64,000 bases of DNA from Aminithiophilus ramosus. Lineage in GTDB: Bacteria; Synergistota; Synergistia; Synergistales; Aminithiophilaceae. The stretch's first letter is position 1. Every line of letters starts with the position of its first letter. The translations under genes and the position numbers were made by a program. Shown here in pieces: positions 1 to 64,000 of the stretch. Where the stretch lies: the NCBI RefSeq assembly GCF_018069705.1, contig NZ_CP072943.1, forward strand, positions 1,737,453-1,801,452, in the 5' to 3' direction. The notes beneath the pieces are model-generated. The model was not told where the DNA came from. It worked only from the letters and a program-made list of their open reading frames with translations, and did not search any database.

Positions 1-132
1 GTGACGGATTTCGGCGCCTTTGATCCTCTGTCCGTCGAGTTCCAGGGAAATGTCGAGGGGTTCCGTGAACCCTCTCTGTCGGCAGGATAGATTGAAGGGA
101 GTCATGACGGCCTCCTGAAGCGGATCGCTCAT
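1..132 (-). CDS. mbhL: Membrane-bound hydrogenase large subunit (MbhL/NuoD-like), N-terminal fragment
   Basis: Only the first 44 codons are inside the window; the gene continues past position 1. The ATG at 132 overlaps the stop of the upstream NuoC-like gene by 4 bp (ATGA). The fragment has no diagnostic motif of its own. The call rests on position: it directly follows MbhJ (NuoB-like) and MbhK (NuoC-like) genes in the order seen in archaeal mbh operons, where the next gene is the [NiFe] large subunit. The CxxC pairs that would bind NiFe lie beyond the edge, so hydrogenase and the related sulfane reductase (Mbs) cannot be told apart here. Confidence 0.6.
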   Translation of the reverse strand, partial: MSDPLQEAVMTPFNLSCRQRGFTEPLDISLELDGQRIKGAEIRH

Positions 133-647
133 TGTCTCGATCGGGGCGGTTCGAACTCGTGGCGCCAGGGTTTGACCGCCTCCCATCCCTCGGGCAGGAA
201 AAGGCGTCCCCTTTTGGACTGGCCGGTGAAATCGGGGCCGAGCATTTCGAGGACCTCCCGCTCATCGTACTCGGCGGAAGGGAAACGGCCCTGAAGAGAG
301 GGCATCAGGAGATCCCCTTTGGGGAGAGACACCTCGAGGGTGACGTGAAAGCGCTTTCCCCTTTCGGCGCAGCGGAAAAGGGCGAAATCGTAGCGGAGCA
401 ACACCGACATCCCCCTATCCTCCCCGGAAAGGCACATGAAGTGAGGGCGATCGAATTCGCCCAGGCAATCGACACCTTCGAGAAAGCGCCGGCGGGGAAG
501 AGCCACGGTCAGAAGTCGGGGACGTCCCTCCCCTCCCCCGAGGGAAGAACCCTCGATATCGTCGCCGAGGAGATCCTCCAGACGGGACAGGACGTCTTGG
601 GGAGCACTCGCCGTCGCGGCATATCCGGAAAGATCGGGATCGGTCAC
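129..647 (-). CDS. mbhK: NuoC/30-kDa-like hydrogenase subunit (MbhK)
   Basis: A 172-residue soluble protein resembling the 30-kDa NADH dehydrogenase/hydrogenase subunit, which joins the large subunit to the rest of the peripheral arm. The C-terminal third has the usual NuoC-like signature: a Phe-Pro-Ser-Ala-Glu-Tyr-Asp-Glu-Arg-Glu stretch, then a Met-Leu-Gly...Asp-Phe-x-Gly segment and an Arg-Leu-Phe-Leu-Pro-Glu-Gly-Trp motif. The start is the GTG at 647. It has a GGAGG 8 bases upstream and overlaps the stop of mbhJ as GTGA; longer readings only extend into mbhJ in another frame. It sits between the small and large catalytic subunits. Confidence 0.72.
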   Translation of the reverse strand: MTDPDLSGYAATASAPQDVLSRLEDLLGDDIEGSSLGGGEGRPRLLTVALPRRRFLEGVDCLGEFDRPHFMCLSGEDRGMSVLLRYDFALFRCAERGKRFHVTLEVSLPKGDLLMPSLQGRFPSAEYDEREVLEMLGPDFTGQSKRGRLFLPEGWEAVKPWRHEFEPPRSRQ

Positions 648-1096
648 AGCGAACGCCTCCTCTCGGAAAGGGCACAGCGTCTCTCCACTTCCAGGACGAC
701 TCGAGTAAGGCCTTCGACGAGCGCCTCCGGCCTTGGAGGACAGCCCAGGACGTAGACGTCGACGGGCAGAATCGCGTCGAGAGGCCCACAGCCGACGGGA
801 GAATCGCGGAAGATGCCTCCCGAGACGGCACAGACGCCGAAAGCCATGACCAGCCTCGGTTCGGCCATCATGGCATAGGTCCGGCGCAACAGGTCGACCT
901 GACAGGAACAGACCGCCCCCGTCACGAGGAGCAGATCGGCCTGTCTGGGACTCTCGACGCAACGGACCCCCAGACGCTCCAGGTCATAGCGGGGCCCGAA
1001 AGAGGAAAGCCACTCGCCGTCACAGCCGTTACAGGAACCGCTGTTCCAATGATAGATCCAAAGAGATTTGGACAAAGCCTCCCATGAACGTTCCAT
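644..1096 (-). CDS. mbhJ: Membrane-bound hydrogenase small subunit (MbhJ/NuoB-like)
   Basis: A 150-residue NuoB-family subunit carrying the proximal [4Fe-4S] cluster next to the catalytic site. Visible ligands are the CNGCD motif near residue 22, a Cys in GVCAVSGG near residue 88 and the Cys of VLGCPPRPEA near residue 118, in the spacing typical of energy-converting hydrogenases and complex I. Its ATG follows directly after the stop of the MbhI gene. It is the best single marker that this operon encodes an electron-transfer complex rather than a plain Mrp antiporter. Confidence 0.85.
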   Translation of the reverse strand: MERSWEALSKSLWIYHWNSGSCNGCDGEWLSSFGPRYDLERLGVRCVESPRQADLLLVTGAVCSCQVDLLRRTYAMMAEPRLVMAFGVCAVSGGIFRDSPVGCGPLDAILPVDVYVLGCPPRPEALVEGLTRVVLEVERRCALSERRRSL

Positions 1097-1432
1097 TCAG
1101 CGTAATCCTCCTCCGAGGAGAACGGCGATCAGCAGAAGAGCCATAAAAAGGACGAGGACCCCTGTCTGATCGGGGACAAGGTCCGTACATCGTCTCTCCT
1201 CGAGGCCGCCGGGAAAATCGATCCTCTCCGTGAACGACCGGGGAAGGGAGAGGGGGGGGAACATCGTACTCTGGGAGAACGCCTTTTCCGAACCTCCGGA
1301 CGAGGCGGAAGAGCGGAAATCCCGACGGCCCAGGCCGGTTACGGCAAGGACGATCAAAAGGGCCAGCAGAAAGGAGAGAGACCAGCTGAGCCCGTTCCAG
1401 TAACCGAAGCCGCTGTAGACCTGAACGGCCAT
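1097..1432 (-). CDS. mbhI: Small membrane subunit MbhI-like
   Basis: A 111-residue protein with one hydrophobic helix near residues 14-34, a hydrophilic middle of about 45 residues and a second helix at residues 89-108. In Pyrococcus mbh operons a two-helix protein of about this size (MbhI) links the antiporter module (MbhH) to the peripheral hydrogenase arm, and this gene holds exactly that place. Sequence similarity alone would not identify it; the call is from order, size and topology. It abuts mbhH and mbhJ with no spacing. Confidence 0.55.
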   Translation of the reverse strand: MAVQVYSGFGYWNGLSWSLSFLLALLIVLAVTGLGRRDFRSSASSGGSEKAFSQSTMFPPLSLPRSFTERIDFPGGLEERRCTDLVPDQTGVLVLFMALLLIAVLLGGGLR

Positions 1433-2992
1433 TTAGAGTCCCCCTCCCAGCACGGCCTCGATGTAGCCGCGCTGATTGAGAAGGGCGGCCGCCGCCGGGT
1501 CGACCCAACGTCCCAGGGACCAGGAGGGAAGGGCGGAGAGAAAACCGATCAGGACAAGGAGTCCTCCGACGACGAGCAGGGTGGGCAGAGGCGTCTCTCG
1601 GCGGGGAAGGACCTCCCCGGTCCCCAGAAAGGCGGCGTGAAAAGCGCGGATCAGGGCGGCGGCGACGGCGACGGAAGCTCCTATCGAAAGAGCTCCCAGA
1701 AGGGGCTGAAAGACGACGAGAGATTGGCTGAGCAGGAGTTTCGGCACATAGCCGACAAAGGGAGGAAAGCCGGAGAGGGTCCAGGCGGCGACGAAAAAAG
1801 AACCTGCCGCCAGGGCCCCGGCTCCGCCGCGGAGGTGGAGCCGGTCGAGGCGGGTCGTTCCCTCCTGACGTCGAAGAACTCCGACGCAAAGAAGCAGCAG
1901 CGAAGAGGCAATGAGCAAAACCGACCACTGGGCCAGGGCACCGCGAAGAGCCGTCAGACCGTAGTCGGCCATGGCACGGGCATCGCCGAGGCAGGAAAGG
2001 GCGACGCCGAGGCCGAGGAGGATATAGCCGATTTGGGAAAGGACGATCCAGGCCGTCAGAGAGCTCAGGTCATCGGCCTTCAGGGCGAAAAGCACGCCGA
2101 TGAGGAGAGAGAGCGCGCCGGAAAGCAGAAAGGTGCCTCCGAGGACCTCGCCGCCGAGAACCGTGCCGTAAAGAGAGAAGACGACGCGCATCAGGCCGTA
2201 AAGACCGACATGGACTCCGGCAAGGAGGAGACAGGCCGTGCCGGTCGACGTCACGGAGAAGGGGCCGACGAGAGAAAAGTGAAAGGGAACGCTGCCGCAG
2301 CGGCTTAGCAGAGCGGCGACGAAAAAGACGAGAGCCGCCTTTTCGGCGAGGCCGAAGGGCATGGAGCGGGCCAGGGCTGCAAGGGCCGCCGTGTCGTAGC
2401 GCCCGTAGAGAAGGGCCACGGCCGCCAGGATCAGGGAAAGGGTCAGGGACGAGAAGGCGAGTCCGTTGAAAGCCACGGTGAGCGCCGAGCGATGGTCCCT
2501 GTCCAAGGCGACCAGAGCCCAGGACGCCAGGGAGAAGAGACCGAGGAAAAGGGCGAAGTTGAAAAGGTCTCCCGTGACGATCAGGGCCAGGCCGGAAGCC
2601 AGGACCAGGAAATGAAGAAGCGTCGGCGTCGCGTCGTTACGGCGCCCGCCGTCGTCGGAGAGGAAGGCAAGAGCGCCGACAAGGCAGGCTACGGCCAAAA
2701 GCAGCGAAGAGAAAGAGGCGAAGCCGTCGACGGCGAGGACAATGCGGAGAGGAGCGAAGACGCCCTGGGACAGGACCAGGTTCCAGGCCTCGGCACCGAT
2801 GACATACAGGGCCACTCCCGAATGGGCCACCCTGCTCCAGAGGAGAGCGACCAGCACGGCGGTCGCCATCGACAGAAGGACGAGCCAGAGACGTCGCGCC
2901 ACCCCGCCGAAGAAGGCGACGGCCGGAGTCCCGAAGGCTCCCAGCAGCGGAAGCAGAACGATGAGAACGGGAAGGTGAATCTGCCAATCCAT
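1433..2992 (-). CDS. mbhH: Proton/sodium-translocating antiporter-like subunit (MbhH/MrpD/NuoM family)
   Basis: A 519-residue polytopic protein of the Mrp antiporter/complex I family (Proton_antipo_M), with about 13-14 hydrophobic segments. Family landmarks are TGDLFN at residues 140-145, a VPFHFS motif at 235-240 and the Leu-Lys-Ala-Asp-Asp-Leu-Ser-Ser-Leu-Thr-Ala-Trp run ending in SQIGY. At the place of the strongly conserved TM5 glutamate (GDLFNLYVFFE in relatives) it has Gly151, and the TM7 lysine before PFH is Arg231. This suggests altered ion coupling. It overlaps the MbhG gene by 1 bp and abuts mbhI. Only one large antiporter-like subunit is present, which favours Mbh over Mbs, which has two. 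Confidence 0.82.
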   Translation of the reverse strand: MDWQIHLPVLIVLLPLLGAFGTPAVAFFGGVARRLWLVLLSMATAVLVALLWSRVAHSGVALYVIGAEAWNLVLSQGVFAPLRIVLAVDGFASFSSLLLAVACLVGALAFLSDDGGRRNDATPTLLHFLVLASGLALIVTGDLFNFALFLGLFSLASWALVALDRDHRSALTVAFNGLAFSSLTLSLILAAVALLYGRYDTAALAALARSMPFGLAEKAALVFFVAALLSRCGSVPFHFSLVGPFSVTSTGTACLLLAGVHVGLYGLMRVVFSLYGTVLGGEVLGGTFLLSGALSLLIGVLFALKADDLSSLTAWIVLSQIGYILLGLGVALSCLGDARAMADYGLTALRGALAQWSVLLIASSLLLLCVGVLRRQEGTTRLDRLHLRGGAGALAAGSFFVAAWTLSGFPPFVGYVPKLLLSQSLVVFQPLLGALSIGASVAVAAALIRAFHAAFLGTGEVLPRRETPLPTLLVVGGLLVLIGFLSALPSWSLGRWVDPAAAALLNQRGYIEAVLGGGL

Positions 2993-3333
2993 CAGAGAGA
3001 CCTCCGGATTTCGTCGATGTCAAAGGTGCCGTAACGGCGATGGAGAAGCAGACCGAAGGCCAAGAGGAGGGCCGTAAAAAGCGACGAGACGACGAGGATG
3101 GCCATGGCCATGGCCTGAAAAGAGGGGAGGGACATCCGCCCGCCCTCGGAAGCGAGGGAGAAGAGGGGCACTCCACCGGCATTGCGGTAGCCGAGGGCCA
3201 CGAAAAGAAGGGCCGTCGACGACTGGAGGAGGGAAAGAGCCATGACGATCTTGACGACATGCCTCGCCAGAAGCGCCCCTCCCAGCCCGAGACAGAGGAG
3301 GGCGGCCACTCCGGGAAAAATCAAGTCAGACAT
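2992..3333 (-). CDS. mbhG: MrpC/NuoK-like subunit (MbhG)
   Basis: A 113-residue, three-helix membrane protein matching the MnhC/MrpC/NuoK family in size and hydrophobicity; it would form part of the ion-translocating membrane arm. The second helix begins Ala-Leu-Ser-Leu-Leu-Gln-Ser-Ser, close to the family's usual 'sl.L..sav.L' pattern, and the third contains Ala-Met-Ala-Met-Ala-Ile-Leu-Val. The ATG at 3333 was chosen over longer readings because those only run through the 3' end of the upstream gene, which it overlaps by 8 bp. Confidence 0.68.
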   Translation of the reverse strand: MSDLIFPGVAALLCLGLGGALLARHVVKIVMALSLLQSSTALLFVALGYRNAGGVPLFSLASEGGRMSLPSFQAMAMAILVVSSLFTALLLAFGLLLHRRYGTFDIDEIRRSL

Positions 3334-3796
3334 GGAAGGAGTCCTCCCCGCAGGATCGTCCTCTTTCGCCGAAAGCCGCGAGAATGGCGCCGAGGGCACC
3401 GGCAGCGAGCAGGAGGAGAACGACATTTGTCAGGGCGATCGTCCCCGACGCGTTCAGAAGGCCGTCGTTGGCTCCTTCCGGCAGGCTTCCGCCGAAGAGA
3501 CCGCCCTGGCCGACCAGCACGTTGCGGAAAAAGGTGAAGTGAAAGCCGAGGGAAGCCACGGCCAAGAGGGCAAGGGAACCGGCTCCGCGGGCCAGGGCCA
3601 AGCCGGATTGAAGAGCGCTTCCAGGCCGTGAGAGCTTCCCGGAAGAGACCGCGAAAAGGGCCAGAGCCACGGCCACGGAAAGACCTCCCGTCAGGCCGTC
3701 GCCGATGCGGAGGTGACCGAAAAGGGCCTGGCGAAGACCGAAAAGGCCGCAGGCCAGAGCGAAGAGAGACGGGATTCGGGGAGGACGAAACATCAT
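3326..3796 (-). CDS. mbhF: MrpB-like subunit (MbhF)
   Basis: A 156-residue membrane protein with four predicted helices, in the place of MrpB/MbhF. A Gly-Leu-Thr-Gly-Gly-Leu segment near residue 35 recalls the 'GGGF.GG' turn of MnhB, and a late Gly-Thr-Ile-Ala-Leu-Thr-Asn-Val helix fits the family's last segment. Overall it is quite diverged, so the name depends partly on its place between MbhE and MbhG. It overlaps MbhE by 4 bp. Confidence 0.55.
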   Translation of the reverse strand: MMFRPPRIPSLFALACGLFGLRQALFGHLRIGDGLTGGLSVAVALALFAVSSGKLSRPGSALQSGLALARGAGSLALLAVASLGFHFTFFRNVLVGQGGLFGGSLPEGANDGLLNASGTIALTNVVLLLLAAGALGAILAAFGERGRSCGEDSFHV

Positions 3797-4086
3797 CGGC
3801 CCTCCTCCGCCTCTTCACGCAGGAGGGAGACGACGGAGACGGAGACGGCGACGAGGCAGCCGGCCAGGGCGATGATATCGAAACTCCGGTAATCGAAGCC
3901 GACGGCCGTGACGAGGTCATTGGCTCCGGTCTCCGTCTGGGCCCTCGCGAGATAGCGACCGTCGACGACGGGACTCTGGGGCTCGCCGAAAGGCTGAACG
4001 CTACGGAGAGCCCCGCTGAAAAGCCCGGCGAGAAGGACAAAAGAGACGAGACTCACAAACCGCATCGAGATCATCGTCTTCGACAT
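3793..4086 (-). CDS. mbhE: MbhE-like hydrogenase subunit
   Basis: A 97-residue protein with an N-terminal hydrophobic helix (residues 8-26) and a C-terminal helix (about 70-88). The middle Gly-Ala-Asn-Asp-Leu-Val-Thr-Ala-Val-Gly-Phe-Asp-Tyr-Arg-Ser-Phe-Asp stretch matches the 'g..N.VtaiLvdfRafDT' signature of the MrpA C-terminal region, which exists as a separate MbhE subunit in membrane-bound hydrogenases. It overlaps both neighbouring genes. Confidence 0.72.
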   Translation of the reverse strand: MSKTMISMRFVSLVSFVLLAGLFSGALRSVQPFGEPQSPVVDGRYLARAQTETGANDLVTAVGFDYRSFDIIALAGCLVAVSVSVVSLLREEAEEGR

Positions 4087-4331
4087 CTCAAATCGCGCCC
4101 CTTTCTGCAGGCTCGGAAAACGAAAAGGTAGAGAAGGGCAGGAAAGGTCACTCCGAACAGGAGCTGCCCCAGGGCCACGGCAGGGGCCCGGAGGACCGCG
4201 AAGACGAGAGCCAGACAGAGCCCCGAGGCGGCCAGGGCCTGGACGGACCGGAGCGGACGAGACGAGAGAAGGGCGAAAAGGCCACAGACGAGAACGAGAA
4301 AGAGCAGAAAACCTGCCGGGAAAACGTTCAT
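4071..4331 (-). CDS. mbhD: MbhD-like subunit (DUF4040)
   Basis: An 86-residue, three-helix membrane protein. The Val-Leu-Arg-Ala-Pro-Ala-Val-Ala-Leu-Gly-Gln-Leu segment at about 46-57 fits the DUF4040/MbhD signature ('LrAPDVAlTe..vG'), the part of MrpA that lies next to MbhE. The acidic residues usual in that signature (Asp after AP, Glu after Leu-Thr) are Ala and Gln here, another sign that this membrane arm has diverged. The start at 4331 overlaps the MrpG stop as ATGA and overlaps MbhE by 16 bp at the other end. Confidence 0.68.
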   Translation of the reverse strand: MNVFPAGFLLFLVLVCGLFALLSSRPLRSVQALAASGLCLALVFAVLRAPAVALGQLLFGVTFPALLYLFVFRACRKGRDLRCRRR

Positions 4332-4669
4332 CGCAGAGGGCCCTCTGTCATCCCTGAAGGTTCTCCGTCGGAGGCGTTTTCCCGTCTCTTCTCCGCCAGG
4401 GCCCCTTCGACCAGCTCCCTCTGAGAGCGTGCGAGAAGGAGGAAGCCGACGGCGACAACGGCGGCGTTCAGGGCGAAATTCGGCCCCTGACCTCTCTCTT
4501 TGGCCAGGCCGAACTGGCCGTAAAGTCCGACGGCAAGAGAGACCAGAAGGGCACCGGAAAGGAAGGAAACCCGACGCACCGGGGAAAAGGGGCACCGCCA
4601 AAGGGCGACGGCGCCGACCATGGACAGAAGAAGCCCGAAGACGAGGGCGATCAGGAAAAAAACGGACAT
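4328..4669 (-). CDS. MnhG/MrpG-like subunit
   Basis: A 113-residue protein with about three helices and a hydrophilic C-terminal tail. It lies where MrpG/MbhC is expected, after the MrpF-like gene. It lacks the 'D...R.HA' motif that marks typical MrpG proteins (it has a Trp-Arg-Cys-Pro-Phe-Ser-Pro-Val-Arg-Arg stretch instead), so family membership is inferred from size, topology and operon order. It is separated from the MrpF gene by 2 bp. Confidence 0.5.
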   Translation of the reverse strand: MSVFFLIALVFGLLLSMVGAVALWRCPFSPVRRVSFLSGALLVSLAVGLYGQFGLAKERGQGPNFALNAAVVAVGFLLLARSQRELVEGALAEKRRENASDGEPSGMTEGPLR

Positions 4670-4671
4670 CG

Positions 4672-4929
4672 CTACAGGTCTCCTTCCTGGAATAGGCGGA
4701 AAGAAAGATTCAGGACGTAGGAAGAGACGAGAAGGACGATGGCCACATCGAAAAGGGGGAAGGCGTCTCCCGAGGGAATGAGGAGAAGCGCCAGAAGAGG
4801 CGTCGCCGTTCCCAAGACGCCGAAAGCGGCTGAGGCCTCTTCATCGCCTACCGCCGACAGGAGCCTGGCCACGACGGCACACAGCATCAGAAGGGCGGCA
4901 AAAAGCGATAGGGAGAGGAAAACCGTCAT
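4672..4929 (-). CDS. MnhF/MrpF-like subunit
   Basis: An 85-residue three-helix protein like MrpF/MbhB. The last helix contains Asp-Val-Ala-Ile-Val-Leu-Leu-Val, matching the 'DvalvyalLsFlgt' pattern of the family. The ATG at 4929 has an AAAAGGAGGGGG ribosome binding site. No MrpE/MbhA homologue precedes it: the 76 bases upstream lead straight into the MOSC gene. Confidence 0.6.
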   Translation of the reverse strand: MTVFLSLSLFAALLMLCAVVARLLSAVGDEEASAAFGVLGTATPLLALLLIPSGDAFPLFDVAIVLLVSSYVLNLSFRLFQEGDL

Positions 4930-5005
4930 CGTCCCCCTCCTTTTCGCGTCTTTGACCGACAGGCCGACTCCGCCATCCGCTGCGGACGCATCAGCACGAC
5001 GAACG

Positions 5006-5437
5006 TCATGGCTCGACTTCGACGGGGTCCTGAGGTCGGACAACGCCTCCCCGCAGGGGCCGAAGGAAAAAGCCCGCCGTAGGGAGGAGGCAGATCCCCC
5101 GATAGTCATAGCTGTGAGGCTCGTCAACCCTTTTGCCCTTTTCGATGACTTCGAGAAGCGCTTCGGAACCGACGGCCAGCCTCGCCCCCGGGGCCAGATC
5201 ATCGGGCAACCCGCCGACGACCAGATTCTCGGCCAGGGCGCCCGGGGGAATCTCGAAACCGACCCTCTCCTGAACCTCGAGAATGTCTTCCAGACGCAAA
5301 AGGCTGATCGGCCTCGTTTCGTGGTCGCCGTGGGAATCTCCCTCGACGCCCCCGTCGGCCAAGATGCGAGCCTGAGGGAGAGCCTTTTTAGGCTCCTGAC
5401 GTTTCTCGCTGACGCAGACCGCGACGAGATGTGCCAT
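5006..5437 (-). CDS. MOSC domain-containing protein
   Basis: A 143-residue MOSC (molybdenum cofactor sulfurase C-terminal) protein. The N-terminus reads Val-Cys-Val-Ser-Glu-Lys-Arg-Gln-Glu-Pro-Lys-Lys, then Gly-Val-Glu-Gly-Asp-Ser-His-Gly near residue 30, Ile-Ser-Leu-Leu, Ala-Glu-Asn-Leu and Gly-Ile-Cys-Leu-Leu-Pro-Thr-Ala-Gly near the end, the usual order in stand-alone MOSC proteins. The 'GKeCH..C' part has Gly-Lys-Arg-Val-Asp instead, so only the final Cys of the usual set remains. MOSC proteins handle sulfur or pterin-cofactor chemistry. It is the first gene of the hydrogenase cluster. The ATG at 5437 has an AAGGAGG site; 20 codons of possible upstream extension lack one. Confidence 0.78.
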   Translation of the reverse strand: MAHLVAVCVSEKRQEPKKALPQARILADGGVEGDSHGDHETRPISLLRLEDILEVQERVGFEIPPGALAENLVVGGLPDDLAPGARLAVGSEALLEVIEKGKRVDEPHSYDYRGICLLPTAGFFLRPLRGGVVRPQDPVEVEP

Positions 5438-5787
5438 GACAAAACCTCCTTGCTGAAATCCCTCGATTTTCGAGCTTCGGACAGGCGATCCCGTCACGTA
5501 GCCCTGTCATGATAGCAGCAAACGGCAGGAGAGACACGGAGTCCCCTCAACCCGGCTCCCACAAGGGCCGACAGGGCGAACTCCGTCGGATCCGCTGATT
5601 CGGAAACCGCTCCAATCGCCTCGCCGGCGCGGCAAACGCCCTTACTCGACAGCCGCCTCGCGGCCGGGCGACGGCGTTACCGTCCTTCCTTCGTCTGCGA
5701 ATGGGGCCCGACAGCCCCCCTTTCCCCCGTCGGGGAAGGAAATTTCCACGACGGAGAGAGGAAACCCGTCGGCCTTTCCGACAAAGG
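5438..5787. other. Non-coding gap before the hydrogenase operon
   Basis: About 350 bases between the MOSC gene and the end of the mutS2 operon hold no supported gene. A minus-strand extended -10-like element (TGCTATCAT; hexamer at about 5509-5514) lies some 70 bases before the MOSC start and could be the hydrogenase operon promoter. No convincing -35 or terminator is visible. Confidence 0.4.
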
Positions 5788-6312
5788 TCACGGGATCAGC
5801 TGGTCCAGATCGATTCGAATATCTTCGGCGGGGATGGAAACCTCGAGTTTGACATCCTCGCCTCGCAGCGTCCAACGCGCCCGATCGGGAGAGGCCGTTA
5901 TCCCGGGAAGGGCGTTGAGCCCCCTCGCGACGACCTCCAAGGTCTGCCCCTCCAGCCCCTTCCTGAGATCGTCGAGCTGGGAGGCCAACTCGACGAGAAG
6001 GGGCGGAATGTCGAGGGAGACCGAATTTCCCCTCTCGGTGCCGAGAGGATCGCCGCGGCGGGGGAGAGGCAGAAGAGGGTCAGCGCGGCCCGATCCCCGG
6101 GCCATCCCGGAGAGGGCGACAGACGACGACCCCTCTTCGGCGGTTTTCTCCTTCGGGAAAGGCCCTTCCTCGGACAGAGGGGGATAGCCGGGCAAAGGGC
6201 GATCGGGAAGGGCAAGACCGGGCTCTTCCCGATCGCCGCGAAGGGCCCAGAGAACGCCCGCCAGGAGGGACAGGGCAAGGCAGAGGGCAAAAAGGAGGAT
6301 TTTGAACTTCAC
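5788..6312 (-). CDS. Hypothetical membrane-anchored or exported protein
   Basis: A 174-residue protein I do not recognise. Residues 1-23 form a signal peptide or anchor (Lys-Phe-Lys then a hydrophobic run). A Pro- and Gly-rich low-complexity stretch follows to about residue 85, then a compact C-terminal region with alternating Leu/Asp residues that ends in Asp-Ile-Arg-Ile-Asp-Leu. It is 54 bases downstream of mutS2 on the same strand and is the last gene of the long infC-to-mutS2 run. No lipobox Cys is evident. Confidence 0.55.
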   Translation of the reverse strand: MKFKILLFALCLALSLLAGVLWALRGDREEPGLALPDRPLPGYPPLSEEGPFPKEKTAEEGSSSVALSGMARGSGRADPLLPLPRRGDPLGTERGNSVSLDIPPLLVELASQLDDLRKGLEGQTLEVVARGLNALPGITASPDRARWTLRGEDVKLEVSIPAEDIRIDLDQLIP

Positions 6313-6366
6313 GGCTCACCTCCCTGGGGAAACCAAGGGACAACGAGGAGAGGACCTGACGGCCAT

Positions 6367-8721
6367 CTATTTCCGGCGGAAGCGGACGACGGTGACGCCG
6401 TACCCCCCTTCGCCGGGACCGCCGAGGCGATACTCCTCCACATAGGGCGTCTCCTTGCAGAGATCCTGAACGACCTGCCGCAGCACGCCCGTCCCTCGGC
6501 CGTGGATGAGGGTCACTTCGGAATAACCGGCCCGGTAGGCCTGATCGAGATAGCGCTCCAGGATAGGAAGAGCCTCGTCGACGGTCATTCCCCGGACCAT
6601 GACGGAAGAGGGAACCCCCTGAGGACGGGAGACGTTGATCTTCACCGTCTCGACGGGAGCCGCCTCCTTTCGGGCGGTCAGGCGAAGCTGCTCGAGGGGA
6701 ACATCGACACGAAGGGAACCGGCCTGGACGACGGCCTTTTTCCCCCTGATTTCCGCCACGGCCCCCTTGATGGCCGATCCGGCGACGGCGACTTCGTCGC
6801 CCACGGCCAAGGGCCGTTCCCCAGGCGGTCCGGCAAGCCGTTTCTTGCGGAGCAGACTCCGCCTTTCGGCCTCGTCGCGCAGACCGTCGACGCCGCGTTT
6901 GTGCGAGGTCATCTGGCGATGAGCGGCGGAAGCGGCCGCTCCCTGAAGCTCCTTGAGCAGGGAACGGGCCGTCCTTTCGGCGTCGTCGAGGATGGAAGCG
7001 GCCTTCCGGTCCGCCTCCTCGATGAGCCCCTCCCGCCTCTGTTCCAGACAGGCCAACTCCTCCTCGAGCGTCTTCCCGAGGCGATCCGTCGCCTCTTTCT
7101 CTCGGGTCATTTCAGCCTCCAGGCGATCGAGATAGCTCTGTTTGGCCTGAAGGCGGCCGATAAGCTCGTCCATGGCGCTCCCCTCTTCGCTCAGGGCCGC
7201 CTTGGCCCTTTCGACGACGCCGGGGGGAAGTCCCAGGCGGGAGGCGATGAGGAGGGCGTTGCTGCGGCCCGGAATGCCCATGAGAAGGCGATAGGTGGGA
7301 GAGAGGGTGAAGGGATCGAACTCGACGCTGGCCGTCTCCACCCCTCCCGCCGTGAGAGCGAAACGCTTGATGGGATTGTGATGGGTCGTGGCCAGGACGA
7401 GGCTCCTTCTCTCCAGCAGCTCCTCGAGAATGGAGATGCCCAGGGCGGCCCCCTCCTGGGGATCCGTCCCTGCCCCGAGCTCGTCGAGGAGGACGAGGGA
7501 GGTCTCCTCGGCCTCTCCGAGGATGGAGATGATATTGCGCATGTGGGCGCTGAAAGTGGAAAGATTCTGCTCGATGCTCTGCTCGTCGCCGATGTCGATC
7601 AGGATCGCCCCGATCTCGCCGACGACGGTTCCTTCGGCCGCCGGAACGGGCAGGCCGTACCAGGCCAGGGAGAGCGCGACGCCGACGGTCTTGAGGGCCA
7701 CCGTTTTGCCTCCCGTATTGGGGCCGGTGACGACGAGCTGACGGAATCGGCGGCCACACTGAATGTCGATGGCCACGGCTTTCTCCCCCAGAAGGGGATG
7801 GACGACCTTTCTGAGGTCGAAGAGGGCCTTGTCCGTCACTTCCGGCAAGGTCCATCTGCGACGATCCATCATCTCCCCCGCCCCATAGGCCAGATCACAC
7901 CAGGCCAGAGCCGCCTCGGCATCGGCAAGAGCCCCTTCGCGACGAAGCATGGCCTCCGTGATCTCCCGGAAAAGGCGATGCTCCTCCTCCCGCTCCTCCT
8001 GCAGCAAAAGGGCGAGAGAGTTGTTGAGGGGGACAAGACCGTTGGGCTCCATGTAGAGCGTATTGCCCGAGACGGAACGGTCGACGACGATGCCGGGGAA
8101 GACGCCGACGTGTTCCTGCTTGACGAGAACGACAAAGCGACCGTTCCGCAAAGAGAGAAGACGGTCCTGAAGCATGGACTGTATCGAGGGGTCGTTCAGC
8201 AGTTTCTGCCCGTCCCGCCGGAGGCGATTGCGGACCTGCTCCAGCGATTTGCGGATTTTCGACAATTTGGGCGAGGCGCTGTCGTAGAGTTTCCCGTCGT
8301 CGGCTATGACGGAAAGGGCCTTCAGCTCCTCGTCGAACTCGCGGATTTTCCGGGAAAAACGCCAGAGAAAGGGGAAGTCCTCCTTCTCCTCGGAAAGGCG
8401 CAGGCGAATTCGCGAGGCCACGGAAAGAAGCGTCCGGATGCGAAGAAGCTCCTCGCCGGTGAGATGGGAGGAGGTCTTGGCCTCGACGAGGAGTTCCGTC
8501 ACGGTGCGTAGATCGTCGGACCAGGGCAGTTCGCCGAAACGGTCGCGGAACCGCAGATAATCCCGAAAGAGCTCGTGGCGGGCCCGAAGGCGGCTTCCCT
8601 CGGAGGCGGGCTCCAGACGCAGAAGGGCGAGAAGGCCGAGATCGCTTCTACAGCGGGAGGCAAAGAGATCGAGGATTTTGTCCAGTTCCAGAAGGGAACG
8701 GGCCGAATCAGAAAGTCGCAT
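6367..8721 (-). CDS. mutS2: Endonuclease MutS2
   Basis: A 784-residue MutS2, a DNA-binding ATPase/endonuclease linked to suppression of homologous recombination and, in Bacillus, rescue of collided ribosomes. The core ATPase shows the Walker A GPNTGGKT near residue 330, a Leu-Leu-Asp-Glu-Leu-Gly-Ala-Gly-Thr-Asp Walker B segment and the following His-His signature. A long Glu/Arg-rich coiled coil comes next. The C-terminal Smr nuclease domain has His-Gly-Arg-Gly-Thr-Gly-Val-Leu. Length and domain order are normal for the family. It overlaps cvpA by 14 bp. Confidence 0.96.
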   Translation of the reverse strand: MRLSDSARSLLELDKILDLFASRCRSDLGLLALLRLEPASEGSRLRARHELFRDYLRFRDRFGELPWSDDLRTVTELLVEAKTSSHLTGEELLRIRTLLSVASRIRLRLSEEKEDFPFLWRFSRKIREFDEELKALSVIADDGKLYDSASPKLSKIRKSLEQVRNRLRRDGQKLLNDPSIQSMLQDRLLSLRNGRFVVLVKQEHVGVFPGIVVDRSVSGNTLYMEPNGLVPLNNSLALLLQEEREEEHRLFREITEAMLRREGALADAEAALAWCDLAYGAGEMMDRRRWTLPEVTDKALFDLRKVVHPLLGEKAVAIDIQCGRRFRQLVVTGPNTGGKTVALKTVGVALSLAWYGLPVPAAEGTVVGEIGAILIDIGDEQSIEQNLSTFSAHMRNIISILGEAEETSLVLLDELGAGTDPQEGAALGISILEELLERRSLVLATTHHNPIKRFALTAGGVETASVEFDPFTLSPTYRLLMGIPGRSNALLIASRLGLPPGVVERAKAALSEEGSAMDELIGRLQAKQSYLDRLEAEMTREKEATDRLGKTLEEELACLEQRREGLIEEADRKAASILDDAERTARSLLKELQGAAASAAHRQMTSHKRGVDGLRDEAERRSLLRKKRLAGPPGERPLAVGDEVAVAGSAIKGAVAEIRGKKAVVQAGSLRVDVPLEQLRLTARKEAAPVETVKINVSRPQGVPSSVMVRGMTVDEALPILERYLDQAYRAGYSEVTLIHGRGTGVLRQVVQDLCKETPYVEEYRLGGPGEGGYGVTVVRFRRK

Positions 8722-9250
8722 CGGGCGAGGCGGGAGCGGCAGGCACCGGAATCGAATCGAAGGCGAGCCCGTTCTCGTGCAGATAGGGGATCAGCCGCGG
8801 CCAGATCTGGGCGGCAAAGGAGAGGGAACGGCTCCCCTCGCTCCACTGAGGGGGAACGAGAGGACCGGCCATCAGGAGTCCCCCGTAGACGACGAGCAGG
8901 ATGGCGATCCCCTTCAGAGCGCCCGCACCGAGCCCGAGAAGGCGGTCGAGAAGAGAAAGGTGCGTCGCCTTCAAGAAGGCCCCCACGAGACGGCAGAGCA
9001 GGGCCGCCGCCAGATTGACGGCGACGAAGACGGCGACGAGCCCCACGCCGTAGGCGACGTTCTCCGTGATATCGAAATGACTGCGCACGAAGCCCGCCAC
9101 GACGTCGGCGCGGGCAAAGGCCAGGTAGAGCCCCCCCAAGGTTCCGGCAAGGGAAAGGACCTCGCCGGAAAGACCTCGGAAAAGGCCGCGGAGAGCGAGA
9201 GAAACCGTTATGAAAAGAAAGGTCATATCGATGACGGCGCCGAAACTCAA
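8708..9250 (-). CDS. CvpA family membrane protein
   Basis: A 180-residue protein with four hydrophobic helices in the first 130 residues, in the pattern of CvpA (colicin V production) proteins: Arg-Gly-x-x-Arg-Gly-Leu early, a Gly-Leu-Gly-Ala-Gly-Ala-Leu-Lys-Gly turn near residue 105. Its role is poorly defined; it is often found beside mutS2 and zapA. The TTG at 9250 is the preferred start because it follows AAGGAGGAG and overlaps the zapA stop by 3 bp. Confidence 0.78.
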   Translation of the reverse strand: MSFGAVIDMTFLFITVSLALRGLFRGLSGEVLSLAGTLGGLYLAFARADVVAGFVRSHFDITENVAYGVGLVAVFVAVNLAAALLCRLVGAFLKATHLSLLDRLLGLGAGALKGIAILLVVYGGLLMAGPLVPPQWSEGSRSLSFAAQIWPRLIPYLHENGLAFDSIPVPAAPASPDATF

Positions 9251-9501
9251 CGGGACTCCTCCTTGAGAAGCGCCTCCAGGCGATGGCGAATTCTCTCCAG
9301 CTGCCAACCGTAACGCAAAAGGGCCAGCAAAAGCCGCTCCTCCTGCCCGACGGAGGGACCGCCCGACTCCTCGATGACGACGTTCAGAGGGACGAGAAGG
9401 CGATCCAGCTCGTCATCGGTCAGAGGCGTTCGGATCGGGTAGGTCTTTTTGCCGACGCGCAGCCGGACTCGGCGCATTTCGGCGCCGGGCAATTCCGTCA
9501 C
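9247..9501 (-). CDS. zapA: Cell division protein ZapA
   Basis: An 84-residue ZapA-like protein that would stabilise FtsZ filaments at mid-cell. After a short leader it has Arg-Val-Gly-Lys-Lys-Thr-Tyr-Pro-Ile, the beta-strand start usual for ZapA, and then a helical second half suited to the dimer/tetramer coiled coil. The ATG at 9501 overlaps the upstream gene as ATGA. Weak sequence conservation is typical of this small family. Confidence 0.65.
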   Translation of the reverse strand: MTELPGAEMRRVRLRVGKKTYPIRTPLTDDELDRLLVPLNVVIEESGGPSVGQEERLLLALLRYGWQLERIRHRLEALLKEESR

Positions 9502-9818
9502 CGCGAGGCGGCCGCCGCTCCGCCTGTGGCCAGGGGACGTTCCGCCCCATAGAGCTTGTCAAGCTTTTGCGCAAGGGAGCTGAGACGCTGCTCCATCTGG
9601 TCTTTCTCTTTCTGAAGGGACATGCGCTCGCGCTCGGCCTGCTCGATGAGGCGCTGATTTTCCTTGCGGACGCGGATCAGCTCAAGATCCTTTTCCTGGA
9701 GCGCGCGCCGGGCCTCCTGAAGCTGTTCCCCTATCTGGACCTTCTCGGCCTCGAGATTCTGGACCTTTTCCGTCACCTTATCAAGGATTTTCTCGAACTG
9801 TTCCAGACGCTCCAGCAT
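9498..9818 (-). CDS. Small coiled-coil protein, possibly ZapB-like
   Basis: A 106-residue protein that is almost wholly a coiled coil (residues 1-90: repeating Leu/Ile with Glu, Lys and Gln), with a short Ala/Gly-rich tail. Translation is coupled to zapA by a 4 bp overlap, which suggests a joint role at the division ring, comparable to ZapB. That function is inferred from context only; coiled coils give little family signal. Confidence 0.6.
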   Translation of the reverse strand: MLERLEQFEKILDKVTEKVQNLEAEKVQIGEQLQEARRALQEKDLELIRVRKENQRLIEQAERERMSLQKEKDQMEQRLSSLAQKLDKLYGAERPLATGGAAAASR

Positions 9819-9842
9819 GAAATGACCTCCTTTGTCGGAGAG

Positions 9843-12239
9843 CTAGCGGAGACGATAGCCGGCCGCTTCGAGGGACTCCCGAAGCGCTCGGTGGTCCCCC
9901 TCGATCTCGGAATCGACGAGAGTCCGCTCGGGGTGACGGTAGACCAGGCTGAAGGCCAGGCTCCGCATCCCCTCGGGCAGGGAAGGCCCCTCGTAGACAT
10001 CGAAAAGCTCTACCCCTTCGAGCATAGCACCGCCGTGACTTCTGATGAAGTCCCCAAGGAAGGCGGCCGTCACCGATCGGGGAGCCAACAGGGAAATATC
10101 GCGCAAAAGAGCGGGGAAAGGGGTCTCGGAGGCGAAGCGGGGCCTCTTGTCGCCGACGAGGGATTGAAGGTCGAACTCGAAGGCGTAAAGGGGAGCGCCG
10201 AGGTCGAGTTCCTTTTCGAGCAGGGGCTTGAGTCGCGTCAGATAGCCCACGGGACGGCCATCGACGCGAAGCGTCGCCGTCTGTCCGGCGTGGCCGAAGG
10301 GAAGCCTATCGGGGCAAAAGGAGGGAACGACGCGGCAGGCCGCCAGAAGGGCCGTCACGTCGGCCTTGACGGAGAAGAAGTCCTCGGCTCCCCTCGCCCC
10401 GTAAAGGGCCTTGCCCTGCCGGCCTCCGTAGAGAACGGCGCCGAAACGCCGCCTCTCGTCACATCCCGTCCGGCCCTCCGCGGGAACAAAAATATCGCCG
10501 ATTTCGAAAAGGCGCAACTCCCCGCGCCAGCCCTTGCGAAGATTCCCCGACAGAGCCTCGAGGAAGGAGGGCAGCAGCAGGGGACGCAGAACGGACTGTT
10601 CCCGGCTCAGGGGATTGGTCAGCTCCAGAAGCTCCTCGTGTCGCCCGAGTCCCAGCCTTCCGACGGACTCGGGCGACACGAAACTGTACTGGACGCTCTC
10701 CATGTAGCCCCGCGCCATGGCCGTCTCCCGCAGCTTTCGCCAGAGCAGAAAGGCCTCGCCGACAGTCCCCGTGTCCCGGGGCCGGCCGGGCAGCCTCGCC
10801 GGGATGACGGCGTCCGTATAGCCCCGAACGCGGGCCACCTCTTCGATGAGATCTTCCTCGATGTTGACGTCAGGCCTATAGCTGGGAACGTAAAAGGTCG
10901 TGCCCTTTTCCCCTCTCCGTTCGGCATCGAAACCCAGACGGGAAAGGATTCTCTCGGCCTCTTTCATGTCGTCCCAGAGGAGATAGCGCCTCATCTTGTC
11001 CCGGGTGAGCTCGACTTCTCCGATGGCTTCCGTCCGACGGCGCCGGAGGTGAATCGAGGGCTGAGGACGACCGGCGTTCCAGCGGGAGATCAGCGAGAGG
11101 GCATAGCCGAGAGCCACAAGACTCCTGGCGGGATCGACGACGCGGGCGAAGCGATAGGCCGCCTCCGAGTTCAGGCCGAGGCGCCGCGAAGTCCGGCTGA
11201 CCCGGATGGGATCGAACCAGGCCGTCTCCATGAGGACCCGTCTCGTCCCCTCGAAAATCTCGCTGTTCTCCCCTCCCATGACGCCGGCCAGGGCGACGGG
11301 GCGACCTCCGCTGGTGATAAGAAGATCCTGGCCGTCGAGAGAGCGGTCCTTGCCATCGAGAGTTCTCATCGTCTCGCCGGGCCGGGCGGACCTGACGGTG
11401 ATCTCCGGCGAAGGGAGCCTGTCGAAGTCGAAGGCGTGAAGAGGCTGCCCCAGGAAGAACATGGTCAGGTTCGTGGCGTCGACGACATTGCTGACGGGAC
11501 GCTGGCCCAGAAGGGCCAGCCGGATCCGGGCGTCCAGGGGAGAGGGGGCGATCGCCACATCGTCGACGAAACCCAGACCGTAGAGCGTGCATCCCTCTCC
11601 CTCGAGGGTAATGCCGCCGAAATCGACGGGCCAGTGGGCGCCGTCCTGAGGCAGGTCGATTTCGAATTCCCTGAGCTGACTTCCCTCGACGAGGGCGTGA
11701 ACCTCGCGGGCCACGCCCAGCAGCGAGAGGAGATCTCCCCTGTTGGGCGTGATCGACAATTCGAGGATCTCGTCGTCCAGCCCCAAAGAGGAGACCGCGT
11801 CGGCTCCGATGACGTATTCCCCGGGCAGACGCAGGATGCCCGGTTCCGTCTCGACGGCGGCGACTCCCAATTCGGAGGCCGACAGGGCCATCCCCTGGCT
11901 GAGAAGGCCGGAGAACTCGCGAGTCCCCATGACGGTCCCGTCGGCCAACGTGGCTCCTGGAGGGGCGTAACAGACGAGATCGCCGACGGAGAGATTGCGC
12001 GCCGCCGTGACGCAGAGGGCCTCTCCCGCACCCCTGTCGAGACGGGCCAGAAGGAGATTGGCCGACGAGGGATGGGGATCGAGAGCCACCACGCGGGCGA
12101 TCACGACGCCCTTGAGTTTCCCGCAGGGACGGACAAGCGACTCCACTTCGGTTCCCGTGAAGGTGAGACGCTCGGAGAGAAGCTCGGCGTCGATGGGGAT
12201 GTCGATCAATTCCCGAAGCCAACGAAGCGAAAGAAGCAT
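9843..12239 (-). CDS. pheT: Phenylalanine--tRNA ligase beta subunit
   Basis: A 798-residue PheT. An N-terminal EMAP-like tRNA-binding domain (about residues 40-150, with Leu-Ser-Val-Gly-Asp-Leu-Val) is followed by the B3/B4 editing domain, the B5 domain with Asp-Pro-x-Arg and Thr-Ser-Arg-Arg motifs, the catalytic-like core and a C-terminal anticodon-binding (FDX-ACB) domain that ends Glu-Ala-Ala-Gly-Tyr-Arg-Leu-Arg. With PheS it forms the alpha2beta2 enzyme that charges tRNA-Phe. The ATG overlaps the pheS stop by 1 bp (ATGA). Confidence 0.97.
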   Translation of the reverse strand: MLLSLRWLRELIDIPIDAELLSERLTFTGTEVESLVRPCGKLKGVVIARVVALDPHPSSANLLLARLDRGAGEALCVTAARNLSVGDLVCYAPPGATLADGTVMGTREFSGLLSQGMALSASELGVAAVETEPGILRLPGEYVIGADAVSSLGLDDEILELSITPNRGDLLSLLGVAREVHALVEGSQLREFEIDLPQDGAHWPVDFGGITLEGEGCTLYGLGFVDDVAIAPSPLDARIRLALLGQRPVSNVVDATNLTMFFLGQPLHAFDFDRLPSPEITVRSARPGETMRTLDGKDRSLDGQDLLITSGGRPVALAGVMGGENSEIFEGTRRVLMETAWFDPIRVSRTSRRLGLNSEAAYRFARVVDPARSLVALGYALSLISRWNAGRPQPSIHLRRRRTEAIGEVELTRDKMRRYLLWDDMKEAERILSRLGFDAERRGEKGTTFYVPSYRPDVNIEEDLIEEVARVRGYTDAVIPARLPGRPRDTGTVGEAFLLWRKLRETAMARGYMESVQYSFVSPESVGRLGLGRHEELLELTNPLSREQSVLRPLLLPSFLEALSGNLRKGWRGELRLFEIGDIFVPAEGRTGCDERRRFGAVLYGGRQGKALYGARGAEDFFSVKADVTALLAACRVVPSFCPDRLPFGHAGQTATLRVDGRPVGYLTRLKPLLEKELDLGAPLYAFEFDLQSLVGDKRPRFASETPFPALLRDISLLAPRSVTAAFLGDFIRSHGGAMLEGVELFDVYEGPSLPEGMRSLAFSLVYRHPERTLVDSEIEGDHRALRESLEAAGYRLR

Positions 12240-13282
12240 CAGAGAACACCTCCAGAGGCGAGAAAGGCGGCGTCTCCCTGGAAGAGAACGCGCAGATCGT
12301 CGAGGCCGTACTTGAGCATGGCGATTCGATCGAGCCCCATCCCCCAGGCGAAGCCGTTGTACTTTTCCGGGTCGATGCGGCCGCTGCGAAGGACGTTGGG
12401 ATGGACCATGCCCAGCCCCATCACTTCGAGCCAGCCCGTCCCCTTGCAGATGCGGCAGCGGGGGTTGGCGCCCGAACAGGCGACACACTCCACGTCCATC
12501 TCCATAGAGGGCTCGGTGAAAGGGAAGAAGCTGGAGCGGTAACGGGCCCTGAGGGGACGGCCGAAGACGCGGTTGATGAAGACCTCGAGACAGCCCTTGA
12601 TGTCGGCCACGGAGACGTCTTCCTCGACGAGAAGTCCCTCCAGCTGATGGAACATGGGAGAGTGGGTGGGATCGCTGTCGCGGCGGTAGACCCGTCCGGG
12701 ACAGACGACGCGGAGCGGCGCCCCCTGACTCAGCATGGAGCGAACCTGCACGGGCGACGTGTGGGTTCTCAGGAGAAGCCCCTCCTGCCGGAGATAGAAG
12801 GTATCCTGCATGTCCCGAGCCGGATGATGGGGCGGAATATTGAGGGCCTCGAAGTTGTGGAAATCGTCCTCCACCTCGGGCCCCGAGGCGACGGAAAAGC
12901 CCAGACCGACGAAAATGTCGACGACATCGTGGAGCACCTGGACGACGGGATGAAAGGCACCGTAGGGCCGTCCGCACCCCGGCTGGGTCACGTCGACGCC
13001 GTGCCGTCGCTCTTCGTCTTCTGCCTCGACTCCTCTGCGGGCCGCAAGGGCCTCGTCGAGAGCCGTCTCGATCTCGACGCGAAGGACGTTCCAGGCCGCT
13101 CCCGCCGAAGGGCGCTCCTCGGAAGGAAGGCGCCCCAGCGACTTGAGGGCCGCCGTAAGCTCCCCCTTCTTGCCGAGGAAACGGACGCGCAGCGCCTCGA
13201 GGCGCTCGCTTCCCTCCGCCTCCGCCAGGGCCCCCTGAAAGGCCATCCTCATTGCGTCCACCTGTCTGTGATGGTCACTCAC
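12239..13282 (-). CDS. pheS: Phenylalanine--tRNA ligase alpha subunit
   Basis: A 347-residue PheS, the catalytic class II subunit. The N-terminal coiled coil (about 1-90) is followed by His-His-Pro-Ala-Arg-Asp-Met-Gln-Asp-Thr-Phe-Tyr (motif 2 region), Arg-Thr-His-Thr-Ser-Pro-Val-Gln, and Phe-Pro-Phe-Thr-Glu-Pro-Ser. The C-terminal Gly-Met-Gly-Leu-Asp-Arg-Ile-Ala-Met is motif 3. The GTG at 13282 has an AAGGAGG site and overlaps the ktrA stop as GTGA; a 13-codon upstream extension lies inside ktrA. A Cys-x-x-Cys-(x)7-Cys-x-x-Cys-like zinc-binding insert sits near residue 270, as in many PheS. Confidence 0.96.
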   Translation of the reverse strand: MSDHHRQVDAMRMAFQGALAEAEGSERLEALRVRFLGKKGELTAALKSLGRLPSEERPSAGAAWNVLRVEIETALDEALAARRGVEAEDEERRHGVDVTQPGCGRPYGAFHPVVQVLHDVVDIFVGLGFSVASGPEVEDDFHNFEALNIPPHHPARDMQDTFYLRQEGLLLRTHTSPVQVRSMLSQGAPLRVVCPGRVYRRDSDPTHSPMFHQLEGLLVEEDVSVADIKGCLEVFINRVFGRPLRARYRSSFFPFTEPSMEMDVECVACSGANPRCRICKGTGWLEVMGLGMVHPNVLRSGRIDPEKYNGFAWGMGLDRIAMLKYGLDDLRVLFQGDAAFLASGGVL

Positions 13283-13962
13283 CGCTTTGCCTCCTTGCTC
13301 TCCTTGGAGCCTTGGACCCACTGGTTGATTTCATCGCTTTTGCCCGATATGAAAAGCTGATCCGTCGCCTCGACGACCGTATCGGCCCGGGGGATGAACT
13401 GCTCTCCCTGCCGATCGACGAGAAGGACGACGGCATTGTACTCGTTGCGGAAGTTGAGCTTCGCCAGACTCTTTCCGATCATCTCCGGGCGGGGCGCCGT
13501 CTTGCCCACGAGGAGCTCGCTGCCCGGGACCTGCGAGAACTGAGAGAGCCAGGGAAAGACAAAGTGATCGGCGACGCGCATTCCCATATCGCGCTCGGGA
13601 AAGATGACGCGATGGGCCCCGACGCGGGCCAGGACCCGTGCGTGAAGGGCCGTCTGGGCACGGGCCATGACATAGGGAACGCCCAGCTCCCGGAGGATGG
13701 CCGTGGCCAGGATGGAAGCCTCCGTGTTCTCTCCGATGGCCACGACGGCCACATCGGCCTCGCGAACGCCGACCTTGACGAGGGCCTCCTCGTCCGTGGC
13801 GTCCAGTTGGGCCGTCAGATCGACGTCGTCGGCCAGAAGCTCGACGCGGGAACGAACCTTGTCGACGGCGACGACATACTGCCTCAGGGCGACCAGGCGC
13901 TCGCAGAGGGCGGCCCCGAACCGTCCCAGGCCGACGACGAGAACCATCTTCTTTTCGGTCAT
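13279..13962 (-). CDS. ktrA: Potassium uptake regulatory subunit KtrA/TrkA
   Basis: A 227-residue cytosolic RCK protein gating the adjacent K+ channel-like transporter. The Rossmann fold is clear: Gly-Leu-Gly-Arg-Phe-Gly near residue 11, and Ala-Val-Asp at the end of beta-2, which favours NAD(H) or ATP binding. An RCK_C domain fills residues 140-215. It is 60 bases downstream of ktrB and overlaps pheS, so a potassium system is embedded in a translation-factor operon. Confidence 0.92.
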   Translation of the reverse strand: MTEKKMVLVVGLGRFGAALCERLVALRQYVVAVDKVRSRVELLADDVDLTAQLDATDEEALVKVGVREADVAVVAIGENTEASILATAILRELGVPYVMARAQTALHARVLARVGAHRVIFPERDMGMRVADHFVFPWLSQFSQVPGSELLVGKTAPRPEMIGKSLAKLNFRNEYNAVVLLVDRQGEQFIPRADTVVEATDQLFISGKSDEINQWVQGSKESKEAKR

Positions 13963-14022
13963 CCGATTTCTCTCCCTCTTTTCTTCGCGACGGCCGTTTT
14001 TCCGTCGCCGGGCCTCGATGAC

Positions 14023-15348
14023 CTAGCCGACGGGAACATCCGTGTCCGCATAGGATACCTTACCTCCCCCATGCCCTTCCAGCAGAAGTCCGTAAAGAAA
14101 GGTCATCAGCCCCACACGCCCCCAGAACATGAGGAGGACGAGAACCAGCTTCGCTCCCGGTCCGAGGTCCGCCGTCACTCCCAGAGAGAGACCGACCGTC
14201 CCCAGGGCCGAAACGGCCTCGAAGAAAAGAGTCAGAAAGGAGTGGGGCTCCATCAGGGCCAGAAGAAAGGAGCTGAGAAAGAGCGTCCCCAGGTAGAGAA
14301 AGAAGAGAGATGTCGCCCGCGTCAGCGTCCAGTGGGGAATGCGTCGCCCCCAGAGGACGACCTCGCCTTTGCCCCGAAGGTCCGTCCAGGTCGATGCGAG
14401 GAGCAGCCCTACCGTCGTCGTCTTCATCCCCCCGCCCGTCGAAGCCGGAGAGGCCCCGATGAGCATGAGCAGGACCGTCAGGGCCACGCCGGGATCTGAA
14501 AAACGGGAGAGGCTGACCGTATCGAAACCGGCCGTCCGCGGCGTCACGCTGTGAAAAAGGGCGTTCCACAACTTCAGCGGCCAGGAGAGAGCCCTGAAGG
14601 CCTCCTGCCCCTCCGTAAGGGAAAAAAGGAAGGTGCCCAGGCCGATAAGGACCGTCGTCATGAGCAGGACGAGCCGGCAGTAGGGGGAGAGGCGCCCTCC
14701 CCGGCGCAGGCGATGGACCAGCTCGATCAGGACGGGCGACCCCAGGCCGCCGACGACGACGAGAATCATGACGGCCGAGGGGACGGCGAAAGTCGTCGCA
14801 TAGCCCTCGAGATTGGAGGAAAAAAGAGAAAAGCCGGCGTTGCAGAAGGCCGAGACGCTGTGAAAAAGGGCCAGGTAGAAGGCCCTCATCGGCGTCTCAT
14901 CGCTCAAGAAACCGATGAAAAGCCAGAGAGTCCCCAAGCCTTCGAACAGGAAGGTCAGCTTCAGAATCTGAAAGAGAAGCCGCACCGCTCCCGCCGGCGT
15001 GTCCAGGCCCAGCCCGCCGACGAAAAGAAGGCGTCGGCGAAGATCGATCTTCTGTCCCATGAGAAGGGGAAGGGCCGTCGTCGCCGTCATCACGCCCAGG
15101 CCGCCGAGCTGAATCAGGAGAAGGACGACGAGCTGGGAGGGAAGCGTCAGGAAGGTGCCCGTGTCGACGACGGACAATCCCGTGACGCAGACGGCCGACG
15201 TGGCCGTGAAAAGGGCATCGATGAAGCCGATGGGACGGACAGGGACATTAAAAAGCCATATAAGGAAGGTTCCTGCGCCGATAAGCGACAGGAACCCCCC
15301 CGCGACGGTTCGTTCTATGGGAACGGAACTGTAGGTTCTGGGCTTTAT
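14023..15348 (-). CDS. ktrB: Potassium transporter KtrB/TrkH family
   Basis: The membrane pore of a Ktr/Trk potassium system, 441 residues as drawn. The four selectivity-filter repeats are visible: TSAVCVTGL near residue 52, SVSAFCNAGFS, SVTPRTAGFD and SALGTVGLS. No ATG, GTG or TTG lies upstream of the first filter in the open frame; the first TTG falls inside the filter and cannot be the true start. The drawn start is an ATA at 15348 that overlaps the rplT stop as ATAA, giving the N-terminus (Met)-Lys-Pro-Arg-Thr-Tyr and the usual family length. A CTG at 15291 is an alternative. Confidence 0.82.
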   Translation of the reverse strand: MKPRTYSSVPIERTVAGGFLSLIGAGTFLIWLFNVPVRPIGFIDALFTATSAVCVTGLSVVDTGTFLTLPSQLVVLLLIQLGGLGVMTATTALPLLMGQKIDLRRRLLFVGGLGLDTPAGAVRLLFQILKLTFLFEGLGTLWLFIGFLSDETPMRAFYLALFHSVSAFCNAGFSLFSSNLEGYATTFAVPSAVMILVVVGGLGSPVLIELVHRLRRGGRLSPYCRLVLLMTTVLIGLGTFLFSLTEGQEAFRALSWPLKLWNALFHSVTPRTAGFDTVSLSRFSDPGVALTVLLMLIGASPASTGGGMKTTTVGLLLASTWTDLRGKGEVVLWGRRIPHWTLTRATSLFFLYLGTLFLSSFLLALMEPHSFLTLFFEAVSALGTVGLSLGVTADLGPGAKLVLVLLMFWGRVGLMTFLYGLLLEGHGGGKVSYADTDVPVG

Positions 15349-15704
15349 CGTCCCAGCGCCTCCCGCGCCCTCTCGGCGATGTCGGCGAAGACGGTGGCGT
15401 CGTTGACGGCCAGGTCGGCCAACATCTTCCTGTTGATGACGATGCCGGCCTTCTTCAGGCCGCTGACGAGCGTGCTGTAGGTCATGCCGTTGAGGCGGGC
15501 GGCGGCGTTGATGCGCATGATCCAGAGCTGGCGGAACTGGCGCTTCTTGGCCCGGCGATCGCGAAAGGCGTTGGAAAGGGACTTGAGAAAGGCCTCGCGG
15601 GCCCGGCGGTAGACGTTCTTCTTCCTGCCCCAGTAGCCCTTGGTGATGGAAAAAAGCTTCTTACGCTTGGCGTTGCTCTGTGAACCGTTCTTTACTCTCG
15701 GCAT
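15345..15704 (-). CDS. rplT: 50S ribosomal protein L20
   Basis: A 119-residue L20, needed for early 50S assembly. The basic N-terminal extension and the Trp-Ile-x-Arg-Ile-Asn-Ala-Ala-Ala-Arg motif (here Leu-Trp-Ile-Met-Arg-Ile-Asn) are standard. It is 23 bases after rpmI in the classical infC-rpmI-rplT order. In many bacteria L20 represses this operon by binding its leader RNA. Confidence 0.98.
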   Translation of the reverse strand: MPRVKNGSQSNAKRKKLFSITKGYWGRKKNVYRRAREAFLKSLSNAFRDRRAKKRQFRQLWIMRINAAARLNGMTYSTLVSGLKKAGIVINRKMLADLAVNDATVFADIAERAREALGR

Positions 15705-15727
15705 CGAGGGTCACCTCTTTCTCGTAA

Positions 15728-15925
15728 CTAGGCGTAGGGCAGAAGGGTCTTGACCGTCCGCGTCAGTGTCTCCGTCAGAACTCCCTGCTGACGGAGGCGA
15801 CGGATGCGGCTCGCGCCCTTGTGTCCCGTGAGGTGACGGCGACCGCTCTTCTGGTATACGACCTTGCCGCCGCCGGTGAGGCGGAAGCGTTTCTTCGTGG
15901 CGGAATGGGTCTTCATTTTCGGCAT
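15728..15925 (-). CDS. rpmI: 50S ribosomal protein L35
   Basis: A 65-residue L35 beginning Met-Pro-Lys-Met-Lys-Thr-His, with the usual Lys-Lys-Arg-Phe and His-Leu-Thr-x-His/Lys features. The ATG at 15925 gives the exact family start; a 7-codon extension is possible but unlikely. Confidence 0.98.
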
Positions 15926-16017
15926 CTCAGCGCGTTCTCCCTTCACAAATGACGGCAGCTCCGCTCAGGAGGCGAAGCCGCCTTCCTTCCGGTCGGGCCC
16001 GGAGCTCCGCAAGAAAC

Positions 16018-16611
16018 CTAAGCCTTCTCGGCCTCCGACGACGCGGGGACGGCCTTCGGCTCGATTTTTTTCGCCGCAATCGGCGCGGTAACCTGCAGAG
16101 GGGCCAACATCATGCGCATATAGCGCCCCTCCATGCGAGGATAGGCATCGATCTTGCCCAAATCGTTGCAGTCGACAACAACACGGTCGAGAACCTCGCG
16201 CCCCTTGTCCTGAAAGGCCATCTCCCTCCCCCGGAAGAAGATGGAGACCTTCACCCTGTGACCGCCCTGGAGGAAACTGCGAATGGCCTTGACCTTGAAA
16301 TCGTAGTCGTGGACATCGATCTTGGGCCGCATCTTCATTTCCTTCACGCTCTGGGTCTTCTGCTTCTTGCGGGTGTCCTTGTCCCTCTTCTGCTGCATGA
16401 AACGGTACTTGCCGTAGTCCATGACGCGACAGACGGGGGGCTTGGCCAGAGGGGCCACCTCGACGAGATCGAGCTCCCTCTCCTCGGCCAGGGCAAGGGC
16501 CTGGCGCGTCGGAATGACACCGACCTTGACGCCCTGATCGTCGATGAGAAGGACTTCGTGGACCCTGATCTCTTCGTTGATGCGAGGTTCCGAATCGGGC
16601 TTTGCGGCTAT
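16018..16611 (-). CDS. infC: Translation initiation factor IF-3
   Basis: A 197-residue IF-3. The N-terminal domain reads Arg-Ile-Asn-Glu-Glu-Ile-Arg, then Val-x-Val-Ile-Pro-Thr, and the C-terminal domain has Lys-Thr-Gln-Ser-Val-Lys-Glu-Met and the Arg-Arg-Pro-Lys-like Arg-Pro-Lys-Ile segment. No ATG, GTG or TTG is available upstream of the conserved N-terminus. The ATA at 16609-16611 fits: it is 9 bases after GGAGG and gives the normal N-terminus. IF-3 is well known for rare start codons (AUU in E. coli), through which it limits its own synthesis. Confidence 0.95.
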   Translation of the reverse strand: MAAKPDSEPRINEEIRVHEVLLIDDQGVKVGVIPTRQALALAEERELDLVEVAPLAKPPVCRVMDYGKYRFMQQKRDKDTRKKQKTQSVKEMKMRPKIDVHDYDFKVKAIRSFLQGGHRVKVSIFFRGREMAFQDKGREVLDRVVVDCNDLGKIDAYPRMEGRYMRMMLAPLQVTAPIAAKKIEPKAVPASSEAEKA

Positions 16612-16669
16612 AGCAGGTCACCTCCATTGATATCGTTGACGAACGTTCGTGGACGCATCCACGCTAAAA

Positions 16670-16696
16670 GGGGCCGGAGGTTACGCCTCCGGCCCC
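16670..16696 (-). terminator. Attenuator-like hairpin in the infC leader
   Basis: An 11 bp perfect stem, rich in G and C, with a 5-base loop, followed on the minus strand by TTTT. It lies about 58 bases upstream of infC and about 120 bases downstream of the promoter at 16820-16848, so it would stop or pause leader transcription before infC. It could also serve as the thrS terminator. Confidence 0.7.
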
Positions 16697-16819
16697 ATCG
16701 ATACCGAGATGAACGTCTTCCCTTTCCCTCACAGAGGCCGGAAAGGAGAGACTTTTTCTTCTTCGGCGTCGCCGGGTGAGAGGAGACCTCTACTTACGAC
16801 CCTAACAACAGCGACGCTT

Positions 16820-16848
16820 ATTCTACCACTCATTTCCGCTCTTTTCAA
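16820..16848 (-). promoter_or_regulatory. Predicted sigma-70 promoter for infC-rpmI-rplT
   Basis: On the minus strand TTGAAA and TAGAAT are separated by exactly 17 bases, a near-consensus promoter. It overlaps the last codons of thrS and points at infC, giving a leader of about 200 bases. Confidence 0.7.
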
Positions 16849-18776
16849 GAGAGGGGCACGCACCGATGCAGCGAGGGCTCGTCGTCGAGGGGGTTGAACT
16901 CCTCCAGGAGCAGTTGGCGGAAGGCCTCCAGGGTGAACGAGCCCAGATCGCCGCGGCTTCGTTCCCGTACGGAGACCTGGCCCGATTCGGCCTCCCTCTC
17001 GCCGATGACGATCATGAAGGGAACCTTCTGGAGCTGGGCATCGCGGATCTTCTTGCCCAGCTTCTCGTCTCGTCTGTCCACTTCGACGCGGACGCCCCAC
17101 CCCTTGAGCGTGGCCTCGACGGAAGAGGCCCAGGGAAGAAAGTCCTCTTTGACGGGGAGGAGGCGGACCTGGAAAGGAGCCATCCAGAAGGGGAAGGCCC
17201 CTGCATAGTGTTCGATGAGGATGCCCATGAAACGCTCAAGACTGCCCAGAACGGTTCGATGAAGCATGACGGGGCGGTGTTGGGCACCGTCGGGACCGAT
17301 ATAGGTCATGTCGAACTTCTCGGGGAGCTGGAAATCGAGCTGAATCGTCCCGCACTGCCAGGTGCGGCCGATGCAGTCCTCGAGGTGGAAGTCGATCTTG
17401 GGGCCGTAGAAGGCGCCGTCGCCGGGGTTGAGGCGATAGGGGACGCCCTTCTCCTCCAGGGCCTCCTGAAGGGCCCTCTCGGCCCTGTCCCAGAGGACGG
17501 GATCACCCATGGCCTTTTCGGGCCGAGTCGACAGCTCCACCCGGTAGGAGAAGCCGAAGACATCCTTGTAGATGTGCTGGACGAGATCCATGATCCCTTT
17601 GATCTCCGCCTTGATCTGGTCGGGCGTCACGTAGAGATGGGCGTCGTCCTGCGTGAAGCAGCGGACTCTCATGAGGCCGTGAAGGACGCCGGAGCGCTCG
17701 TGACGATGGACGGTCCCCAGCTCGGCCATGCGGAGGGGAAGGTCGCGGTAGCTGCGGATCTGGCTCTTGTAGACAAGGATGCCGCCGGGGCAGTTCATGG
17801 GCTTGATGGCGAAGGGAGCCTCGTCGATTTCGGTGAAGTACATGTTCTCCCTGTAGTGATCCCAATGGCCCGAACGGATCCAGAGGTCCCGGTCCAGGAT
17901 GAGGGGCGTCATGATCTCCTGATAGCCGGCGCGACGGTGCTCCTTCTGCCAGAAGCGGATGAGCAGATTGCGGATCGTCATCCCCTTGGGGTGGAAGAAG
18001 GGAAAGCCGGGCCCCTCGTCCTGAAGACTGAAAAGATCGAGCTCGCGCCCCAGCTTGCGGTGGTCGCGACGCTTGGCCTCCTCGATGCGCTTCAGATAGG
18101 CCTCGAGGTCCTCTTTCCCGGCGAAGGCCGTCCCGTAGATGCGGGTGAGCATGACGTTCTTCTCGTCACCGCGCCAGTAGGCCCCGGCCAGGGAGAGGAG
18201 CTTGAAGTGGCGCAGCTGGGAGGTGTTGGCGACGTGAGGTCCCCGGCAGAGATCGACATATTCGCCCTGGCGGTAGAGCGAGATTTCCTCGTCGGCCAGT
18301 CCTTCGACGAGCTCGACCTTGTAGATCTCCCCCTCGGAGCGGAAGAGCTCGAGGGCCTTCTCACGCGGAAGGAAAAGGCGCTCGACGGGGAGGGCCTCCT
18401 TGACGATGCGGCGCATCTCGTCTTCGATCCGCTTCAGGTCGCCTTCCGTGACAGTTCCGGCGACGTCCATATCGTAGTAGAACCCCTCTTTGATGGCCGG
18501 ACCGATGGCGACCTTCGTGCCGGGATAGAGTCGGCGAACGGCCTGGGCCATGAGATGAGAGGTGGAATGACGCAGGATTTCGAGCCCCTCCTCGGAATCG
18601 GCCGCGACGGGCTCGACCGTGGCCGATTCCGTCAGGGTGGTCGTCAGATCGGCGAGGGAACCGTCGACGCGGGCCGCAACGGCGCCCTTCCTGAGTCCCC
18701 AGCGATCGAGGGCTTCCGAGGGAGTGACCGACTGGGCCTCGAAGGAACGGCCGTCGGGAGCGGAAAAGATGGACAT
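16845..18776 (-). CDS. thrS: Threonine--tRNA ligase
   Basis: A 643-residue ThrRS with a full set of domains: TGS (1-60), the editing domain with His-Ser-Thr-Ser-His-Leu-Met near residue 73, the class II catalytic core (Met-Asn-Cys-Pro-Gly, Arg-x-x-Glu, Gly-Ala-Phe-Tyr-Gly-Pro-Lys-Ile) and an anticodon-binding domain. Zinc ligands Cys, His and His are in place. The start at 18776 follows GGCAGGAGG; a 27-codon extension lacks a site. No T-box is visible: the leader from the likely promoter is only about 65 bases. Confidence 0.97.
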   Translation of the reverse strand: MSIFSAPDGRSFEAQSVTPSEALDRWGLRKGAVAARVDGSLADLTTTLTESATVEPVAADSEEGLEILRHSTSHLMAQAVRRLYPGTKVAIGPAIKEGFYYDMDVAGTVTEGDLKRIEDEMRRIVKEALPVERLFLPREKALELFRSEGEIYKVELVEGLADEEISLYRQGEYVDLCRGPHVANTSQLRHFKLLSLAGAYWRGDEKNVMLTRIYGTAFAGKEDLEAYLKRIEEAKRRDHRKLGRELDLFSLQDEGPGFPFFHPKGMTIRNLLIRFWQKEHRRAGYQEIMTPLILDRDLWIRSGHWDHYRENMYFTEIDEAPFAIKPMNCPGGILVYKSQIRSYRDLPLRMAELGTVHRHERSGVLHGLMRVRCFTQDDAHLYVTPDQIKAEIKGIMDLVQHIYKDVFGFSYRVELSTRPEKAMGDPVLWDRAERALQEALEEKGVPYRLNPGDGAFYGPKIDFHLEDCIGRTWQCGTIQLDFQLPEKFDMTYIGPDGAQHRPVMLHRTVLGSLERFMGILIEHYAGAFPFWMAPFQVRLLPVKEDFLPWASSVEATLKGWGVRVEVDRRDEKLGKKIRDAQLQKVPFMIVIGEREAESGQVSVRERSRGDLGSFTLEAFRQLLLEEFNPLDDEPSLHRCVPLS

Positions 18777-18847
18777 GGTGAAATCGCCTCCTGCCGCGCC
18801 GGGGGATACCGTCCTCCGTACGCGGGATCTATGTGCCTTCCGCAGCC

Positions 18848-18856
18848 ATTCTAGCA
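18848..18856 (-). promoter_or_regulatory. Extended -10 promoter element for thrS
   Basis: TGCTAGAAT on the minus strand, an extended -10 about 70 bases before the thrS start. The -35 region is poor. Confidence 0.5.
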
Positions 18857-18994
18857 CAGCCCTCCCCCCGGGAGAGGAAGAGGGGGGGAAGAGCTCCGAG
18901 GAGACTCCAGTTCCACAATCCTATCGGAACAAAAGTGATTTATATCCCAACTTATTTAATCGTGAAAAGGCTAGCCAAAGTCGTCAATCTTGAA

Positions 18995-19167
18995 TATAAT
19001 GCCCCTATCGTACTCAATGGCGGGTTCCAAGGAGCCCCAGGTCGCCACCTTGCAGAAGAGTGGCAACTGTCTTCAGAGCGCGAAAAGGGGGGATCGTCTG
19101 GAAAGAAGGAACCTGAGGCGGTCAGAGATCGTTCGAAAGACCACCATACCGCAGGGGAGGGAAAGGC
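18995..19167 (+). promoter_or_regulatory. -10 element and structured leader of the NSS symporter
   Basis: A consensus TATAAT at 18995-19000 precedes a leader of about 160 bases before the ATG at 19168. The leader contains a GCCAC...GTGGC hairpin at about 19041-19064. I could not match it to a known riboswitch or T-box. It has no recognisable ORF. Confidence 0.4.
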
Positions 19168-20643
19168 ATGTCAGGAAAAGCAGGAAGTGAACAGTGGGGA
19201 AGTCGCTGGGGTCTGATTCTCTCGGCCATCGGCATGGCCGTCGGCACCGGTAACATCTGGAGGTTCCCCCGCGTCGCCGCCGCCAACGGCGGAGGCGTTT
19301 TCGTCGTTGCCCTTATGATTTCATTATTCCTCTGGGCCATCCCCCTCATGATGGCCGAAGCCGTCTGGGGCAAGAAGAGCCGCATGGGCTGCGTCGGCTC
19401 CTTCAAGGTCCTCATGGGCAAGAAGTATACCTGGCTCGGCGGCGTCGTCGGCTGGATCGTCCTCGCCATCGTCTTCTATTATGCCGTCGTCATGGGCTGG
19501 TGCGTCCGCTACTTCGTCTACGCCCTCATGGGCACCATCAAGCCCGGCCTCGACACGGAGGCCCTCTGGACGGCCTTCTCGACGACGAAGGGGGCCATGG
19601 TCCCCTGGCACATCATCTCCATGATCATCACCGTCGCCATCGTCTACAAGGGCGCCATCGCCGGCATCGAGAAGGCCAACAAGATCCTCATCCCCACCCT
19701 CTTCGTCCTCCTCCTCGTCCTCGTCGGCCGCTCCGTCACCCTCGACGGCGCCGATAAGGGGCTGGAGTTCCTCTTCCATCCCCAGTGGGGCGAGATGCTC
19801 AAGGGCAAGATCTGGCTCGAGGCCTTCACCCAGGCCGCCTGGTCGACGGGAGCCGGCTGGGGCCTCATGCTGACCTACTTCGTCTACGTCGGCAACAAGG
19901 AGGACATCGCCCTCAACGCCACGACGGTCTGCCTCGCCGACACGACGGCGGCCCTCCTGGCCGGCCTGGCCGTCATCCCCACCATCTTCGCCCTCTCCCC
20001 CGATCCGCAGGCGGCCGTCACGTCGGGCAACACGGGGCTGGCCTTCATCCACCTGACGCGGCTTTTCACCGTCATGCCCGGCGGCACGCTCATGGCCATC
20101 GCCTTCTTCCTCGCCCTGGTCTGCGCCGCCCTCTCCTCCATGCTCTCCATGATCGAGCTGGGCTGCCGCATGCTTCTCGACATGGGCATGGAGCGCAAGA
20201 AGGCCATCCTCGTCGCCGGCGTCGGCATCACCATCCTGGGCCTCCCCTCGTCGATGAGCATCTCCTTCCTCGACAACCAGGACTGGGTCTGGGGCGTGGC
20301 CCTTCTCGTCTCGGGCCTCATCTTCTCCCTCGGCGCCATCAAGATCGGCGTCCAGAAGATCTGGGACGAGGACATCGAGCCCTGCTCGGACATCAAGGCC
20401 GCCTGGATGTGGAAGCTCATCTACCTCTTCCCCCTCTGGTTCGTCCTCATCTTCGCCTGGTGGACCATTCAGGCCGCGTCCTGGTACCCCGGCGAGTGGT
20501 ACAAGTGGCTTCCCATCTCCAAGTACACCTTCACCGTGGGAACCATGTACTACCAGTGGGCCATCTGCTTCGGCATCATCTTCGTCCTCAACAACTGGCT
20601 CGCCGAAAAGACGAAGTACCCCGCCAAGGTCGATTTCGACTAG
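19168..20643 (+). CDS. Sodium-dependent amino-acid transporter, NSS (SLC6) family
   Basis: A 491-residue LeuT-fold symporter with 12 or so helices. TM1 carries the family signature Gly-Met-Ala-Val-Gly-Thr-Gly-Asn-Ile-Trp-Arg-Phe-Pro (residues 22-34), which binds the substrate backbone and sodium. TM6 has Ser-Thr-Gly-Ala-Gly-Trp-Gly, and a Ser-Ser-Met-Leu-Ser segment fits the TM8 sodium site. The substrate is probably an amino acid and cannot be named from sequence. Nearly every codon ends in C or G, suggesting very high expression. A 36-residue membrane peptide gene follows after 30 bases, as in two-component MetPS-type systems. Confidence 0.93.
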   Translation: MSGKAGSEQWGSRWGLILSAIGMAVGTGNIWRFPRVAAANGGGVFVVALMISLFLWAIPLMMAEAVWGKKSRMGCVGSFKVLMGKKYTWLGGVVGWIVLAIVFYYAVVMGWCVRYFVYALMGTIKPGLDTEALWTAFSTTKGAMVPWHIISMIITVAIVYKGAIAGIEKANKILIPTLFVLLLVLVGRSVTLDGADKGLEFLFHPQWGEMLKGKIWLEAFTQAAWSTGAGWGLMLTYFVYVGNKEDIALNATTVCLADTTAALLAGLAVIPTIFALSPDPQAAVTSGNTGLAFIHLTRLFTVMPGGTLMAIAFFLALVCAALSSMLSMIELGCRMLLDMGMERKKAILVAGVGITILGLPSSMSISFLDNQDWVWGVALLVSGLIFSLGAIKIGVQKIWDEDIEPCSDIKAAWMWKLIYLFPLWFVLIFAWWTIQAASWYPGEWYKWLPISKYTFTVGTMYYQWAICFGIIFVLNNWLAEKTKYPAKVDFD

Positions 20644-20673
20644 CCCGAACGGCGTCTGAAGGAGGAATGGCTC

Positions 20674-20784
20674 ATGTGGAAGCTCAATATGGTCGTCATC
20701 ATGATCATCACCTTCGGAGGCTTCGGCCTCTGCATATGGAAAACCATGGTGTCCCAGGAGGCCAAGCAGAAGGCCGGCAAGTAG
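20674..20784 (+). CDS. MetS-like small subunit of the NSS transporter (36 aa)
   Basis: A 36-residue peptide: Met-Trp-Lys then one hydrophobic helix (residues 4-24, with a Gly-Gly-Phe-Gly kink) and a polar Gln/Lys/Ala tail. It has a strong GGAGG site 9 bases upstream and is followed by a terminator. In Corynebacterium the NSS methionine transporter MetP needs a comparably tiny membrane peptide, MetS; the same arrangement here supports a real gene. Similarity to MetS is by size, topology and position rather than clear sequence match. Confidence 0.7.
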   Translation: MWKLNMVVIMIITFGGFGLCIWKTMVSQEAKQKAGK

Positions 20785-20805
20785 GGGCCTGAGGGAAACG
20801 GCGCA

Positions 20806-20834
20806 GGGGGGAGCGGCGAAAGTCCGCTCCCCCC
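20806..20834 (+). terminator. Intrinsic terminator of the NSS operon
   Basis: An 11 bp GC-rich stem with a 7-base loop, followed by TTTT, 21 bases after the microprotein stop codon. Confidence 0.8.
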
Positions 20835-20943
20835 TTTTCGTCGTCGCCCCCGTCGACGAAAGGGGGGAGCCTGTCCCGGAACCGGCCTCGCCCTTCCGAC
20901 GACACCGCTCCCGTCCCCCCCCACAAAGGGGAACAGGTCACAC

Positions 20944-20973
20944 GAAGGGGGGCGCCTTGAGGCGCCCCCCTTC
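20944..20973. terminator. Second strong hairpin between the NSS operon and dut
   Basis: A perfect 13 bp stem (GAAGGGGGGCGCC and its complement) with a TTGA loop. It lacks a clear T-run on either strand and lies 53 bases past the dut stop; probably the dut/pnp 3' end or a backup terminator. Confidence 0.5.
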
Positions 20974-21025
20974 GTCGATCTATTGCTTCCGTATCTCTTC
21001 CGTCGCGTGCCCTCGCCACCGCAGG

Positions 21026-21460
21026 TCAGCCCGTGCTGCCGAAGCCGCCCGAACCCCGCTCCGTCTCGGAAAGCCCTCCGCCCTCCTCGAAATTCATGAC
21101 GACGACGGGCTGAAGGACCATCTGGGCGATCCTGTCGCCTGGGGCGATCCGGAAGGGCTCCCTGCCGTGGTTGACGACGAGGACCTTCACTTCGCCTCTG
21201 TAATCGCTGTCGATGGTTCCCGGCGCGTTGAGGAGCGTCACGCCACGGCGAAGGGCCAGGCCGCTCCGAGGACGGAGCTGGATCTCGTAACCTCTGGGAA
21301 TTTCGAGAAAGATCCCCGTGGCGACGGCCCGCCACTCGCCGGGAGGAACGACGACCGATTCACAGGCGGCCAGATCGGCCCCCGCCGACCCCTCCGTGGC
21401 GTAGGCCGGAGGCGCCAGACGTCTGGCCGCCTCCGTCCGCTTCATCCTGACGACGACCAA
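21026..21460 (-). CDS. dut: dUTP diphosphatase
   Basis: A 144-residue dUTPase, which hydrolyses dUTP to dUMP and keeps uracil out of DNA. Motifs: Gly-Ser-Ala-Gly-Ala-Asp-Leu (motif 1), Arg-Pro-Arg-Ser-Gly-Leu-Ala (motif 2), Asn-Ala-Pro-Gly-Thr-Ile-Asp-Ser-Asp-Tyr (motif 3), Gly-Asp-Arg-Ile-Ala-Gln (motif 4) and Arg-Gly-Ser-Gly-Gly-Phe-Gly at the C-terminus (motif 5). The likely start is the TTG at 21460, just after the pnp stop, giving a normal family length; an ATG at 21445 is possible, and the longer in-frame reading only runs back through pnp. Confidence 0.95.
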   Translation of the reverse strand: MVVVRMKRTEAARRLAPPAYATEGSAGADLAACESVVVPPGEWRAVATGIFLEIPRGYEIQLRPRSGLALRRGVTLLNAPGTIDSDYRGEVKVLVVNHGREPFRIAPGDRIAQMVLQPVVVMNFEEGGGLSETERGSGGFGSTG

Positions 21461-21464
21461 GGAG

Positions 21465-23744
21465 CTACTCCCGGGGACGGCGGGGACCGCCGGGGCGGCG
21501 ATCGCCGCTTCGGCCGGGCCTGTCTCCGTCACGACTGGGACGGTCTCCCCTCGGGGCGGGGCGCCCGCCGCCGGCGGCGGCCTTTTCGGCGATGAGGACC
21601 TCTCTCTCGTCTTCGGCGGCGAAGATCGCCTTCCAGGCCGGATCGGACTCGAACTCGCTTCTGCGGTCGACGAAGACGCGGCGGCGCGAGAGGTTGACGC
21701 GGGAGAGGTCGTCGATCTCCTTGACGACGACGAGGACGCTGTCGCCGGGCTGAAGGATCTCGTCGAGCTTGGGCACGTGGTGGGTGCTCACTTCGCTGAC
21801 GTGAAGGAGCCCTTCCTTGCCGGGAAGGACCTCGACGAAGGCGCCGAAGTTCATGAGACGCGTCACCTTGCCGTAGAAGACCTCGCCGGGCTCGACGTCG
21901 CGCGTCAGGTCCCGGATCTGGCCCATGGCCTCCTCGGCCTTCTCCGAGGACGACGAGGCGATGAAGATGCGGCCGTCGTCCTCGACGTCGACCTTGCAGC
22001 CCGTGTCGGCGATGATCTTGCGGATGATCTTCCCGCCGGGGCCGATGACGTCGCGGATCCGGTCGACGCTGATCTGCATGGTGTAGATGCGGGGAGCGTA
22101 GGGCGACATCTCCTCGCGGGGGGCGGCCAGAGTGGCTTCCATGCAGCCCAGAATGTGGAGGCGGGCACCGCGGGCCTGATTGAGGGCCCTCTCCAGGATG
22201 GCACGGGTGATGCCTCCGGCCTTGTTGTCCATCTGGAGGGCCGTCACGCCGTCACGGGTGCCGGCCACCTTGAAGTCCATGTCTCCGTAGTGATCTTCCA
22301 GGCCCTGGATGTCGGAGAGGATTTCGACGGCGTCGCCCTCCTTGATGAGCCCCATGGCGATGCCCGCCACCGGCTTGGCCAGGGGGACGCCGGCGTCCAT
22401 GAGGGCCAGGGAGGCGCCGCAGACGGAGGCCATCGAGCTCGATCCGTTCGACTCGAGGATGTCGGAGACGACGCGGACGACGTAGGGGAAACTCTCGTCG
22501 GGCATCATGGCGCGGACGGAACGCTCGGCCAGGGCTCCATGGCCGATTTCGCGGCGACCGGGTCCCCTCATGGGGCGGACCTCCCCCACCGAATAGGGAG
22601 GGAAGTTGTAGTGAAGCATGAACTTTTTCGGCGGCTCGTCGAGCTTGATGCCGTCGAGGATCTGGTCGTCGTTGCCCATCATGCCCAGCGTGGCCGTCAC
22701 CAGGGCCTGCGTCTCGCCGCGGGTGAAGACGGCCGAGCCGTGGGTCCGGGGAAGGACGCCCACCTCGCAGGAGATGGGACGCACTTCGTCCATGGCGCGG
22801 CCGTCGGCGCGAAGGTGTTCCTCGACGACGACTCGGCGCATGATCGTCTTGACGAGATGCTCCACCACCTCGCCGATGTAGCGCTTCGCCTCGGGGTAGC
22901 TCTCGGCGAAGTGCTCGATGGAGCGCGCCTTGACGACCTCGATGGCCGCGCCACGGGCCTGTTTGGCATGAATGAGCACGGCCTCGCGGATGGCGCCGGA
23001 CTGGGTCGATTCGATCCAGTCGTCGATCTCGGCGAGGGTTGCGGGGGGGACGAACTCGAACTTGGCCTTGCCGATCTCGTCGCGGATCTCGATCTGAAGA
23101 CGGCAGATCTTCTTGATCTCCTCGTGGGCCAGCTCGAGGGCGTCGGCCAGGAGGGACTCCGAAACCTCTCGGGCTCCGGCCTCGACCATGGTGATGCCCT
23201 CGAGGTGCCCCGAGACGATCAGGTCGAGAGTGCTTTCGTCCAGGGCCTGCTCCGTGGGATTGACGACGAGCTCGCCGTCGATGCAGCCGATGCGGACGGC
23301 GCCGACGGGACCGCCCCAGGGGATGTCGGAAATCATGAGGGCCGTCGATGCCCCGTTGATGGCCAGGATGTTGGGGGGATTGGACTGGTCGACGGAAAGC
23401 ACGGTGGCGACGACGTGAACGTCATGGCGCATCCGCTCGTCGAAGAGGGAGCGGATGGAGCGGTCGATGACGCGACAGCCGATGATGGCCGTCTCCGTCG
23501 GTCTCCCCTCGCGCTTGATGAATCCTCCGGGGATCTTTCCCGCCGAGTAGTAGCGCTCCTCGTAGTCGACGAGAAGCGGGAAGAAGTCAAGCCCCTCTCT
23601 GGGCTTTTCCGTCATGCAGGCCGTGACGAGGACGACCGTCTCGCCGTAGGTCATGCGCACCGAACCGCTGGCCTGTTTGGCCAGATAGCCTGTCTCGATC
23701 TTCATGTCGAGACCGCCTATCGTCATGGAGTAGTTGTGAATCAT
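21465..23744 (-). CDS. pnp: Polyribonucleotide nucleotidyltransferase (PNPase)
   Basis: A 759-residue PNPase, a 3'-5' phosphorolytic exoribonuclease and degradosome component. Two RNase PH-like domains flank a helical linker; the second has Lys-Ala-Gly-Gly-Ile-Thr and Met-Asp-Phe-Lys-Val-Ala-Gly-Thr motifs. KH (Ile-Gly-Pro-Gly-Gly-Lys) and S1 (Val-Phe-Tyr-Gly-Lys-Val) domains follow, then a Gly/Arg/Pro/Asp-rich tail of about 35 residues. Confidence 0.98.
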   Translation of the reverse strand: MIHNYSMTIGGLDMKIETGYLAKQASGSVRMTYGETVVLVTACMTEKPREGLDFFPLLVDYEERYYSAGKIPGGFIKREGRPTETAIIGCRVIDRSIRSLFDERMRHDVHVVATVLSVDQSNPPNILAINGASTALMISDIPWGGPVGAVRIGCIDGELVVNPTEQALDESTLDLIVSGHLEGITMVEAGAREVSESLLADALELAHEEIKKICRLQIEIRDEIGKAKFEFVPPATLAEIDDWIESTQSGAIREAVLIHAKQARGAAIEVVKARSIEHFAESYPEAKRYIGEVVEHLVKTIMRRVVVEEHLRADGRAMDEVRPISCEVGVLPRTHGSAVFTRGETQALVTATLGMMGNDDQILDGIKLDEPPKKFMLHYNFPPYSVGEVRPMRGPGRREIGHGALAERSVRAMMPDESFPYVVRVVSDILESNGSSSMASVCGASLALMDAGVPLAKPVAGIAMGLIKEGDAVEILSDIQGLEDHYGDMDFKVAGTRDGVTALQMDNKAGGITRAILERALNQARGARLHILGCMEATLAAPREEMSPYAPRIYTMQISVDRIRDVIGPGGKIIRKIIADTGCKVDVEDDGRIFIASSSSEKAEEAMGQIRDLTRDVEPGEVFYGKVTRLMNFGAFVEVLPGKEGLLHVSEVSTHHVPKLDEILQPGDSVLVVVKEIDDLSRVNLSRRRVFVDRRSEFESDPAWKAIFAAEDEREVLIAEKAAAGGGRPAPRGDRPSRDGDRPGRSGDRRPGGPRRPRE

Positions 23745-23808
23745 CTCGTTGTTGCCTCCTTGAAGTTCCGTCTTTTTTTCCTCTTTGCACGTCTCTTAGC
23801 ATAACACA

Positions 23809-23838
23809 AAGAGGGGCTCCCTCCAGGGAGCCCCTCTT
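23809..23838 (-). terminator. Second terminator-like hairpin between rpsO and pnp
   Basis: A perfect 14 bp inverted repeat with a 2-base centre, followed on the minus strand by a modest T-rich stretch. It lies before pnp and after the first terminator. Confidence 0.6.
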
Positions 23839-23852
23839 GATTTGAGAAATAA

Positions 23853-23883
23853 AGAGTGGGGAGAGCCGGGCTCTCCCCACTCT
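23853..23883 (-). terminator. Intrinsic terminator of rpsO
   Basis: A 15 bp GC-rich stem, 8 bases after the rpsO stop codon, followed on the minus strand by CTTTATTTCTC. Confidence 0.8.
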
Positions 23884-23891
23884 CGAGAGGA

Positions 23892-24164
23892 CTAGTGGCG
23901 CAGCCCCAGCCTCTGGATCAGGGTCTGGTAGCGACCGAAGTCGTTCTCCTTGAGATAGTTGAGCAGCTTGCGCCGCCGCCCGACCATCTTGAGAAGGCCC
24001 CGACGGGAGTGGAAATCCTTCTTGTGGATCTTGAGATGTTCCGTCAGCTCCCGGATGCGGTAGGTCAGAAGGGCGACCTGAACCTCGGGAGAGCCCGTGT
24101 CCGTCTCGTGCGTCTTGTACTCGGAGATCAGATTCGTCTTGGTCTCCTTGTCGGCGTTCAACAT
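23892..24164 (-). CDS. rpsO: 30S ribosomal protein S15
   Basis: A 90-residue S15, a primary binder of the 16S rRNA central domain. Typical segments are His-Glu-x-Asp-Thr-Gly-Ser-Pro-Glu-Val-Gln, Leu-Thr-x-His-Leu-Lys-x-His-Lys-Lys-Asp-Phe-His-Ser-Arg-Arg-Gly and the C-terminal Gly-Leu-Arg. It is followed by pnp, the usual order, but tandem hairpins separate the two. Confidence 0.98.
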
Positions 24165-24244
24165 CCTCTTTCACCTCGTGTGATCAGATCCCGAAACCAA
24201 GCGGGTCGCGCAGCGAGCGAACCTCCGAGTGACGGGTCGCGCCT

Positions 24245-24274
24245 ATTGTACCATCAGCGCTTCCAAGGGAGCAA
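24245..24274 (-). promoter_or_regulatory. Predicted promoter of rpsO
   Basis: On the minus strand TTGCTC and TACAAT are separated by 18 bases, about 80 bases before the rpsO start. Confidence 0.55.
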
Positions 24275-24297
24275 CGGAACCCGGAATAATGTTGTGC

Positions 24298-24326
24298 TCG
24301 ACATTGGCTCATGACTGTGGTTTAAT
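24298..24326 (+). promoter_or_regulatory. Predicted promoter of the OmpR-type two-component operon
   Basis: TCGACA and TTTAAT with a 17-base spacer, 60 bases before the response regulator start. It is back to back with the rpsO promoter. Confidence 0.6.
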
Positions 24327-24386
24327 GGGAGAACTACGAACATCTTCCATTTCCCCTTAAAAGATGCCGAAAAGGAGCGATTGCCG

Positions 24387-25067
24387 ATGAAGATTCTGAT
24401 CATCGAAGACAACAGGGACCTCGTTCAGGTCCTCGCCGAAGGTTTCGGAGAAAACGGCTTCGCCGTCGACAGCGCCTACGACGGAGAAGAGGGCCTGGCC
24501 AAAGGCAAGGGAACCGACTACGACTGTCTCATCGTCGACATCATGCTGCCCGGCATGGACGGCTTCCAGATGGTGGAGAAGCTGCGCGAGGAGGGCAAGG
24601 ATACGCCCATCATCATGCTCACCGCCAAGGACACCGTCGACGACCGCGTCGAGGGGCTGAACCGCGGGGCCGACGACTACCTCGTCAAGCCCTTCGACTT
24701 CCGCGAACTCATCGCCCGCGTCCACGCCCTCATCCGCCGTCGGTCGGAGCAGAAACGCCCCCTCCTCAAGTGCGGGCCTCTCGTCCTCGACCCCGTCGCC
24801 CGGGAGTGTCGCGTCGGCGACGACATCGTCCCCCTCCGCCGCCGCGAGTTCGACATCCTCGAGCTTCTCATGCGCTACGAGAACCAGGTCTTCACCCGGG
24901 ATCGCGTCATCGCCCACGTCTGGCAGAAGGAGTACGACGGGACGAGCAACGTCGTCGACGTTCACGTCAAATACCTCCGGGACAAGCTGCGCCCCTTCAA
25001 TCTCGACACGGTCGTCATCACCGTCCGGGGCGTGGGCTACAAGGTCTCCTGCCCCGAGTACGACTAG
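24387..25067 (+). CDS. OmpR/PhoB-family response regulator
   Basis: A 226-residue DNA-binding response regulator. The receiver domain has the Glu-Asp acidic pair (residues 7-8), the phosphorylated Asp51 in Val-Asp-Ile-Met-Leu-Pro-Gly, and Val-Lys-Pro-Phe-Asp. The C-terminal winged helix contains Arg-Arg-Arg-Glu-Phe-Asp-Ile-Leu and ends Val-Arg-Gly-Val-Gly-Tyr-Lys. The ATG at 24387 is 9 bases after AAGGAG; a TTG two codons earlier is too close to that site. It is 37 bases before its sensor kinase. The target is unknown, but the divergent htrA nearby hints at envelope stress. Confidence 0.93.
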   Translation: MKILIIEDNRDLVQVLAEGFGENGFAVDSAYDGEEGLAKGKGTDYDCLIVDIMLPGMDGFQMVEKLREEGKDTPIIMLTAKDTVDDRVEGLNRGADDYLVKPFDFRELIARVHALIRRRSEQKRPLLKCGPLVLDPVARECRVGDDIVPLRRREFDILELLMRYENQVFTRDRVIAHVWQKEYDGTSNVVDVHVKYLRDKLRPFNLDTVVITVRGVGYKVSCPEYD

Positions 25068-25104
25068 AGAGGTCCTTTCGGGGACCGTTTCGAGCATGTA
25101 GACG

Positions 25105-26655
25105 ATGAGGGACATCTCAGGCGGGAAGGGGCGGAGGCGCTCTCTTTTCCATCTCCGTTCCTTCCGCTTCAAGATGACGCTCTACTACTGCCTCGTCCTG
25201 CTGGGACTCGTCCTCGGCTTCGGCGGGGCCGTTCTCGGTTTTTTCTCCTACTTCCAGATCGACAGCATGAACCGCTCTCTCCGGGAGTCCTCTTCCCGCG
25301 TCGCCTTTCATCTGGCCACGCAGGGCATTTTCTTCATCGACAGCGAGGAGTATATCCTTCTCCGCGGAACGTGGAGCCTCCTCCATCTCGATTTCCAGAT
25401 CTACGACGAGGGGCTCAACGCCCACGTGGGGGGCTCGGGCCGGCTTCATCCCGGATTCGCCCTCTCCCCCGTCCTCGTCGGACGGCTCCTCCGCCAGGGG
25501 CAGGAGCCGAGGACGGTCAACCTCCTCGAGCAGGATTTCGCCCCGCGTCACCTCTGGCTCATGCCCTGGTACCAACCTCCGGGACGCTCCCTCATCCGCG
25601 TCACCTGGCAGCAGATCCGCCTCCCCACGCGGAGCTACTACGTCGTCGTCGGCATGTCCCTCGACAGCTTTCTCGCCGCACGGTCCCAGATCGCCTACGT
25701 CGTGGTCGTCACAGCCGCCATCGCCGGACTGGCCGCCCTTTTCCTAGGCTACGGCGCCGCCGTTCGCGCCATGGAACCTCTGACGACGATCAACCGCTTC
25801 ATCTCTCAGGTGAGCATCGACAACCTGGGAATGCGCCTCCCCTTCGGAGGCGACCGGGAGATCGCCGAGCTGGCCCTCCACCTCAACGAAATGCTCGACA
25901 AGCTCGAGCGCTCCGTCCATCAGCTCAAGCAGTTCACCTCCGACGTGAGCCACGAGCTGCGGACGCCCATCGCCGTCGTCAAGGGCAAGATCGAAGTCTC
26001 CCTTCTGAGAGATCGCGACCCGGCCTACTACCGAAAGAGCCTCGGCGAGATCAGCAAGCAGGTGGGCAACATGCAGAACATGGTCGAAGTCCTTCTCGAA
26101 TTGGCCCGCCTCGACGCCCTGACGGGCCTCGAAGAGCCGGAGGCCGTCGATCTCTGCCTCATCGCCGAAGAGGTGGCCGATGCCATGGCGCCCATCGTGG
26201 CGTCGAGGAGGCAGAAACTCCGCCTCGATCTCGATCTCGCCCCCATCCTGGGACGACAGGGCCTCCTCCTCCGCCTGGTCTCGAACCTTCTCGACAACGC
26301 CAGCAAATACACGCCCGAAGAAAAGGAGCTGGGAATCCGCACCGGCTTTCACGAGGCGCGGCGCGAGGCCTATATCGAGGTGTGGGACAGCGGCCCCGGC
26401 ATGGAGGAGGAAGGGGTCCGGCGCTGCTTCGACCGCTTCTGGCGCGCCGACCGGGCCCGTTCCACGCCGGGCTACGGCCTCGGGCTGACTCTGGTCCAGC
26501 GCGTCGCTCAACTTCATCGTGCCGAGGTGGATATCGACTCCGTCATCGCCGCCGGAACGACCTTCCGCCTCCGTTTCCCTCTCGACGTCCAGGCCCTGAC
26601 CGATTATCACGGCGGGCTGGCTCAGGAGGAGCCCCCTCCCGGGGAGAGGGCATGA
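25105..26655 (+). CDS. Sensor histidine kinase
   Basis: A 516-residue membrane kinase, partner of the preceding regulator. TM1 is at about 26-50, a periplasmic sensing region of about 140 residues with no recognisable fold follows, then TM2 at 196-220, a HAMP domain, the His box Asp-Val-Ser-His-Glu-Leu-Arg-Thr-Pro, and the ATPase domain with Asn-Leu-Leu-Asp-Asn-Ala (N box), Asp-Ser-Gly-Pro-Gly-Met (G1) and Gly-Tyr-Gly-Leu-Gly-Leu (G2). The ribosome binding site at the ATG is weak, as expected for coupled translation. Confidence 0.9.
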   Translation: MRDISGGKGRRRSLFHLRSFRFKMTLYYCLVLLGLVLGFGGAVLGFFSYFQIDSMNRSLRESSSRVAFHLATQGIFFIDSEEYILLRGTWSLLHLDFQIYDEGLNAHVGGSGRLHPGFALSPVLVGRLLRQGQEPRTVNLLEQDFAPRHLWLMPWYQPPGRSLIRVTWQQIRLPTRSYYVVVGMSLDSFLAARSQIAYVVVVTAAIAGLAALFLGYGAAVRAMEPLTTINRFISQVSIDNLGMRLPFGGDREIAELALHLNEMLDKLERSVHQLKQFTSDVSHELRTPIAVVKGKIEVSLLRDRDPAYYRKSLGEISKQVGNMQNMVEVLLELARLDALTGLEEPEAVDLCLIAEEVADAMAPIVASRRQKLRLDLDLAPILGRQGLLLRLVSNLLDNASKYTPEEKELGIRTGFHEARREAYIEVWDSGPGMEEEGVRRCFDRFWRADRARSTPGYGLGLTLVQRVAQLHRAEVDIDSVIAAGTTFRLRFPLDVQALTDYHGGLAQEEPPPGERA

Positions 26656-26656
26656 A

Positions 26657-26698
26657 GCAGGGGGCCTCGGGCAACGTCTCTCGCCCGAGGCCCCCTGC
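26657..26698. terminator. Bidirectional terminator between the kinase and htrA
   Basis: A perfect 16 bp stem of very high GC with a 10-base loop, between two convergent genes; a short T-run follows on the plus strand. Confidence 0.75.
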
Positions 26699-26717
26699 TT
26701 GTCCGATGAAAACCGCC

Positions 26718-28106
<1,389 letters not shown>

Positions 28107-28190
28107 GAGCGGTCACCTCCGTTTTGTGTTGTCCCTGATGATAGGCATCCCCTCCCGATCCGACATCGGTTTTTTTACGGAAGGGGAAGG

Positions 28191-28218
28191 TTGACGTCCT
28201 CTCAGAAGATTCTATCCT
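28191..28218 (+). promoter_or_regulatory. Predicted promoter of the SSS symporter/sigma-54 module
   Basis: TTGACG and TATCCT with a 16-base spacer, about 20 bases before the microprotein start. It is a sigma-70 type site; no -24/-12 element is seen here. Confidence 0.6.
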
Positions 28219-28238
28219 ACTGGGGCGGAGGTGTGGCC

Positions 28239-28343
28239 ATGATCTTTCTCCCCGTCCTGCTCGACTGGTCTCTGTTCTTTCTTCTCGTCGCGTCGCCTCT
28301 CCTCGTCGTCGGAGCCCTCCTGCGCAGGAAGAGAGACCGATGA
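28239..28343 (+). CDS. 34-residue membrane microprotein preceding the SSS symporter
   Basis: A 34-residue peptide with one hydrophobic helix (residues 1-27, rich in Leu, Val and Phe) and a basic Arg-Arg-Lys-Arg-Asp-Arg tail, so the C-terminus should stay in the cytoplasm. Its stop overlaps the symporter ATG as ATGA, and a GGCGGAGG site lies upstream; a GTG two codons earlier is an alternative start. Size, topology and translational coupling fit the small accessory peptides known beside some sodium:solute symporters. Confidence 0.72.
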   Translation: MIFLPVLLDWSLFFLLVASPLLVVGALLRRKRDR

Positions 28344-29731
28344 ACCCGCCCCTTCTGGTCCAGCAGCTTTTGGGCTTCGGCGCCTATGCCCTGGCCCTGA
28401 TTCTCCTTGCCGGGAAGGCCTTCTCCTGGGACGAGGACCGTCGCCTCTACTACCTGGGCGGCCGCAGGCTCAGCCTCTGGAGCTCCATCGCCACCTTCTG
28501 CGCCACCTGGATGAGCGGCGCCTCCGTTCTGGGCTACACGATGCTCCTCTACCGCGAGGGCTACCTGGCCTTCACGGGGTCCGTCAACGGCTGGCTCATG
28601 GGCCTCCTTCCTCTCGTCTTCGTCGTCGGCCGCCTCAGGAAAAGCAGGGCTCTCTCCATGCCCCAGTGGCTCTCCGAGACCTACGGCGACGCGAGGCTGA
28701 GGCGTCTCTCCGCCCTGGCCCTCCTTGCCGCCTACACCCTCTACCTGGTCATTCAGTTTCGCGTCTTCGGCGCCGTCGTGGCCCATCTTCTCGATATCGA
28801 CTATCCCGTGGCCTCCCTTCTCGTCTATCTTTTCGTCATCTACACCACCTTCGGCGGTCTGCCCTCCGTCGTCCGCAGCGACGCGCTGAACCTCGTCGTC
28901 ATCGTCGTCGGCGTCTCGGCGGCAGCCCTGGCCGTCTCGGCAAGCGCAGGAGATCCCCTGACGCTGCACCGGAAGCTGGCCGCCGCAGACCCGGCCGTCA
29001 TGGCCACGCTCTCGCCTCGAGGCGCCCTTTTCACCCTGACGATGATGACCGGTTGGGCTCTGGGCGTCGCCTCCAATCCCCAGTACGCCGTCCGAATCCT
29101 CTCCGCCGAAAGCCCCCGCACGGCCTGGCTCATGCTGGCCCTCTCACCTTTCATCCTGGGCTGGATCTACGGCTGCCTCACCGTCATCGGTCTCGGAGGG
29201 AGGCTTCTTCTCCCGCTCCTTCCCCCCGTCAACCAGGAGATGGGCTTCGCCGTCCTCACCAGCTCCATTCTCGGCCCCCTTCCGACGGTGCTCCTTTTTC
29301 TCGCCGTCCTGGCCGCCGCCGTGAGCACGGCCAACTCCCAACTCCTGCTGGCCGCCTGCTCCTTCTGTTACGATCTGAGGGGCAAGGGCCGCCGGAGGGA
29401 GGGGGCCATCGAAGAGGATCGTTTTCTCCTCGGCAACCGTCTCGCCGTGGCCGTCATCGCCTCGGCGGCCCTCGTCCTGAGCCTTCTTCCCCTGCCGGCC
29501 ATTCTCGACCTGGGGCAGCACAGTTGGGCCGTCGTGGCCCTCTGCTTTTTCCTTCCCCTCTACGGCCCCTCGTCGTGGCGGCGGAAGGGGCTTTTCGAGG
29601 CCTTGACCGTCGCCCTCATCTTTCACGGCCTTCTCGTCTTCGGCCTGGGGCTCCGCCCCGAAATGGCCCTGATCCCGGCGCTGTTCGTCGAAGCCCTCTG
29701 CTGGATCGTCGAGGGGACAAGCCCATCATGA
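28340..29731 (+). CDS. Sodium:solute symporter (SSS family)
   Basis: A 463-residue symporter with about 12-13 helices. Family features are Tyr-Tyr-Leu-Gly-Gly-Arg-Arg-Leu near residue 36, Ala-Thr-Trp-Met-Ser-Gly-Ala-Ser in TM2 (sodium site), Tyr-Thr-Thr-Phe-Gly-Gly-Leu and Ala-Ala-Ala-Val-Ser-Thr-Ala-Asn-Ser-Gln (residues 324-333, the second sodium-site region). The substrate is not clear. It is coupled to a microprotein upstream and a sensor kinase downstream, each by a 4 bp overlap, so transport and signalling are likely linked. Confidence 0.9.
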   Translation: MNPPLLVQQLLGFGAYALALILLAGKAFSWDEDRRLYYLGGRRLSLWSSIATFCATWMSGASVLGYTMLLYREGYLAFTGSVNGWLMGLLPLVFVVGRLRKSRALSMPQWLSETYGDARLRRLSALALLAAYTLYLVIQFRVFGAVVAHLLDIDYPVASLLVYLFVIYTTFGGLPSVVRSDALNLVVIVVGVSAAALAVSASAGDPLTLHRKLAAADPAVMATLSPRGALFTLTMMTGWALGVASNPQYAVRILSAESPRTAWLMLALSPFILGWIYGCLTVIGLGGRLLLPLLPPVNQEMGFAVLTSSILGPLPTVLLFLAVLAAAVSTANSQLLLAACSFCYDLRGKGRRREGAIEEDRFLLGNRLAVAVIASAALVLSLLPLPAILDLGQHSWAVVALCFFLPLYGPSSWRRKGLFEALTVALIFHGLLVFGLGLRPEMALIPALFVEALCWIVEGTSPS

Positions 29732-30987
29732 GGCGCCCCAGTCTGGAAAGCTCCATCAAGCTCGTCGTCTCCTCCATCGCCCTGGCCCTCATCCTCTCCC
29801 TTACGGGCACGACGCTCTACGTCGACTACCACGACCGAATCGGCAGGGAAGAGGAGACCATAAGAGCCCTCGCCCCTCAGATGGCTCGCCTCTCCTCTGT
29901 CGAGGCCGCCACCCTCCTTTCGGCCAGGGGAAAGAACTGGCGCATCGTTGCGGGAACGGAAGGGGACGTCCCTCTTCTTCGCTCCGCAGAGGGGGCTCTC
30001 TGGAAGGCCTGTCCCGATCGGGCAGCCCTCTTCGCCGATCTTCTTCACCGCCAGCGCCACGTTCTCGTCGTGGCCATGATCGGCCTCCTGCTGTCCGTCG
30101 AGATCGCCGTTTTTCTCGCCTACGGCCTGACGCGCCCGCTGAAACGTCTCGCCTGGGCCTGCAGCGAGATCTCGGCCGGGCGCTGGGTCAGACTTCCGAG
30201 ACGGGAGGTCCCGCCTTTCGAGTTCGCCCTCGTCGAGGCCACCTTCAACGACATGATCAGCCGTCTGCGGCAGGGGCAGGAGCTGGAGCGCCGCATGGCC
30301 CGAGTGGAACGCCTCGCCGCGCTGGGGCAGGTCATCGCCGGGGTCTCCCACGAGATACGCAACCCGCTGGCGGCCATCCGCGTCCATTTGGACCTGCTCG
30401 AATCGTCCGTCGACGGAGAAGGGCAGGCCTCGCTGGCTCTCGTGGGCCGAGAGCTGGACCGCCTCAACGGAACGGTGTCACAGCTTCTGGCCTACGGCCG
30501 GCCTCCGGAGCCGATCTGGGGCCCCCTCTCCGTCGAGGAGCTTTTTCTCTGGTGCCGACGCATGATCGGCCCCAATCTGAGCCGATCCAAAGTCTCCCTG
30601 GCCGTCGAAACCGAAGGCGATCTCGCTCTTTCCGGCGATGGAGGACGCCTCCAGCAGATGCTCCTCAATCTGGCTCTCAACGCCCTGGCGGCCATGGAAC
30701 CGCAGGGAGGCCGTCTGACCCTGGCGGCAAGGAGGAAGGGAGAGAGGATCGAAATCGAAGTCCGCGACACGGGAAGGGGAATCGCTCCCGAAATCGCCGA
30801 CCGCCTCTTCGACCCCTTCTTCACCACGCGCCCCGACGGAACGGGTCTGGGGCTTTCCATCGTCTCCCGCGTCGTCGAAATGCACGAGGGGACGCTCCGG
30901 GTCCGCTCCGAAGAGGGGCAAACCTCGTTCATCATCGATCTGCCGACAGAGAGGAGCGGGAATCATGACGCGACTATGGATCATTGA
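29728..30987 (+). CDS. Sensor histidine kinase (NtrB/AtoS-like) of the symporter module
   Basis: A 419-residue membrane kinase. TM1 is at 10-30, the extracytoplasmic loop is short (about 80 residues), TM2 is near 111-131 and a HAMP domain follows. The His box is Gly-Val-Ser-His-Glu-Ile-Arg-Asn-Pro-Leu-Ala-Ala, the class usually paired with NtrC-type activators. The ATPase domain has Leu-Asn-Ala-Leu (N box), Asp-Thr-Gly-Arg-Gly and Gly-Thr-Gly-Leu-Gly-Leu. It overlaps its regulator by 23 bp. The small sensor loop suggests signals may come from the membrane, perhaps the symporter itself. Confidence 0.9.
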   Translation: MRRPSLESSIKLVVSSIALALILSLTGTTLYVDYHDRIGREEETIRALAPQMARLSSVEAATLLSARGKNWRIVAGTEGDVPLLRSAEGALWKACPDRAALFADLLHRQRHVLVVAMIGLLLSVEIAVFLAYGLTRPLKRLAWACSEISAGRWVRLPRREVPPFEFALVEATFNDMISRLRQGQELERRMARVERLAALGQVIAGVSHEIRNPLAAIRVHLDLLESSVDGEGQASLALVGRELDRLNGTVSQLLAYGRPPEPIWGPLSVEELFLWCRRMIGPNLSRSKVSLAVETEGDLALSGDGGRLQQMLLNLALNALAAMEPQGGRLTLAARRKGERIEIEVRDTGRGIAPEIADRLFDPFFTTRPDGTGLGLSIVSRVVEMHEGTLRVRSEEGQTSFIIDLPTERSGNHDATMDH

Positions 30988-32308
30988 AGACGAACCGAGC
31001 CTCGCCCAGGGACTGGGAAAGGCCTTCGAACGGGAGGGCCTGGCCGTCACCCTCATCCCCGACCTGGCAGTTCTCAACAGGCTACTCAAAGGGGAGAGGC
31101 CCGAAATCGTCCTTCTCGACCTGCGCCTTCCCGACGGCGACGGCCTGACGGCGCTGCCCCATCTGCTCAAAAGCAACAAAGAGGCGCGGGTCATCGTCAT
31201 GACGGCCTTCGGCGATTCGGCCCTCATCGTCAGGGCCATCAAGGAGGGCGCCTACAACTACCTGGATAAGCCCTTTCCCCTCGAGGCGGCCAGGAACATG
31301 ATCCGCCGCGCCGCCGAGGCCCTCGATCTCTCGCGGCGCGTCAGCCGCCTCCAGGGCGAGGGAATCCCCCTCGTCGGCACGTCGCCGGCGATGGAAAAGG
31401 TGCGCGACTTCATCGCCAAAGTGGCCTCCTTTTCCGATCTCAACATTCTCATCCGGGGAGAGAGCGGATCGGGCAAAGAGGTCGTCGCCCGCCTGATCCA
31501 CCGCAACGGAGCCCGCAAGGGCGACTTCGTGGCCCTCAACTGCGCCGCCATTCCCGAGGCCCTCATGGAGGCCGAGCTTTTCGGCTACAGGCGAGGGGCC
31601 TACACGGGAGCCGCCCAGGACAAGACGGGCCTTATCGAGGTGGCCCGAGGCGGAACGCTTTTTCTCGACGAGATCGGCGACATGGCCCTGCCCCTTCAGG
31701 GCAAGCTGCTGCGCTTTCTCGATTCCCGCTCCTTCCGCCCCCTGGGCGACACGAAGGAGACGGAAGTCTCCCTTCAGGTCCTCTGCGCCACCTGCGTCGA
31801 TCTCGAATCGCGCATCGCCCAGGGGACGTTCCGGCGCGATCTTTTCTATCGCATCGCCCTTCTCCCTCTCGAACTTCCTCCGCTGCGAGAGAGAGGACGG
31901 GACGTCCTGGAGCTGCTCGAGACCTTTCTGGCCGAATTCTCGGCCCGCCTGGGACGCCCGCCCCTCGCGCCCTCGGCGGAAGTGGAGGAACTCTTCCTCG
32001 ACTATCCCTGGCCGGGCAACGTCCGGGAGTTGCGAAACCTCGTCGAAAGACTCTACATCCTCAAAGAAAGCGGAGACAGAGCCATCCGTCTCGCCGACCT
32101 GCCGGAGGAAATGCTCGACGCCCTTCCTCCGGGTTCCCCCTTCCCCTCGACGGCGGGAAATCTCAAAAGCCGCCTCGACGGCTACGAGCGCAACCTCCTC
32201 GAAGAGGCTCTGGCCCAGTGCGGCTCCAACCGAACCCGCGCCGCCCAGCTCCTGGGCATTTCCCGCTACGCCCTTCTGCGTCGGATGCAGCGCCATGGCA
32301 TGGATTGA
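30965..32308 (+). CDS. NtrC-family sigma-54-dependent response regulator
   Basis: A 447-residue activator. The receiver (1-120) has Glu-Asp-Glu near residue 8, Asp52 as the phosphate acceptor and a conserved Asp-Lys-Pro-Phe. The AAA+ domain has Walker A Gly-Glu-Ser-Gly-Ser-Gly-Lys-Glu, a GAYTGA loop (GAFTGA with Tyr in place of Phe, a tolerated change for sigma-54 contact) and Phe-Leu-Asp-Glu-Ile-Gly-Asp. A Fis-type helix-turn-helix ends the protein (Asn-Arg-Thr-Arg-Ala-Ala-Gln-Leu-Leu-Gly). The next gene, rpoN, overlaps it by 14 bp. Confidence 0.95.
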   Translation: MTRLWIIEDEPSLAQGLGKAFEREGLAVTLIPDLAVLNRLLKGERPEIVLLDLRLPDGDGLTALPHLLKSNKEARVIVMTAFGDSALIVRAIKEGAYNYLDKPFPLEAARNMIRRAAEALDLSRRVSRLQGEGIPLVGTSPAMEKVRDFIAKVASFSDLNILIRGESGSGKEVVARLIHRNGARKGDFVALNCAAIPEALMEAELFGYRRGAYTGAAQDKTGLIEVARGGTLFLDEIGDMALPLQGKLLRFLDSRSFRPLGDTKETEVSLQVLCATCVDLESRIAQGTFRRDLFYRIALLPLELPPLRERGRDVLELLETFLAEFSARLGRPPLAPSAEVEELFLDYPWPGNVRELRNLVERLYILKESGDRAIRLADLPEEMLDALPPGSPFPSTAGNLKSRLDGYERNLLEEALAQCGSNRTRAAQLLGISRYALLRRMQRHGMD

Positions 32309-33497
32309 ATCGGGGCTCAATCTCCAACCCCGTCTGGAGACGCGGCTGCTCCCCCTGCCCAAAATCCTGGCCGGGCTGGAACTCCTCACCCTCCCCGCCG
32401 AACGCCTCGAAGAGGATCTGCGTCGGCGCCTCGCCGACAACCCCTTCTGCCGCATCCTTCCGCCCACGCGAGCGGCGCCTCTCGAAGCGTCCTGGGAGGA
32501 GCATGTCGAGGCACCGACGACGATGGACGATCACCTCCGGCCCCAGCTCTGGCTCTGCCCCTCGCTCGCGACGCTGGGTCGGACCGTCACCGAGGGACTG
32601 CTCGAACGCCTCGACAGCCGGGGCTATCTCAACGTCGGCCTCGGCGAGCTGGCCGCCTTCCTGGGGCAAGACGAAAAAGAGGCGGGAGAGACCCTCACCG
32701 CCCTTCAGGACTGGATCGACCCGCCGGGATTCTTCGCCCTCGATCTCGTCGATTGCCTTTCGATCCAGCTCCGCCGCCGCCATCGGGAGGGAAGCGTCGC
32801 CTGGCGCCTTCTCTCCGAGGGACGGGCTCTGCTTGAAAAGGGAACCACGGGACAGGTCGCCTCGGCGCTGGCCCTCTCCCACAGCGCGCTGTCGTCGGCC
32901 CTGGAGGAGCTCCGTCGTCTCGACCCCCACCCGGGTCGGGCCTTCGCCCCTTGCCGCCCCCTCGTGGCCGAGATCGCCTTCAAAAAAGGAGGACGAGGCC
33001 TGATCGTCAGCCTCATCGAAGGAAACCTCCCCCGCCTCGTCGCCGACGAGACCATGCTCCCCTGGAGAGCCGAAAAAAGCCTCAGCCAGGCCTGGAGGGG
33101 CTTTCAGGAGACGGCGAAGCTGCTGGCGCGACGGTACCGGACCAAGCTGCGGCTGGCCCTCTTCCTGGCCTCGCGCCAGGAGGGATACCTCTCCGGCCCA
33201 GCCTTTCCGGCACCTCTCGTCCTCGACGAAGCCGCCTCGGACCTCGGGCTCCACTCCTCGACGATCCATAGGGCGGCCCGCTCCACATGGGCCCTCTCTC
33301 CACGGGGAACGATCTGCCTCGATCATCTCTTCTCGAGGCCTCTCCAGGCGAGGCCGGATCTCTCCGTGGCCGCACTGAGGAGCCACCTGGCAAGGGGACT
33401 GGAGGAGGGAAAAAGTTACGCCGCCGTCGCCAGAGAGCTGGGAATCCCACGGCGTACGGCGGCATGGCACGGCAAGAGGCTGATGAAAAAGCGTTGA
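32295..33497 (+). CDS. rpoN: RNA polymerase sigma-54 factor, short and divergent
   Basis: A 400-residue RpoN, shorter than the 440-480 usual for the family. The N-terminal activator-interacting region has the Leu/Gln-poor version of the usual helix ending Asp-Asn-Pro-Phe. The core-binding region is at about 75-240. The helix-turn-helix is clear: Ala-Ala-Ser-Asp-Leu-Gly-Leu-His-Ser-Ser-Thr-Ile-His-Arg then Ser-Pro-Arg-Gly. The C-terminal RpoN box, normally ARRTVAKYRE, reads Pro-Arg-Arg-Thr-Ala-Ala-Trp-His-Gly-Lys-Arg, so contacts to the -24 element may be altered. It is the last gene of the module. Confidence 0.88.
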   Translation: MAWIESGLNLQPRLETRLLPLPKILAGLELLTLPAERLEEDLRRRLADNPFCRILPPTRAAPLEASWEEHVEAPTTMDDHLRPQLWLCPSLATLGRTVTEGLLERLDSRGYLNVGLGELAAFLGQDEKEAGETLTALQDWIDPPGFFALDLVDCLSIQLRRRHREGSVAWRLLSEGRALLEKGTTGQVASALALSHSALSSALEELRRLDPHPGRAFAPCRPLVAEIAFKKGGRGLIVSLIEGNLPRLVADETMLPWRAEKSLSQAWRGFQETAKLLARRYRTKLRLALFLASRQEGYLSGPAFPAPLVLDEAASDLGLHSSTIHRAARSTWALSPRGTICLDHLFSRPLQARPDLSVAALRSHLARGLEEGKSYAAVARELGIPRRTAAWHGKRLMKKR

Positions 33498-33510
33498 GCG
33501 GGAAAGGCCC

Positions 33511-34191
33511 TCAGCAGAGGTCGACGATAACGCCCGGTCCCCTCTCTCCGTCACGCGCGACGAGAAGGACGGAAAAACCGGCGGCCGAGGCCGCCTCCAG
33601 CTCCTCTCCGTCGTCGGAAAGAAAGAGAAAGTCACCGACGTGATAGCCCGTCGCCTGGGCGATCTTCGCGTACGAGAGAGGTTCCTTCTTCGAGCCGAAG
33701 CGGACGTCGAAATGGCCCGAAATGAGGGCACACAGATCCCCGTCGGAGCTGAAGGCCAAGTGAAGCTTCTGAGCCCGCACGGCGCAGGCCGAAAAGATAT
33801 AGAGAGTCAGCCCCGACTCCCTCCACCGCTGAAGACAGCTCCTGACATCGCCGTAAAAGGGAGCCCTCAGCTCTCCGCTGAAATACCCCTCCTCCCAGAT
33901 CAGGGTCTGGATCAACTTGAGAGGCGCGTACTTGCGGTCTTCGTCGATCCAGCGACGGAGCCCCTGAACCAGATCAGGCTCGGCCATCCGGGGATTGCCC
34001 AGCAACCGCCTGGCCTCTTTCAGCAGCGGCCAGACCTCCTCCCGGTCGCCCCTCTGGGCCACGAACGAGGCCATGCGCTCTCTGGCATAGGGAAAGAGCG
34101 ACTCTCGCACGTAGGTAACGGGAAGCAACGTCCCCTCAAGATCCATCAGGATCGCCCGACACCCTGTCGGCACCACTCTGTTACCCTCCAT
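33511..34191 (-). CDS. mtnC: Enolase-phosphatase E1-like HAD protein (MtnC)
   Basis: A 226-residue HAD-family protein resembling acireductone synthase, which acts in the methionine salvage pathway. Motif I is Met-Asp-Leu-Glu-Gly-Thr (residues 16-21), followed by a Phe-Pro-Tyr-Ala-Arg-Glu segment diagnostic of E1. Motif II reads Ile-Phe-Ser-Ala-Cys where E1 has Ser-Ser-Gly-Ser. Phe-Gly-Ser-Lys-Lys-Glu-x-x-Ser-Tyr and Phe-Leu-Ser-Asp-Asp-Gly-Glu-Glu-Leu complete it. No other mtn gene is nearby. The ATG at 34191 follows GGAGGTGG; the longer reading has no support. The changed motif II leaves the exact reaction open. Confidence 0.75.
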   Translation of the reverse strand: MEGNRVVPTGCRAILMDLEGTLLPVTYVRESLFPYARERMASFVAQRGDREEVWPLLKEARRLLGNPRMAEPDLVQGLRRWIDEDRKYAPLKLIQTLIWEEGYFSGELRAPFYGDVRSCLQRWRESGLTLYIFSACAVRAQKLHLAFSSDGDLCALISGHFDVRFGSKKEPLSYAKIAQATGYHVGDFLFLSDDGEELEAASAAGFSVLLVARDGERGPGVIVDLC

Positions 34192-34493
34192 CGACCCACC
34201 TCCGAAGCAAACTCTTGTCGCCCATCTTAACTCATCGGTCCTGCATGAAAAAGGCGCTCCCTTCACTTTGGCCCCGAAGTGTGCGTTTTCTGAACAGCGT
34301 GCAGAAGGAGCACAAAAGACCCCTTCTGCGAAAAAAGAATCGAATTCGCCCCCTCGGCCGATCCTTCCGAAAAGGCCCTGGAAAACCCCTTTTACAAAGA
34401 TTCGATCGTGAGAAAGGCCTTCCGGACGATGAGCAACTTTTTTGCTTAATGATGGGTGTAGGCGCTTCATACTCTCATCCGGAGGTGGTTCGC
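34192..34493. other. Intergenic leader between mtnC and the NRAMP-like gene
   Basis: About 300 bases between divergent genes. No recognisable gene, riboswitch or terminator. It is richer in A and T than its surroundings at about 34310-34345 and 34390-34450, where promoters are likely, but no clean -35/-10 pair stands out. Confidence 0.3.
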
Positions 34494-35741
34494 GTGGCAG
34501 AGAACCGGAAGGCACTCACATTGGAAGGGACGGGACTGAAGGAATCGGAAGACAGAAGCAGGAAGAACACCCTCAGCGTGCTTCTGGGGGCGGCCTTCCT
34601 CATGGCCACGTCGGCCATCGGACCGGGCTTTCTCACCCAGACGGCCGTCTTCACGGAAAAACTTCAGGCCGCCTTCGCTTTCGCCATCCTGTCGTCGATC
34701 CTCATCGACGTCGTCGTCCAGCTCAACATATGGCGCATTCTGGCCGTATCGGGCATGCGGGCCCAGGATGTGGCCAACAGGGTTCTGCCCGGCCTGGGCT
34801 ACTTCCTCGCCTTCGCCGTCGCCATCGGCGGACTCGTCTTCAACGTCGGCAACATCGGCGGAGCGGCCATGGGGCTGAACGTCCTCGGCGGCGTACCTCT
34901 GCCCGTGGGAGCCGCCGTCAGCGCCGTCATCGCCATCTTCCTCTTCCTCCGCAAGGAGATGGGGTCGGCCATGGACCGTTTCACCCAGATTCTGGGCTTC
35001 GTCATGATCGCCATGGTGGGCTACATGGTTTTCCGCACCCATCCTCCCGTCACCCTGGCACTCAAGGAAGCCGTCCTCCCCTCGACGATCGACTGGATGA
35101 TCGTTCTCACCCTCGTCGGCGGGACGGTGGGCGGCTACATCTCTTTCGCCGGCGCCCATCGCATCATCGACGCCGGAATCACGGGCAGGGACAACCTTCC
35201 CTCCATCAGCAAAGGCGCCATCAATGCCATCGGCATCACAGGCGTCATGCGCTTTTTCCTCTTCCTCGCCATTCTGGGCGTCGTCCTCATGGGGCACAAG
35301 CTTGATCCGGCCAACCCGCCCGCCTCGGCCTTCCAGATCGGGGCCGGAGACATGGGCTACAAGATTTTCGGCGTCATCCTCTGGGCTGCAGGCATCACGT
35401 CCGTCGTCGGCGCCTCCTACACGTCCATATCCTTTCTCCGGACCCTTTTCGGCTCCGTATCGCGGCAGCACCGCTGGTGGATGGTGGGCTTCATCGTCGC
35501 CTCGACGACCCTTTTCACCACTCTGGGAAAACCGGTCAAACTTCTTATTTTTGCCGGTTCGATCAACGGTCTCATTCTCCCCCTGGCCCTCGTCTCCGTT
35601 CTCCTGGCCGCCTACAGGAAAGATATCGTCGGCGATTACCGCCACCCCAAGTGGATGACGGCCTGCGGCTATCTCATGGCGGCCTTCACCCTCTGGATGG
35701 GCGTCAAATCTCTCGGCGCCATCTCCACCCTTCTCAAGTAG
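34494..35741 (+). CDS. NRAMP-related transporter (YcsG-like) of the oxoprolinase cluster
   Basis: A 415-residue membrane protein with about 11 helices, of the NRAMP superfamily. TM1 has Ala-Ile-Gly-Pro-Gly-Phe-Leu-Thr in place of the metal-binding Asp-Pro-Gly-Asn of true NRAMP metal transporters, and the TM6 Met-Pro-His-like motif is absent, so divalent metal transport is unlikely. B. subtilis ycsG, an NRAMP-related gene, lies in the ycsF-ycsG-ycsI-kipI-kipA operon, and all five homologues are here. Uptake of 5-oxoproline or a related acid is a reasonable inference. The GTG at 34494 has a GGAGGTGG site; the longer reading through 34215 has none. Confidence 0.85.
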   Translation: MAENRKALTLEGTGLKESEDRSRKNTLSVLLGAAFLMATSAIGPGFLTQTAVFTEKLQAAFAFAILSSILIDVVVQLNIWRILAVSGMRAQDVANRVLPGLGYFLAFAVAIGGLVFNVGNIGGAAMGLNVLGGVPLPVGAAVSAVIAIFLFLRKEMGSAMDRFTQILGFVMIAMVGYMVFRTHPPVTLALKEAVLPSTIDWMIVLTLVGGTVGGYISFAGAHRIIDAGITGRDNLPSISKGAINAIGITGVMRFFLFLAILGVVLMGHKLDPANPPASAFQIGAGDMGYKIFGVILWAAGITSVVGASYTSISFLRTLFGSVSRQHRWWMVGFIVASTTLFTTLGKPVKLLIFAGSINGLILPLALVSVLLAAYRKDIVGDYRHPKWMTACGYLMAAFTLWMGVKSLGAISTLLK

Positions 35742-35806
35742 GGTCGATGGGGCGATAATTCCGGGGGAGGTCCACCTCCCTCGGAAGCCTTCCGGAGGTG
35801 AAAAAA

Positions 35807-36553
35807 ATGACTCGAGAAAAGGCACCCAGACTGCTTCAGGCCGGAGACGGCTGTCTCGTCGTCGAGTTCGGCGACGCGATCGATCTGGCCGTCAACGGCC
35901 GGGTACAGCAGCTCCGCCGCGCCATCGAAAAGAGGCCCTTCGTCGGGCTTCTCGAAACGGTCCCCACCTACCGCTCTCTGGCCCTTTATTTCGACCCGAC
36001 GAGGACCGAGACGGAAGGGCTCTTCTCCCGCATCGAGGAAATGGCCCTTTCCGTAGAGGACGGGCCTGACGACGCGGGACAGGTCATGACCGTTCCCGTC
36101 CTCTACGGAGGCGACGAAGGCCCCGACCTGGAGAACGTGGCCCGTCACAACGGACTGAGCCCAGAAGAGGTGATCGCTCGTCATTCCGGACGGGATTATT
36201 ACTGCTACATGCTGGGTTTCACGCCGGGCTTCTCCTACCTCGGCGGCATGGACGAGTCGATAGCCACTCCCCGCCTGGCGACGCCGAGGACGCTCATCCC
36301 GGCCGGGAGCGTGGGCATCGCCGGCAGGCAGACGGGGATCTACCCTATCGACAGTCCCGGAGGCTGGCAGCTCATCGGCCGCACGCCGCTGCGCCTCTTC
36401 GACCCTTCGGGAGAGACGCCCATCCTCATCGAGGCCGGCATCTGGGTCCGCTTCCGCTCCGTAGACCGTCGGGAATTTCTCTCTCTCTCCGCCGACGTGG
36501 CCGCACGCCGCTACCGTCCGCAGGTCGGACCTCGGAAGGGGGAGGGGAGATGA
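35807..36553 (+). CDS. pxpB: 5-oxoprolinase subunit PxpB (KipI family)
   Basis: A 248-residue KipI/PxpB protein. With PxpA and PxpC it makes the prokaryotic ATP-dependent 5-oxoprolinase, which opens 5-oxoproline to glutamate. Typical motifs are Met-Leu-Gly-Phe-Thr-Pro-Gly-Phe-Ser-Tyr-Leu-Gly, Pro-Ala-Gly-Ser-Val-Gly-Ile-Ala-Gly and Ser-Pro-Gly-Gly-Trp-Gln-Leu-Ile-Gly-Arg-Thr. The ATG at 35807 is 6 bases after GGAGGTG. In B. subtilis KipI was first described as an inhibitor of the sporulation kinase KinA. It overlaps pxpC by 4 bp. Confidence 0.94.
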   Translation: MTREKAPRLLQAGDGCLVVEFGDAIDLAVNGRVQQLRRAIEKRPFVGLLETVPTYRSLALYFDPTRTETEGLFSRIEEMALSVEDGPDDAGQVMTVPVLYGGDEGPDLENVARHNGLSPEEVIARHSGRDYYCYMLGFTPGFSYLGGMDESIATPRLATPRTLIPAGSVGIAGRQTGIYPIDSPGGWQLIGRTPLRLFDPSGETPILIEAGIWVRFRSVDRREFLSLSADVAARRYRPQVGPRKGEGR

Positions 36554-37602
36554 GGATCATCGTCGAAAACGGCGGTCTTCTTTCGACCGTCCAGGATCTG
36601 GGACGCTGGGGCTATCAGGGCAAGGGCATGCCCGTGGCAGGGGCCATGGACCGCCAAAGTCTCCGTATGGGTAACATCCTCGCCGGCAACGACGAGGGAG
36701 CGGCGGCACTGGAAATCACCGTTCTCGGCCCCAAGGCGATCGTCGAAGGGCAGGGCCTCGTCGCCGTAACGGGAGCCGACTTGGGTTTTTCCGTCAACGG
36801 CGCTACCGCCCCCACCTGGGAGGCCCTCCCCGTCTCCTCCGGAGATGTTCTGGCCTTCTCCGGACCGAAAGGCAAGGGCTGCAGGGCCTATCTCTGCCTC
36901 TCGGGAGGGATCGACGTTCCTCCCGTCATGGGGAGCCGCTCCACCTACCTCCGAGCCGGTCTGGGGGGTTTCGAGGGACGGGCTCTCAAGAAAGGAGACA
37001 GCCTCCAGACGGGAGAGGCCCTCCTCGTCGAGGCAGGCTCCGGTTTCTCCTGCCCCGAAACGCTTCGCCCCTCAAGAAACGGGGAGGCTCCTCTCGGCGT
37101 TCTTCTCGGACCTCAGGAAAAGGCCTTCTCCGCCGCAGGAATCGAGACCTTCCTCGGGTCGGCCTACGTCATCTCCAACGAGGCCGATCGCATGGGCTAC
37201 CGTTTCGAAGGTCCCGAGATCGAACACGCTTCGGAGGCCGACATCATCTCCGACGCCATCCCTTTGGGCTCCATTCAGGTTCCCGGAGGGGGACGGCCCA
37301 TCTGCATGCTCGCCGACGGCCAGACGACAGGAGGCTACACAAAAATAGCCGTCCTCGTCTCGACGGACATCGGCGCTCTGGCCCAGAGACTGCCGGGCCA
37401 GACGGTACGTTTCGTCTCTCTTTCCTTCGACGAGGCCATCGCCCTCGTCAGGGAAGAGAGAAAAAAGGTGGACGCTCTCCTCGACCTCCGCTCCGCCTAC
37501 CGGTCGCGGCCTCGAAAGGCCTTGACAGGCGGAAGAGCGACCTGGCGTCTCACCGTCGAAGGCAGGACCTACGATGTGACCTGGGAAAACCTCGACGGAT
37601 AG
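36550..37602 (+). CDS. pxpC: 5-oxoprolinase subunit PxpC (KipA family)
   Basis: A 350-residue biotin-dependent-carboxyltransferase-like protein of the KipA/PxpC family. The N-terminus has [13 protein letters not shown], the family hallmark, then Gly-Ala-Met-Asp and Glu-Ile-Thr. Later come Glu-Ala-Asp-Arg-Met-Gly-Tyr-Arg and Gly-Gly-Arg-Pro-Ile. The ending about 50 residues are less conserved. It is translationally coupled to pxpB. Confidence 0.94.
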
Positions 37603-37644
37603 GCGCAACCTCGAGACCGAAGGATTACCGGAAAGGAGAAGATC

Positions 37645-38412
37645 ATGCCTCTCATCGACCTCAACAGCGATCTCGGCGAAAGTTTCGGCGCCTGGTCCAT
37701 GGGCAACGACGCCGAGGTGCTCCGTCACGTCTCCTCGGCCAACGTCGCCTGCGGCTTCCACGCCGGCGATCCCCAGGTGATGCTCGCCACCGTCGAGGCG
37801 GCCAAGACCCGCGGCGTGGCCGTCGGGGCCCATCCGGGCCATCCCGACCTGGTCGGCTTCGGCCGCCGGACCCTGGCCGTCTCTCCCGACGAGGCCTACG
37901 CCTTCACGCTCTACCAGATCGGCGCCATGAAGGCCTTCTGCCACGCAGCGGGAATGGCCCTGCAGCATGTCAAACCCCACGGCGCTCTCTACAACCAGGC
38001 CGCCAAAGATCCGGAACTGGCCCGGGCCATCGCCCGAGCCGTCGCCGACGCAGGCGATCTGATCCTCATGGGCCTGGCCCGCTCCTGCTTCGAATCGGCC
38101 GCCGCCGAGGCCGCCGTCCCCTTCGCCGCCGAGGCCTTTGCCGACAGAGCCTACAGGGCCGACGGAACACTCGTCCCCCGCAAGGAACGGGGCGCCGTCA
38201 TCCACGACGTCCCTGTCGCCGTGCAACGCGTCGTCCGCATGGCCACAGAGGGCATCGTCGAGGCCATCGACGGCACCCTCATCGCTTTCCGCCCCCATTC
38301 GATCTGCCTCCACGGGGACAACGCCGAGGCCGTCGAAATGGCCCGCGCCGTCCGAGAGGGACTCGAAAGAGCCGGAGTGGCCATTCGCCCTCTGAAGGAG
38401 GTCCTCCGATGA
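37645..38412 (+). CDS. pxpA: 5-oxoprolinase subunit PxpA (LamB/YcsF family)
   Basis: A 255-residue LamB/YcsF protein. It begins [12 protein letters not shown] and has [11 protein letters not shown] and Gly-Ala-His-Pro-Gly-His-Pro-Asp, the metal-site-like signatures of the family, plus Val-Lys-Pro-His-Gly-Ala-Leu-Tyr. A 42-base gap with a GGAAAGGAG site separates it from pxpC. Its stop overlaps the DUF1445 start. Confidence 0.95.
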
Positions 38413-39206
38413 AAGCCGCAGACTTCGCGTCGGCATCGCCGTCGGCGATCCGTGCCATGATCGGCCGAGGCGAGTGGACAGGTCCCACTCCGGGCATGGC
38501 CAAGGGACACGTTCAGGCCAACCTCGTCATCCTGCCCAGGGACTGGGCCTATGACTTCCTCGTCTTCGCCCAGCGGAACCCCAAGCCCTGTCCCATCCTG
38601 GACATCACCGAACCTGGCGACAGCGAGCCCTCTATCGTCGCCCCCGGAGCGGACCTGAGAATCGATCTCCCCCGCTACCGGATCTGGCGCGACGGAGAGC
38701 TCGTCGAGGAGCCCACGGAAATCACCTCCCACTGGCGAGACGACCTCGTGGGCTTCCTTCTGGGCTGTTCTTTCAGCTTCGAGGGGGCCCTTCTCGAGGC
38801 CTCCGTCCCCGTGCGCCACATCGAATGCGGCTGCAACGTCCCCATGTACAGGACCGACATCGCCTGCCGCCCGGCGGGACGTCTCTCAGGTCCCATGGTC
38901 GTCAGCATGCGCCCCATCCCGGCTTCTCTCGTGACGAGGGCCGTTCTGGCCACGGGACGCTTTCCCGCCGTCCACGGCGCTCCCGTCCACATCGGCGACC
39001 CCGCGCTCATCGGCATCGAGGACATCGCCCGTCCCGACTTCGGCGACGCCGTCCCCATCAACGAGGGAGACGTGCCCGTCTTCTGGGCCTGCGGCGTCAC
39101 GCCTCAGGCGGCCCTCATGGCCAGCAGGCCGCCCTTCGCCATCACCCATGCGCCGGGCCACATGTTCATCTGCGACCCGAAAGACAGCGACTACGCCGTC
39201 TTTTAG
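38409..39206 (+). CDS. DUF1445/YcsI-family putative hydro-lyase
   Basis: A 265-residue member of the DUF1445 family. Marker segments are [11 protein letters not shown], [10 protein letters not shown], Tyr-Arg-Thr-Asp-Ile and Thr-His-Ala-Pro-Gly-His-Met-Phe. The reaction is not firmly known; the family is labelled hydro-lyase, and in mammals a DUF1445-related region is joined to the D-glutamate cyclase that makes 5-oxo-D-proline. Its place behind the oxoprolinase genes supports a role with glutamate or oxoproline stereochemistry or ring chemistry. Confidence 0.88.
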
Positions 39207-39236
39207 AGGGCAACAGGACGACAGGACTTCTTTTTT

Positions 39237-39285
39237 CCGAGGCATGAGGGGGAGCGCCGCAGCGGCGCTCCCCCTCATGCCTCGG
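39237..39285. repeat. Perfect long inverted repeat after the oxoprolinase operon
   Basis: A perfect stem of about 23 bp with a 3-base loop (CAG), 30 bases past the DUF1445 stop. A T-run lies just before, not after, the hairpin on the plus strand, so it is not a textbook terminator on either strand, though it probably ends or protects the transcript. Confidence 0.8.
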
Positions 39286-39370
39286 GAAAGTCCCCGTCGC
39301 AACGAGAACGTCGAAGTGAAAAAACGCCTCTGGAAAGGTCTCGCCACCTCAGCGCAATCGGGATCTCCCG

Positions 39371-39832
39371 TCAGAAAGAAGAGAAGAAGGCGCGCCAGAG
39401 CGCCTCTTCCTCGTCGGAGAAGAGCGTCATCGAAGCCTCACGGAAAAGCCTCGCCGTGAGCCCCTCTCCGGGACGGAGTTCGCCGTCGAAAAGGCCGCTG
39501 TAGACGCGCCGGACACCGCAGGAGGGGCTTTTTTCCTTGAGGATGGCGACGGAGGCCCCTGCAAGGCGAGCCAACTTGAGGCCCTCCTCGGCCCCTCTCC
39601 GGTAGACTGAGGTCAGATCGGAGCCGCTCCGGGAAAAGACGGCCAGCTCCGTCGATCGGGGAAGAAGACGCAATTCGGCGGGCTCTCTGGGCGTGGCCAT
39701 CCCCCCGAGCTGCTCGGGGCAGAAGGGCAAGGCGCGACCCGAGGCGACGAGATCACAGACCCATTCAACGGCGCAGGCCGTCCCGTCATAACGACAGGAA
39801 AGGCCGGCCAGGCAGGCGCTTACGAGGATCAA
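39371..39832 (-). CDS. DUF523 family protein
   Basis: A 153-residue DUF523 protein. It starts Ile-Leu-Val-Ser-Ala-Cys-Leu-Ala-Gly-Leu-x-Cys-Arg-Tyr-Asp-Gly and contains Phe-Cys-Pro-Glu-Gln, Gly-Gly-Met, Lys-Glu-Lys-Ser-Pro-Ser-Cys-Gly and Tyr-Ser-Gly-Leu-Phe-Asp, the conserved Cys-rich pattern of the family. The Cys spread suggests metal binding; no activity is established. Its left neighbour converges and its right neighbour is a long empty stretch. Confidence 0.9.
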   Translation of the reverse strand: MILVSACLAGLSCRYDGTACAVEWVCDLVASGRALPFCPEQLGGMATPREPAELRLLPRSTELAVFSRSGSDLTSVYRRGAEEGLKLARLAGASVAILKEKSPSCGVRRVYSGLFDGELRPGEGLTARLFREASMTLFSDEEEALWRAFFSSF

Positions 39833-40355
39833 CGCCGATCATCTCCTTTTTTCCTCACTTATCGTCTGAGCGAAGGCGCCACGACAACCGGGGCAGCACA
39901 TCCGAAGGGGAAGAGGCCGGCGAGACCGATCGAGGATGCCGCGGCCCGCGAAAAGGAAGCCTCCGGCCATGACCGTTCTCGATCGAGGAAAGGGATCCAG
40001 GGGCATCGCCGCCTGAATCGAGCATCTGAATGGCGAAAAAGATCATGGCAGACCGATCTGAGCGCTTTCGGAAAAGGAAAGCCATCCCCTGCCGACGGGG
40101 AAGAATCGATTGCGGAGACAAGAGGCCCCTTCCCAGCGCGTCCGTCAGCCATAGTCCTCCCTATTCTTCACGAGAAGTCCGCCGCAGAACGGTGTTTTTC
40201 ATAAACCCTGTCTTTCATGATAGCTAAATAAAACTGCTTTCGCCAATCGAGCCGGTACCCCAAAGGTCCTTTGACCTGTCGCCCCGCTCCCCGTCGCCGC
40301 GGAACAGAAGAAAGGACCGAAAGGGAGACTTATCGACCCTAATGAAACAAAAAAA
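39833..40355. other. Intergenic stretch without a supported gene
   Basis: About 520 bases. Several short ORFs exist on both strands, all composed of Arg/Ser/Pro-rich shadow-like sequence without ribosome binding sites. The part near 40200-40235 is A/T-rich and could hold promoters for the minus-strand DUF523 gene's region, but nothing is convincing. Confidence 0.4.
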
Positions 40356-40387
40356 GAATGGGCCCCGTCTTCCGGCCGGGCCCATTC
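40356..40387 (-). terminator. Intrinsic terminator of the 268-residue orphan
   Basis: A 10 bp stem (GAATGGGCCC) with a 12-base loop, followed on the minus strand by seven T residues; 46 bases after the stop codon. Confidence 0.85.
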
Positions 40388-40433
40388 CTCGATAGGAGGT
40401 GCAGGAACGCCGCTGCATCAGGCCTTTCCTGCT

Positions 40434-41240
40434 TCAGATGCCGGATACGTTGAAATAGACGCCTCCCCCTCCCATATGAGAGAAAGCCTCGAACAAGAAC
40501 CCTCTGAAGTCCTTGAGAAAAGCGATCAGGACCTCTTTCGAGGGGAAACCCTCTTCGGGCCATCCTTCGGGCCAGTTTTCGGGCCATTGGACGCCGACGA
40601 AAGAGGCCAGGCTGATGTCCTCCATGTAGTAAGCCACATAAGGGTCGACGACTCCCTTTTCCAGCCAGCCGATGATACCGAGAACATCTTCCAGCATTCG
40701 GCCTACCGTTCTTGTGCTCATGGGATTTTCCAGATCATATTCGTCGAAGGCGGGGTAATTGTGAACCAGAATCGGGACGATGAACCGCATATCATCCAGA
40801 TGGATGGACACCACCGGCGCCTCTTTCACCAGCCTCTCTCCCAGGCAGCCCACGTAGAAGACGTAATTGCAGCCGCCCAACCAGCCCCTCACGACGGCGA
40901 GACGATCCTCCTCTCGAAGGAACCAGGGGAAGGAAGGTCCCTCGACGGCCTTCTTCTCTTCCGGTAGCCTAGGCCCGAGGGGACAAGAGCAAGCCTCCTC
41001 GCCCGACGCCTCGGTACCGTAAACAAGCTCATAAAAGAAGAGGGCACGCTCGAGGTTTTCTTTCCGGCACCGAGCCGCTGCGGCCATCGTTCTCAGGAGC
41101 TCTTTCTCCGTCCGGCCGTAAAACCAAGGACCGCACAGATTCGGGGGCTCTGCCTCCCCAAGGGGAACGAGGACACCCCGCCACCGAGTCGCCTCCGCCT
41201 CTTCGATCTCTTCGATGGGCCCCAACCACGTGATTTTCAT
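40434..41240 (-). CDS. Hypothetical protein (268 aa)
   Basis: A soluble, acidic 268-residue protein I do not recognise. It is rich in Trp, Glu and Gly, with Cys residues at about 36, 59, 83, 85, 125 and 132. A Trp-Pro-Glu-Asn-Trp-Pro-Glu-Gly-Trp-Pro run stands near residue 222 and the C-terminus ends Gly-Gly-Gly-Gly-Val-Tyr-Phe-Asn-Val. There is no signal peptide or membrane helix. The ATG at 41240 has a GGAGGAAAAC site; the gene has its own terminator and stands alone, so it is a single-gene unit. Confidence 0.7.
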   Translation of the reverse strand: MKITWLGPIEEIEEAEATRWRGVLVPLGEAEPPNLCGPWFYGRTEKELLRTMAAAARCRKENLERALFFYELVYGTEASGEEACSCPLGPRLPEEKKAVEGPSFPWFLREEDRLAVVRGWLGGCNYVFYVGCLGERLVKEAPVVSIHLDDMRFIVPILVHNYPAFDEYDLENPMSTRTVGRMLEDVLGIIGWLEKGVVDPYVAYYMEDISLASFVGVQWPENWPEGWPEEGFPSKEVLIAFLKDFRGFLFEAFSHMGGGGVYFNVSGI

Positions 41241-41830
41241 GTTTTCCTCCTTCCATGTCCTCCTGGCAGACAAACAAAAACTGGGGCGAGGCCAAAGACC
41301 ACGCTCCTCTGCGCTCTCTGACCCCGGGAAGGGGCCAGCAGACAGATGGAAGGAAGTGCTTCCGGTCGAAAGACGAAAGGAGGAGGAGGAAAGAACCGGA
41401 TCGTTTCTGAGAGTATCATAGCACCGCAAATACGAGAATCAACGTCGGCCATCTCCGTTTCTTCTCTGTTCTCCGATCAAAGCCGACCCGTCCGCCGGAA
41501 CAGCTTATCCTGGAGGAAAGAGCCTCGGGGAAGAGTAGGATACCCTCTGAAGACGGCCAGGAGAACGTGACGGGGCAGGCGATCCAGGAGCCCTCCAACC
41601 CGGCGGACCGACACAGCAAAGGACCGGCACAGCCCGCTTCCGCTCTTTGTCTTTCTCTATTCCTATGGTACCATCGGTCGACGATGCGCCCTCTGATTCA
41701 ATGGAGTATTTTTTGTTTAATAAAATAACGATAGACCTTGCAGAAAGCAAGACTCTCTCTGGAACGTCCAGGTGCGGGAGGCGGGATTCGGAGAGGCAGG
41801 AGGATCTGCCGAGAGCCAAGGAGGAGAGTC
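41241..41830. other. Divergent intergenic region
   Basis: About 590 bases between the orphan and the PDZ protein. No supported gene. The section at about 41695-41735 is strongly A/T-rich (TTTTTTGTTTAATAAAATAA) and probably holds the promoter of the PDZ gene; the ORFs across this region are low-quality shadows. Confidence 0.4.
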
Positions 41831-42541
41831 ATGAAGAGAGTCCTGTCCATTCCCACCGCAGCCGCCCTTTTCTTCCTCGTCACGGGAACCGCCTTCGCCG
41901 CCAATCTCTTTACCACGACTATCCGGGGAGTCCCTACTGCCAAGGTCCAAGACGTGATCCTCGAGGTGATGACGGCCCAGAATTTCACCATCGACGAAGT
42001 CGATCCCTACAAAGTCGTCGTGGCCAAGAATTTCGGCGACGGCTTCTGGGTGGCCAGCCAGTTCTGCAAGGTCAAATTCAACCTCCTGGAACGGGAGGGC
42101 GACGTGAAGCTGATGGTCTCTCAAGTCGACATCATCCAGGGGCAGATCGCCGTGCAGCGCTCCGTCGACCATCTGATTCCCTTCATCAGAGAGATCCGCC
42201 ACCGTCTCGACGGAACGCCGCCCGATCGGATCGCCAACGAAACCGTCGGCGGCGCGGCAACGGAGCCTACGGCTCCGGCGGAGAAGGCTCTGGGCCTCCG
42301 TCTGGGCGAGAAGACGGCCGAGGGACACGTCGTGATCGACGGCGTCGAAGGCGACAGCATGGCCTCCGAGGCGGGATTGGCCGCCGGAGACGTCGTCCTC
42401 GAAGTCAACGGGCGGTCGACGAAGGACTTCGACGTCATCGGCCTGCGCAACTACCTGGAGAACAGGGCGGCTCAGAAGTCCTCCGTTTTCCTCGTCTACT
42501 CCCGCGACGGCAGATCGGAAATGGTGACGCTCAAAAACTGA
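41831..42541 (+). CDS. Exported PDZ-domain protein
   Basis: A 236-residue protein. A signal peptide (residues 1-24, ending Thr-Ala-Phe-Ala-Ala) leads into an N-terminal domain of about 120 residues with no match I know, containing Thr-Ile-Asp-Glu-Val-Asp-Pro-Tyr and a Gln-Arg-Ser-Val-Asp-His segment. A PDZ domain fills about 150-236: Gly-Leu-Arg-Leu-Gly-Glu, Ala-Gly-Leu-Ala-Ala-Gly-Asp-Val-Val-Leu-Glu-Val-Asn-Gly. It has no protease domain, so it may be an adaptor or chaperone in the periplasm. The ATG at 41831 has a GGAGGAGAG site. A strong hairpin follows. Confidence 0.75.
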   Translation: MKRVLSIPTAAALFFLVTGTAFAANLFTTTIRGVPTAKVQDVILEVMTAQNFTIDEVDPYKVVVAKNFGDGFWVASQFCKVKFNLLEREGDVKLMVSQVDIIQGQIAVQRSVDHLIPFIREIRHRLDGTPPDRIANETVGGAATEPTAPAEKALGLRLGEKTAEGHVVIDGVEGDSMASEAGLAAGDVVLEVNGRSTKDFDVIGLRNYLENRAAQKSSVFLVYSRDGRSEMVTLKN

Positions 42542-42568
42542 TCTTCCTTACTCGCTTACGTGGGTCCC

Positions 42569-42618
42569 GACGGCGGAAGGAGGGGCACCGGAGTTCCGGT
42601 GCCCCTCCTCCCGCCGTC
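42569..42618. terminator. Hairpin terminator between the PDZ gene and hydF
   Basis: A near-perfect inverted repeat of about 24 bp with a 2-base centre between two convergent genes; probably bidirectional, although T-runs are weak. Confidence 0.65.
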
Positions 42619-43879
42619 AGAATCGGGAGGGAGCTCCCGACGTCCGGCCCTCCTGCCAGGCCAGGAGGGCCGACGGAAAGGGAGCGATGGCCCGTTCGAG
42701 AATGCCCATGACATAGGCGATGACGAGACCGTAGTTGGTGATGGCCAGACCGCCCTCGCGGGCCCTTCCGATGCGGTACTCCATCTCGCGGTGGTTGAGC
42801 ATGCAGCCGCCGCAGTGGACGATGACGGCATAGCGGGAGAGGTCGCGGGGAAAGGAGGCTCCCGACGTCCACTCGAAACGGATATCCCCTCCGGCCATCT
42901 GACGGATCCAGCGGGGAATCTTGACGGTGCCGATGTCGTCGGCCTGCTTGTGATGGGTACAGCCTTCGACGATGAGGACCGTCTCGCCCGGCTGAAGGCT
43001 TTCGATGCGCCTTATTCCCCGGACCAGTTCCGCCAGATCTCCCTTCTGACGGGCGAAGAGGATGGAGAAGGAGGTGAGGGGCACCGAGGACGGCGTGTCG
43101 GCCGACACCTTGAGGAAGGCCTGCGAATCGGTGATGACGATGGCCGGAGGTTCGGATAGCCCTTCAAGGGCCGCCTTCAGCTCCTGGTCTTTGGTGACGA
43201 GGGCCATGGCATCGTTTTCGAGGATGTCGCGGATCGTCTGCTGCTGAGGAAGAATGAGGCGCCCTTTCGGGGCGGCCTTGTCGATGGGGGTGACGAGGAC
43301 GGCCACCTGGCCGGGACCGATGAGATCACCGACAAGGGCCGGTTCGACATCTTCGAAGCGGGCGTTGGCCACGATCTGGGCCTTGACCTCCTGGACCCCC
43401 TCCCCTGTCGCGGCTCCGGCCAGGACGACGGGGACCCCCTCGAGGCTCTTGGCGAGGGCAAGTCGCCTCTCGTCGTCGAGGAGGTCGGCCTTGTTGACGA
43501 CGCAGAGGGCGGGGATTTTCCGCAGCCGCAGCTCCCGGAGAAATTCGGTCTCGAAAGGAGTGAAACCCTCCGTCCCGTCGACGACGACGATGGCGAAATG
43601 GCAACGCCGCAGCACTTCGTAGCTTTTTTCCACCCGTTTGAGCCCGAGTTCGCCGCTGTCGTCGAGACCGGCCGTGTCGATGAGGACGACGGGACCGATG
43701 GGCAACAGCTCCATGGCCTTGTAGACGGGGTCGGTCGTGGTGCCCGGCACATCGGAGGTGAGGGCGATATCCTGCCCCGTCAGGGCGTTGATGAGCGACG
43801 ATTTCCCGGCGTTCCGCCTTCCGAAGATGCCGATGTGGAAGCGATTGGCCATGGGCGTGGCATTCATGTCTTCGATCAT
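42617..43879 (-). CDS. hydF: [FeFe] hydrogenase maturation GTPase HydF
   Basis: A 420-residue HydF, the scaffold on which the H-cluster diiron subcluster is built. The GTPase domain has Gly-Arg-Arg-Asn-Ala-Gly-Lys-Ser-Ser (P-loop), Pro-Gly-Thr-Thr-Thr-Asp, Asp-Thr-Ala-Gly and Asn-Lys-Ala-Asp. A dimerisation domain follows. The [4Fe-4S] ligands are Cys-Thr-His-His and His-Cys-Gly-Gly-Cys near the C-terminus. The start at 43879 overlaps aspA as ATGA. HydE, HydG and the hydrogenase itself are not in the window. Confidence 0.95.
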   Translation of the reverse strand: MIEDMNATPMANRFHIGIFGRRNAGKSSLINALTGQDIALTSDVPGTTTDPVYKAMELLPIGPVVLIDTAGLDDSGELGLKRVEKSYEVLRRCHFAIVVVDGTEGFTPFETEFLRELRLRKIPALCVVNKADLLDDERRLALAKSLEGVPVVLAGAATGEGVQEVKAQIVANARFEDVEPALVGDLIGPGQVAVLVTPIDKAAPKGRLILPQQQTIRDILENDAMALVTKDQELKAALEGLSEPPAIVITDSQAFLKVSADTPSSVPLTSFSILFARQKGDLAELVRGIRRIESLQPGETVLIVEGCTHHKQADDIGTVKIPRWIRQMAGGDIRFEWTSGASFPRDLSRYAVIVHCGGCMLNHREMEYRIGRAREGGLAITNYGLVIAYVMGILERAIAPFPSALLAWQEGRTSGAPSRF

Positions 43880-45279
43880 GAGATCCTCCCTGAAAGCCCC
43901 CCTCCGGGGGCCGTCATCCGTTCGGGACGGAGCAGGAGATCGAGCTCCTCTTCGCCCAGCAGTCTTCTTTCGAGGACGACCTGACGCACCGTCTTGCCCG
44001 TCTCGCGGCAGAGGGCGGCCACTCGGGAGGCCTCGTCGTAGCCCAGGACTCCGGCGAGGACGGTCACGAGCGTGAAGCTTTCCGTCAGACGACGGCTGCA
44101 GCGAGCTTCGTCGGCGACGATGCCCCTGATGCAGAGATCGGTAAAAAGAGGAAGGGCCCGGGCCAGAAGGTCCACCATCTCGAGCAGGCTCTTGGCGATG
44201 AGGGGGAGAAAGGCGTTGAGTTCGAGCTGCCCGGCCTGGGCCGCCAGGGTGACGGCCATGTCGTCGGCCATGACGCGGTAGGCCACCTGCTGGACCATTT
44301 CGGGAATGACGGGGTTGATCTTGCCGGGCATGATAGACGACCCGGCCTGGCGGGGGGGGAGGACGATCTCTCCCAGGCCGGCCAAAGGCCCCGACGAGAG
44401 GAGACGCAGGTCGGAGGCTATCTTGGCCAGGTTCACGGCCGATGCCTTGAGAAGACCGGAGACTTCGACGAAGACGTCGGCGTTCTGCGTGGGATCCATC
44501 ATATATTCGGCCCGGGCAAGGCCGAGGCCCGTCAGGCTGCGGAGGCGCTCGATCACCTCGTAGATGTAGGCCTTGGGAGCCCCCAGCCCCGTCCCGACGG
44601 CCGTTCCGCCCAGATTGACCTGGCGCAGCCGCTCTTCGGCCTTGTAGAGCCGCCAGCGGTCGCGGGCCACGGCCTGAGCCCAGGCGCCGAACTCCTGCCC
44701 CAACGTAACGGGAAGGGCGTCCTGAAGCTGTGTCCTCCCCACTTTGACGACGGAGGAAAAGAGCTCCTCTTTCTCCTGCAGGGCCGACTGGAGACGGGCG
44801 AATTCCTCGGAGAGGACCTTGAGGCCCCTGATGGCGGCGATCCGCAGCGCCGTGGGGAAGACATCGTTCGTCGATTGGAAGCGGTTGACGTCGTCGAGGG
44901 GATGGACAAGACCGTAATCGCCCTTCCTTCCGCCCAAGATCTCGATGGCCCGATTGGCGATGACTTCGTTGGCGTTCATGTTGGCCGACGTCCCCGCTCC
45001 GCCCTGGAGACCGTCGACGACGAACTGATCCCGCAGAGCTCCGGCGAGGATCTCGTCGCAGGCGGCGATGATGGCCTCGGCCCGGGAGACGTCGAGGGCG
45101 CCGATGGCCCGGTTCGTCACGGCGGCGGCCTTTTTGACGACGACGAGGGCCTCGACGAGGGCGGGGTGGATGGCGACGCCCGTCAGGGCGAAGTTGACCC
45201 GGGCCCGGGCCGTGTGGATACCGTAATAGGCATCGTCGTCGATATCGACGGTGCCGAGCAGATCTTTTTCCTTTCGCAT
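43876..45279 (-). CDS. aspA: Aspartate ammonia-lyase
   Basis: A 467-residue fumarase/aspartase-superfamily enzyme, aspartate to fumarate plus ammonia. It has Thr-Ser-Ala-Asn-Met-Asn-Ala-Asn-Glu-Val, His-Pro-x-Asp-Asp-Val-Asn, Thr-Gln-Leu-Gln-Asp-Ala, and the signature loop Gly-Ser-Ser-Ile-Met-Pro-Gly-Lys-Ile-Asn-Pro-Val with its catalytic Ser. It is coupled to hydF by a 4 bp overlap. Genes of this type occur in other hyd maturation clusters, where ammonia for the bridging dithiomethylamine ligand has been proposed as the reason. Confidence 0.92.
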   Translation of the reverse strand: MRKEKDLLGTVDIDDDAYYGIHTARARVNFALTGVAIHPALVEALVVVKKAAAVTNRAIGALDVSRAEAIIAACDEILAGALRDQFVVDGLQGGAGTSANMNANEVIANRAIEILGGRKGDYGLVHPLDDVNRFQSTNDVFPTALRIAAIRGLKVLSEEFARLQSALQEKEELFSSVVKVGRTQLQDALPVTLGQEFGAWAQAVARDRWRLYKAEERLRQVNLGGTAVGTGLGAPKAYIYEVIERLRSLTGLGLARAEYMMDPTQNADVFVEVSGLLKASAVNLAKIASDLRLLSSGPLAGLGEIVLPPRQAGSSIMPGKINPVIPEMVQQVAYRVMADDMAVTLAAQAGQLELNAFLPLIAKSLLEMVDLLARALPLFTDLCIRGIVADEARCSRRLTESFTLVTVLAGVLGYDEASRVAALCRETGKTVRQVVLERRLLGEEELDLLLRPERMTAPGGGLSGRIS

Positions 45280-45374
45280 GGCGGAGGCCTTCCTTCTCGT
45301 TCTGTCGAGGGAAACGTCGGAAAAACGGGGCTTCCCGATAGAGAAGGATACCGCTCCGGGCACGAAGGGACAAG

Positions 45375-45770
45375 TCAGGCGATGAGCCCCAGTTTCCGCA
45401 GCTCTTCGAGGAGAAGGGCCCTTTTGATGGGCTTGAGCAGGTAGGCGTCGCAGAGATTTCCGTAGGCGTCGCCGACGCTTCTGAGATCGCCCAGGGCCGT
45501 GATCATGATGATTTTCGACCCGCTGGAGGAGACGATCCCCATCGACTCCTCCAGCTCCCGAATGAGGCGGAGGGCCTCCTGGCCGTCCATTTCGGGCATC
45601 ATGATATCCATGCAGATCAGGTCGTACGGTTCCTGCCCCTCCAGGGAAAGGCGGACGGCCCGAAGGGCCTCCTTCCCGTTGGCGGCGGCATGGACCGTCC
45701 CGTAGCTTTTGAGGATCTCCTGAATGAGCAGACGGCTGGTGAAGTCATCTTCCACGACAAGCGTCTTCAC
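45375..45770 (-). CDS. Stand-alone receiver domain response regulator
   Basis: A 131-residue CheY-like single receiver domain: Glu-Asp-Asp at residues 7-9, phosphate-accepting Asp55 in Cys-Met-Asp-Ile-Met-Met-Pro-Glu, Thr-Ala-Leu and Leu-Lys-Pro-Ile. No output domain. The GTG at 45770 overlaps the stop of the hybrid kinase as GTGA, so the two are made together and this is the probable terminal receiver of that phosphorelay. Confidence 0.9.
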   Translation of the reverse strand: MKTLVVEDDFTSRLLIQEILKSYGTVHAAANGKEALRAVRLSLEGQEPYDLICMDIMMPEMDGQEALRLIRELEESMGIVSSSGSKIIMITALGDLRSVGDAYGNLCDAYLLKPIKRALLLEELRKLGLIA

Positions 45771-48700
45771 GGCGATTCCCCCTCTTTGTTCACGTTTCTT
45801 TCGAAAACCCGCAATTCGGAGCAGAGGATATCGAAGGCCTCTCTCAGGGAGGGGAAAAGATCGGAAACCCGGACAAGATCGCCCCCCCTGGCGGCGATCT
45901 GAAGAGATCCGGCAAGGCGGGAGACGCCTTCCCCGGCCACATTGGAGGCGGCCCCCTTGAGGGAATGGGCCAGATCCTCGACGGCCGACCGGTTCCGGCT
46001 TTGGACGGCCTCTTCGAGGGCTTCCATCTGGCGGGGCCCATCGAAGAGGAAGGCCCTGGCCACCTTGCGGGCCAGTTCGCCGTCTCCCATGAGGTTGTCC
46101 AGCAGAAGCGCCTCGTCCCAGGAGGGTGCGCCCCTGCCTTCGGAAGCTCGGGCCGATTCCCGAGGCGGCTGGCCCCCTTCGGAGGCTTCGGGGAGCCAGC
46201 GGGCCAGGACGCGGGCCAGCTCGGCGGGAGATATGGGTTTGGAGACGTAGTCGTTCATCCCCGCCTCGATGCATTTTTCACGGTCCCCCTCCATAGCCAG
46301 GGCCGTCAGAGCCACGACGGGAATGTTCCCGTCGAGGACGGCCCCTCCATCGCGAATGAGACGGGTCGCCTCCATCCCGTCCATTTCGGGCATGTGGACA
46401 TCCATGAGGACCAGGTCATAGGCCTTTTTCCCCAGGACCTCGAGGGCCTTTCTGCCGCCGGAGACGGCCTGAGCCCGGAAGCCCAGCTTGTCCAGAAGGC
46501 CCAGGGCGACTTGGCTGCTGACGTCGTTGTCCTCGACGACGAGAATCGTCTCCCGTCTGTGGGGCCGTCCCTGTTCGACGACGAAGGGCTCTTCGACGGC
46601 GGCCACGTCGTCGGCCCGAGAGGCTTTGACCAGAGGCAGGCAGAAGGAAAAGGTCGATCCCTTCCCCTCCTCGCTTTCGACGTAGAGGGTGCCGCCCATC
46701 ATCTCGACGAGCTGTTTCGCGATGGCCAATCCCAGGCCGGCGCCTCCGTAGGGGCGCGTCGCCGACCCGTCGACCTGGAAAAAGGCCTCGAAAAGACGAT
46801 CCCGCTTCTCCCCGGCGATGCCGATCCCCGTGTCCCGGACGGAAAAGCGGACCTGAGCGACGCGTTCCGTCTCCGATTCGACGGAGAGGGAGAGGAGCAC
46901 CTCTCCTGTCGGCGTGAATTTGACGGCATTGGAGAGGAGGTTGTTGAGAACCTGCCGGATCCGGGCCGCCGCGCCGCGGAGGAAGGGGGGAAGGGCCTCG
47001 TCGACGGAGAGCCGGAGGGCAAGGCCCTTCTCCCCGGCCGCTTGGGATTGCGCGTCCAGAGCGGCATCGGCGAGAGCCCGGGGATCGAAATCGACGATCT
47101 CGAGGGAGGGTTTGCCCGCCTCGATCCGGGAGAGGTCGAGGATATCGTCGATGAGGTGCAGGAGGGACTCGCCGCAATCTCCGATGATCCGGGCGAAACG
47201 ACGCTGCTCCTCGTCGAGCTCCGTATCGAGGAGCAGCCCCGTCATGCCGATGACGCCGTTCAGGGGCGTTCGGATCTCGTGGCTCATGCAGGCAAGAAAA
47301 TCGCTTTTGGCCCGACTGGCCTTTTCCGCCCTGGCGGCCAGAGCCTCCGCCTCCAGGATCGCCTCGGCGAGGCGGGCATTGACCCGACGGAGATTTTCCT
47401 CGTTCCGCTTGGCGTCGGTGACGTCCATGTGGGTGCCGAACATGGTCAGAGGCTTTCCTTCGTCGTCGCGGGCGATGACGCGGCCTCGTCCGTAGATCCA
47501 GATCCAGTCTCCCTCCCTGTGCCTCAGCCTGATGTAGGCCTCGAAGAAGGCCGTTGCCCCGCGGAAGTGGGCTTCGAGACGCCCCCTGAAGGAGAGCAGA
47601 TCGGCAGGATGGGCGCGTTCCTCCCAGCTCCGGTAGGTGACGGGTTCCAGTTCGTCGGGCTCGAATCCGAGGAGACGGGCCCACTGCTCGTTGACGATCA
47701 GCCTTCCCGTGGGAATATCCCACTCCCAGGTGGCGACCTGCGTGGCATCGACGACGTTCTGAAGGCGGATCCGCTCGTCGTGCAACGTCTTCCGGGCCGC
47801 CTCTCGGGCCGTGATATCGAAAAAGACGGTGGCGAAGCGTCCCGGCCCCACCCTATAGGCGCTGACGGCAAGATGGCGTCCCAAGGGCTCGGCGAACCGC
47901 TCGAAGTTGGCCGCCTCGCCCGTCTCGACGACGCGACCGAAAATCCCGACGAACGGGGCCTCGCCCGCACCGGACAGAAGGGAACGTATGGGGCGTCCCA
48001 GACATTTCGACAGGGCCAGCCCCGTGTGGGACTCGAAGGCGGGATTGGCGTCGAGGATCAGGTAGTCGACGGGACGGCCCTCGTCGTCCAGGATGATCTG
48101 TTGGAGCGATATGGCCGCAACGGCGTGGCGGAAGAGGTCGCGGAGATTTCTCTCGCTCTCGGCCAGGGCGGCCTGGCGATCGGCGACGAGTTCGTCGGTG
48201 CGACGAAGGAAAAGGTAAAAATAGCCCAGAAGCGTCGCGAGGAGAAGGGCTCCCGTCGAGGCCCCGACGAGGAGGGTTTTCTGAAGGGAGGCTCTCTGGC
48301 GGACGGCGTCGTAGCGGACGTCGAGGCGGGCCAGGACGTGGCCCGAAAGATCCTTCAGAGGGATCTCCTCCCCCCGCCACAAGGAGGCGCCGGCCCCTTC
48401 GACCGGATCATCGCCCAAAGCCATGCTCTCCGGAGGACCCGATCGGGGAGTGTAGAGGATGACCGGATCGGGAAGTTCCTCCCAGCGAGCGTCGCGCCCC
48501 AGGAGAACCATCTCCGCCTCCCATTCCGGGCGGCGAAGGTCCTCCTTGTCGACGAGAAGCATCAGATGAAAGCCAGGGCGGCGACCGAAACGACGGAGAA
48601 GCCCGTCGAGGGACCGTTCCAGCCGGACATAGCCCACGAGGGCCTCTCCATCGCGAAGAGGCTGGACGACGCAAAACGACACCCTTCCCGAAGGGCCGCG

Positions 48701-49780
48701 CTCCAGGCCCGCGACGGCTCTGCCCTGCTTTTCGGCCTCCAGGACCGTCACATTATCGACGTCCTCTCCGATCCTTTCCGGACGGTCAACAAGGACGCGG
48801 CGACGGCTGTCGAGCAGGGAAAAGGAATCGAAAGGCCCCCTCTCGGCCAGGAAGGCGTAAAGGGACGACCAGGAAAGGACGGGGGCTCCGACGTCGTCCG
48901 CGCCTTCCCCGCCCTTGGCGGGGAAGGCGGCGAAGGTTCGGGCGAGCAGGAGGAGCTCCTCGGCCTGAACGTCGAGGGCCTCCTCGAAGTCGCGGCGGAA
49001 GGCCTCCATCGTGACCGTCACGTCATCTCTTCTTCGAGCCTCGGCATAGCGCCAGAGGAAGAGAAAGGGACCGGCCACGAGAGCGACGGTCACCAGGACG
49101 AGGGGGGCGAAGAGGGAGCGCAGGACGGGACGATCCGCACGGTCTCCCTCGCGAAAGCCGAAGAGAAGGAGCAGGGCCAAAACGCAGAAAAGCAGGGCGG
49201 CGACCCCCAGAGGGAGGGCCGCCTCGGCCAGGATCTCCCTTTTCCACGAAGAGGCGTCGACATCCTGGCCCAGGTAGGCCACGACCTGCCCCGTCTGCGG
49301 GTCCAGGAGAGGGACGAAACCCGAGATCCAGGTCCCCCAGCGATCGGAGACGGGGCCGACGACCAGGGGAAGACCGGCCGAATAGGCCGCGATAGACCGA
49401 GGGTCCATCTCATCGTAGACCTGCCCCGGCGGCGATTCGTCGGGAGAACCTTCCGGCTCGGAGTCGGCGTAAAAGAAAAAGCGCCCGTCGGGGCGACGCC
49501 CCATGAGGTAGACGAAGGTACTCGCCCGGTAGAAGGCCCGGGCACGCTGAAGCCGTTCCTTGAGGGCCTGGTAGGCGGAGTTCAGCCGATCGTCCTCTCC
49601 TCCGGCAAGGGAGCGGATGATCTCGACGTCGAAGGTCTCGGCAAGATAGGAGGTCTCGCGAAGGAGAGTGGCCCCTCTCTCCTTTTCCATGCGACGCAGC
49701 ATCGCCATAGAAAAAAGGACCAGGGCCAGGGCCAGGAGGAATAGAAGCATTCCCCGGCGAAGCCCGGCCCGATCGCTCAT
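45767..49780 (-). CDS. Hybrid sensor histidine kinase with receiver and HPt domains
   Basis: A 1337-residue multi-domain kinase. There are TM helices at about 8-28, 165-190 and 205-230, a second large extracytoplasmic sensing region, and a TM helix near 490-510. Two PAS domains follow (about 540-650 and 670-790; the second is PAS_3-like with Trp-Glu-Trp-Asp). Then come HisKA (Cys-Met-Ser-His-Glu-Ile-Arg-Thr-Pro), the ATPase, a receiver with Met-Asp-Val-His-Met-Pro-Glu-Met and an HPt domain (Ala-His-Ser-Leu-Lys-Gly-Ala). All phosphorelay steps lie in one chain plus the coupled receiver. The start at 49780 or a GTG 6 codons earlier are both possible. Confidence 0.92.
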   Translation of the reverse strand: MSDRAGLRRGMLLFLLALALVLFSMAMLRRMEKERGATLLRETSYLAETFDVEIIRSLAGGEDDRLNSAYQALKERLQRARAFYRASTFVYLMGRRPDGRFFFYADSEPEGSPDESPPGQVYDEMDPRSIAAYSAGLPLVVGPVSDRWGTWISGFVPLLDPQTGQVVAYLGQDVDASSWKREILAEAALPLGVAALLFCVLALLLLFGFREGDRADRPVLRSLFAPLVLVTVALVAGPFLFLWRYAEARRRDDVTVTMEAFRRDFEEALDVQAEELLLLARTFAAFPAKGGEGADDVGAPVLSWSSLYAFLAERGPFDSFSLLDSRRRVLVDRPERIGEDVDNVTVLEAEKQGRAVAGLERGPSGRVSFCVVQPLRDGEALVGYVRLERSLDGLLRRFGRRPGFHLMLLVDKEDLRRPEWEAEMVLLGRDARWEELPDPVILYTPRSGPPESMALGDDPVEGAGASLWRGEEIPLKDLSGHVLARLDVRYDAVRQRASLQKTLLVGASTGALLLATLLGYFYLFLRRTDELVADRQAALAESERNLRDLFRHAVAAISLQQIILDDEGRPVDYLILDANPAFESHTGLALSKCLGRPIRSLLSGAGEAPFVGIFGRVVETGEAANFERFAEPLGRHLAVSAYRVGPGRFATVFFDITAREAARKTLHDERIRLQNVVDATQVATWEWDIPTGRLIVNEQWARLLGFEPDELEPVTYRSWEERAHPADLLSFRGRLEAHFRGATAFFEAYIRLRHREGDWIWIYGRGRVIARDDEGKPLTMFGTHMDVTDAKRNEENLRRVNARLAEAILEAEALAARAEKASRAKSDFLACMSHEIRTPLNGVIGMTGLLLDTELDEEQRRFARIIGDCGESLLHLIDDILDLSRIEAGKPSLEIVDFDPRALADAALDAQSQAAGEKGLALRLSVDEALPPFLRGAAARIRQVLNNLLSNAVKFTPTGEVLLSLSVESETERVAQVRFSVRDTGIGIAGEKRDRLFEAFFQVDGSATRPYGGAGLGLAIAKQLVEMMGGTLYVESEEGKGSTFSFCLPLVKASRADDVAAVEEPFVVEQGRPHRRETILVVEDNDVSSQVALGLLDKLGFRAQAVSGGRKALEVLGKKAYDLVLMDVHMPEMDGMEATRLIRDGGAVLDGNIPVVALTALAMEGDREKCIEAGMNDYVSKPISPAELARVLARWLPEASEGGQPPRESARASEGRGAPSWDEALLLDNLMGDGELARKVARAFLFDGPRQMEALEEAVQSRNRSAVEDLAHSLKGAASNVAGEGVSRLAGSLQIAARGGDLVRVSDLFPSLREAFDILCSELRVFERNVNKEGESP

Positions 49781-49965
49781 GCTCGCCTTCTTTGCCACGG
49801 CCCTACCCCCATTGTTCCCGATTGAGACCATTGGAATCATTGTAGGGGAGATGAAAGGGAAGGTCACGGCCAGGTCTCAGGCAAAGGAGCGGGCAGCTCC
49901 GTTCCGGGAAGAGGAGCCGACGGGAGGCGATCGCTTCCGCAGGCCCGTGACATCGAGAGATCCTT

Positions 49966-50589
49966 TTATCGAAAAAGGTTCCGCGGGACATCGGCCCATC
50001 GCGCGAGGGCCCTCTCCGCCTTGGCAGGATCGAGGCGGTGGCCCTGGGGCGACGGGGACGAAACGGGAAGCCCCATCCAGTGAGGTAGGGGAGAGGAGAA
50101 GGCCGCCTCCAGAGCCAGAGGCAGAGGAAGGGGACCTCGGTAGCGTCCCTCCTCCGACGCCAACCTCTCGCGGAGAGCCTCGAGCGGAGAAGAGGCGCCA
50201 CCCTCCCAGAAGCGCAAGGGACCGGACGATTTCCAGGCGTTGACGACGCCCAGCTCCATGAAATCGGGCCTCCCCTCGAAAAGACCCTCCAGACCGGGAA
50301 GGGCTCGCAGTGCCGCCGGAGAGGGCCCGGGCCGATCCGGATCGAGAAGGGCCATCGCCAGTCGACGCTGAACGTCCCTTTCAGGAGGGAAACGAAGTCC
50401 CAGGAACATCTCGCCCTCTTCCGTCTCGAAAAAAAGCTCGACGGCCACATCCCGTCGGGCCCCCTCTAACCAGAGAAGGAAGCGTTCCTTTCGCCCTTTC
50501 TCTCCCGGCAGCAGGTGGAGGGCCTCCTCCCAGAGGCCATCAAGGGCAAACTGCCAGCGCAAGAACCTTCCCTCTTTTCCCGTGTCCAC
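49966..50589 (-). CDS. Hypothetical protein (207 aa)
   Basis: A 207-residue soluble protein I do not recognise. It has no signal peptide or membrane helix and contains many Trp, Pro and Leu residues; a Gly-Leu-Arg-Phe-Pro-Pro-Glu-Arg-Asp segment sits near residue 66 and a Pro-Leu-Pro-Leu-Pro-Leu-Ala-Leu run near 150. It lies on the same strand as, and 109 bases downstream of, the P-type ATPase gene, but shows no ion-transport feature. The start has no strong ribosome binding site, so the N-terminus may be shorter. Confidence 0.6.
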   Translation of the reverse strand: MDTGKEGRFLRWQFALDGLWEEALHLLPGEKGRKERFLLWLEGARRDVAVELFFETEEGEMFLGLRFPPERDVQRRLAMALLDPDRPGPSPAALRALPGLEGLFEGRPDFMELGVVNAWKSSGPLRFWEGGASSPLEALRERLASEEGRYRGPLPLPLALEAAFSSPLPHWMGLPVSSPSPQGHRLDPAKAERALARWADVPRNLFR

Positions 50590-50698
50590 GACCGCGCCTC
50601 CTTTTGCGGACAGACGGACCGCGACGAGCGGTACGGCGGCCGTCGCGAAGAAAACGTTCCGATCGGAAGGGCTTCCCGCCTCGACGGAACGTGACCGG

Positions 50699-53383
50699 TC
50701 ATCGAAGATTCCTGCGGCGCGACAGGAGCTTTCGACCTTCCGAGAGCGCCACGACCGTCATCGCTCCGGCGACGCAGAGACCCAGCTCCCCCGCTCCGAG
50801 AGGCGCCGTACGGAAGAGAGCGTTGAGAAAGGGGACGTAAACGAGGGAAAGCTGCAGGCCGAGCGTGACGGCGACGGCCAGGAGCAACACGGGGTTGGAG
50901 GCGAAGGAAGGGGAGAAGAGGGATCGTTCCTCTTCGCGCACGCAAAGGGCGTAGGCCATCTGACAGAAGGTGAGGGTCGTGAAGATCATCGTCTGCCAGA
51001 CCTTCGAGGCCGCTTCTTCGCTCCAGCACCTGTATCCGACCCCGAGGGAGACACCCCCGATGACGAACCCCATGAGAAGAATCTGCCAGCCCAGCCCCCG
51101 CGCGAAGACGCCCTCCTGCGGGTCCTGGGGCCGTCGGCTCATGACGCCTCTTTCGGCCTTTTCGTAGCTCAGGGCAACGGCCGGCAGCCCGTCCGTCATC
51201 AGATTGATCCAGAGAATCTGGATCGGCAGAAGAGGCAGGGCCATTCCCAGGAGGGGACCGACGAGCATGACGACGATCTCCCCCGTATTGCCGGTGAGAA
51301 TGTACCGGACGAATTTCCGGATGTTATCGTAGATGCGGCGCCCCTCTTTGACGGAGGCGACAATCGTGGCAAAATTATCGTCGAGCAGGATCATGTCCGA
51401 CGACTCCTTCGTCACATCGGTGCCCGTGATGCCCATGGCCACGCCGATGTCGGCCGCCTTCAGGGCCGGTGCGTCGTTGACTCCGTCTCCCGTCATGGCC
51501 ACGATCTCGCCCTGTCCCTGAAGCACTTCGACAAGGGTCATCTTGTTCCTCGGCGATACCCGGGCAAAGACGGACACGTCCCGAATCCTCTCCTTCAGCT
51601 CTTCGGGAGACATCCCGTCGAGATCGGCCCCCGTCAGAACGCCCGTCGCCGACAACCCCAGCTCCCGGGCTATGGCAAGGGCCGTCAGGGGATGGTCTCC
51701 GGTGATCATGACGGGACGGATCCCCGCCTGTCGGCAGAGCCCGACGGCCTCGACGGCCTCGGGGCGGACCGGATCGATCATGGCCGCCATGCCGAGAAAG
51801 ACGAGGTCCCTCTCGTAACTCCCGGGCCGATCCAGCTCGTCTCCTTCGAGGAAACGGCAGGCCATTCCCAGCACACGAAGGCCCTTTTCGGCCATGGCGA
51901 CGTTTTCGGCCGCGATCCCCTTCTTTTCCGCCTCGGTCAGAGGCTCTACGGCACCGTTCAGCAGCAGCCCGCTGCAGACCTCGATCAGGCCGTCGACGGC
52001 CCCCTTCGTCAGGACCACATGACGGCCCCGGCCTCCGGCAAGGGAGAGAACCCTGCCGACGATACCCCCCGGGCCGACGGAGGAAAGGGCGTGAACGGTC
52101 GACATGCGCTTGCGTTCGGAATCGAAAGGCAGCTCGCCGACGCGGGGCATCCGAGACTTGAGCTCGCCCGGATCGAGCCCCGCCTTCAGAGCGGCGAGGA
52201 CCAGAGCCCCTTCCGTGGGATCGCCGAGAACGGCTCCTTCCTCCGCCCCGACGACGGCGTCGTTGCAGAGCGCTCCCGTCAGCAGGAGCAGCCCCAGGTC
52301 GTCGTCCTGTCCGACGGTCACCGCCCTGTCCCAGACATAGCGACGACGGGGAAGCACCATCTCCGTCACCGTCATCCTGTTCTTCGTCAGGGTCCCCGTC
52401 TTGTCGGAACAGATCACCGTCACGCCGCCCAAGGTCTCCACGGCATGAAGACGACGGATCAGCGCCTTTTTCCTGAGCATCTGCTGGGCCCCCAGGGCCA
52501 GAGAGATGGTGACCACGGCGGGCAGCCCCTCGGGAATGGCGGCCACGGCCATGCTGATGGCCGTCATGAAGGTCTCGCGCACGCTCACCCCCTGCCCGTA
52601 CATCATGGCGGCCACGACGAAAATGAGCGCCACGGCCGCCATGGCCAGAGATCGGCCCAGCCGGGCCAGACGTCGCTGAAGCGGAGTCTGTCCGTCGTCC
52701 AGATCCTGAAGCATCGAGGCGATCGCGCCCAGCTCCGTGGCCATGGCCGTGGCGGTGACGACGGCCTCGCCCCGTCCATAGGTGACGACGGTGCCCGTGT
52801 AGACCATATTCCTGCGGTCGCCCAAGGGAACGGCATCCCCTTCGAGGCGTCCCGTCTCCTTCTCCACCGCCTCCGACTCTCCCGTCAGGGCGGCCTCCTG
52901 CACCTTGAGATTGGCGACGGCGATCAGACGACCGTCGGCAGGAACGACGTTGCCCGCCTCGAGCAGGAGGATGTCGCCGGGAACGAGGCCTTTGGCCGAA
53001 ATCTGCCGCTCCGCCCCGTCGCGCCGCACCCGGACAAGAGGCACGGCCATCTGCTTCAGAGCCGCCATGGCTTTTTCCGCCTTGAACTCCTGCCAGAAGC
53101 CCAAAGCCGTATTCAGCACGACGATGACGAAGATGACGACGCCGTCCCCATACTCCCCGAGCGCCAGGGAGACGAGAACAGCCGCCAAAAGGATCAGGAT
53201 CATGACATCCCGGACCTGGGCCAGAACAATCTGCCAGGCCTTTTTCCCGCCCCTTTCGACGAGCTCGTTGGGGCCGTACTCCCCCAGCCGCCGCTCGGCC
53301 TCGGCGGACGACAGTCCCCGCTCGGGAAGCGTATCGTGATCGTGAAGCACCTCTTCGACGCTCAGGACATGGGGCTCTCCCAT
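50699..53383 (-). CDS. Calcium-type P-ATPase (P2A family)
   Basis: An 894-residue cation-transporting ATPase. Actuator motif Leu-Thr-Gly-Glu-Ser near 166-170; TM4 Ile-Pro-Glu-Gly-Leu-Pro near 283-288; phosphorylated Asp327 in DKTGTLT; hinge Thr-Gly-Asp-Gly-Val-Asn-Asp-Ala-Pro. TM6 has Asn-Leu-Met-Thr-Asp-Gly, the Asn/Asp pair that binds calcium in SERCA and PMR1-type pumps. Ca2+ (or Mn2+) export is the likely role. The ATG at 53383 has an AGGAGG site. Confidence 0.93.
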
Positions 53384-53485
53384 CGGTTTCCTCCTGTGTG
53401 TACAGATACAAAGCTTCATCGCAACCGTGCGAGCGGCCCTTCGCAAGCCGCCAGACCGACAAGAAAGGAAGTGACGAAGAAAATC

Positions 53486-54076
53486 ATGAGGCAAATCCAC
53501 AGTCATGAAAAATTGTCACAAAATCCAATAATCTCACGAAAACTCTGTTGCATGTTATTTATTTTTATGTTTTTATGCTTTTTTAACCAAAAGCACGCGC
53601 AGGCGGCTACGCTACACAGAAAGTCAGCCATATCGATTATGGCCAAAGAACTTCAAGGATATATGGCCCCTTTTAAGATCAAAAAAGCCAGCAAAAAATC
53701 GGTCGAATATGCCCGTTACATCTGGGAGACACACACGACATACGGCGTGGACCCCTTCCTGGTCACGGCCCTGATCTGCGTCGAATCGGGCGGGCAGGCC
53801 AACGCGAGGACGAAAACCTGCGTCGGCCTGATGCAGATCAGCGCTCAGGCCAACATGTCGTGGATCCCCAAACGTTTTCCCCACATAAAGACGACAAAGG
53901 ACCTGATGAAACCGCGCAACAACATCACGGTGGGCGCCTTCATCCTGGCGGAGGCGATGCGGTCGGCCCCCACCGTCCATCATGCCCTGTACACCTATCT
54001 CGGCAGGAAGGACAAGGCCTATGCCGACAAGGTCCTGGGCATAGCGGAACGCATGCACGCGGCCAACAGGCGCTGA
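53486..54076 (+). CDS. Exported lytic transglycosylase (SLT domain)
   Basis: A 196-residue peptidoglycan lyase. A signal peptide (about 1-40; Cys-Cys-Met-Leu-Phe-Ile-Phe-Met-Phe-Leu core, ending His-Ala-Gln-Ala-Ala) is followed by the SLT domain: Tyr-Gly-Val-Asp-Pro-Phe-Leu, catalytic Glu in Cys-Val-Glu-Ser-Gly-Gly, Val-Gly-Leu-Met-Gln-Ile and a Tyr motif Ala-Leu-Tyr-Thr-Tyr-Leu-Gly. The first 70 codons are A/T-rich, unlike the neighbours, suggesting acquisition or a recently altered 5' end. A GTG 4 codons upstream is an alternative start. Confidence 0.85.
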   Translation: MRQIHSHEKLSQNPIISRKLCCMLFIFMFLCFFNQKHAQAATLHRKSAISIMAKELQGYMAPFKIKKASKKSVEYARYIWETHTTYGVDPFLVTALICVESGGQANARTKTCVGLMQISAQANMSWIPKRFPHIKTTKDLMKPRNNITVGAFILAEAMRSAPTVHHALYTYLGRKDKAYADKVLGIAERMHAANRR

Positions 54077-54140
54077 TCTCCCCTTCCGTCACGCCCGAAG
54101 CGGCTTCCCGGCGCCATCGGTTCCGACATCCTCGGACAAG

Positions 54141-54170
54141 GAAGGGCCGCGCCTGAGAGAGCGGCCCTTC
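54141..54170 (+). terminator. Terminator-like hairpin after the transglycosylase
   Basis: A 10 bp stem (GAAGGGCCGC) with a 10-base loop about 65 bases past the stop; T-run poor. Confidence 0.5.
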
Positions 54171-54249
54171 CTCCGAAGGACCGTTCCGACGCCTCCGATT
54201 TCCGTCTTCGCCGAAAGGCGATGGCCGGAGACGTCGAAAAAGGAGTCTC

Positions 54250-55443
54250 TCACCGTGCCCCCATCGAAAGAGAGCCCGAGGGGCAGAGCCCCACGCAAAG
54301 CCCGCACCCGTCGCACCTATCGGGATCTATAGCCGGATATTCCCCGACTCTCCACTCGATGGCCTGATGGCCCGCGTCGCGACAGCTCACGAAGCAGGCG
54401 CCGCAGCGAAGGCAACGCTCCTGGAGGCATCGCGCCGTCACCGGACTCTCCCTAGAAAGGCTCGCATGGGGAACGACATGGGGAAGGGCGCCACCGACAA
54501 GGTCATCCGGGGAAGAACAGCCCTTCTCCCTCAGGTAGGCCAGAAGCCCCCGGCAGAGGTCGTCGACGATGCCATAGCCGCGTTCCATCACGGCCGAACA
54601 GACCTGGAGGGAAGAGGCCCCTGCCAGAAGGAACTCCGCCGCGTCGCGCCAGTCGCAGATCCCTCCCATGCCCGATACGGGGACATCCATGGAGGCGGCA
54701 AGAGCCACGCAGCGCAGGGCCACGGGCTTGACGGCGCGACCGGAGAGGCCGCAGAAAGCGCTCTGCCCCGCCACGGAAGGCAGGGGGCGCCAGCTGTCGA
54801 GATCGATGCCGCTGAGCGCGTTGAGGGTGTTGATCAGGGCGACGGCGTCGGCCCCCGCCTCCATCGAGGCCTTCGTCCCGGCCTGGATATCGCTGAAGGC
54901 GGGCAGCTTCACGATGAGGGGAAGGGATGTGGCCTCCCGAACCCAGCCCACCACTTCGCGAATCGCCTCGGGACGGGATCCGATGCTGAACTCGCCCCCC
55001 TCCTCGGCACCGCCGTGAGGACAGGAGAGGTTCAGCTCCAGCCAGTCCACGCCGGTATCCTCGCAGGACCGGGCTACGGCGCGCCATTGCCTCTCGTCGG
55101 GCCTTCCGCCGTAGAGAAGGCTGGCCCCGAGCCCCCTGTCGGGGTAGCCTTTTTTGATCGCCGCCAGATCGGCGAGCCACTCTTCGGTGGAACGCATGGA
55201 GGCCAGCTCCATGTTGGTAAAACCCCAAACGCGCCCGCTCTCCCTCAGGGCGCGGATACGCGGGCGGACGTTCCGCCTGGCGGGCTCCTCGACCTGGGTG
55301 AGCGTCTTGATGATCGCCCCGCCCCATCCCGCCTCGAAAGCCCTCTCGATCATCTCCCGACTGCGCGTCGGAGGAGCGGAGGCCAGCAGGAAGGGATTTT
55401 TCAGCTTCACCCCCAGAAAGGTCGTCTGCAGCGTCACGTCCAT
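54250..55443 (-). CDS. Dihydropyrimidine dehydrogenase PreA-like protein with two [4Fe-4S] motifs
   Basis: A 397-residue protein: a dihydroorotate-dehydrogenase-type TIM barrel (residues 1-300) plus a C-terminal two-cluster ferredoxin domain. Barrel features are Asn-Leu-Ser-Cys-Pro-His-Gly, Lys-Leu-Pro, Ile-Asn-Thr-Leu and Ser-Gly-Arg-Ala-Val-Lys-Pro-Val-Ala-Leu-Arg. Cluster motifs are Cys-Leu-Arg-Cys-Gly-Ala-Cys-Phe-Val-Ser-Cys and Cys-Asp-Gly-Cys-Gly-Leu-Cys-Val-Gly-Leu-Cys-Pro. In E. coli PreA works with the NADH-binding PreT; no PreT-like gene is near, so ferredoxin may be the direct electron partner. Pyrimidine reduction is the expected but unproven reaction. Confidence 0.88.
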   Translation of the reverse strand: MDVTLQTTFLGVKLKNPFLLASAPPTRSREMIERAFEAGWGGAIIKTLTQVEEPARRNVRPRIRALRESGRVWGFTNMELASMRSTEEWLADLAAIKKGYPDRGLGASLLYGGRPDERQWRAVARSCEDTGVDWLELNLSCPHGGAEEGGEFSIGSRPEAIREVVGWVREATSLPLIVKLPAFSDIQAGTKASMEAGADAVALINTLNALSGIDLDSWRPLPSVAGQSAFCGLSGRAVKPVALRCVALAASMDVPVSGMGGICDWRDAAEFLLAGASSLQVCSAVMERGYGIVDDLCRGLLAYLREKGCSSPDDLVGGALPHVVPHASLSRESPVTARCLQERCLRCGACFVSCRDAGHQAIEWRVGEYPAIDPDRCDGCGLCVGLCPSGSLSMGAR

Positions 55444-56070
55444 ATTCTTTCCCCCTTCGTCGCGATCTTCAGCAAAGATTCGTCATCGGGCGCAGCGGCG
55501 AGAGATTTCGTTCCGAACGAAGGGCGACGTCTCGTCCCCCTTCTCCATAGCGGCAAAGAAGCCCTCCAAAAGAGACATTCCGCTCCCTCTCCCCCCTCCG
55601 GAGACGTCGCTCAAGTTTCACCGGTTTCTCGTCCCCTTCTCTTCTTCTGCCTCTCCCCTCTTATACCGCCATTATCACCACAGGCGACCGCCCTTGTCAC
55701 CCTCACTCCGGCACCATCCCCCGCGCGCTCGAAAAAGGGGCAAGCATGGCCACCGCCTCAACCTTCGGGGAAGAAAAGCCCTGAAGCCCTTCTTCCCGAC
55801 CTCGATCCGACAAGAGGCTCCTGCCGCAGAGCGACCGCGGGAACTCTCGTTCGATCGGTCTGTCGGTATGAAATCATCTCCGCGTCGGCGAGGAAGAAGA
55901 ACATTTTTTGGATATTTGACTGATATGTGGCCAATAATATGTGCTACAATACGCTCTGTGGCGCCTGCAAATCGAGGCTGTCGAGGGAAAAGTGTACAGT
56001 GATCGCCATGACAGCGGAAGAGACGGTCAAACCTCCGAGGCTGCCGGCCTATCGTCAGGAGGTGTTTTCG
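55444..56070. other. Divergent intergenic region with promoter for the giant surface protein
   Basis: About 630 bases without a convincing gene. The last 170 bases are A/T-rich. An extended -10 element, TGCTACAAT (hexamer at 55945-55950), points at the surface-protein gene and would give a leader of about 115 bases. Confidence 0.45.
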
Positions 56071-59000
56071 ATGTGCGCGCACGCCTGTTCCGGGAAAGGA
56101 GCGCTCCACGCGCTCCGGCACGTGATCTCCGTACCGACCGTCTTCCCCCTTCCCTTCCTCCTTTCCTTCCTCCTTTTTCTCGGTTTTTCCATTACGGCAC
56201 CGCCCGCCGAGGCGACCGACTACGACAGGGACCCCTACGAGAAAGAACACGGTCTCATCAGAGACGACGAGTTCTTCCTCGTCCGGCAGGGAACGGAAGG
56301 GAATTACGCGGGCGTCTGGTATTTCGAGCCGGAAAACGTCCTCGACGCGCCCTCCCGACGAGCGCCGAATCAGTGGCAACATCTTACGGGCGATTCCGTC
56401 TGGATGAGCAGCGGGTTCAGCCCATGGGACCATGAGGACGAGGCCGTGCTCTTCGGCTATGCCAAGGACTACGCGCCCCATCTCGTCGAGGTCTCGCGGG
56501 CGAGTACGTCCGCCCCGATCGGGACGAACCCGGGCGATCTGGAAGGAAATGTGGAATTCCGGCTCCGGCACGTCGATTCGGGCGGACTCGGAACGCCCTC
56601 GTCACGGACGAGCGGGACCTACTACAAGGGCAGTTTCGGGGCCGTCGCGACCGATCTGGACGGGGACGGAATTTCGGAGATCGTCGTCGCCGGGGCGAGA
56701 GAGAATCGTTCTCCTCTGGCTTTCGGCGGCATCAGCCTCGCCAATGGGATCGCCGACGCGAACAACACCGTCACCCAGACGTCTCCGGCGGATTCGACGA
56801 ATTCCGGCGTCTACAGCGGCGTCCGCCTCGCCGCGGGAGACCTCGACGGCGACGGCGCGCCGGAACTGGTCGCCGTCTTTCAGTGCGCCGACGACGAGAA
56901 GGAGACGCAGGACTGGGCCACCATACAGATCGGGATCCACATCGCGGGCGACGCGGAGATCACCGAAATCGGCCATACGAAATCGTACTCCCTGAAGCGT
57001 CTGCACGAGGGGAAAACCGCCACGACCGTGAAGGCGGTCACCCCGCTTTCCTACTTCCTGCAGAACACCCGGAGCGACGTCTTCGACGTGGCCCTCGGGG
57101 ATTTCGACGGCGACGGGAAGGACGAGATCCTCCTCGCCTATCTCTGGAACTACGACGGCAACGACGACAGCGACGTCTACGTCCACACGGCCCTCTTCGA
57201 TGCGGAACGGGACGTGAGCGGCAACTTCGTCGTCACCCTCTCCTCGTCGTCGCAGAACCCCATCCCCGATCTCCTCGCAAAGGGGCTCAGCACGAACGGG
57301 AACTTCTACAAAGATGACTGCAATTCGCACCCCCTCTGCCTCCGAGTCGCGATGGCGGACGTCGATCGGGATCGTGAACGCGAATTCAGGGAAGAGGAAG
57401 TCGCGCGGGACGAGGCGGCACTGCTTTTTCTCCGCGGCGACTGGCCCATTCACGATGGCTCCGGTTCAATCCTGCGGGCCTACGTCGCGATGGCGTGGCA
57501 CGACGGATCGGGCGCCGTCCGCAACGGCTCCACGTGGTTCGAAATGGGCAGCGACGACGGGAGCCGGGTCATGCGCCTCGCCCAGAAGTGCCGCAAGACG
57601 GGGTCGCTCATCGCGGCCCATCTTTCCGGAACCTCGGACGGAGCAGCCATGACCAACAACCCACAGTTCATCGCGACTCTCTCGGGCTTCGCCGATTCGG
57701 GAGAGTCGGACTCGTCCCAGTCCTGCGCCGTCCCGCTCATGCTCCTGCGGGAGGACGGAAGCAACGGCGACGAAGTCACCTACGGACCGCCCTGGTACAT
57801 CCGGACCTACGAAGGCCCCTTCTTCCCCGTCGCGGGAGACGCCGACGGGGACAGCGCGATCCTGGGAGAGGCCCTTCATTTCGTCATCGAACACGACGTC
57901 GCGCCGGTGCTCTTCCTCGACGAGCCCCCAAAGCACCTGGATGTGATCGACGGAAAAGAGCGGAACGTGAGCCGCTACTCCGGCCTGTATGCGCGGTTCG
58001 AGGACACGGAGAGCAAGGAGGACAAGGCGACCAACACCTCGGCGACGGACACGGGATACGGAGTCGGGGAGGAAGTCGACTTGAGCTTCGGGACGAAGGT
58101 CCAATTCCTTTTGGGATCGAGCGAGTACCAGGCACAAATCAAGGAGAAGTTCAGCGCCTCGTGGACAACGAAGAGGGAGGAAATCGAGACAGGCTACTCG
58201 AAGAAGACCTTCTCGATCTCGGGACAGACGAACACGGACGACCTCCTTCTCTACCGGTGTCGGCACATCCACGTGTGGCGCTACAAGATCCTGGGGCACT
58301 TCGAGACGGCGGACGACGACTCGGTGACGGGACCTCTCTACTACCAGGTCACGATTCCCGAGGACGATACCTCGGTGCTCGCCCTGATTCCGGGCATGCA
58401 GGTCCCCTGGTACCAGCCGATCCACGAAAACGGCAACCTCTTCTCCTACCCCTCCTCGTACCTTCAGATCGAAGGCCAGAGCGGGTCCGAGCACCTGACC
58501 GACATCGTCGAGCTCGCCGTCGGCGGCAACGATGTCGAACAGAACGTCTCGTGGCTCTCGGGCAAGAAGGAGGAATTGTCGGAGGGAAGTTCCAAGACGT
58601 ACGCCGTCGACTCCTCCGTATCCTGTTCCGGAAAGTGGGAAGGTTTGAACAGCAGCTCCTGGGAGGCGAGCGTCTTCGGCAACTACGACCAGACCACATC
58701 GTCGATGAAATCCTCCGAAAACACCGTGGAGAAGGAAGAGGCCTTTTCGGTCGTCATTCCGGGACGCCCCAACATGAGCACATACCCGTACCGCCTCGAC
58801 TCGCTGATGTACAAGACCGAGGCGGGCACGATCACGCTCCGCTACGCGATCAGCCCCCAGGAGCTGACGGACCACAACAAGGGGTGGTGGGCCTTCTACC
58901 GCAAGGCGCCCGATCCCGCGCTGAACCTGCCCCGCAAGTGGCGCTGGGTCGGCGAGAATGCCTCCACGAGAGAGGACGACTGGGAGTGGAGCGACGACGA

Positions 59001-59940
59001 AGACGCGGCCATGATCCGCGGGATCTCCTTCTCCAGCGCCCTCGGCGACAGGCTGCCCGCCGATCTGCCCATCGGCGAGGACACGACCCTTTCCTGCCGC
59101 GTCTACAACTACAGCCTCCAGTCCATCTCGAACGTGGCCGTCCGTTTCGAAATCGCCCCCCTGGACCCGGAGACGGGCGAGACGGGAGACCGAACGACCA
59201 TCGCGACTCCGGTGGTCCCATCGCTTTCCGCCTGGGGGGGCACGTCGTCCAACTGGCAGATGGCCGACGCGACGTTGAAGACGGAAGAGTTCGCGGCCGG
59301 GAACTACCGGATCTTCGTCACTGTCGACCCCGACGACGCCATCGTCGAGCTGGCCGATCACGACAACGGCGACAGGACGGGCAACAACGAAGGGTGGTTC
59401 GACCTCTTTCTCTACGGAGAGGAATCCGATGAGGCCTCCGCCTCCAGCGGAACCACGGACAAGAGCGGGACGGACAGGTCATTCAACCTGACGCTGCTGA
59501 AGGATCGCGTTTCGGCCGGAAAAACCGTCCTGGACCCCGGGGAACGGACAAAAGTCACGGTCTACTGCAAGAACACCGGGCAGAGGGTGGCGACGAACAT
59601 CCATGCCCTCTTCTTCCACGATCATCCCGACAACGGAAAGGGCTTCCACGCGCGGCTCCTGTCGGGGCTCCTCCCCGGCGCGACGGGGAAGATGTCGGCG
59701 ATCTTCTCCGACATGGAGCCCGGAGTGCACCATATCTACGTCAAGCTGCTCGGCAAGACGAGAGAGACGGATTTCGAGGACAATATCGTCTCGCTGGACA
59801 TCACGGTGCGCGAACGCGCCGAAGCCGAAGAGGGAGGGAGCGGCGGCTGCGACGCCGGGACGGGATGGGCCGGCCTCTTCGCGGCGGGCCTGTTCTGCCT
59901 GACGGGAATCGGGACGTTCTCACGGAAGCAGAAACGATAA
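56071..59940 (+). CDS. Giant surface protein with FG-GAP repeats and Synergist-CTERM anchor
   Basis: A 1289-residue exported protein. The signal peptide is long (about 1-45: basic then a Phe/Leu run, ending Pro-Pro-Ala-Glu-Ala). FG-GAP/VCBS calcium-binding motifs Asp-Leu-Asp-Gly-Asp-Gly, Asp-Leu-Asp-Gly-Asp-Gly and Asp-Phe-Asp-Gly-Asp-Gly are at about 195, 257 and 343. A long central region (450-1000) has no fold I know. Two CARDB-like beta domains follow (about 1000-1110 and 1140-1245). The end Glu-Gly-Gly-Ser-Gly-Gly-Cys-Asp-Ala-Gly, a hydrophobic helix and Arg-Lys-Gln-Lys-Arg form the sorting signal. The ATG at 56071 follows AGGAGGTG; the frame is open 48 codons further up. Confidence 0.85.
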   Translation: MCAHACSGKGALHALRHVISVPTVFPLPFLLSFLLFLGFSITAPPAEATDYDRDPYEKEHGLIRDDEFFLVRQGTEGNYAGVWYFEPENVLDAPSRRAPNQWQHLTGDSVWMSSGFSPWDHEDEAVLFGYAKDYAPHLVEVSRASTSAPIGTNPGDLEGNVEFRLRHVDSGGLGTPSSRTSGTYYKGSFGAVATDLDGDGISEIVVAGARENRSPLAFGGISLANGIADANNTVTQTSPADSTNSGVYSGVRLAAGDLDGDGAPELVAVFQCADDEKETQDWATIQIGIHIAGDAEITEIGHTKSYSLKRLHEGKTATTVKAVTPLSYFLQNTRSDVFDVALGDFDGDGKDEILLAYLWNYDGNDDSDVYVHTALFDAERDVSGNFVVTLSSSSQNPIPDLLAKGLSTNGNFYKDDCNSHPLCLRVAMADVDRDREREFREEEVARDEAALLFLRGDWPIHDGSGSILRAYVAMAWHDGSGAVRNGSTWFEMGSDDGSRVMRLAQKCRKTGSLIAAHLSGTSDGAAMTNNPQFIATLSGFADSGESDSSQSCAVPLMLLREDGSNGDEVTYGPPWYIRTYEGPFFPVAGDADGDSAILGEALHFVIEHDVAPVLFLDEPPKHLDVIDGKERNVSRYSGLYARFEDTESKEDKATNTSATDTGYGVGEEVDLSFGTKVQFLLGSSEYQAQIKEKFSASWTTKREEIETGYSKKTFSISGQTNTDDLLLYRCRHIHVWRYKILGHFETADDDSVTGPLYYQVTIPEDDTSVLALIPGMQVPWYQPIHENGNLFSYPSSYLQIEGQSGSEHLTDIVELAVGGNDVEQNVSWLSGKKEELSEGSSKTYAVDSSVSCSGKWEGLNSSSWEASVFGNYDQTTSSMKSSENTVEKEEAFSVVIPGRPNMSTYPYRLDSLMYKTEAGTITLRYAISPQELTDHNKGWWAFYRKAPDPALNLPRKWRWVGENASTREDDWEWSDDEDAAMIRGISFSSALGDRLPADLPIGEDTTLSCRVYNYSLQSISNVAVRFEIAPLDPETGETGDRTTIATPVVPSLSAWGGTSSNWQMADATLKTEEFAAGNYRIFVTVDPDDAIVELADHDNGDRTGNNEGWFDLFLYGEESDEASASSGTTDKSGTDRSFNLTLLKDRVSAGKTVLDPGERTKVTVYCKNTGQRVATNIHALFFHDHPDNGKGFHARLLSGLLPGATGKMSAIFSDMEPGVHHIYVKLLGKTRETDFEDNIVSLDITVRERAEAEEGGSGGCDAGTGWAGLFAAGLFCLTGIGTFSRKQKR

Positions 59941-60385
59941 AGCGAAAAGGGGGATTTCGTCGCCTCGACTGTTTTTCGCAAGCCCCTATGCCCTTTCGCG
60001 CGGGAAGAGGCTTGGGACCGACAAGGCTCCGTAGCGGCTCGGACGGGAGATCCGCCGCGGGCCCAGGGCCGTCGGGAGCTCCCCTGACGGCGAACCGACT
60101 CCGATGTTCATGAAGGCCCGCCTGCCTCGTCGCCTCGACGGGACAAGCGGGCCTTCATGGAATGACCGAAAGAGCAGGGCCGCAAAAAAGGATCGACGGC
60201 GATCCGAAAAGCCTCGAGCCGGCCTTTTTCGCGGACCTGCCGCCTCGAAACCGAAAGTGCGAAAAATACGGGACAGAACCCCGCCTCGAAAGCGAATGGG
60301 CGAAGGACAGAGGACAGGACCTCTATCTTGGTCTCTCCCCAGCTGCACGGCGCGAGGAGCGGCACCCCTCCGGCGGCACGTTTGC
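59941..60385. other. Intergenic region with an inverted repeat
   Basis: About 445 bases without a supported gene. A perfect 13 bp inverted repeat (CATGAAGGCCCGC and complement; 60109-60121 and 60147-60159) encloses 25 bases. Its role is unknown; it may be the end of the surface-protein or the hicBA transcript. Confidence 0.5.
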
Positions 60386-60607
60386 CTACCGCCTCAACTC
60401 GTCCTCCGCGATCCCGGCGCTTTTCAGTATCGTCTTCAAAATGCCGGTTCCAAGAGTCTTCCCTTCGTGAAGCGGAACGACCGTCACCCTACCGTCGTCG
60501 TTTTCCATCACGACATGGCTCCCCCTCTGGCGGGTGCGTCGGAATCCGCACCTCTTCAGAAACGCGATCATCTCCGCTCCGGTCAGGCGCGGGAGCGTAG
60601 GGCTCAT
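60386..60607 (-). CDS. hicA: HicA-type toxin
   Basis: A 73-residue mRNA interferase of the HicA family (dsRBD-like fold). It has Leu-Lys-Arg-Cys-Gly-Phe-Arg-Arg, the catalytic-His segment Arg-Gly-Ser-His-Val-Val and a Val-Val-Pro-Leu-His-Glu-Gly-Lys-Thr-Leu-Gly-Thr-Gly-Ile-Leu-Lys-Thr-Ile run, all typical. It overlaps hicB by 4 bp and is second in the pair (antitoxin first). Confidence 0.93.
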   Translation of the reverse strand: MSPTLPRLTGAEMIAFLKRCGFRRTRQRGSHVVMENDDGRVTVVPLHEGKTLGTGILKTILKSAGIAEDELRR

Positions 60608-60804
60608 CCGACGGCCACTTTGCGGACGTTGGGGAACTCTCGCGGATGCTCGACGACCTCGAGATACAACCCGATGGCCTCCTCCAGATTCTCAAGAAGC
60701 TCCTCCATCGTCTCGCCGCACGTCTGACAGCCGGGCAGCTCCGGCACGTAGGCGAAGTACTGTCCGTCCTCGTCCCTGTCTATCACTGCGTAATATTCGG
60801 CCAT
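60604..60804 (-). CDS. hicB: HicB-type antitoxin
   Basis: A 66-residue short HicB: Tyr-Tyr-Ala-Val-Ile-Asp-Arg-Asp-Glu-Asp-Gly, Val-Pro-Glu-Leu-Pro-Gly-Cys and Gly-Glu-Thr-Met-Glu-Glu-Leu. It is the degraded-RNase-H-like antitoxin half without the extra DNA-binding helix-turn-helix of longer HicBs. A GTG three codons earlier (60813) is an alternative start. Confidence 0.9.
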   Translation of the reverse strand: MAEYYAVIDRDEDGQYFAYVPELPGCQTCGETMEELLENLEEAIGLYLEVVEHPREFPNVRKVAVG

Positions 60805-61093
60805 GACGCTCACAACCTTTCTACCGTCGGCTCAAAGAACCACTTCGCCCTCCTAGATCTCAACCGAGCGAAAAAACGGGATTGCCCCGATCGGCAGGGC
60901 GTCGCGGGTACGACGTTCGACATGAGGGCCTTTTCTGTATCGACAAGCGGGACAACCCCACAAGGCCGGCGGAATCTTCACCCGGGGCGATGGGTTCAAG
61001 CAGATCCGTTCTCGTTTCGCCCAGCGAGGCAGCTCGTTCCCGCGTGCCCCGGGAGGGAAATCAGGCTGAAGCCATGACAAACCAAGAAAAAAG
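60805..61093. other. Gap between hicB and the tmRNA terminator
   Basis: About 290 bases; I see no gene or RNA structure in it beyond short shadow ORFs. Confidence 0.4.
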
Positions 61094-61134
61094 AAAACCC
61101 GTACAACAACCGCTTGCGGTCAGTGGACGGGTTT
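61094..61134 (-). terminator. Intrinsic terminator of tmRNA
   Basis: An AAACCCGT...ACGGGTTT stem with an inner CCGC/GCGG helix, followed on the minus strand by a run of T residues (TTTTCTTTTTTCTT); 13 bases after the mature tmRNA 3' end. Confidence 0.85.
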
Positions 61135-61147
61135 GTCTCTTTATAAA

Positions 61148-61499
61148 TGGTGGAGGCGGGGAGAATCGAACTCCCGTCCGGCAGGGGCCGGCCACAGCGG
61201 CGCTACGAGCGTAGTCCCTGGTTTGATCTCGGGGATCGGGCTCCCAGGGACAGGATCCCTCACCCCCAGTTCCCTTGGCTTAGCCGATCGTCGGGAACGA
61301 CCCGACCGGAGCAACCGTTCTATGTGACGTCGGACGACACCCGGACGGTGAAGGCGTCGGCAACGGGCCGCTTACTTAAGCAGCCAGAGCGTAGTTATCG
61401 TTGGCAGTTACTTTAAGGTTCCGCTGTTTTACGAGGTGACGGAAACCTCGGCTCGCTCCGCTGGACCCTCCAAGCCTGTCGTCGAAACCTGTCGCCCCC
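61148..61499 (-). ncRNA. ssrA: Transfer-messenger RNA (tmRNA)
   Basis: A 352-base tmRNA, which with SmpB rescues stalled ribosomes and tags the nascent protein. The ends form the tRNA-like acceptor stem (5' GGGGGCG pairs 3' CGCCTCC, one G-U), a T arm GTTCGAT-type loop and a terminal CCA encoded in the DNA. The tag reading frame (61376-61405) encodes Ala-Asn-Asp-Asn-Tyr-Ala-Leu-Ala-Ala followed by TAA, matching the classical proteolysis tag. Confidence 0.97.
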
Positions 61500-61509
61500 T
61501 TGAGTTTAC

Positions 61510-61971
61510 TCAGTCGCGGTCGCGGCGCCTCGCGGCCCGCTCGATCTCGCGCTTGGCATCGCGGTCGGCGATGGCGTCGCGCTTGTCGTGCTGCTGCTTT
61601 CCCTTGGCCAGGGCCATTTCCACCTTGGCCCACCGCCCCTCCTTGAGGTACATGGAAAGGGGGATGAGGGTCAGTCCTTTCTCCTTGATCTTGCCGATGA
61701 GGCGGACGATCTCGCCCCGGTGCATCAGGAGCTTGCGGGGGCGCTTCTCGTCGTGGTTGTAGTAGCTGCCCTTGTCGTAGGGGGAGATGTGGAGGTTCTG
61801 AAGCCAGAGCTCGGCCCCCTCGAAACGGGCGAAGCTGTCCTTCAGGTTGACGCGACGTTCCCGCACCGACTTGATCTCCGTTCCGGTGAGGACGATGCCC
61901 GCCTCGAAGGTCTCGAGGATGAAGAATTCGAATCGGGCCTTGCGATTGGTGGCGACGGGCACGTTGACCAT
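61510..61971 (-). CDS. smpB: SsrA-binding protein SmpB
   Basis: A 153-residue tmRNA partner. Key segments: Ala-Thr-Asn-Arg-Lys-Ala-Arg-Phe-Glu, Gly-Ile-Val-Leu-Thr-Gly-Thr-Glu-Ile-Lys-Ser-Val-Arg, Asp-Ser-Phe-Ala-Arg and the basic C-terminal tail (Asp-x-Arg-Arg-Arg-Asp-Arg-Asp). It ends just 10 bases before the mature 5' end of ssrA, so the two are likely one transcript. Confidence 0.97.
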   Translation of the reverse strand: MVNVPVATNRKARFEFFILETFEAGIVLTGTEIKSVRERRVNLKDSFARFEGAELWLQNLHISPYDKGSYYNHDEKRPRKLLMHRGEIVRLIGKIKEKGLTLIPLSMYLKEGRWAKVEMALAKGKQQHDKRDAIADRDAKREIERAARRRDRD

Positions 61972-62051
61972 GATGGACCCCTCCTGTGACGATTATAGAG
62001 GGCCCCGAGATGAAAGTCAACATTCGTCAAAATCTTCCCGCCGCCCGACAC

Positions 62052-62081
62052 AAAGGCCCTTCTCGGCAGAGAAGGGCCTTT
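62052..62081 (-). terminator. Hairpin after tRNA-Pro
   Basis: A 13 bp stem (AAAGGCCCTTCTC) with a 4-base loop, flanked by A/T runs on both sides, between tRNA-Pro and smpB on the minus strand. Confidence 0.75.
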
Positions 62082-62092
62082 TCCTGCTTGAT

Positions 62093-62170
62093 TGGTCGGG
62101 GCGAGAGGATTTGAACCTCCGGCCTCCTAGTCCCGAACCAGGCGCGCTAACCAGGCTGCGCTACGCCCCG
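62093..62170 (-). tRNA. tRNA-Pro (anticodon CGG)
   Basis: A 78-base tRNA including CCA. The acceptor CGGGGCG pairs CGCCCCG, the D arm is GCGC...GCGC, the anticodon arm CCTGG-TTCGGGA-CTAGG gives anticodon CGG (reads CCG), and the T arm has GGTTCAAAT. Confidence 0.95.
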
Positions 62171-62304
62171 AACAGCAGAGATTGTAACACCCCTTCGGGA
62201 GAGCGTCAACGCGCAGATAGGCCGGGGCAAGGCCGTTGCGGCATCTCTGACGTTTTGATTCGAACCAGAGCGGGGGTTTTGTTTACTTTTGCTCAGCGTT
62301 GGAG

Positions 62305-62333
62305 TTGTCCCCCTATCGTTCATAGAGTATCAT
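62305..62333 (+). promoter_or_regulatory. Predicted promoter of the ferredoxin-AOR operon
   Basis: TTGTCC and TATCAT with a 17-base spacer, about 80 bases before the ferredoxin start. Confidence 0.6.
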
Positions 62334-62347
62334 AACCATTAGGCAGA

Positions 62348-62384
62348 TGTATGGTGCGCACTTGTGTTTCGAGTACACCATACA
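62348..62384 (+). promoter_or_regulatory. Perfect inverted repeat in the AOR operon leader
   Basis: TGTATGGTG and CACCATACA, 9 bp each, separated by 19 bases, starting about 15 bases after the -10. It could be an operator or an RNA hairpin. Confidence 0.55.
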
Positions 62385-62413
62385 GGTTTTACCATCAACA
62401 AGGGGGGATTATT

Positions 62414-62803
62414 TTGAAGTGGTTGAAGGTGGATCCGGATAAGTGTGTCGGCTGCGGGACCTGCATGGAGACCTGCTCGACGACGTGGTTCAAGGAGAAC
62501 AATCCCGCGCTCTCCCGAATCCAGGTCACGAAGAAGGACGAGGACCATTACGATCTGAACGCCTGCAACCAGTGCGGCACCTGCATCGACATGTGCCCTG
62601 TCGGGGCTCTGGCCCGCGACGGCAACGGCATCATCCGCATGGACGAGAAGAAGTGCGTCGGCTGCCTCATGTGCGTCGGCTTCTGCCCGACGAAGAGCTT
62701 CTTCTACCATGCCGCCAGGCGTCCCGAGCCTTTCAAGTGCATCGCCTGCGGGCTCTGCGTCAAGAAGTGCCCCGTCGAAGCCCTCGAAATCGTGACGGAA
62801 TAA
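62414..62803 (+). CDS. Four-cluster ferredoxin of the AOR operon
   Basis: A 129-residue ferredoxin-like electron carrier with four Cys-rich motifs: CVGCGTCMETC at about 11, CNQCGTCIDMCP near 56, CVGCLMCVGFCP near 83 and CIACGLCVKKCP near 111, each able to bind a [4Fe-4S] cluster. Proteins of this kind occur beside tungsten-dependent aldehyde oxidoreductases and pass electrons on to ferredoxin or an NAD module. The start is a TTG at 62414, 7 bases after AAGGGGGG; an alternative reading 21 codons longer lies across the inverted repeat and lacks a site. It is 26 bases before the AOR gene. Confidence 0.9.
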   Translation: MKWLKVDPDKCVGCGTCMETCSTTWFKENNPALSRIQVTKKDEDHYDLNACNQCGTCIDMCPVGALARDGNGIIRMDEKKCVGCLMCVGFCPTKSFFYHAARRPEPFKCIACGLCVKKCPVEALEIVTE

Positions 62804-62829
62804 GACGGGACAAAGGAGGTCACAGGGAA

Positions 62830-64000
62830 ATGACAAAGGAAATGAAGCTCATCGCCGAGTGGTCCTATTCGCCTTCCGAGGTCGTCAAGGGCTACGCGAA
62901 TCAGACCCTATACGTCAACGTCGGCAAGCAGGAGTTCGCCGCCAGGCCCGTCTCGGAGGATATGAAACTCAAGTTCACCGGCGGTCGCGGTTTCGACCTC
63001 AAGCTCCTCTGGGACGCCGTCAACGAGAAGACCCGGTGGAACGATCCCGAGAACGAGATCGTCATTTCCGGCGGCCCCCTCTGCGGCACCACGCAGTACC
63101 CCGGCGCCGGCAAATTCTACGCCGCCTTCATCTCTCCCCTTTCGGACCAGACCTACGACAGCAACTCCGGCGGCCACTTCGGCCCCCTGTTGAAGCTCGC
63201 CGGTTTCGACGCCCTCGAGGTCCAGGGCAAGGCCGACAGGGACGTCGTCGTCGTCATCGACGGCGATGCCGCCAAGGTCCAGATCTTCGAATCCGCCTTC
63301 GACGACATCAACGCCTACACCATCACCGAAGAGCTCCACGAGATGTTCTCCGACGGCTCCAACGACGACAAGCGCTTCGTCTCCGTCATCTCCGCCGGCA
63401 AGGCCGCCGAGTCGAGCTACTGGGGCTGCCTCAACACCAGTTTCTGGGACATCCGCCGCAAGGTGGCCCGCCTGAAGCAGGCCGGTCGCGGCGGCGGCGG
63501 CACCATCCTCCGCGACAAGAAGATCGCCGCCCTCGTCGTCAGGAGCCACAAGCTCTCGGGCGACATCAACAAGGCCGTCGACATCCAGGTCCTCCAGGAT
63601 CGGGGCAACAAGCTCCACCGCGAGATCCACGATCTCGACGCCCAGCAGTGCCGGATGCGCACGGCCGGCACGCCCCACCTGAACGAGATCATGAACGAGT
63701 ACCATCTCCTGCCGACGCATAACTACAAGTTCGGCTCCCACAAGGACATCGACAACATCCGCTCCTCCGTCTACGAGAACCTCTTCACCCAGGGCATCCC
63801 CGACGGCTGCTGGTACGGCTGCTCCATGGCCTGCGCCAAGGCCGTCGACAACTACACGATCCAGACGGGCCCCTGCAAGGGCAAGGTCGTCACCGTCGAC
63901 GGCCCCGAGTACGAGACGGCCGTCTCCCTCGGATCCAACGTGGGCGTCTTCGATCCCCTCTGGACGATCGAGGGCAACTTCTACGCCGACCACTACGGCA
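62830..64000 (+). CDS. Aldehyde:ferredoxin oxidoreductase family protein, N-terminal part
   Basis: Open from the ATG at 62830 through the right edge (390 residues visible). It oxidises aldehydes (or a related substrate) with a tungsten- or molybdenum-bis-pterin. The N-terminal domain has Thr-Gly-Gly-Arg-Gly-Phe-Asp-Leu-Lys near residue 51 and Gly-Gly-His-Phe-Gly-Pro-Leu-Leu-Lys, both typical pterin-contact segments. Cys327, Cys331 and Cys335 (C-x3-C-x3-C) are the first three cluster ligands, one residue wider than the C-x2-C-x3-C I expect of classical AOR. Gly-Ser-Asn-Val-Gly-Val follows. Codon use is strongly C-ending, as for a highly expressed gene. The fourth Cys is beyond the window. Confidence 0.93.
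   Translation, partial: MTKEMKLIAEWSYSPSEVVKGYANQTLYVNVGKQEFAARPVSEDMKLKFTGGRGFDLKLLWDAVNEKTRWNDPENEIVISGGPLCGTTQYPGAGKFYAAFISPLSDQTYDSNSGGHFGPLLKLAGFDALEVQGKADRDVVVVIDGDAAKVQIFESAFDDINAYTITEELHEMFSDGSNDDKRFVSVISAGKAAESSYWGCLNTSFWDIRRKVARLKQAGRGGGGTILRDKKIAALVVRSHKLSGDINKAVDIQVLQDRGNKLHREIHDLDAQQCRMRTAGTPHLNEIMNEYHLLPTHNYKFGSHKDIDNIRSSVYENLFTQGIPDGCWYGCSMACAKAVDNYTIQTGPCKGKVVTVDGPEYETAVSLGSNVGVFDPLWTIEGNFYADHYG

Follow-up and report, generated by a model that had tools for sequence, protein, structure and literature searches.

An MBH-type operon of Aminithiophilus ramosus with an eroded ion path and conserved metal-site cysteines

An operon of the MBH type lies at the left end of a 64,000-nucleotide stretch of the Aminithiophilus ramosus genome (hereafter "the window"; NZ_CP072943.1, positions 1,737,453 to 1,801,452). 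Its MrpD-like antiporter subunit, MbhH, lacks the glutamate and lysine of ion pumping, and the question raised by an earlier note on this DNA is whether such a membrane arm couples ions differently, or not at all. The operon, on the minus strand, runs within the window from MbhB through C, D, E, F, G, H, I, J, and K to the start of MbhL (Table 1), while L, M, and N extend to its left (L010) and are followed by an asparaginase. The window genome (G000) is a single contig of 3.11 Mb, and the sequence of Synergistota bacterium strain L-13 (CP074691.1) is 99.96% identical over 15.1 kb. Complexes of this energy-converting type normally evolve H2 from ferredoxin and pump ions in the process. Subunits B to N are present in all three members of the genus (a small group of anaerobes), namely, the window species and the sister species G001 and G002.

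Table 1. Features of the MBH-type operon, in window positions
Feature	Position	Strand	Remarks
MbhB (MrpF-like)	4672..4929	-	Strongly diverged, 27-29% identity within genus
MbhC (MrpG-like)	4328..4669	-	Strongly diverged, PDVYxRxHG motif lost
MbhD	4071..4331	-	APDVA..E acids lost (APAVALGQ)
MbhE	3793..4086	-	ET..DLV..VGFDYRSFD motif kept
MbhF (MrpB-like)	3326..3796	-	
MbhG (MrpC/NuoK-like)	2992..3333	-	
MbhH (MrpD-like), antiporter-type subunit, 519 aa	1433..2992	-	Gly151, Arg231, Gln355, Ser363 substituted; Lys418 kept
Gly151 codon, TM5 Glu position	2540..2542	-	Alignment
Arg231 codon, TM7 Lys position	2300..2302	-	Alignment
His261 codon, TM8 position	2210..2212	-	Alignment; Gln in most relatives
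Ser363 codon, TM10 Lys position	1904..1906	-	Alignment; Lys in 93% of relatives
Lys418 codon, TM12 Lys	1739..1741	-	Alignment; kept
MbhI	1097..1432	-	
MbhJ, hydrogenase small-subunit homologue	644..1096	-	Four FeS cysteines kept
MbhK (30 kDa-type subunit)	129..656	-	
MbhL start, continuing left of window (L010)	1..132	-	CGSC and DPCMAC NiFe-ligand motifs kept

P. furiosus MbhH (6cfw_H) could be aligned to the window protein with an E value of 1e-52 and, like solved MrpD, without any shift. The TGDLFN motif falls on T140 to N145, TGDIFNFYVFLEIMS pairs with TGDLFNFALFLGLFS, and LLFKSGAAPVH pairs with LLSRCGSVPFH. The earlier note had put Gly151, Arg231, and His261 at the places of the TM5 Glu, the TM7 Lys, and a TM8 Lys. 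All three codons are correctly located, and the first two replacements were borne out by 111 canonical relatives (from Synergistota, methanogens, Thermoplasmata, Verrucomicrobia, and others), in which the TM5 Glu, the TM7 Lys, and the TM10 His are each present in 100% and the Lys at position 363 in 93%. The loss of a TM8 Lys had to be dropped, nearly all relatives having Gln there. Beyond what the note described, we found two substitutions in TM10 (His355 to Gln and Lys363 to Ser), the loss of His316, and the retention of Lys418 in TM12. The TM5 Glu and the Lys residues of TM7, TM8, and TM12 are described as key residues of Mrp and as conserved in MBH (PMC7419157); a literature search of partial coverage retrieved no description of an MBH lacking the TM5 Glu.

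All three species of the genus share the Glu/Lys change, which does not extend across the phylum. The 44 other Synergistales orthologues carry FLEIAS- and AMKCG-like motifs at the TM5 and TM7 places and keep the Glu, confirming that the alignment is not shifted, and, of 131 aligned relatives, only those of the window genus and of an orphan subunit trio in family f5 (see below) are without the TM5 Glu. Gly and Arg occupy the two positions in each of the three species, as they do in a second assembly of the window species, while the TM10 His has become Gln, Leu, and Gln and the TM10 Lys Ser, Cys, and Ser. Lys418, by contrast, is kept in all three, and a TM12 Lys is present in every surveyed Mbh-type sequence except one, the orphan trio included. 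The predicted fold of MbhH is intact (AlphaFold model; mean pLDDT of 82, TM-score of 0.88/0.90 to 6cfw_H). Residue 151 lies in helix 143-164, whose sole titratable residue, Asp164, stands at the helix end. Neither alignment nor model places a helix-embedded acid that would compensate for the TM5 Glu, and no new mid-helix titratable residue was found.

Residues of MbhC, MbhD, MbhF, and MbhM have been eroded in parallel with those of MbhH. The Glu of the MbhM SYE motif, which by correspondence with NuoH is an E-channel residue, is Ala, Ser, and Ser in the three species. In none of them did the operon region yield an MbhA; the upstream place that it holds in relatives is occupied by what is presumably a MOSC-like protein. 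The acidic depletion of MbhD reported earlier is real in that one Asp has become Ala, one Glu Gln, and a further Glu Val. In L056 (family f4), however, the glutamate of MbhD APDVAxxE is also Gln within an otherwise intact Mbh operon, so that this single change is no mark of decay. Taken together, the ion-path losses in MbhH, MbhD, and MbhM and the absence of MbhA support the second form of the coupling claim, "not at all," and the finding is wider than a change in coupling.

The metal sites have fared differently. The NiFe-ligand CxxC motifs of MbhL (CGSC/CGFC and DPCxAC) occur in all three species, and its NiFe cysteines, canopy Arg and Asp, and loop Glu are kept even where Hyp genes are missing. 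Invariant Cys residues of MbhL, MbhJ, and MbhN were kept in all three species at 17 of 18 positions, versus 132 of the 265 other invariant residues (p=1.3e-4). In the membrane subunits B, C, D, F, G, H, I, and M, charged residues had no such advantage (22/83 kept versus 144/414 other conserved residues, p=0.16, counting residues with a conservation of 90% or more among intact relatives and kept in all three genus species). Cysteines are thus kept preferentially and membrane charges are not: the redox sites are under selection, of which the ion path bears no sign. In the CGICSxxH motif, the His (alignment column 109) is Asn in all three species.

The whole operon is evolving fast, about 5 to 6 times faster than in relatives, every subunit included. 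With MutS2 (75-77% identity within the genus) as a yardstick, the MbhH/MutS2 distance ratio is 3.1-3.3 in the genus versus 0.57 (maximum, 0.80) in 120 pairs of relatives; that of MbhL is 2.4-2.8 versus 0.42, and those of MbhB and MbhC are about 6-7 versus 0.65-0.77. Still, codon positions 1 and 2 of MbhH (likeness of 0.54-0.61 and 0.66-0.71) are more alike between species than position 3 (0.38-0.39), which indicates that the Mbh proteins remain under selection, and the sister species operon has thirteen open frames. A run of nine G interrupts the MbhM frame of G000 (L010, left of the window, oriented 9640-10610). As proof of a dead operon this is weak, since strain L-13 (L082) has ten G in the run, a difference of one, and an open frame; the break may be a sequencing error, strain variation, or recent damage.

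Pfam models for HypC, HypD, and HypF gave no match in six-frame translations of G000 and the sister species G001, nor did those for HypC and HypF in strain L-13. With none of the three maturation genes detected in the window species, its complex probably does not function as a NiFe hydrogenase. The other sister species, G002 (82% complete), has HypC-, HypD-, and HypE-like genes together with a separate canonical NiFe large subunit. Of the 44 genomes whose MbhH was checked and is intact, 42 have HypD, compared with 1 of the 15 whose locus is degraded (p=1.3e-10, uncorrected for kinship, the degraded set consisting of three lineages); the two intact-MbhH genomes lacking it are drafts of 330 or more contigs.

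G000 also carries an FeFe-hydrogenase and a full RnfC. Across 13 Synergistales genomes, full-length RnfC was present in all 9 tested assemblies with a degraded Mbh and in 1 of 4 with an intact one, and it is possible that Rnf replaced Mbh. The search for further large antiporter subunits that the earlier note had proposed turned up four in G000, all keeping Glu and Lys; they belong to an intact Mrp locus and to an Ehr-type locus. The latter (G000:C1, about 2992000-2999300; L012, L209) encodes HyfB/E/F-like subunits, FeS subunits, and a fused 30/49 kDa protein. This Ehr-like product, the other 49 kDa-type protein of the genome, lacks the NiFe cysteines.

Degraded Mbh loci exist elsewhere in the Synergistales. 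In two family f3 operons (L059 of G088, 6571-10591; L060 of G076, 2592-4899), which sit on long branches, L and J are left with few or none of their cofactor cysteines, and HypD was not found in either genome; theirs is a separate decay. In ten family f5 genomes (L061, L073-L081), only MbhH, MbhM, and MbhI are left (I being detected in eight), and both the hydrogenase subunits and HypD are absent. The MbhH of this trio has lost the TM5 Glu and the stretch around TM7, while its TM12 Lys stays. Two of the M proteins were scanned (L061 and L078) and matched no Pfam or NCBIfam family. In five genomes the trio adjoins the asparaginase, as do the intact operons of relatives from f5, f6, f7, and f10. 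Other neighbors are a CbiQ-like transport protein and an ABC ATPase in L061 and, elsewhere, GlnRS beside the asparaginase.

In the full tree, the f5 trio groups with the window genus. When either set is omitted, the long branches separate, with the window genus falling among f10 and f5 near the base, and one f5 genome has an intact operon with the same asparaginase neighbor. Given these leave-one-out trees and that intact operon, independent losses are more likely than a single loss shared by the two groups, although not proven. Mbh decay thus probably occurred at least three times, the long branches leaving room for a common origin of the window-genus and f5 states.

With P. furiosus MBH (6cfw), a group 4 NiFe hydrogenase, the window complex shares the subunit set MbhB-N, the MbhH fold (TM-score of 0.88-0.90), the NiFe and FeS Cys motifs, and the TM12 Lys. 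It departs from it in what the genus lacks (the TM5 Glu, the TM7 Lys, the TM10 His and Lys, the MbhD acids, and MbhA) and in the missing Hyp genes of the window species. Intact Synergistales operons (e.g., L065, L066, and L049), which are orthologous and in several families have the same asparaginase neighbor, retain MbhA and the residues of the ion path and, in almost every case, HypD. Homologous small subunits and the MrpD fold link the complex to the Mrp Na+/H+ antiporter (6z16, 7d3u, and 7qru), whereas the GluTM5/LysTM7 pair and the ion-path residues of the small subunits, described as essential for Mrp (PMC7419157), are missing, there is no MrpA N-part, and hydrogenase-like subunits are attached. 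Like Ehr, it has a group 4 architecture, probably without NiFe catalysis. The two are otherwise the reverse of one another, as Ehr has no NiFe ligands and the Ehr-like locus of G000 keeps the antiporter Glu and Lys, while the window complex has all four NiFe cysteines and lacks that pair. The antiporter-like HycC of the E. coli formate hydrogenlyase also has the Lys of its Glu/Lys pair replaced (Leu208; PMC9474812), but unlike window MbhH it still has the Glu of TM5, and the NiFe hydrogenase to which it belongs is matured and active.

Several explanations compete for this pattern. That the substitutions stem from misalignment or sequencing error is vanishingly improbable: the residues recur in three species and in the second assembly, the alignments to solved MbhH and MrpD are unshifted, and the only thing found in favor is that membrane proteins can misalign. 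A changed coupling, in which ions are still moved along a new proton path made up of Arg231, Lys418, and further residues, would fit the TM7 Arg of all three species, which could partly replace Lys, and the nearly universal TM12 Lys. We consider it very unlikely, because that Arg has no acid partner, the TM10 pair, the MbhD acids, and the MbhM Glu have gone as well, and no new titratable residue stands in mid-helix.

The alternative of an uncoupled but active hydrogenase, turning over H2 at the NiFe site without energy conservation as a membrane electron valve, would account for the retention of all NiFe and FeS Cys ligands in three species and could be served by HypC, HypD, and HypE in G002. 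Moreover, the E. coli HycC variant E135A still makes H2 (PMC9474812, citing earlier mutagenesis), so loss of the TM5 Glu does not by itself show loss of activity. Such an enzyme nevertheless seems unlikely given that HypC and HypF are missing from G000, L-13, and G001 and HypD from G000 and G001, that the Hyp genes of G002 can serve its second NiFe hydrogenase, and that the His of CGICSxxH is replaced throughout the genus. Plain decay of an idle operon heading for loss would explain the speed at which every subunit evolves, the absent MbhA, and the MbhM frame break, with Rnf and the FeFe-hydrogenase as substitutes; the open frames of the sister species, the conserved first and second codon positions, the preferential keeping of Cys ligands, and the MbhM of L-13, intact with one G more, make it somewhat improbable.

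We regard as probable, from comparisons of sequence, a complex with the frame of MBH that would no longer pump ions and would be kept as a redox complex, in the window species probably without being a NiFe hydrogenase; it has the look of a relic without coupling, or of a redox complex that has been given another function. Among the parts of this reading, the absence of ion translocation by the window complex is very likely, the absence of NiFe catalysis in the window species is likely, and it is fairly probable that the complex still has some use, as a membrane-bound redox complex. As counterpoints, NiFe cysteines kept despite missing Hyp genes are odd for a dead active site, and G002 has HypC, HypD, and HypE, though with a separate NiFe hydrogenase. 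The ancestor of the genus would have lost the pump first, with Hyp lost afterwards in two of the three species, an order that is probably correct. MbhH would survive as a structural membrane anchor without a through-going proton path, and the complex may persist as a membrane-bound, ferredoxin-linked redox complex under weakened selection, its former jobs perhaps taken over by Rnf (ion pumping from ferredoxin) and the FeFe-hydrogenase (H2); the takeover by Rnf is guessed from a small number of assemblies. A quite unlikely extension is that a metal centre is built at the four NiFe cysteines without HypC, HypD, and HypF, that MbhH, MbhI, and MbhM are kept for a role needing the TM12 Lys only, and that the f5 trio is the end point, in which case the trio would do its job in the membrane without any hydrogenase.

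There is no settled account of how MBH and complex I use redox energy to pump ions. The window genus and the other degraded lineages represent a natural, repeated experiment, in which the residues of the pump were lost and metal sites, fold, and operon were kept, and which separates the needs of the pump from those of the redox chain and of assembly. Within one order there are intact complexes, complexes that have lost the pump, others that have lost the metal sites, and loci with only MbhH, MbhI, and MbhM left. This series of states, together with the loss of Hyp and the presence of Rnf, leads to testable predictions on how such machines are dismantled or reused.
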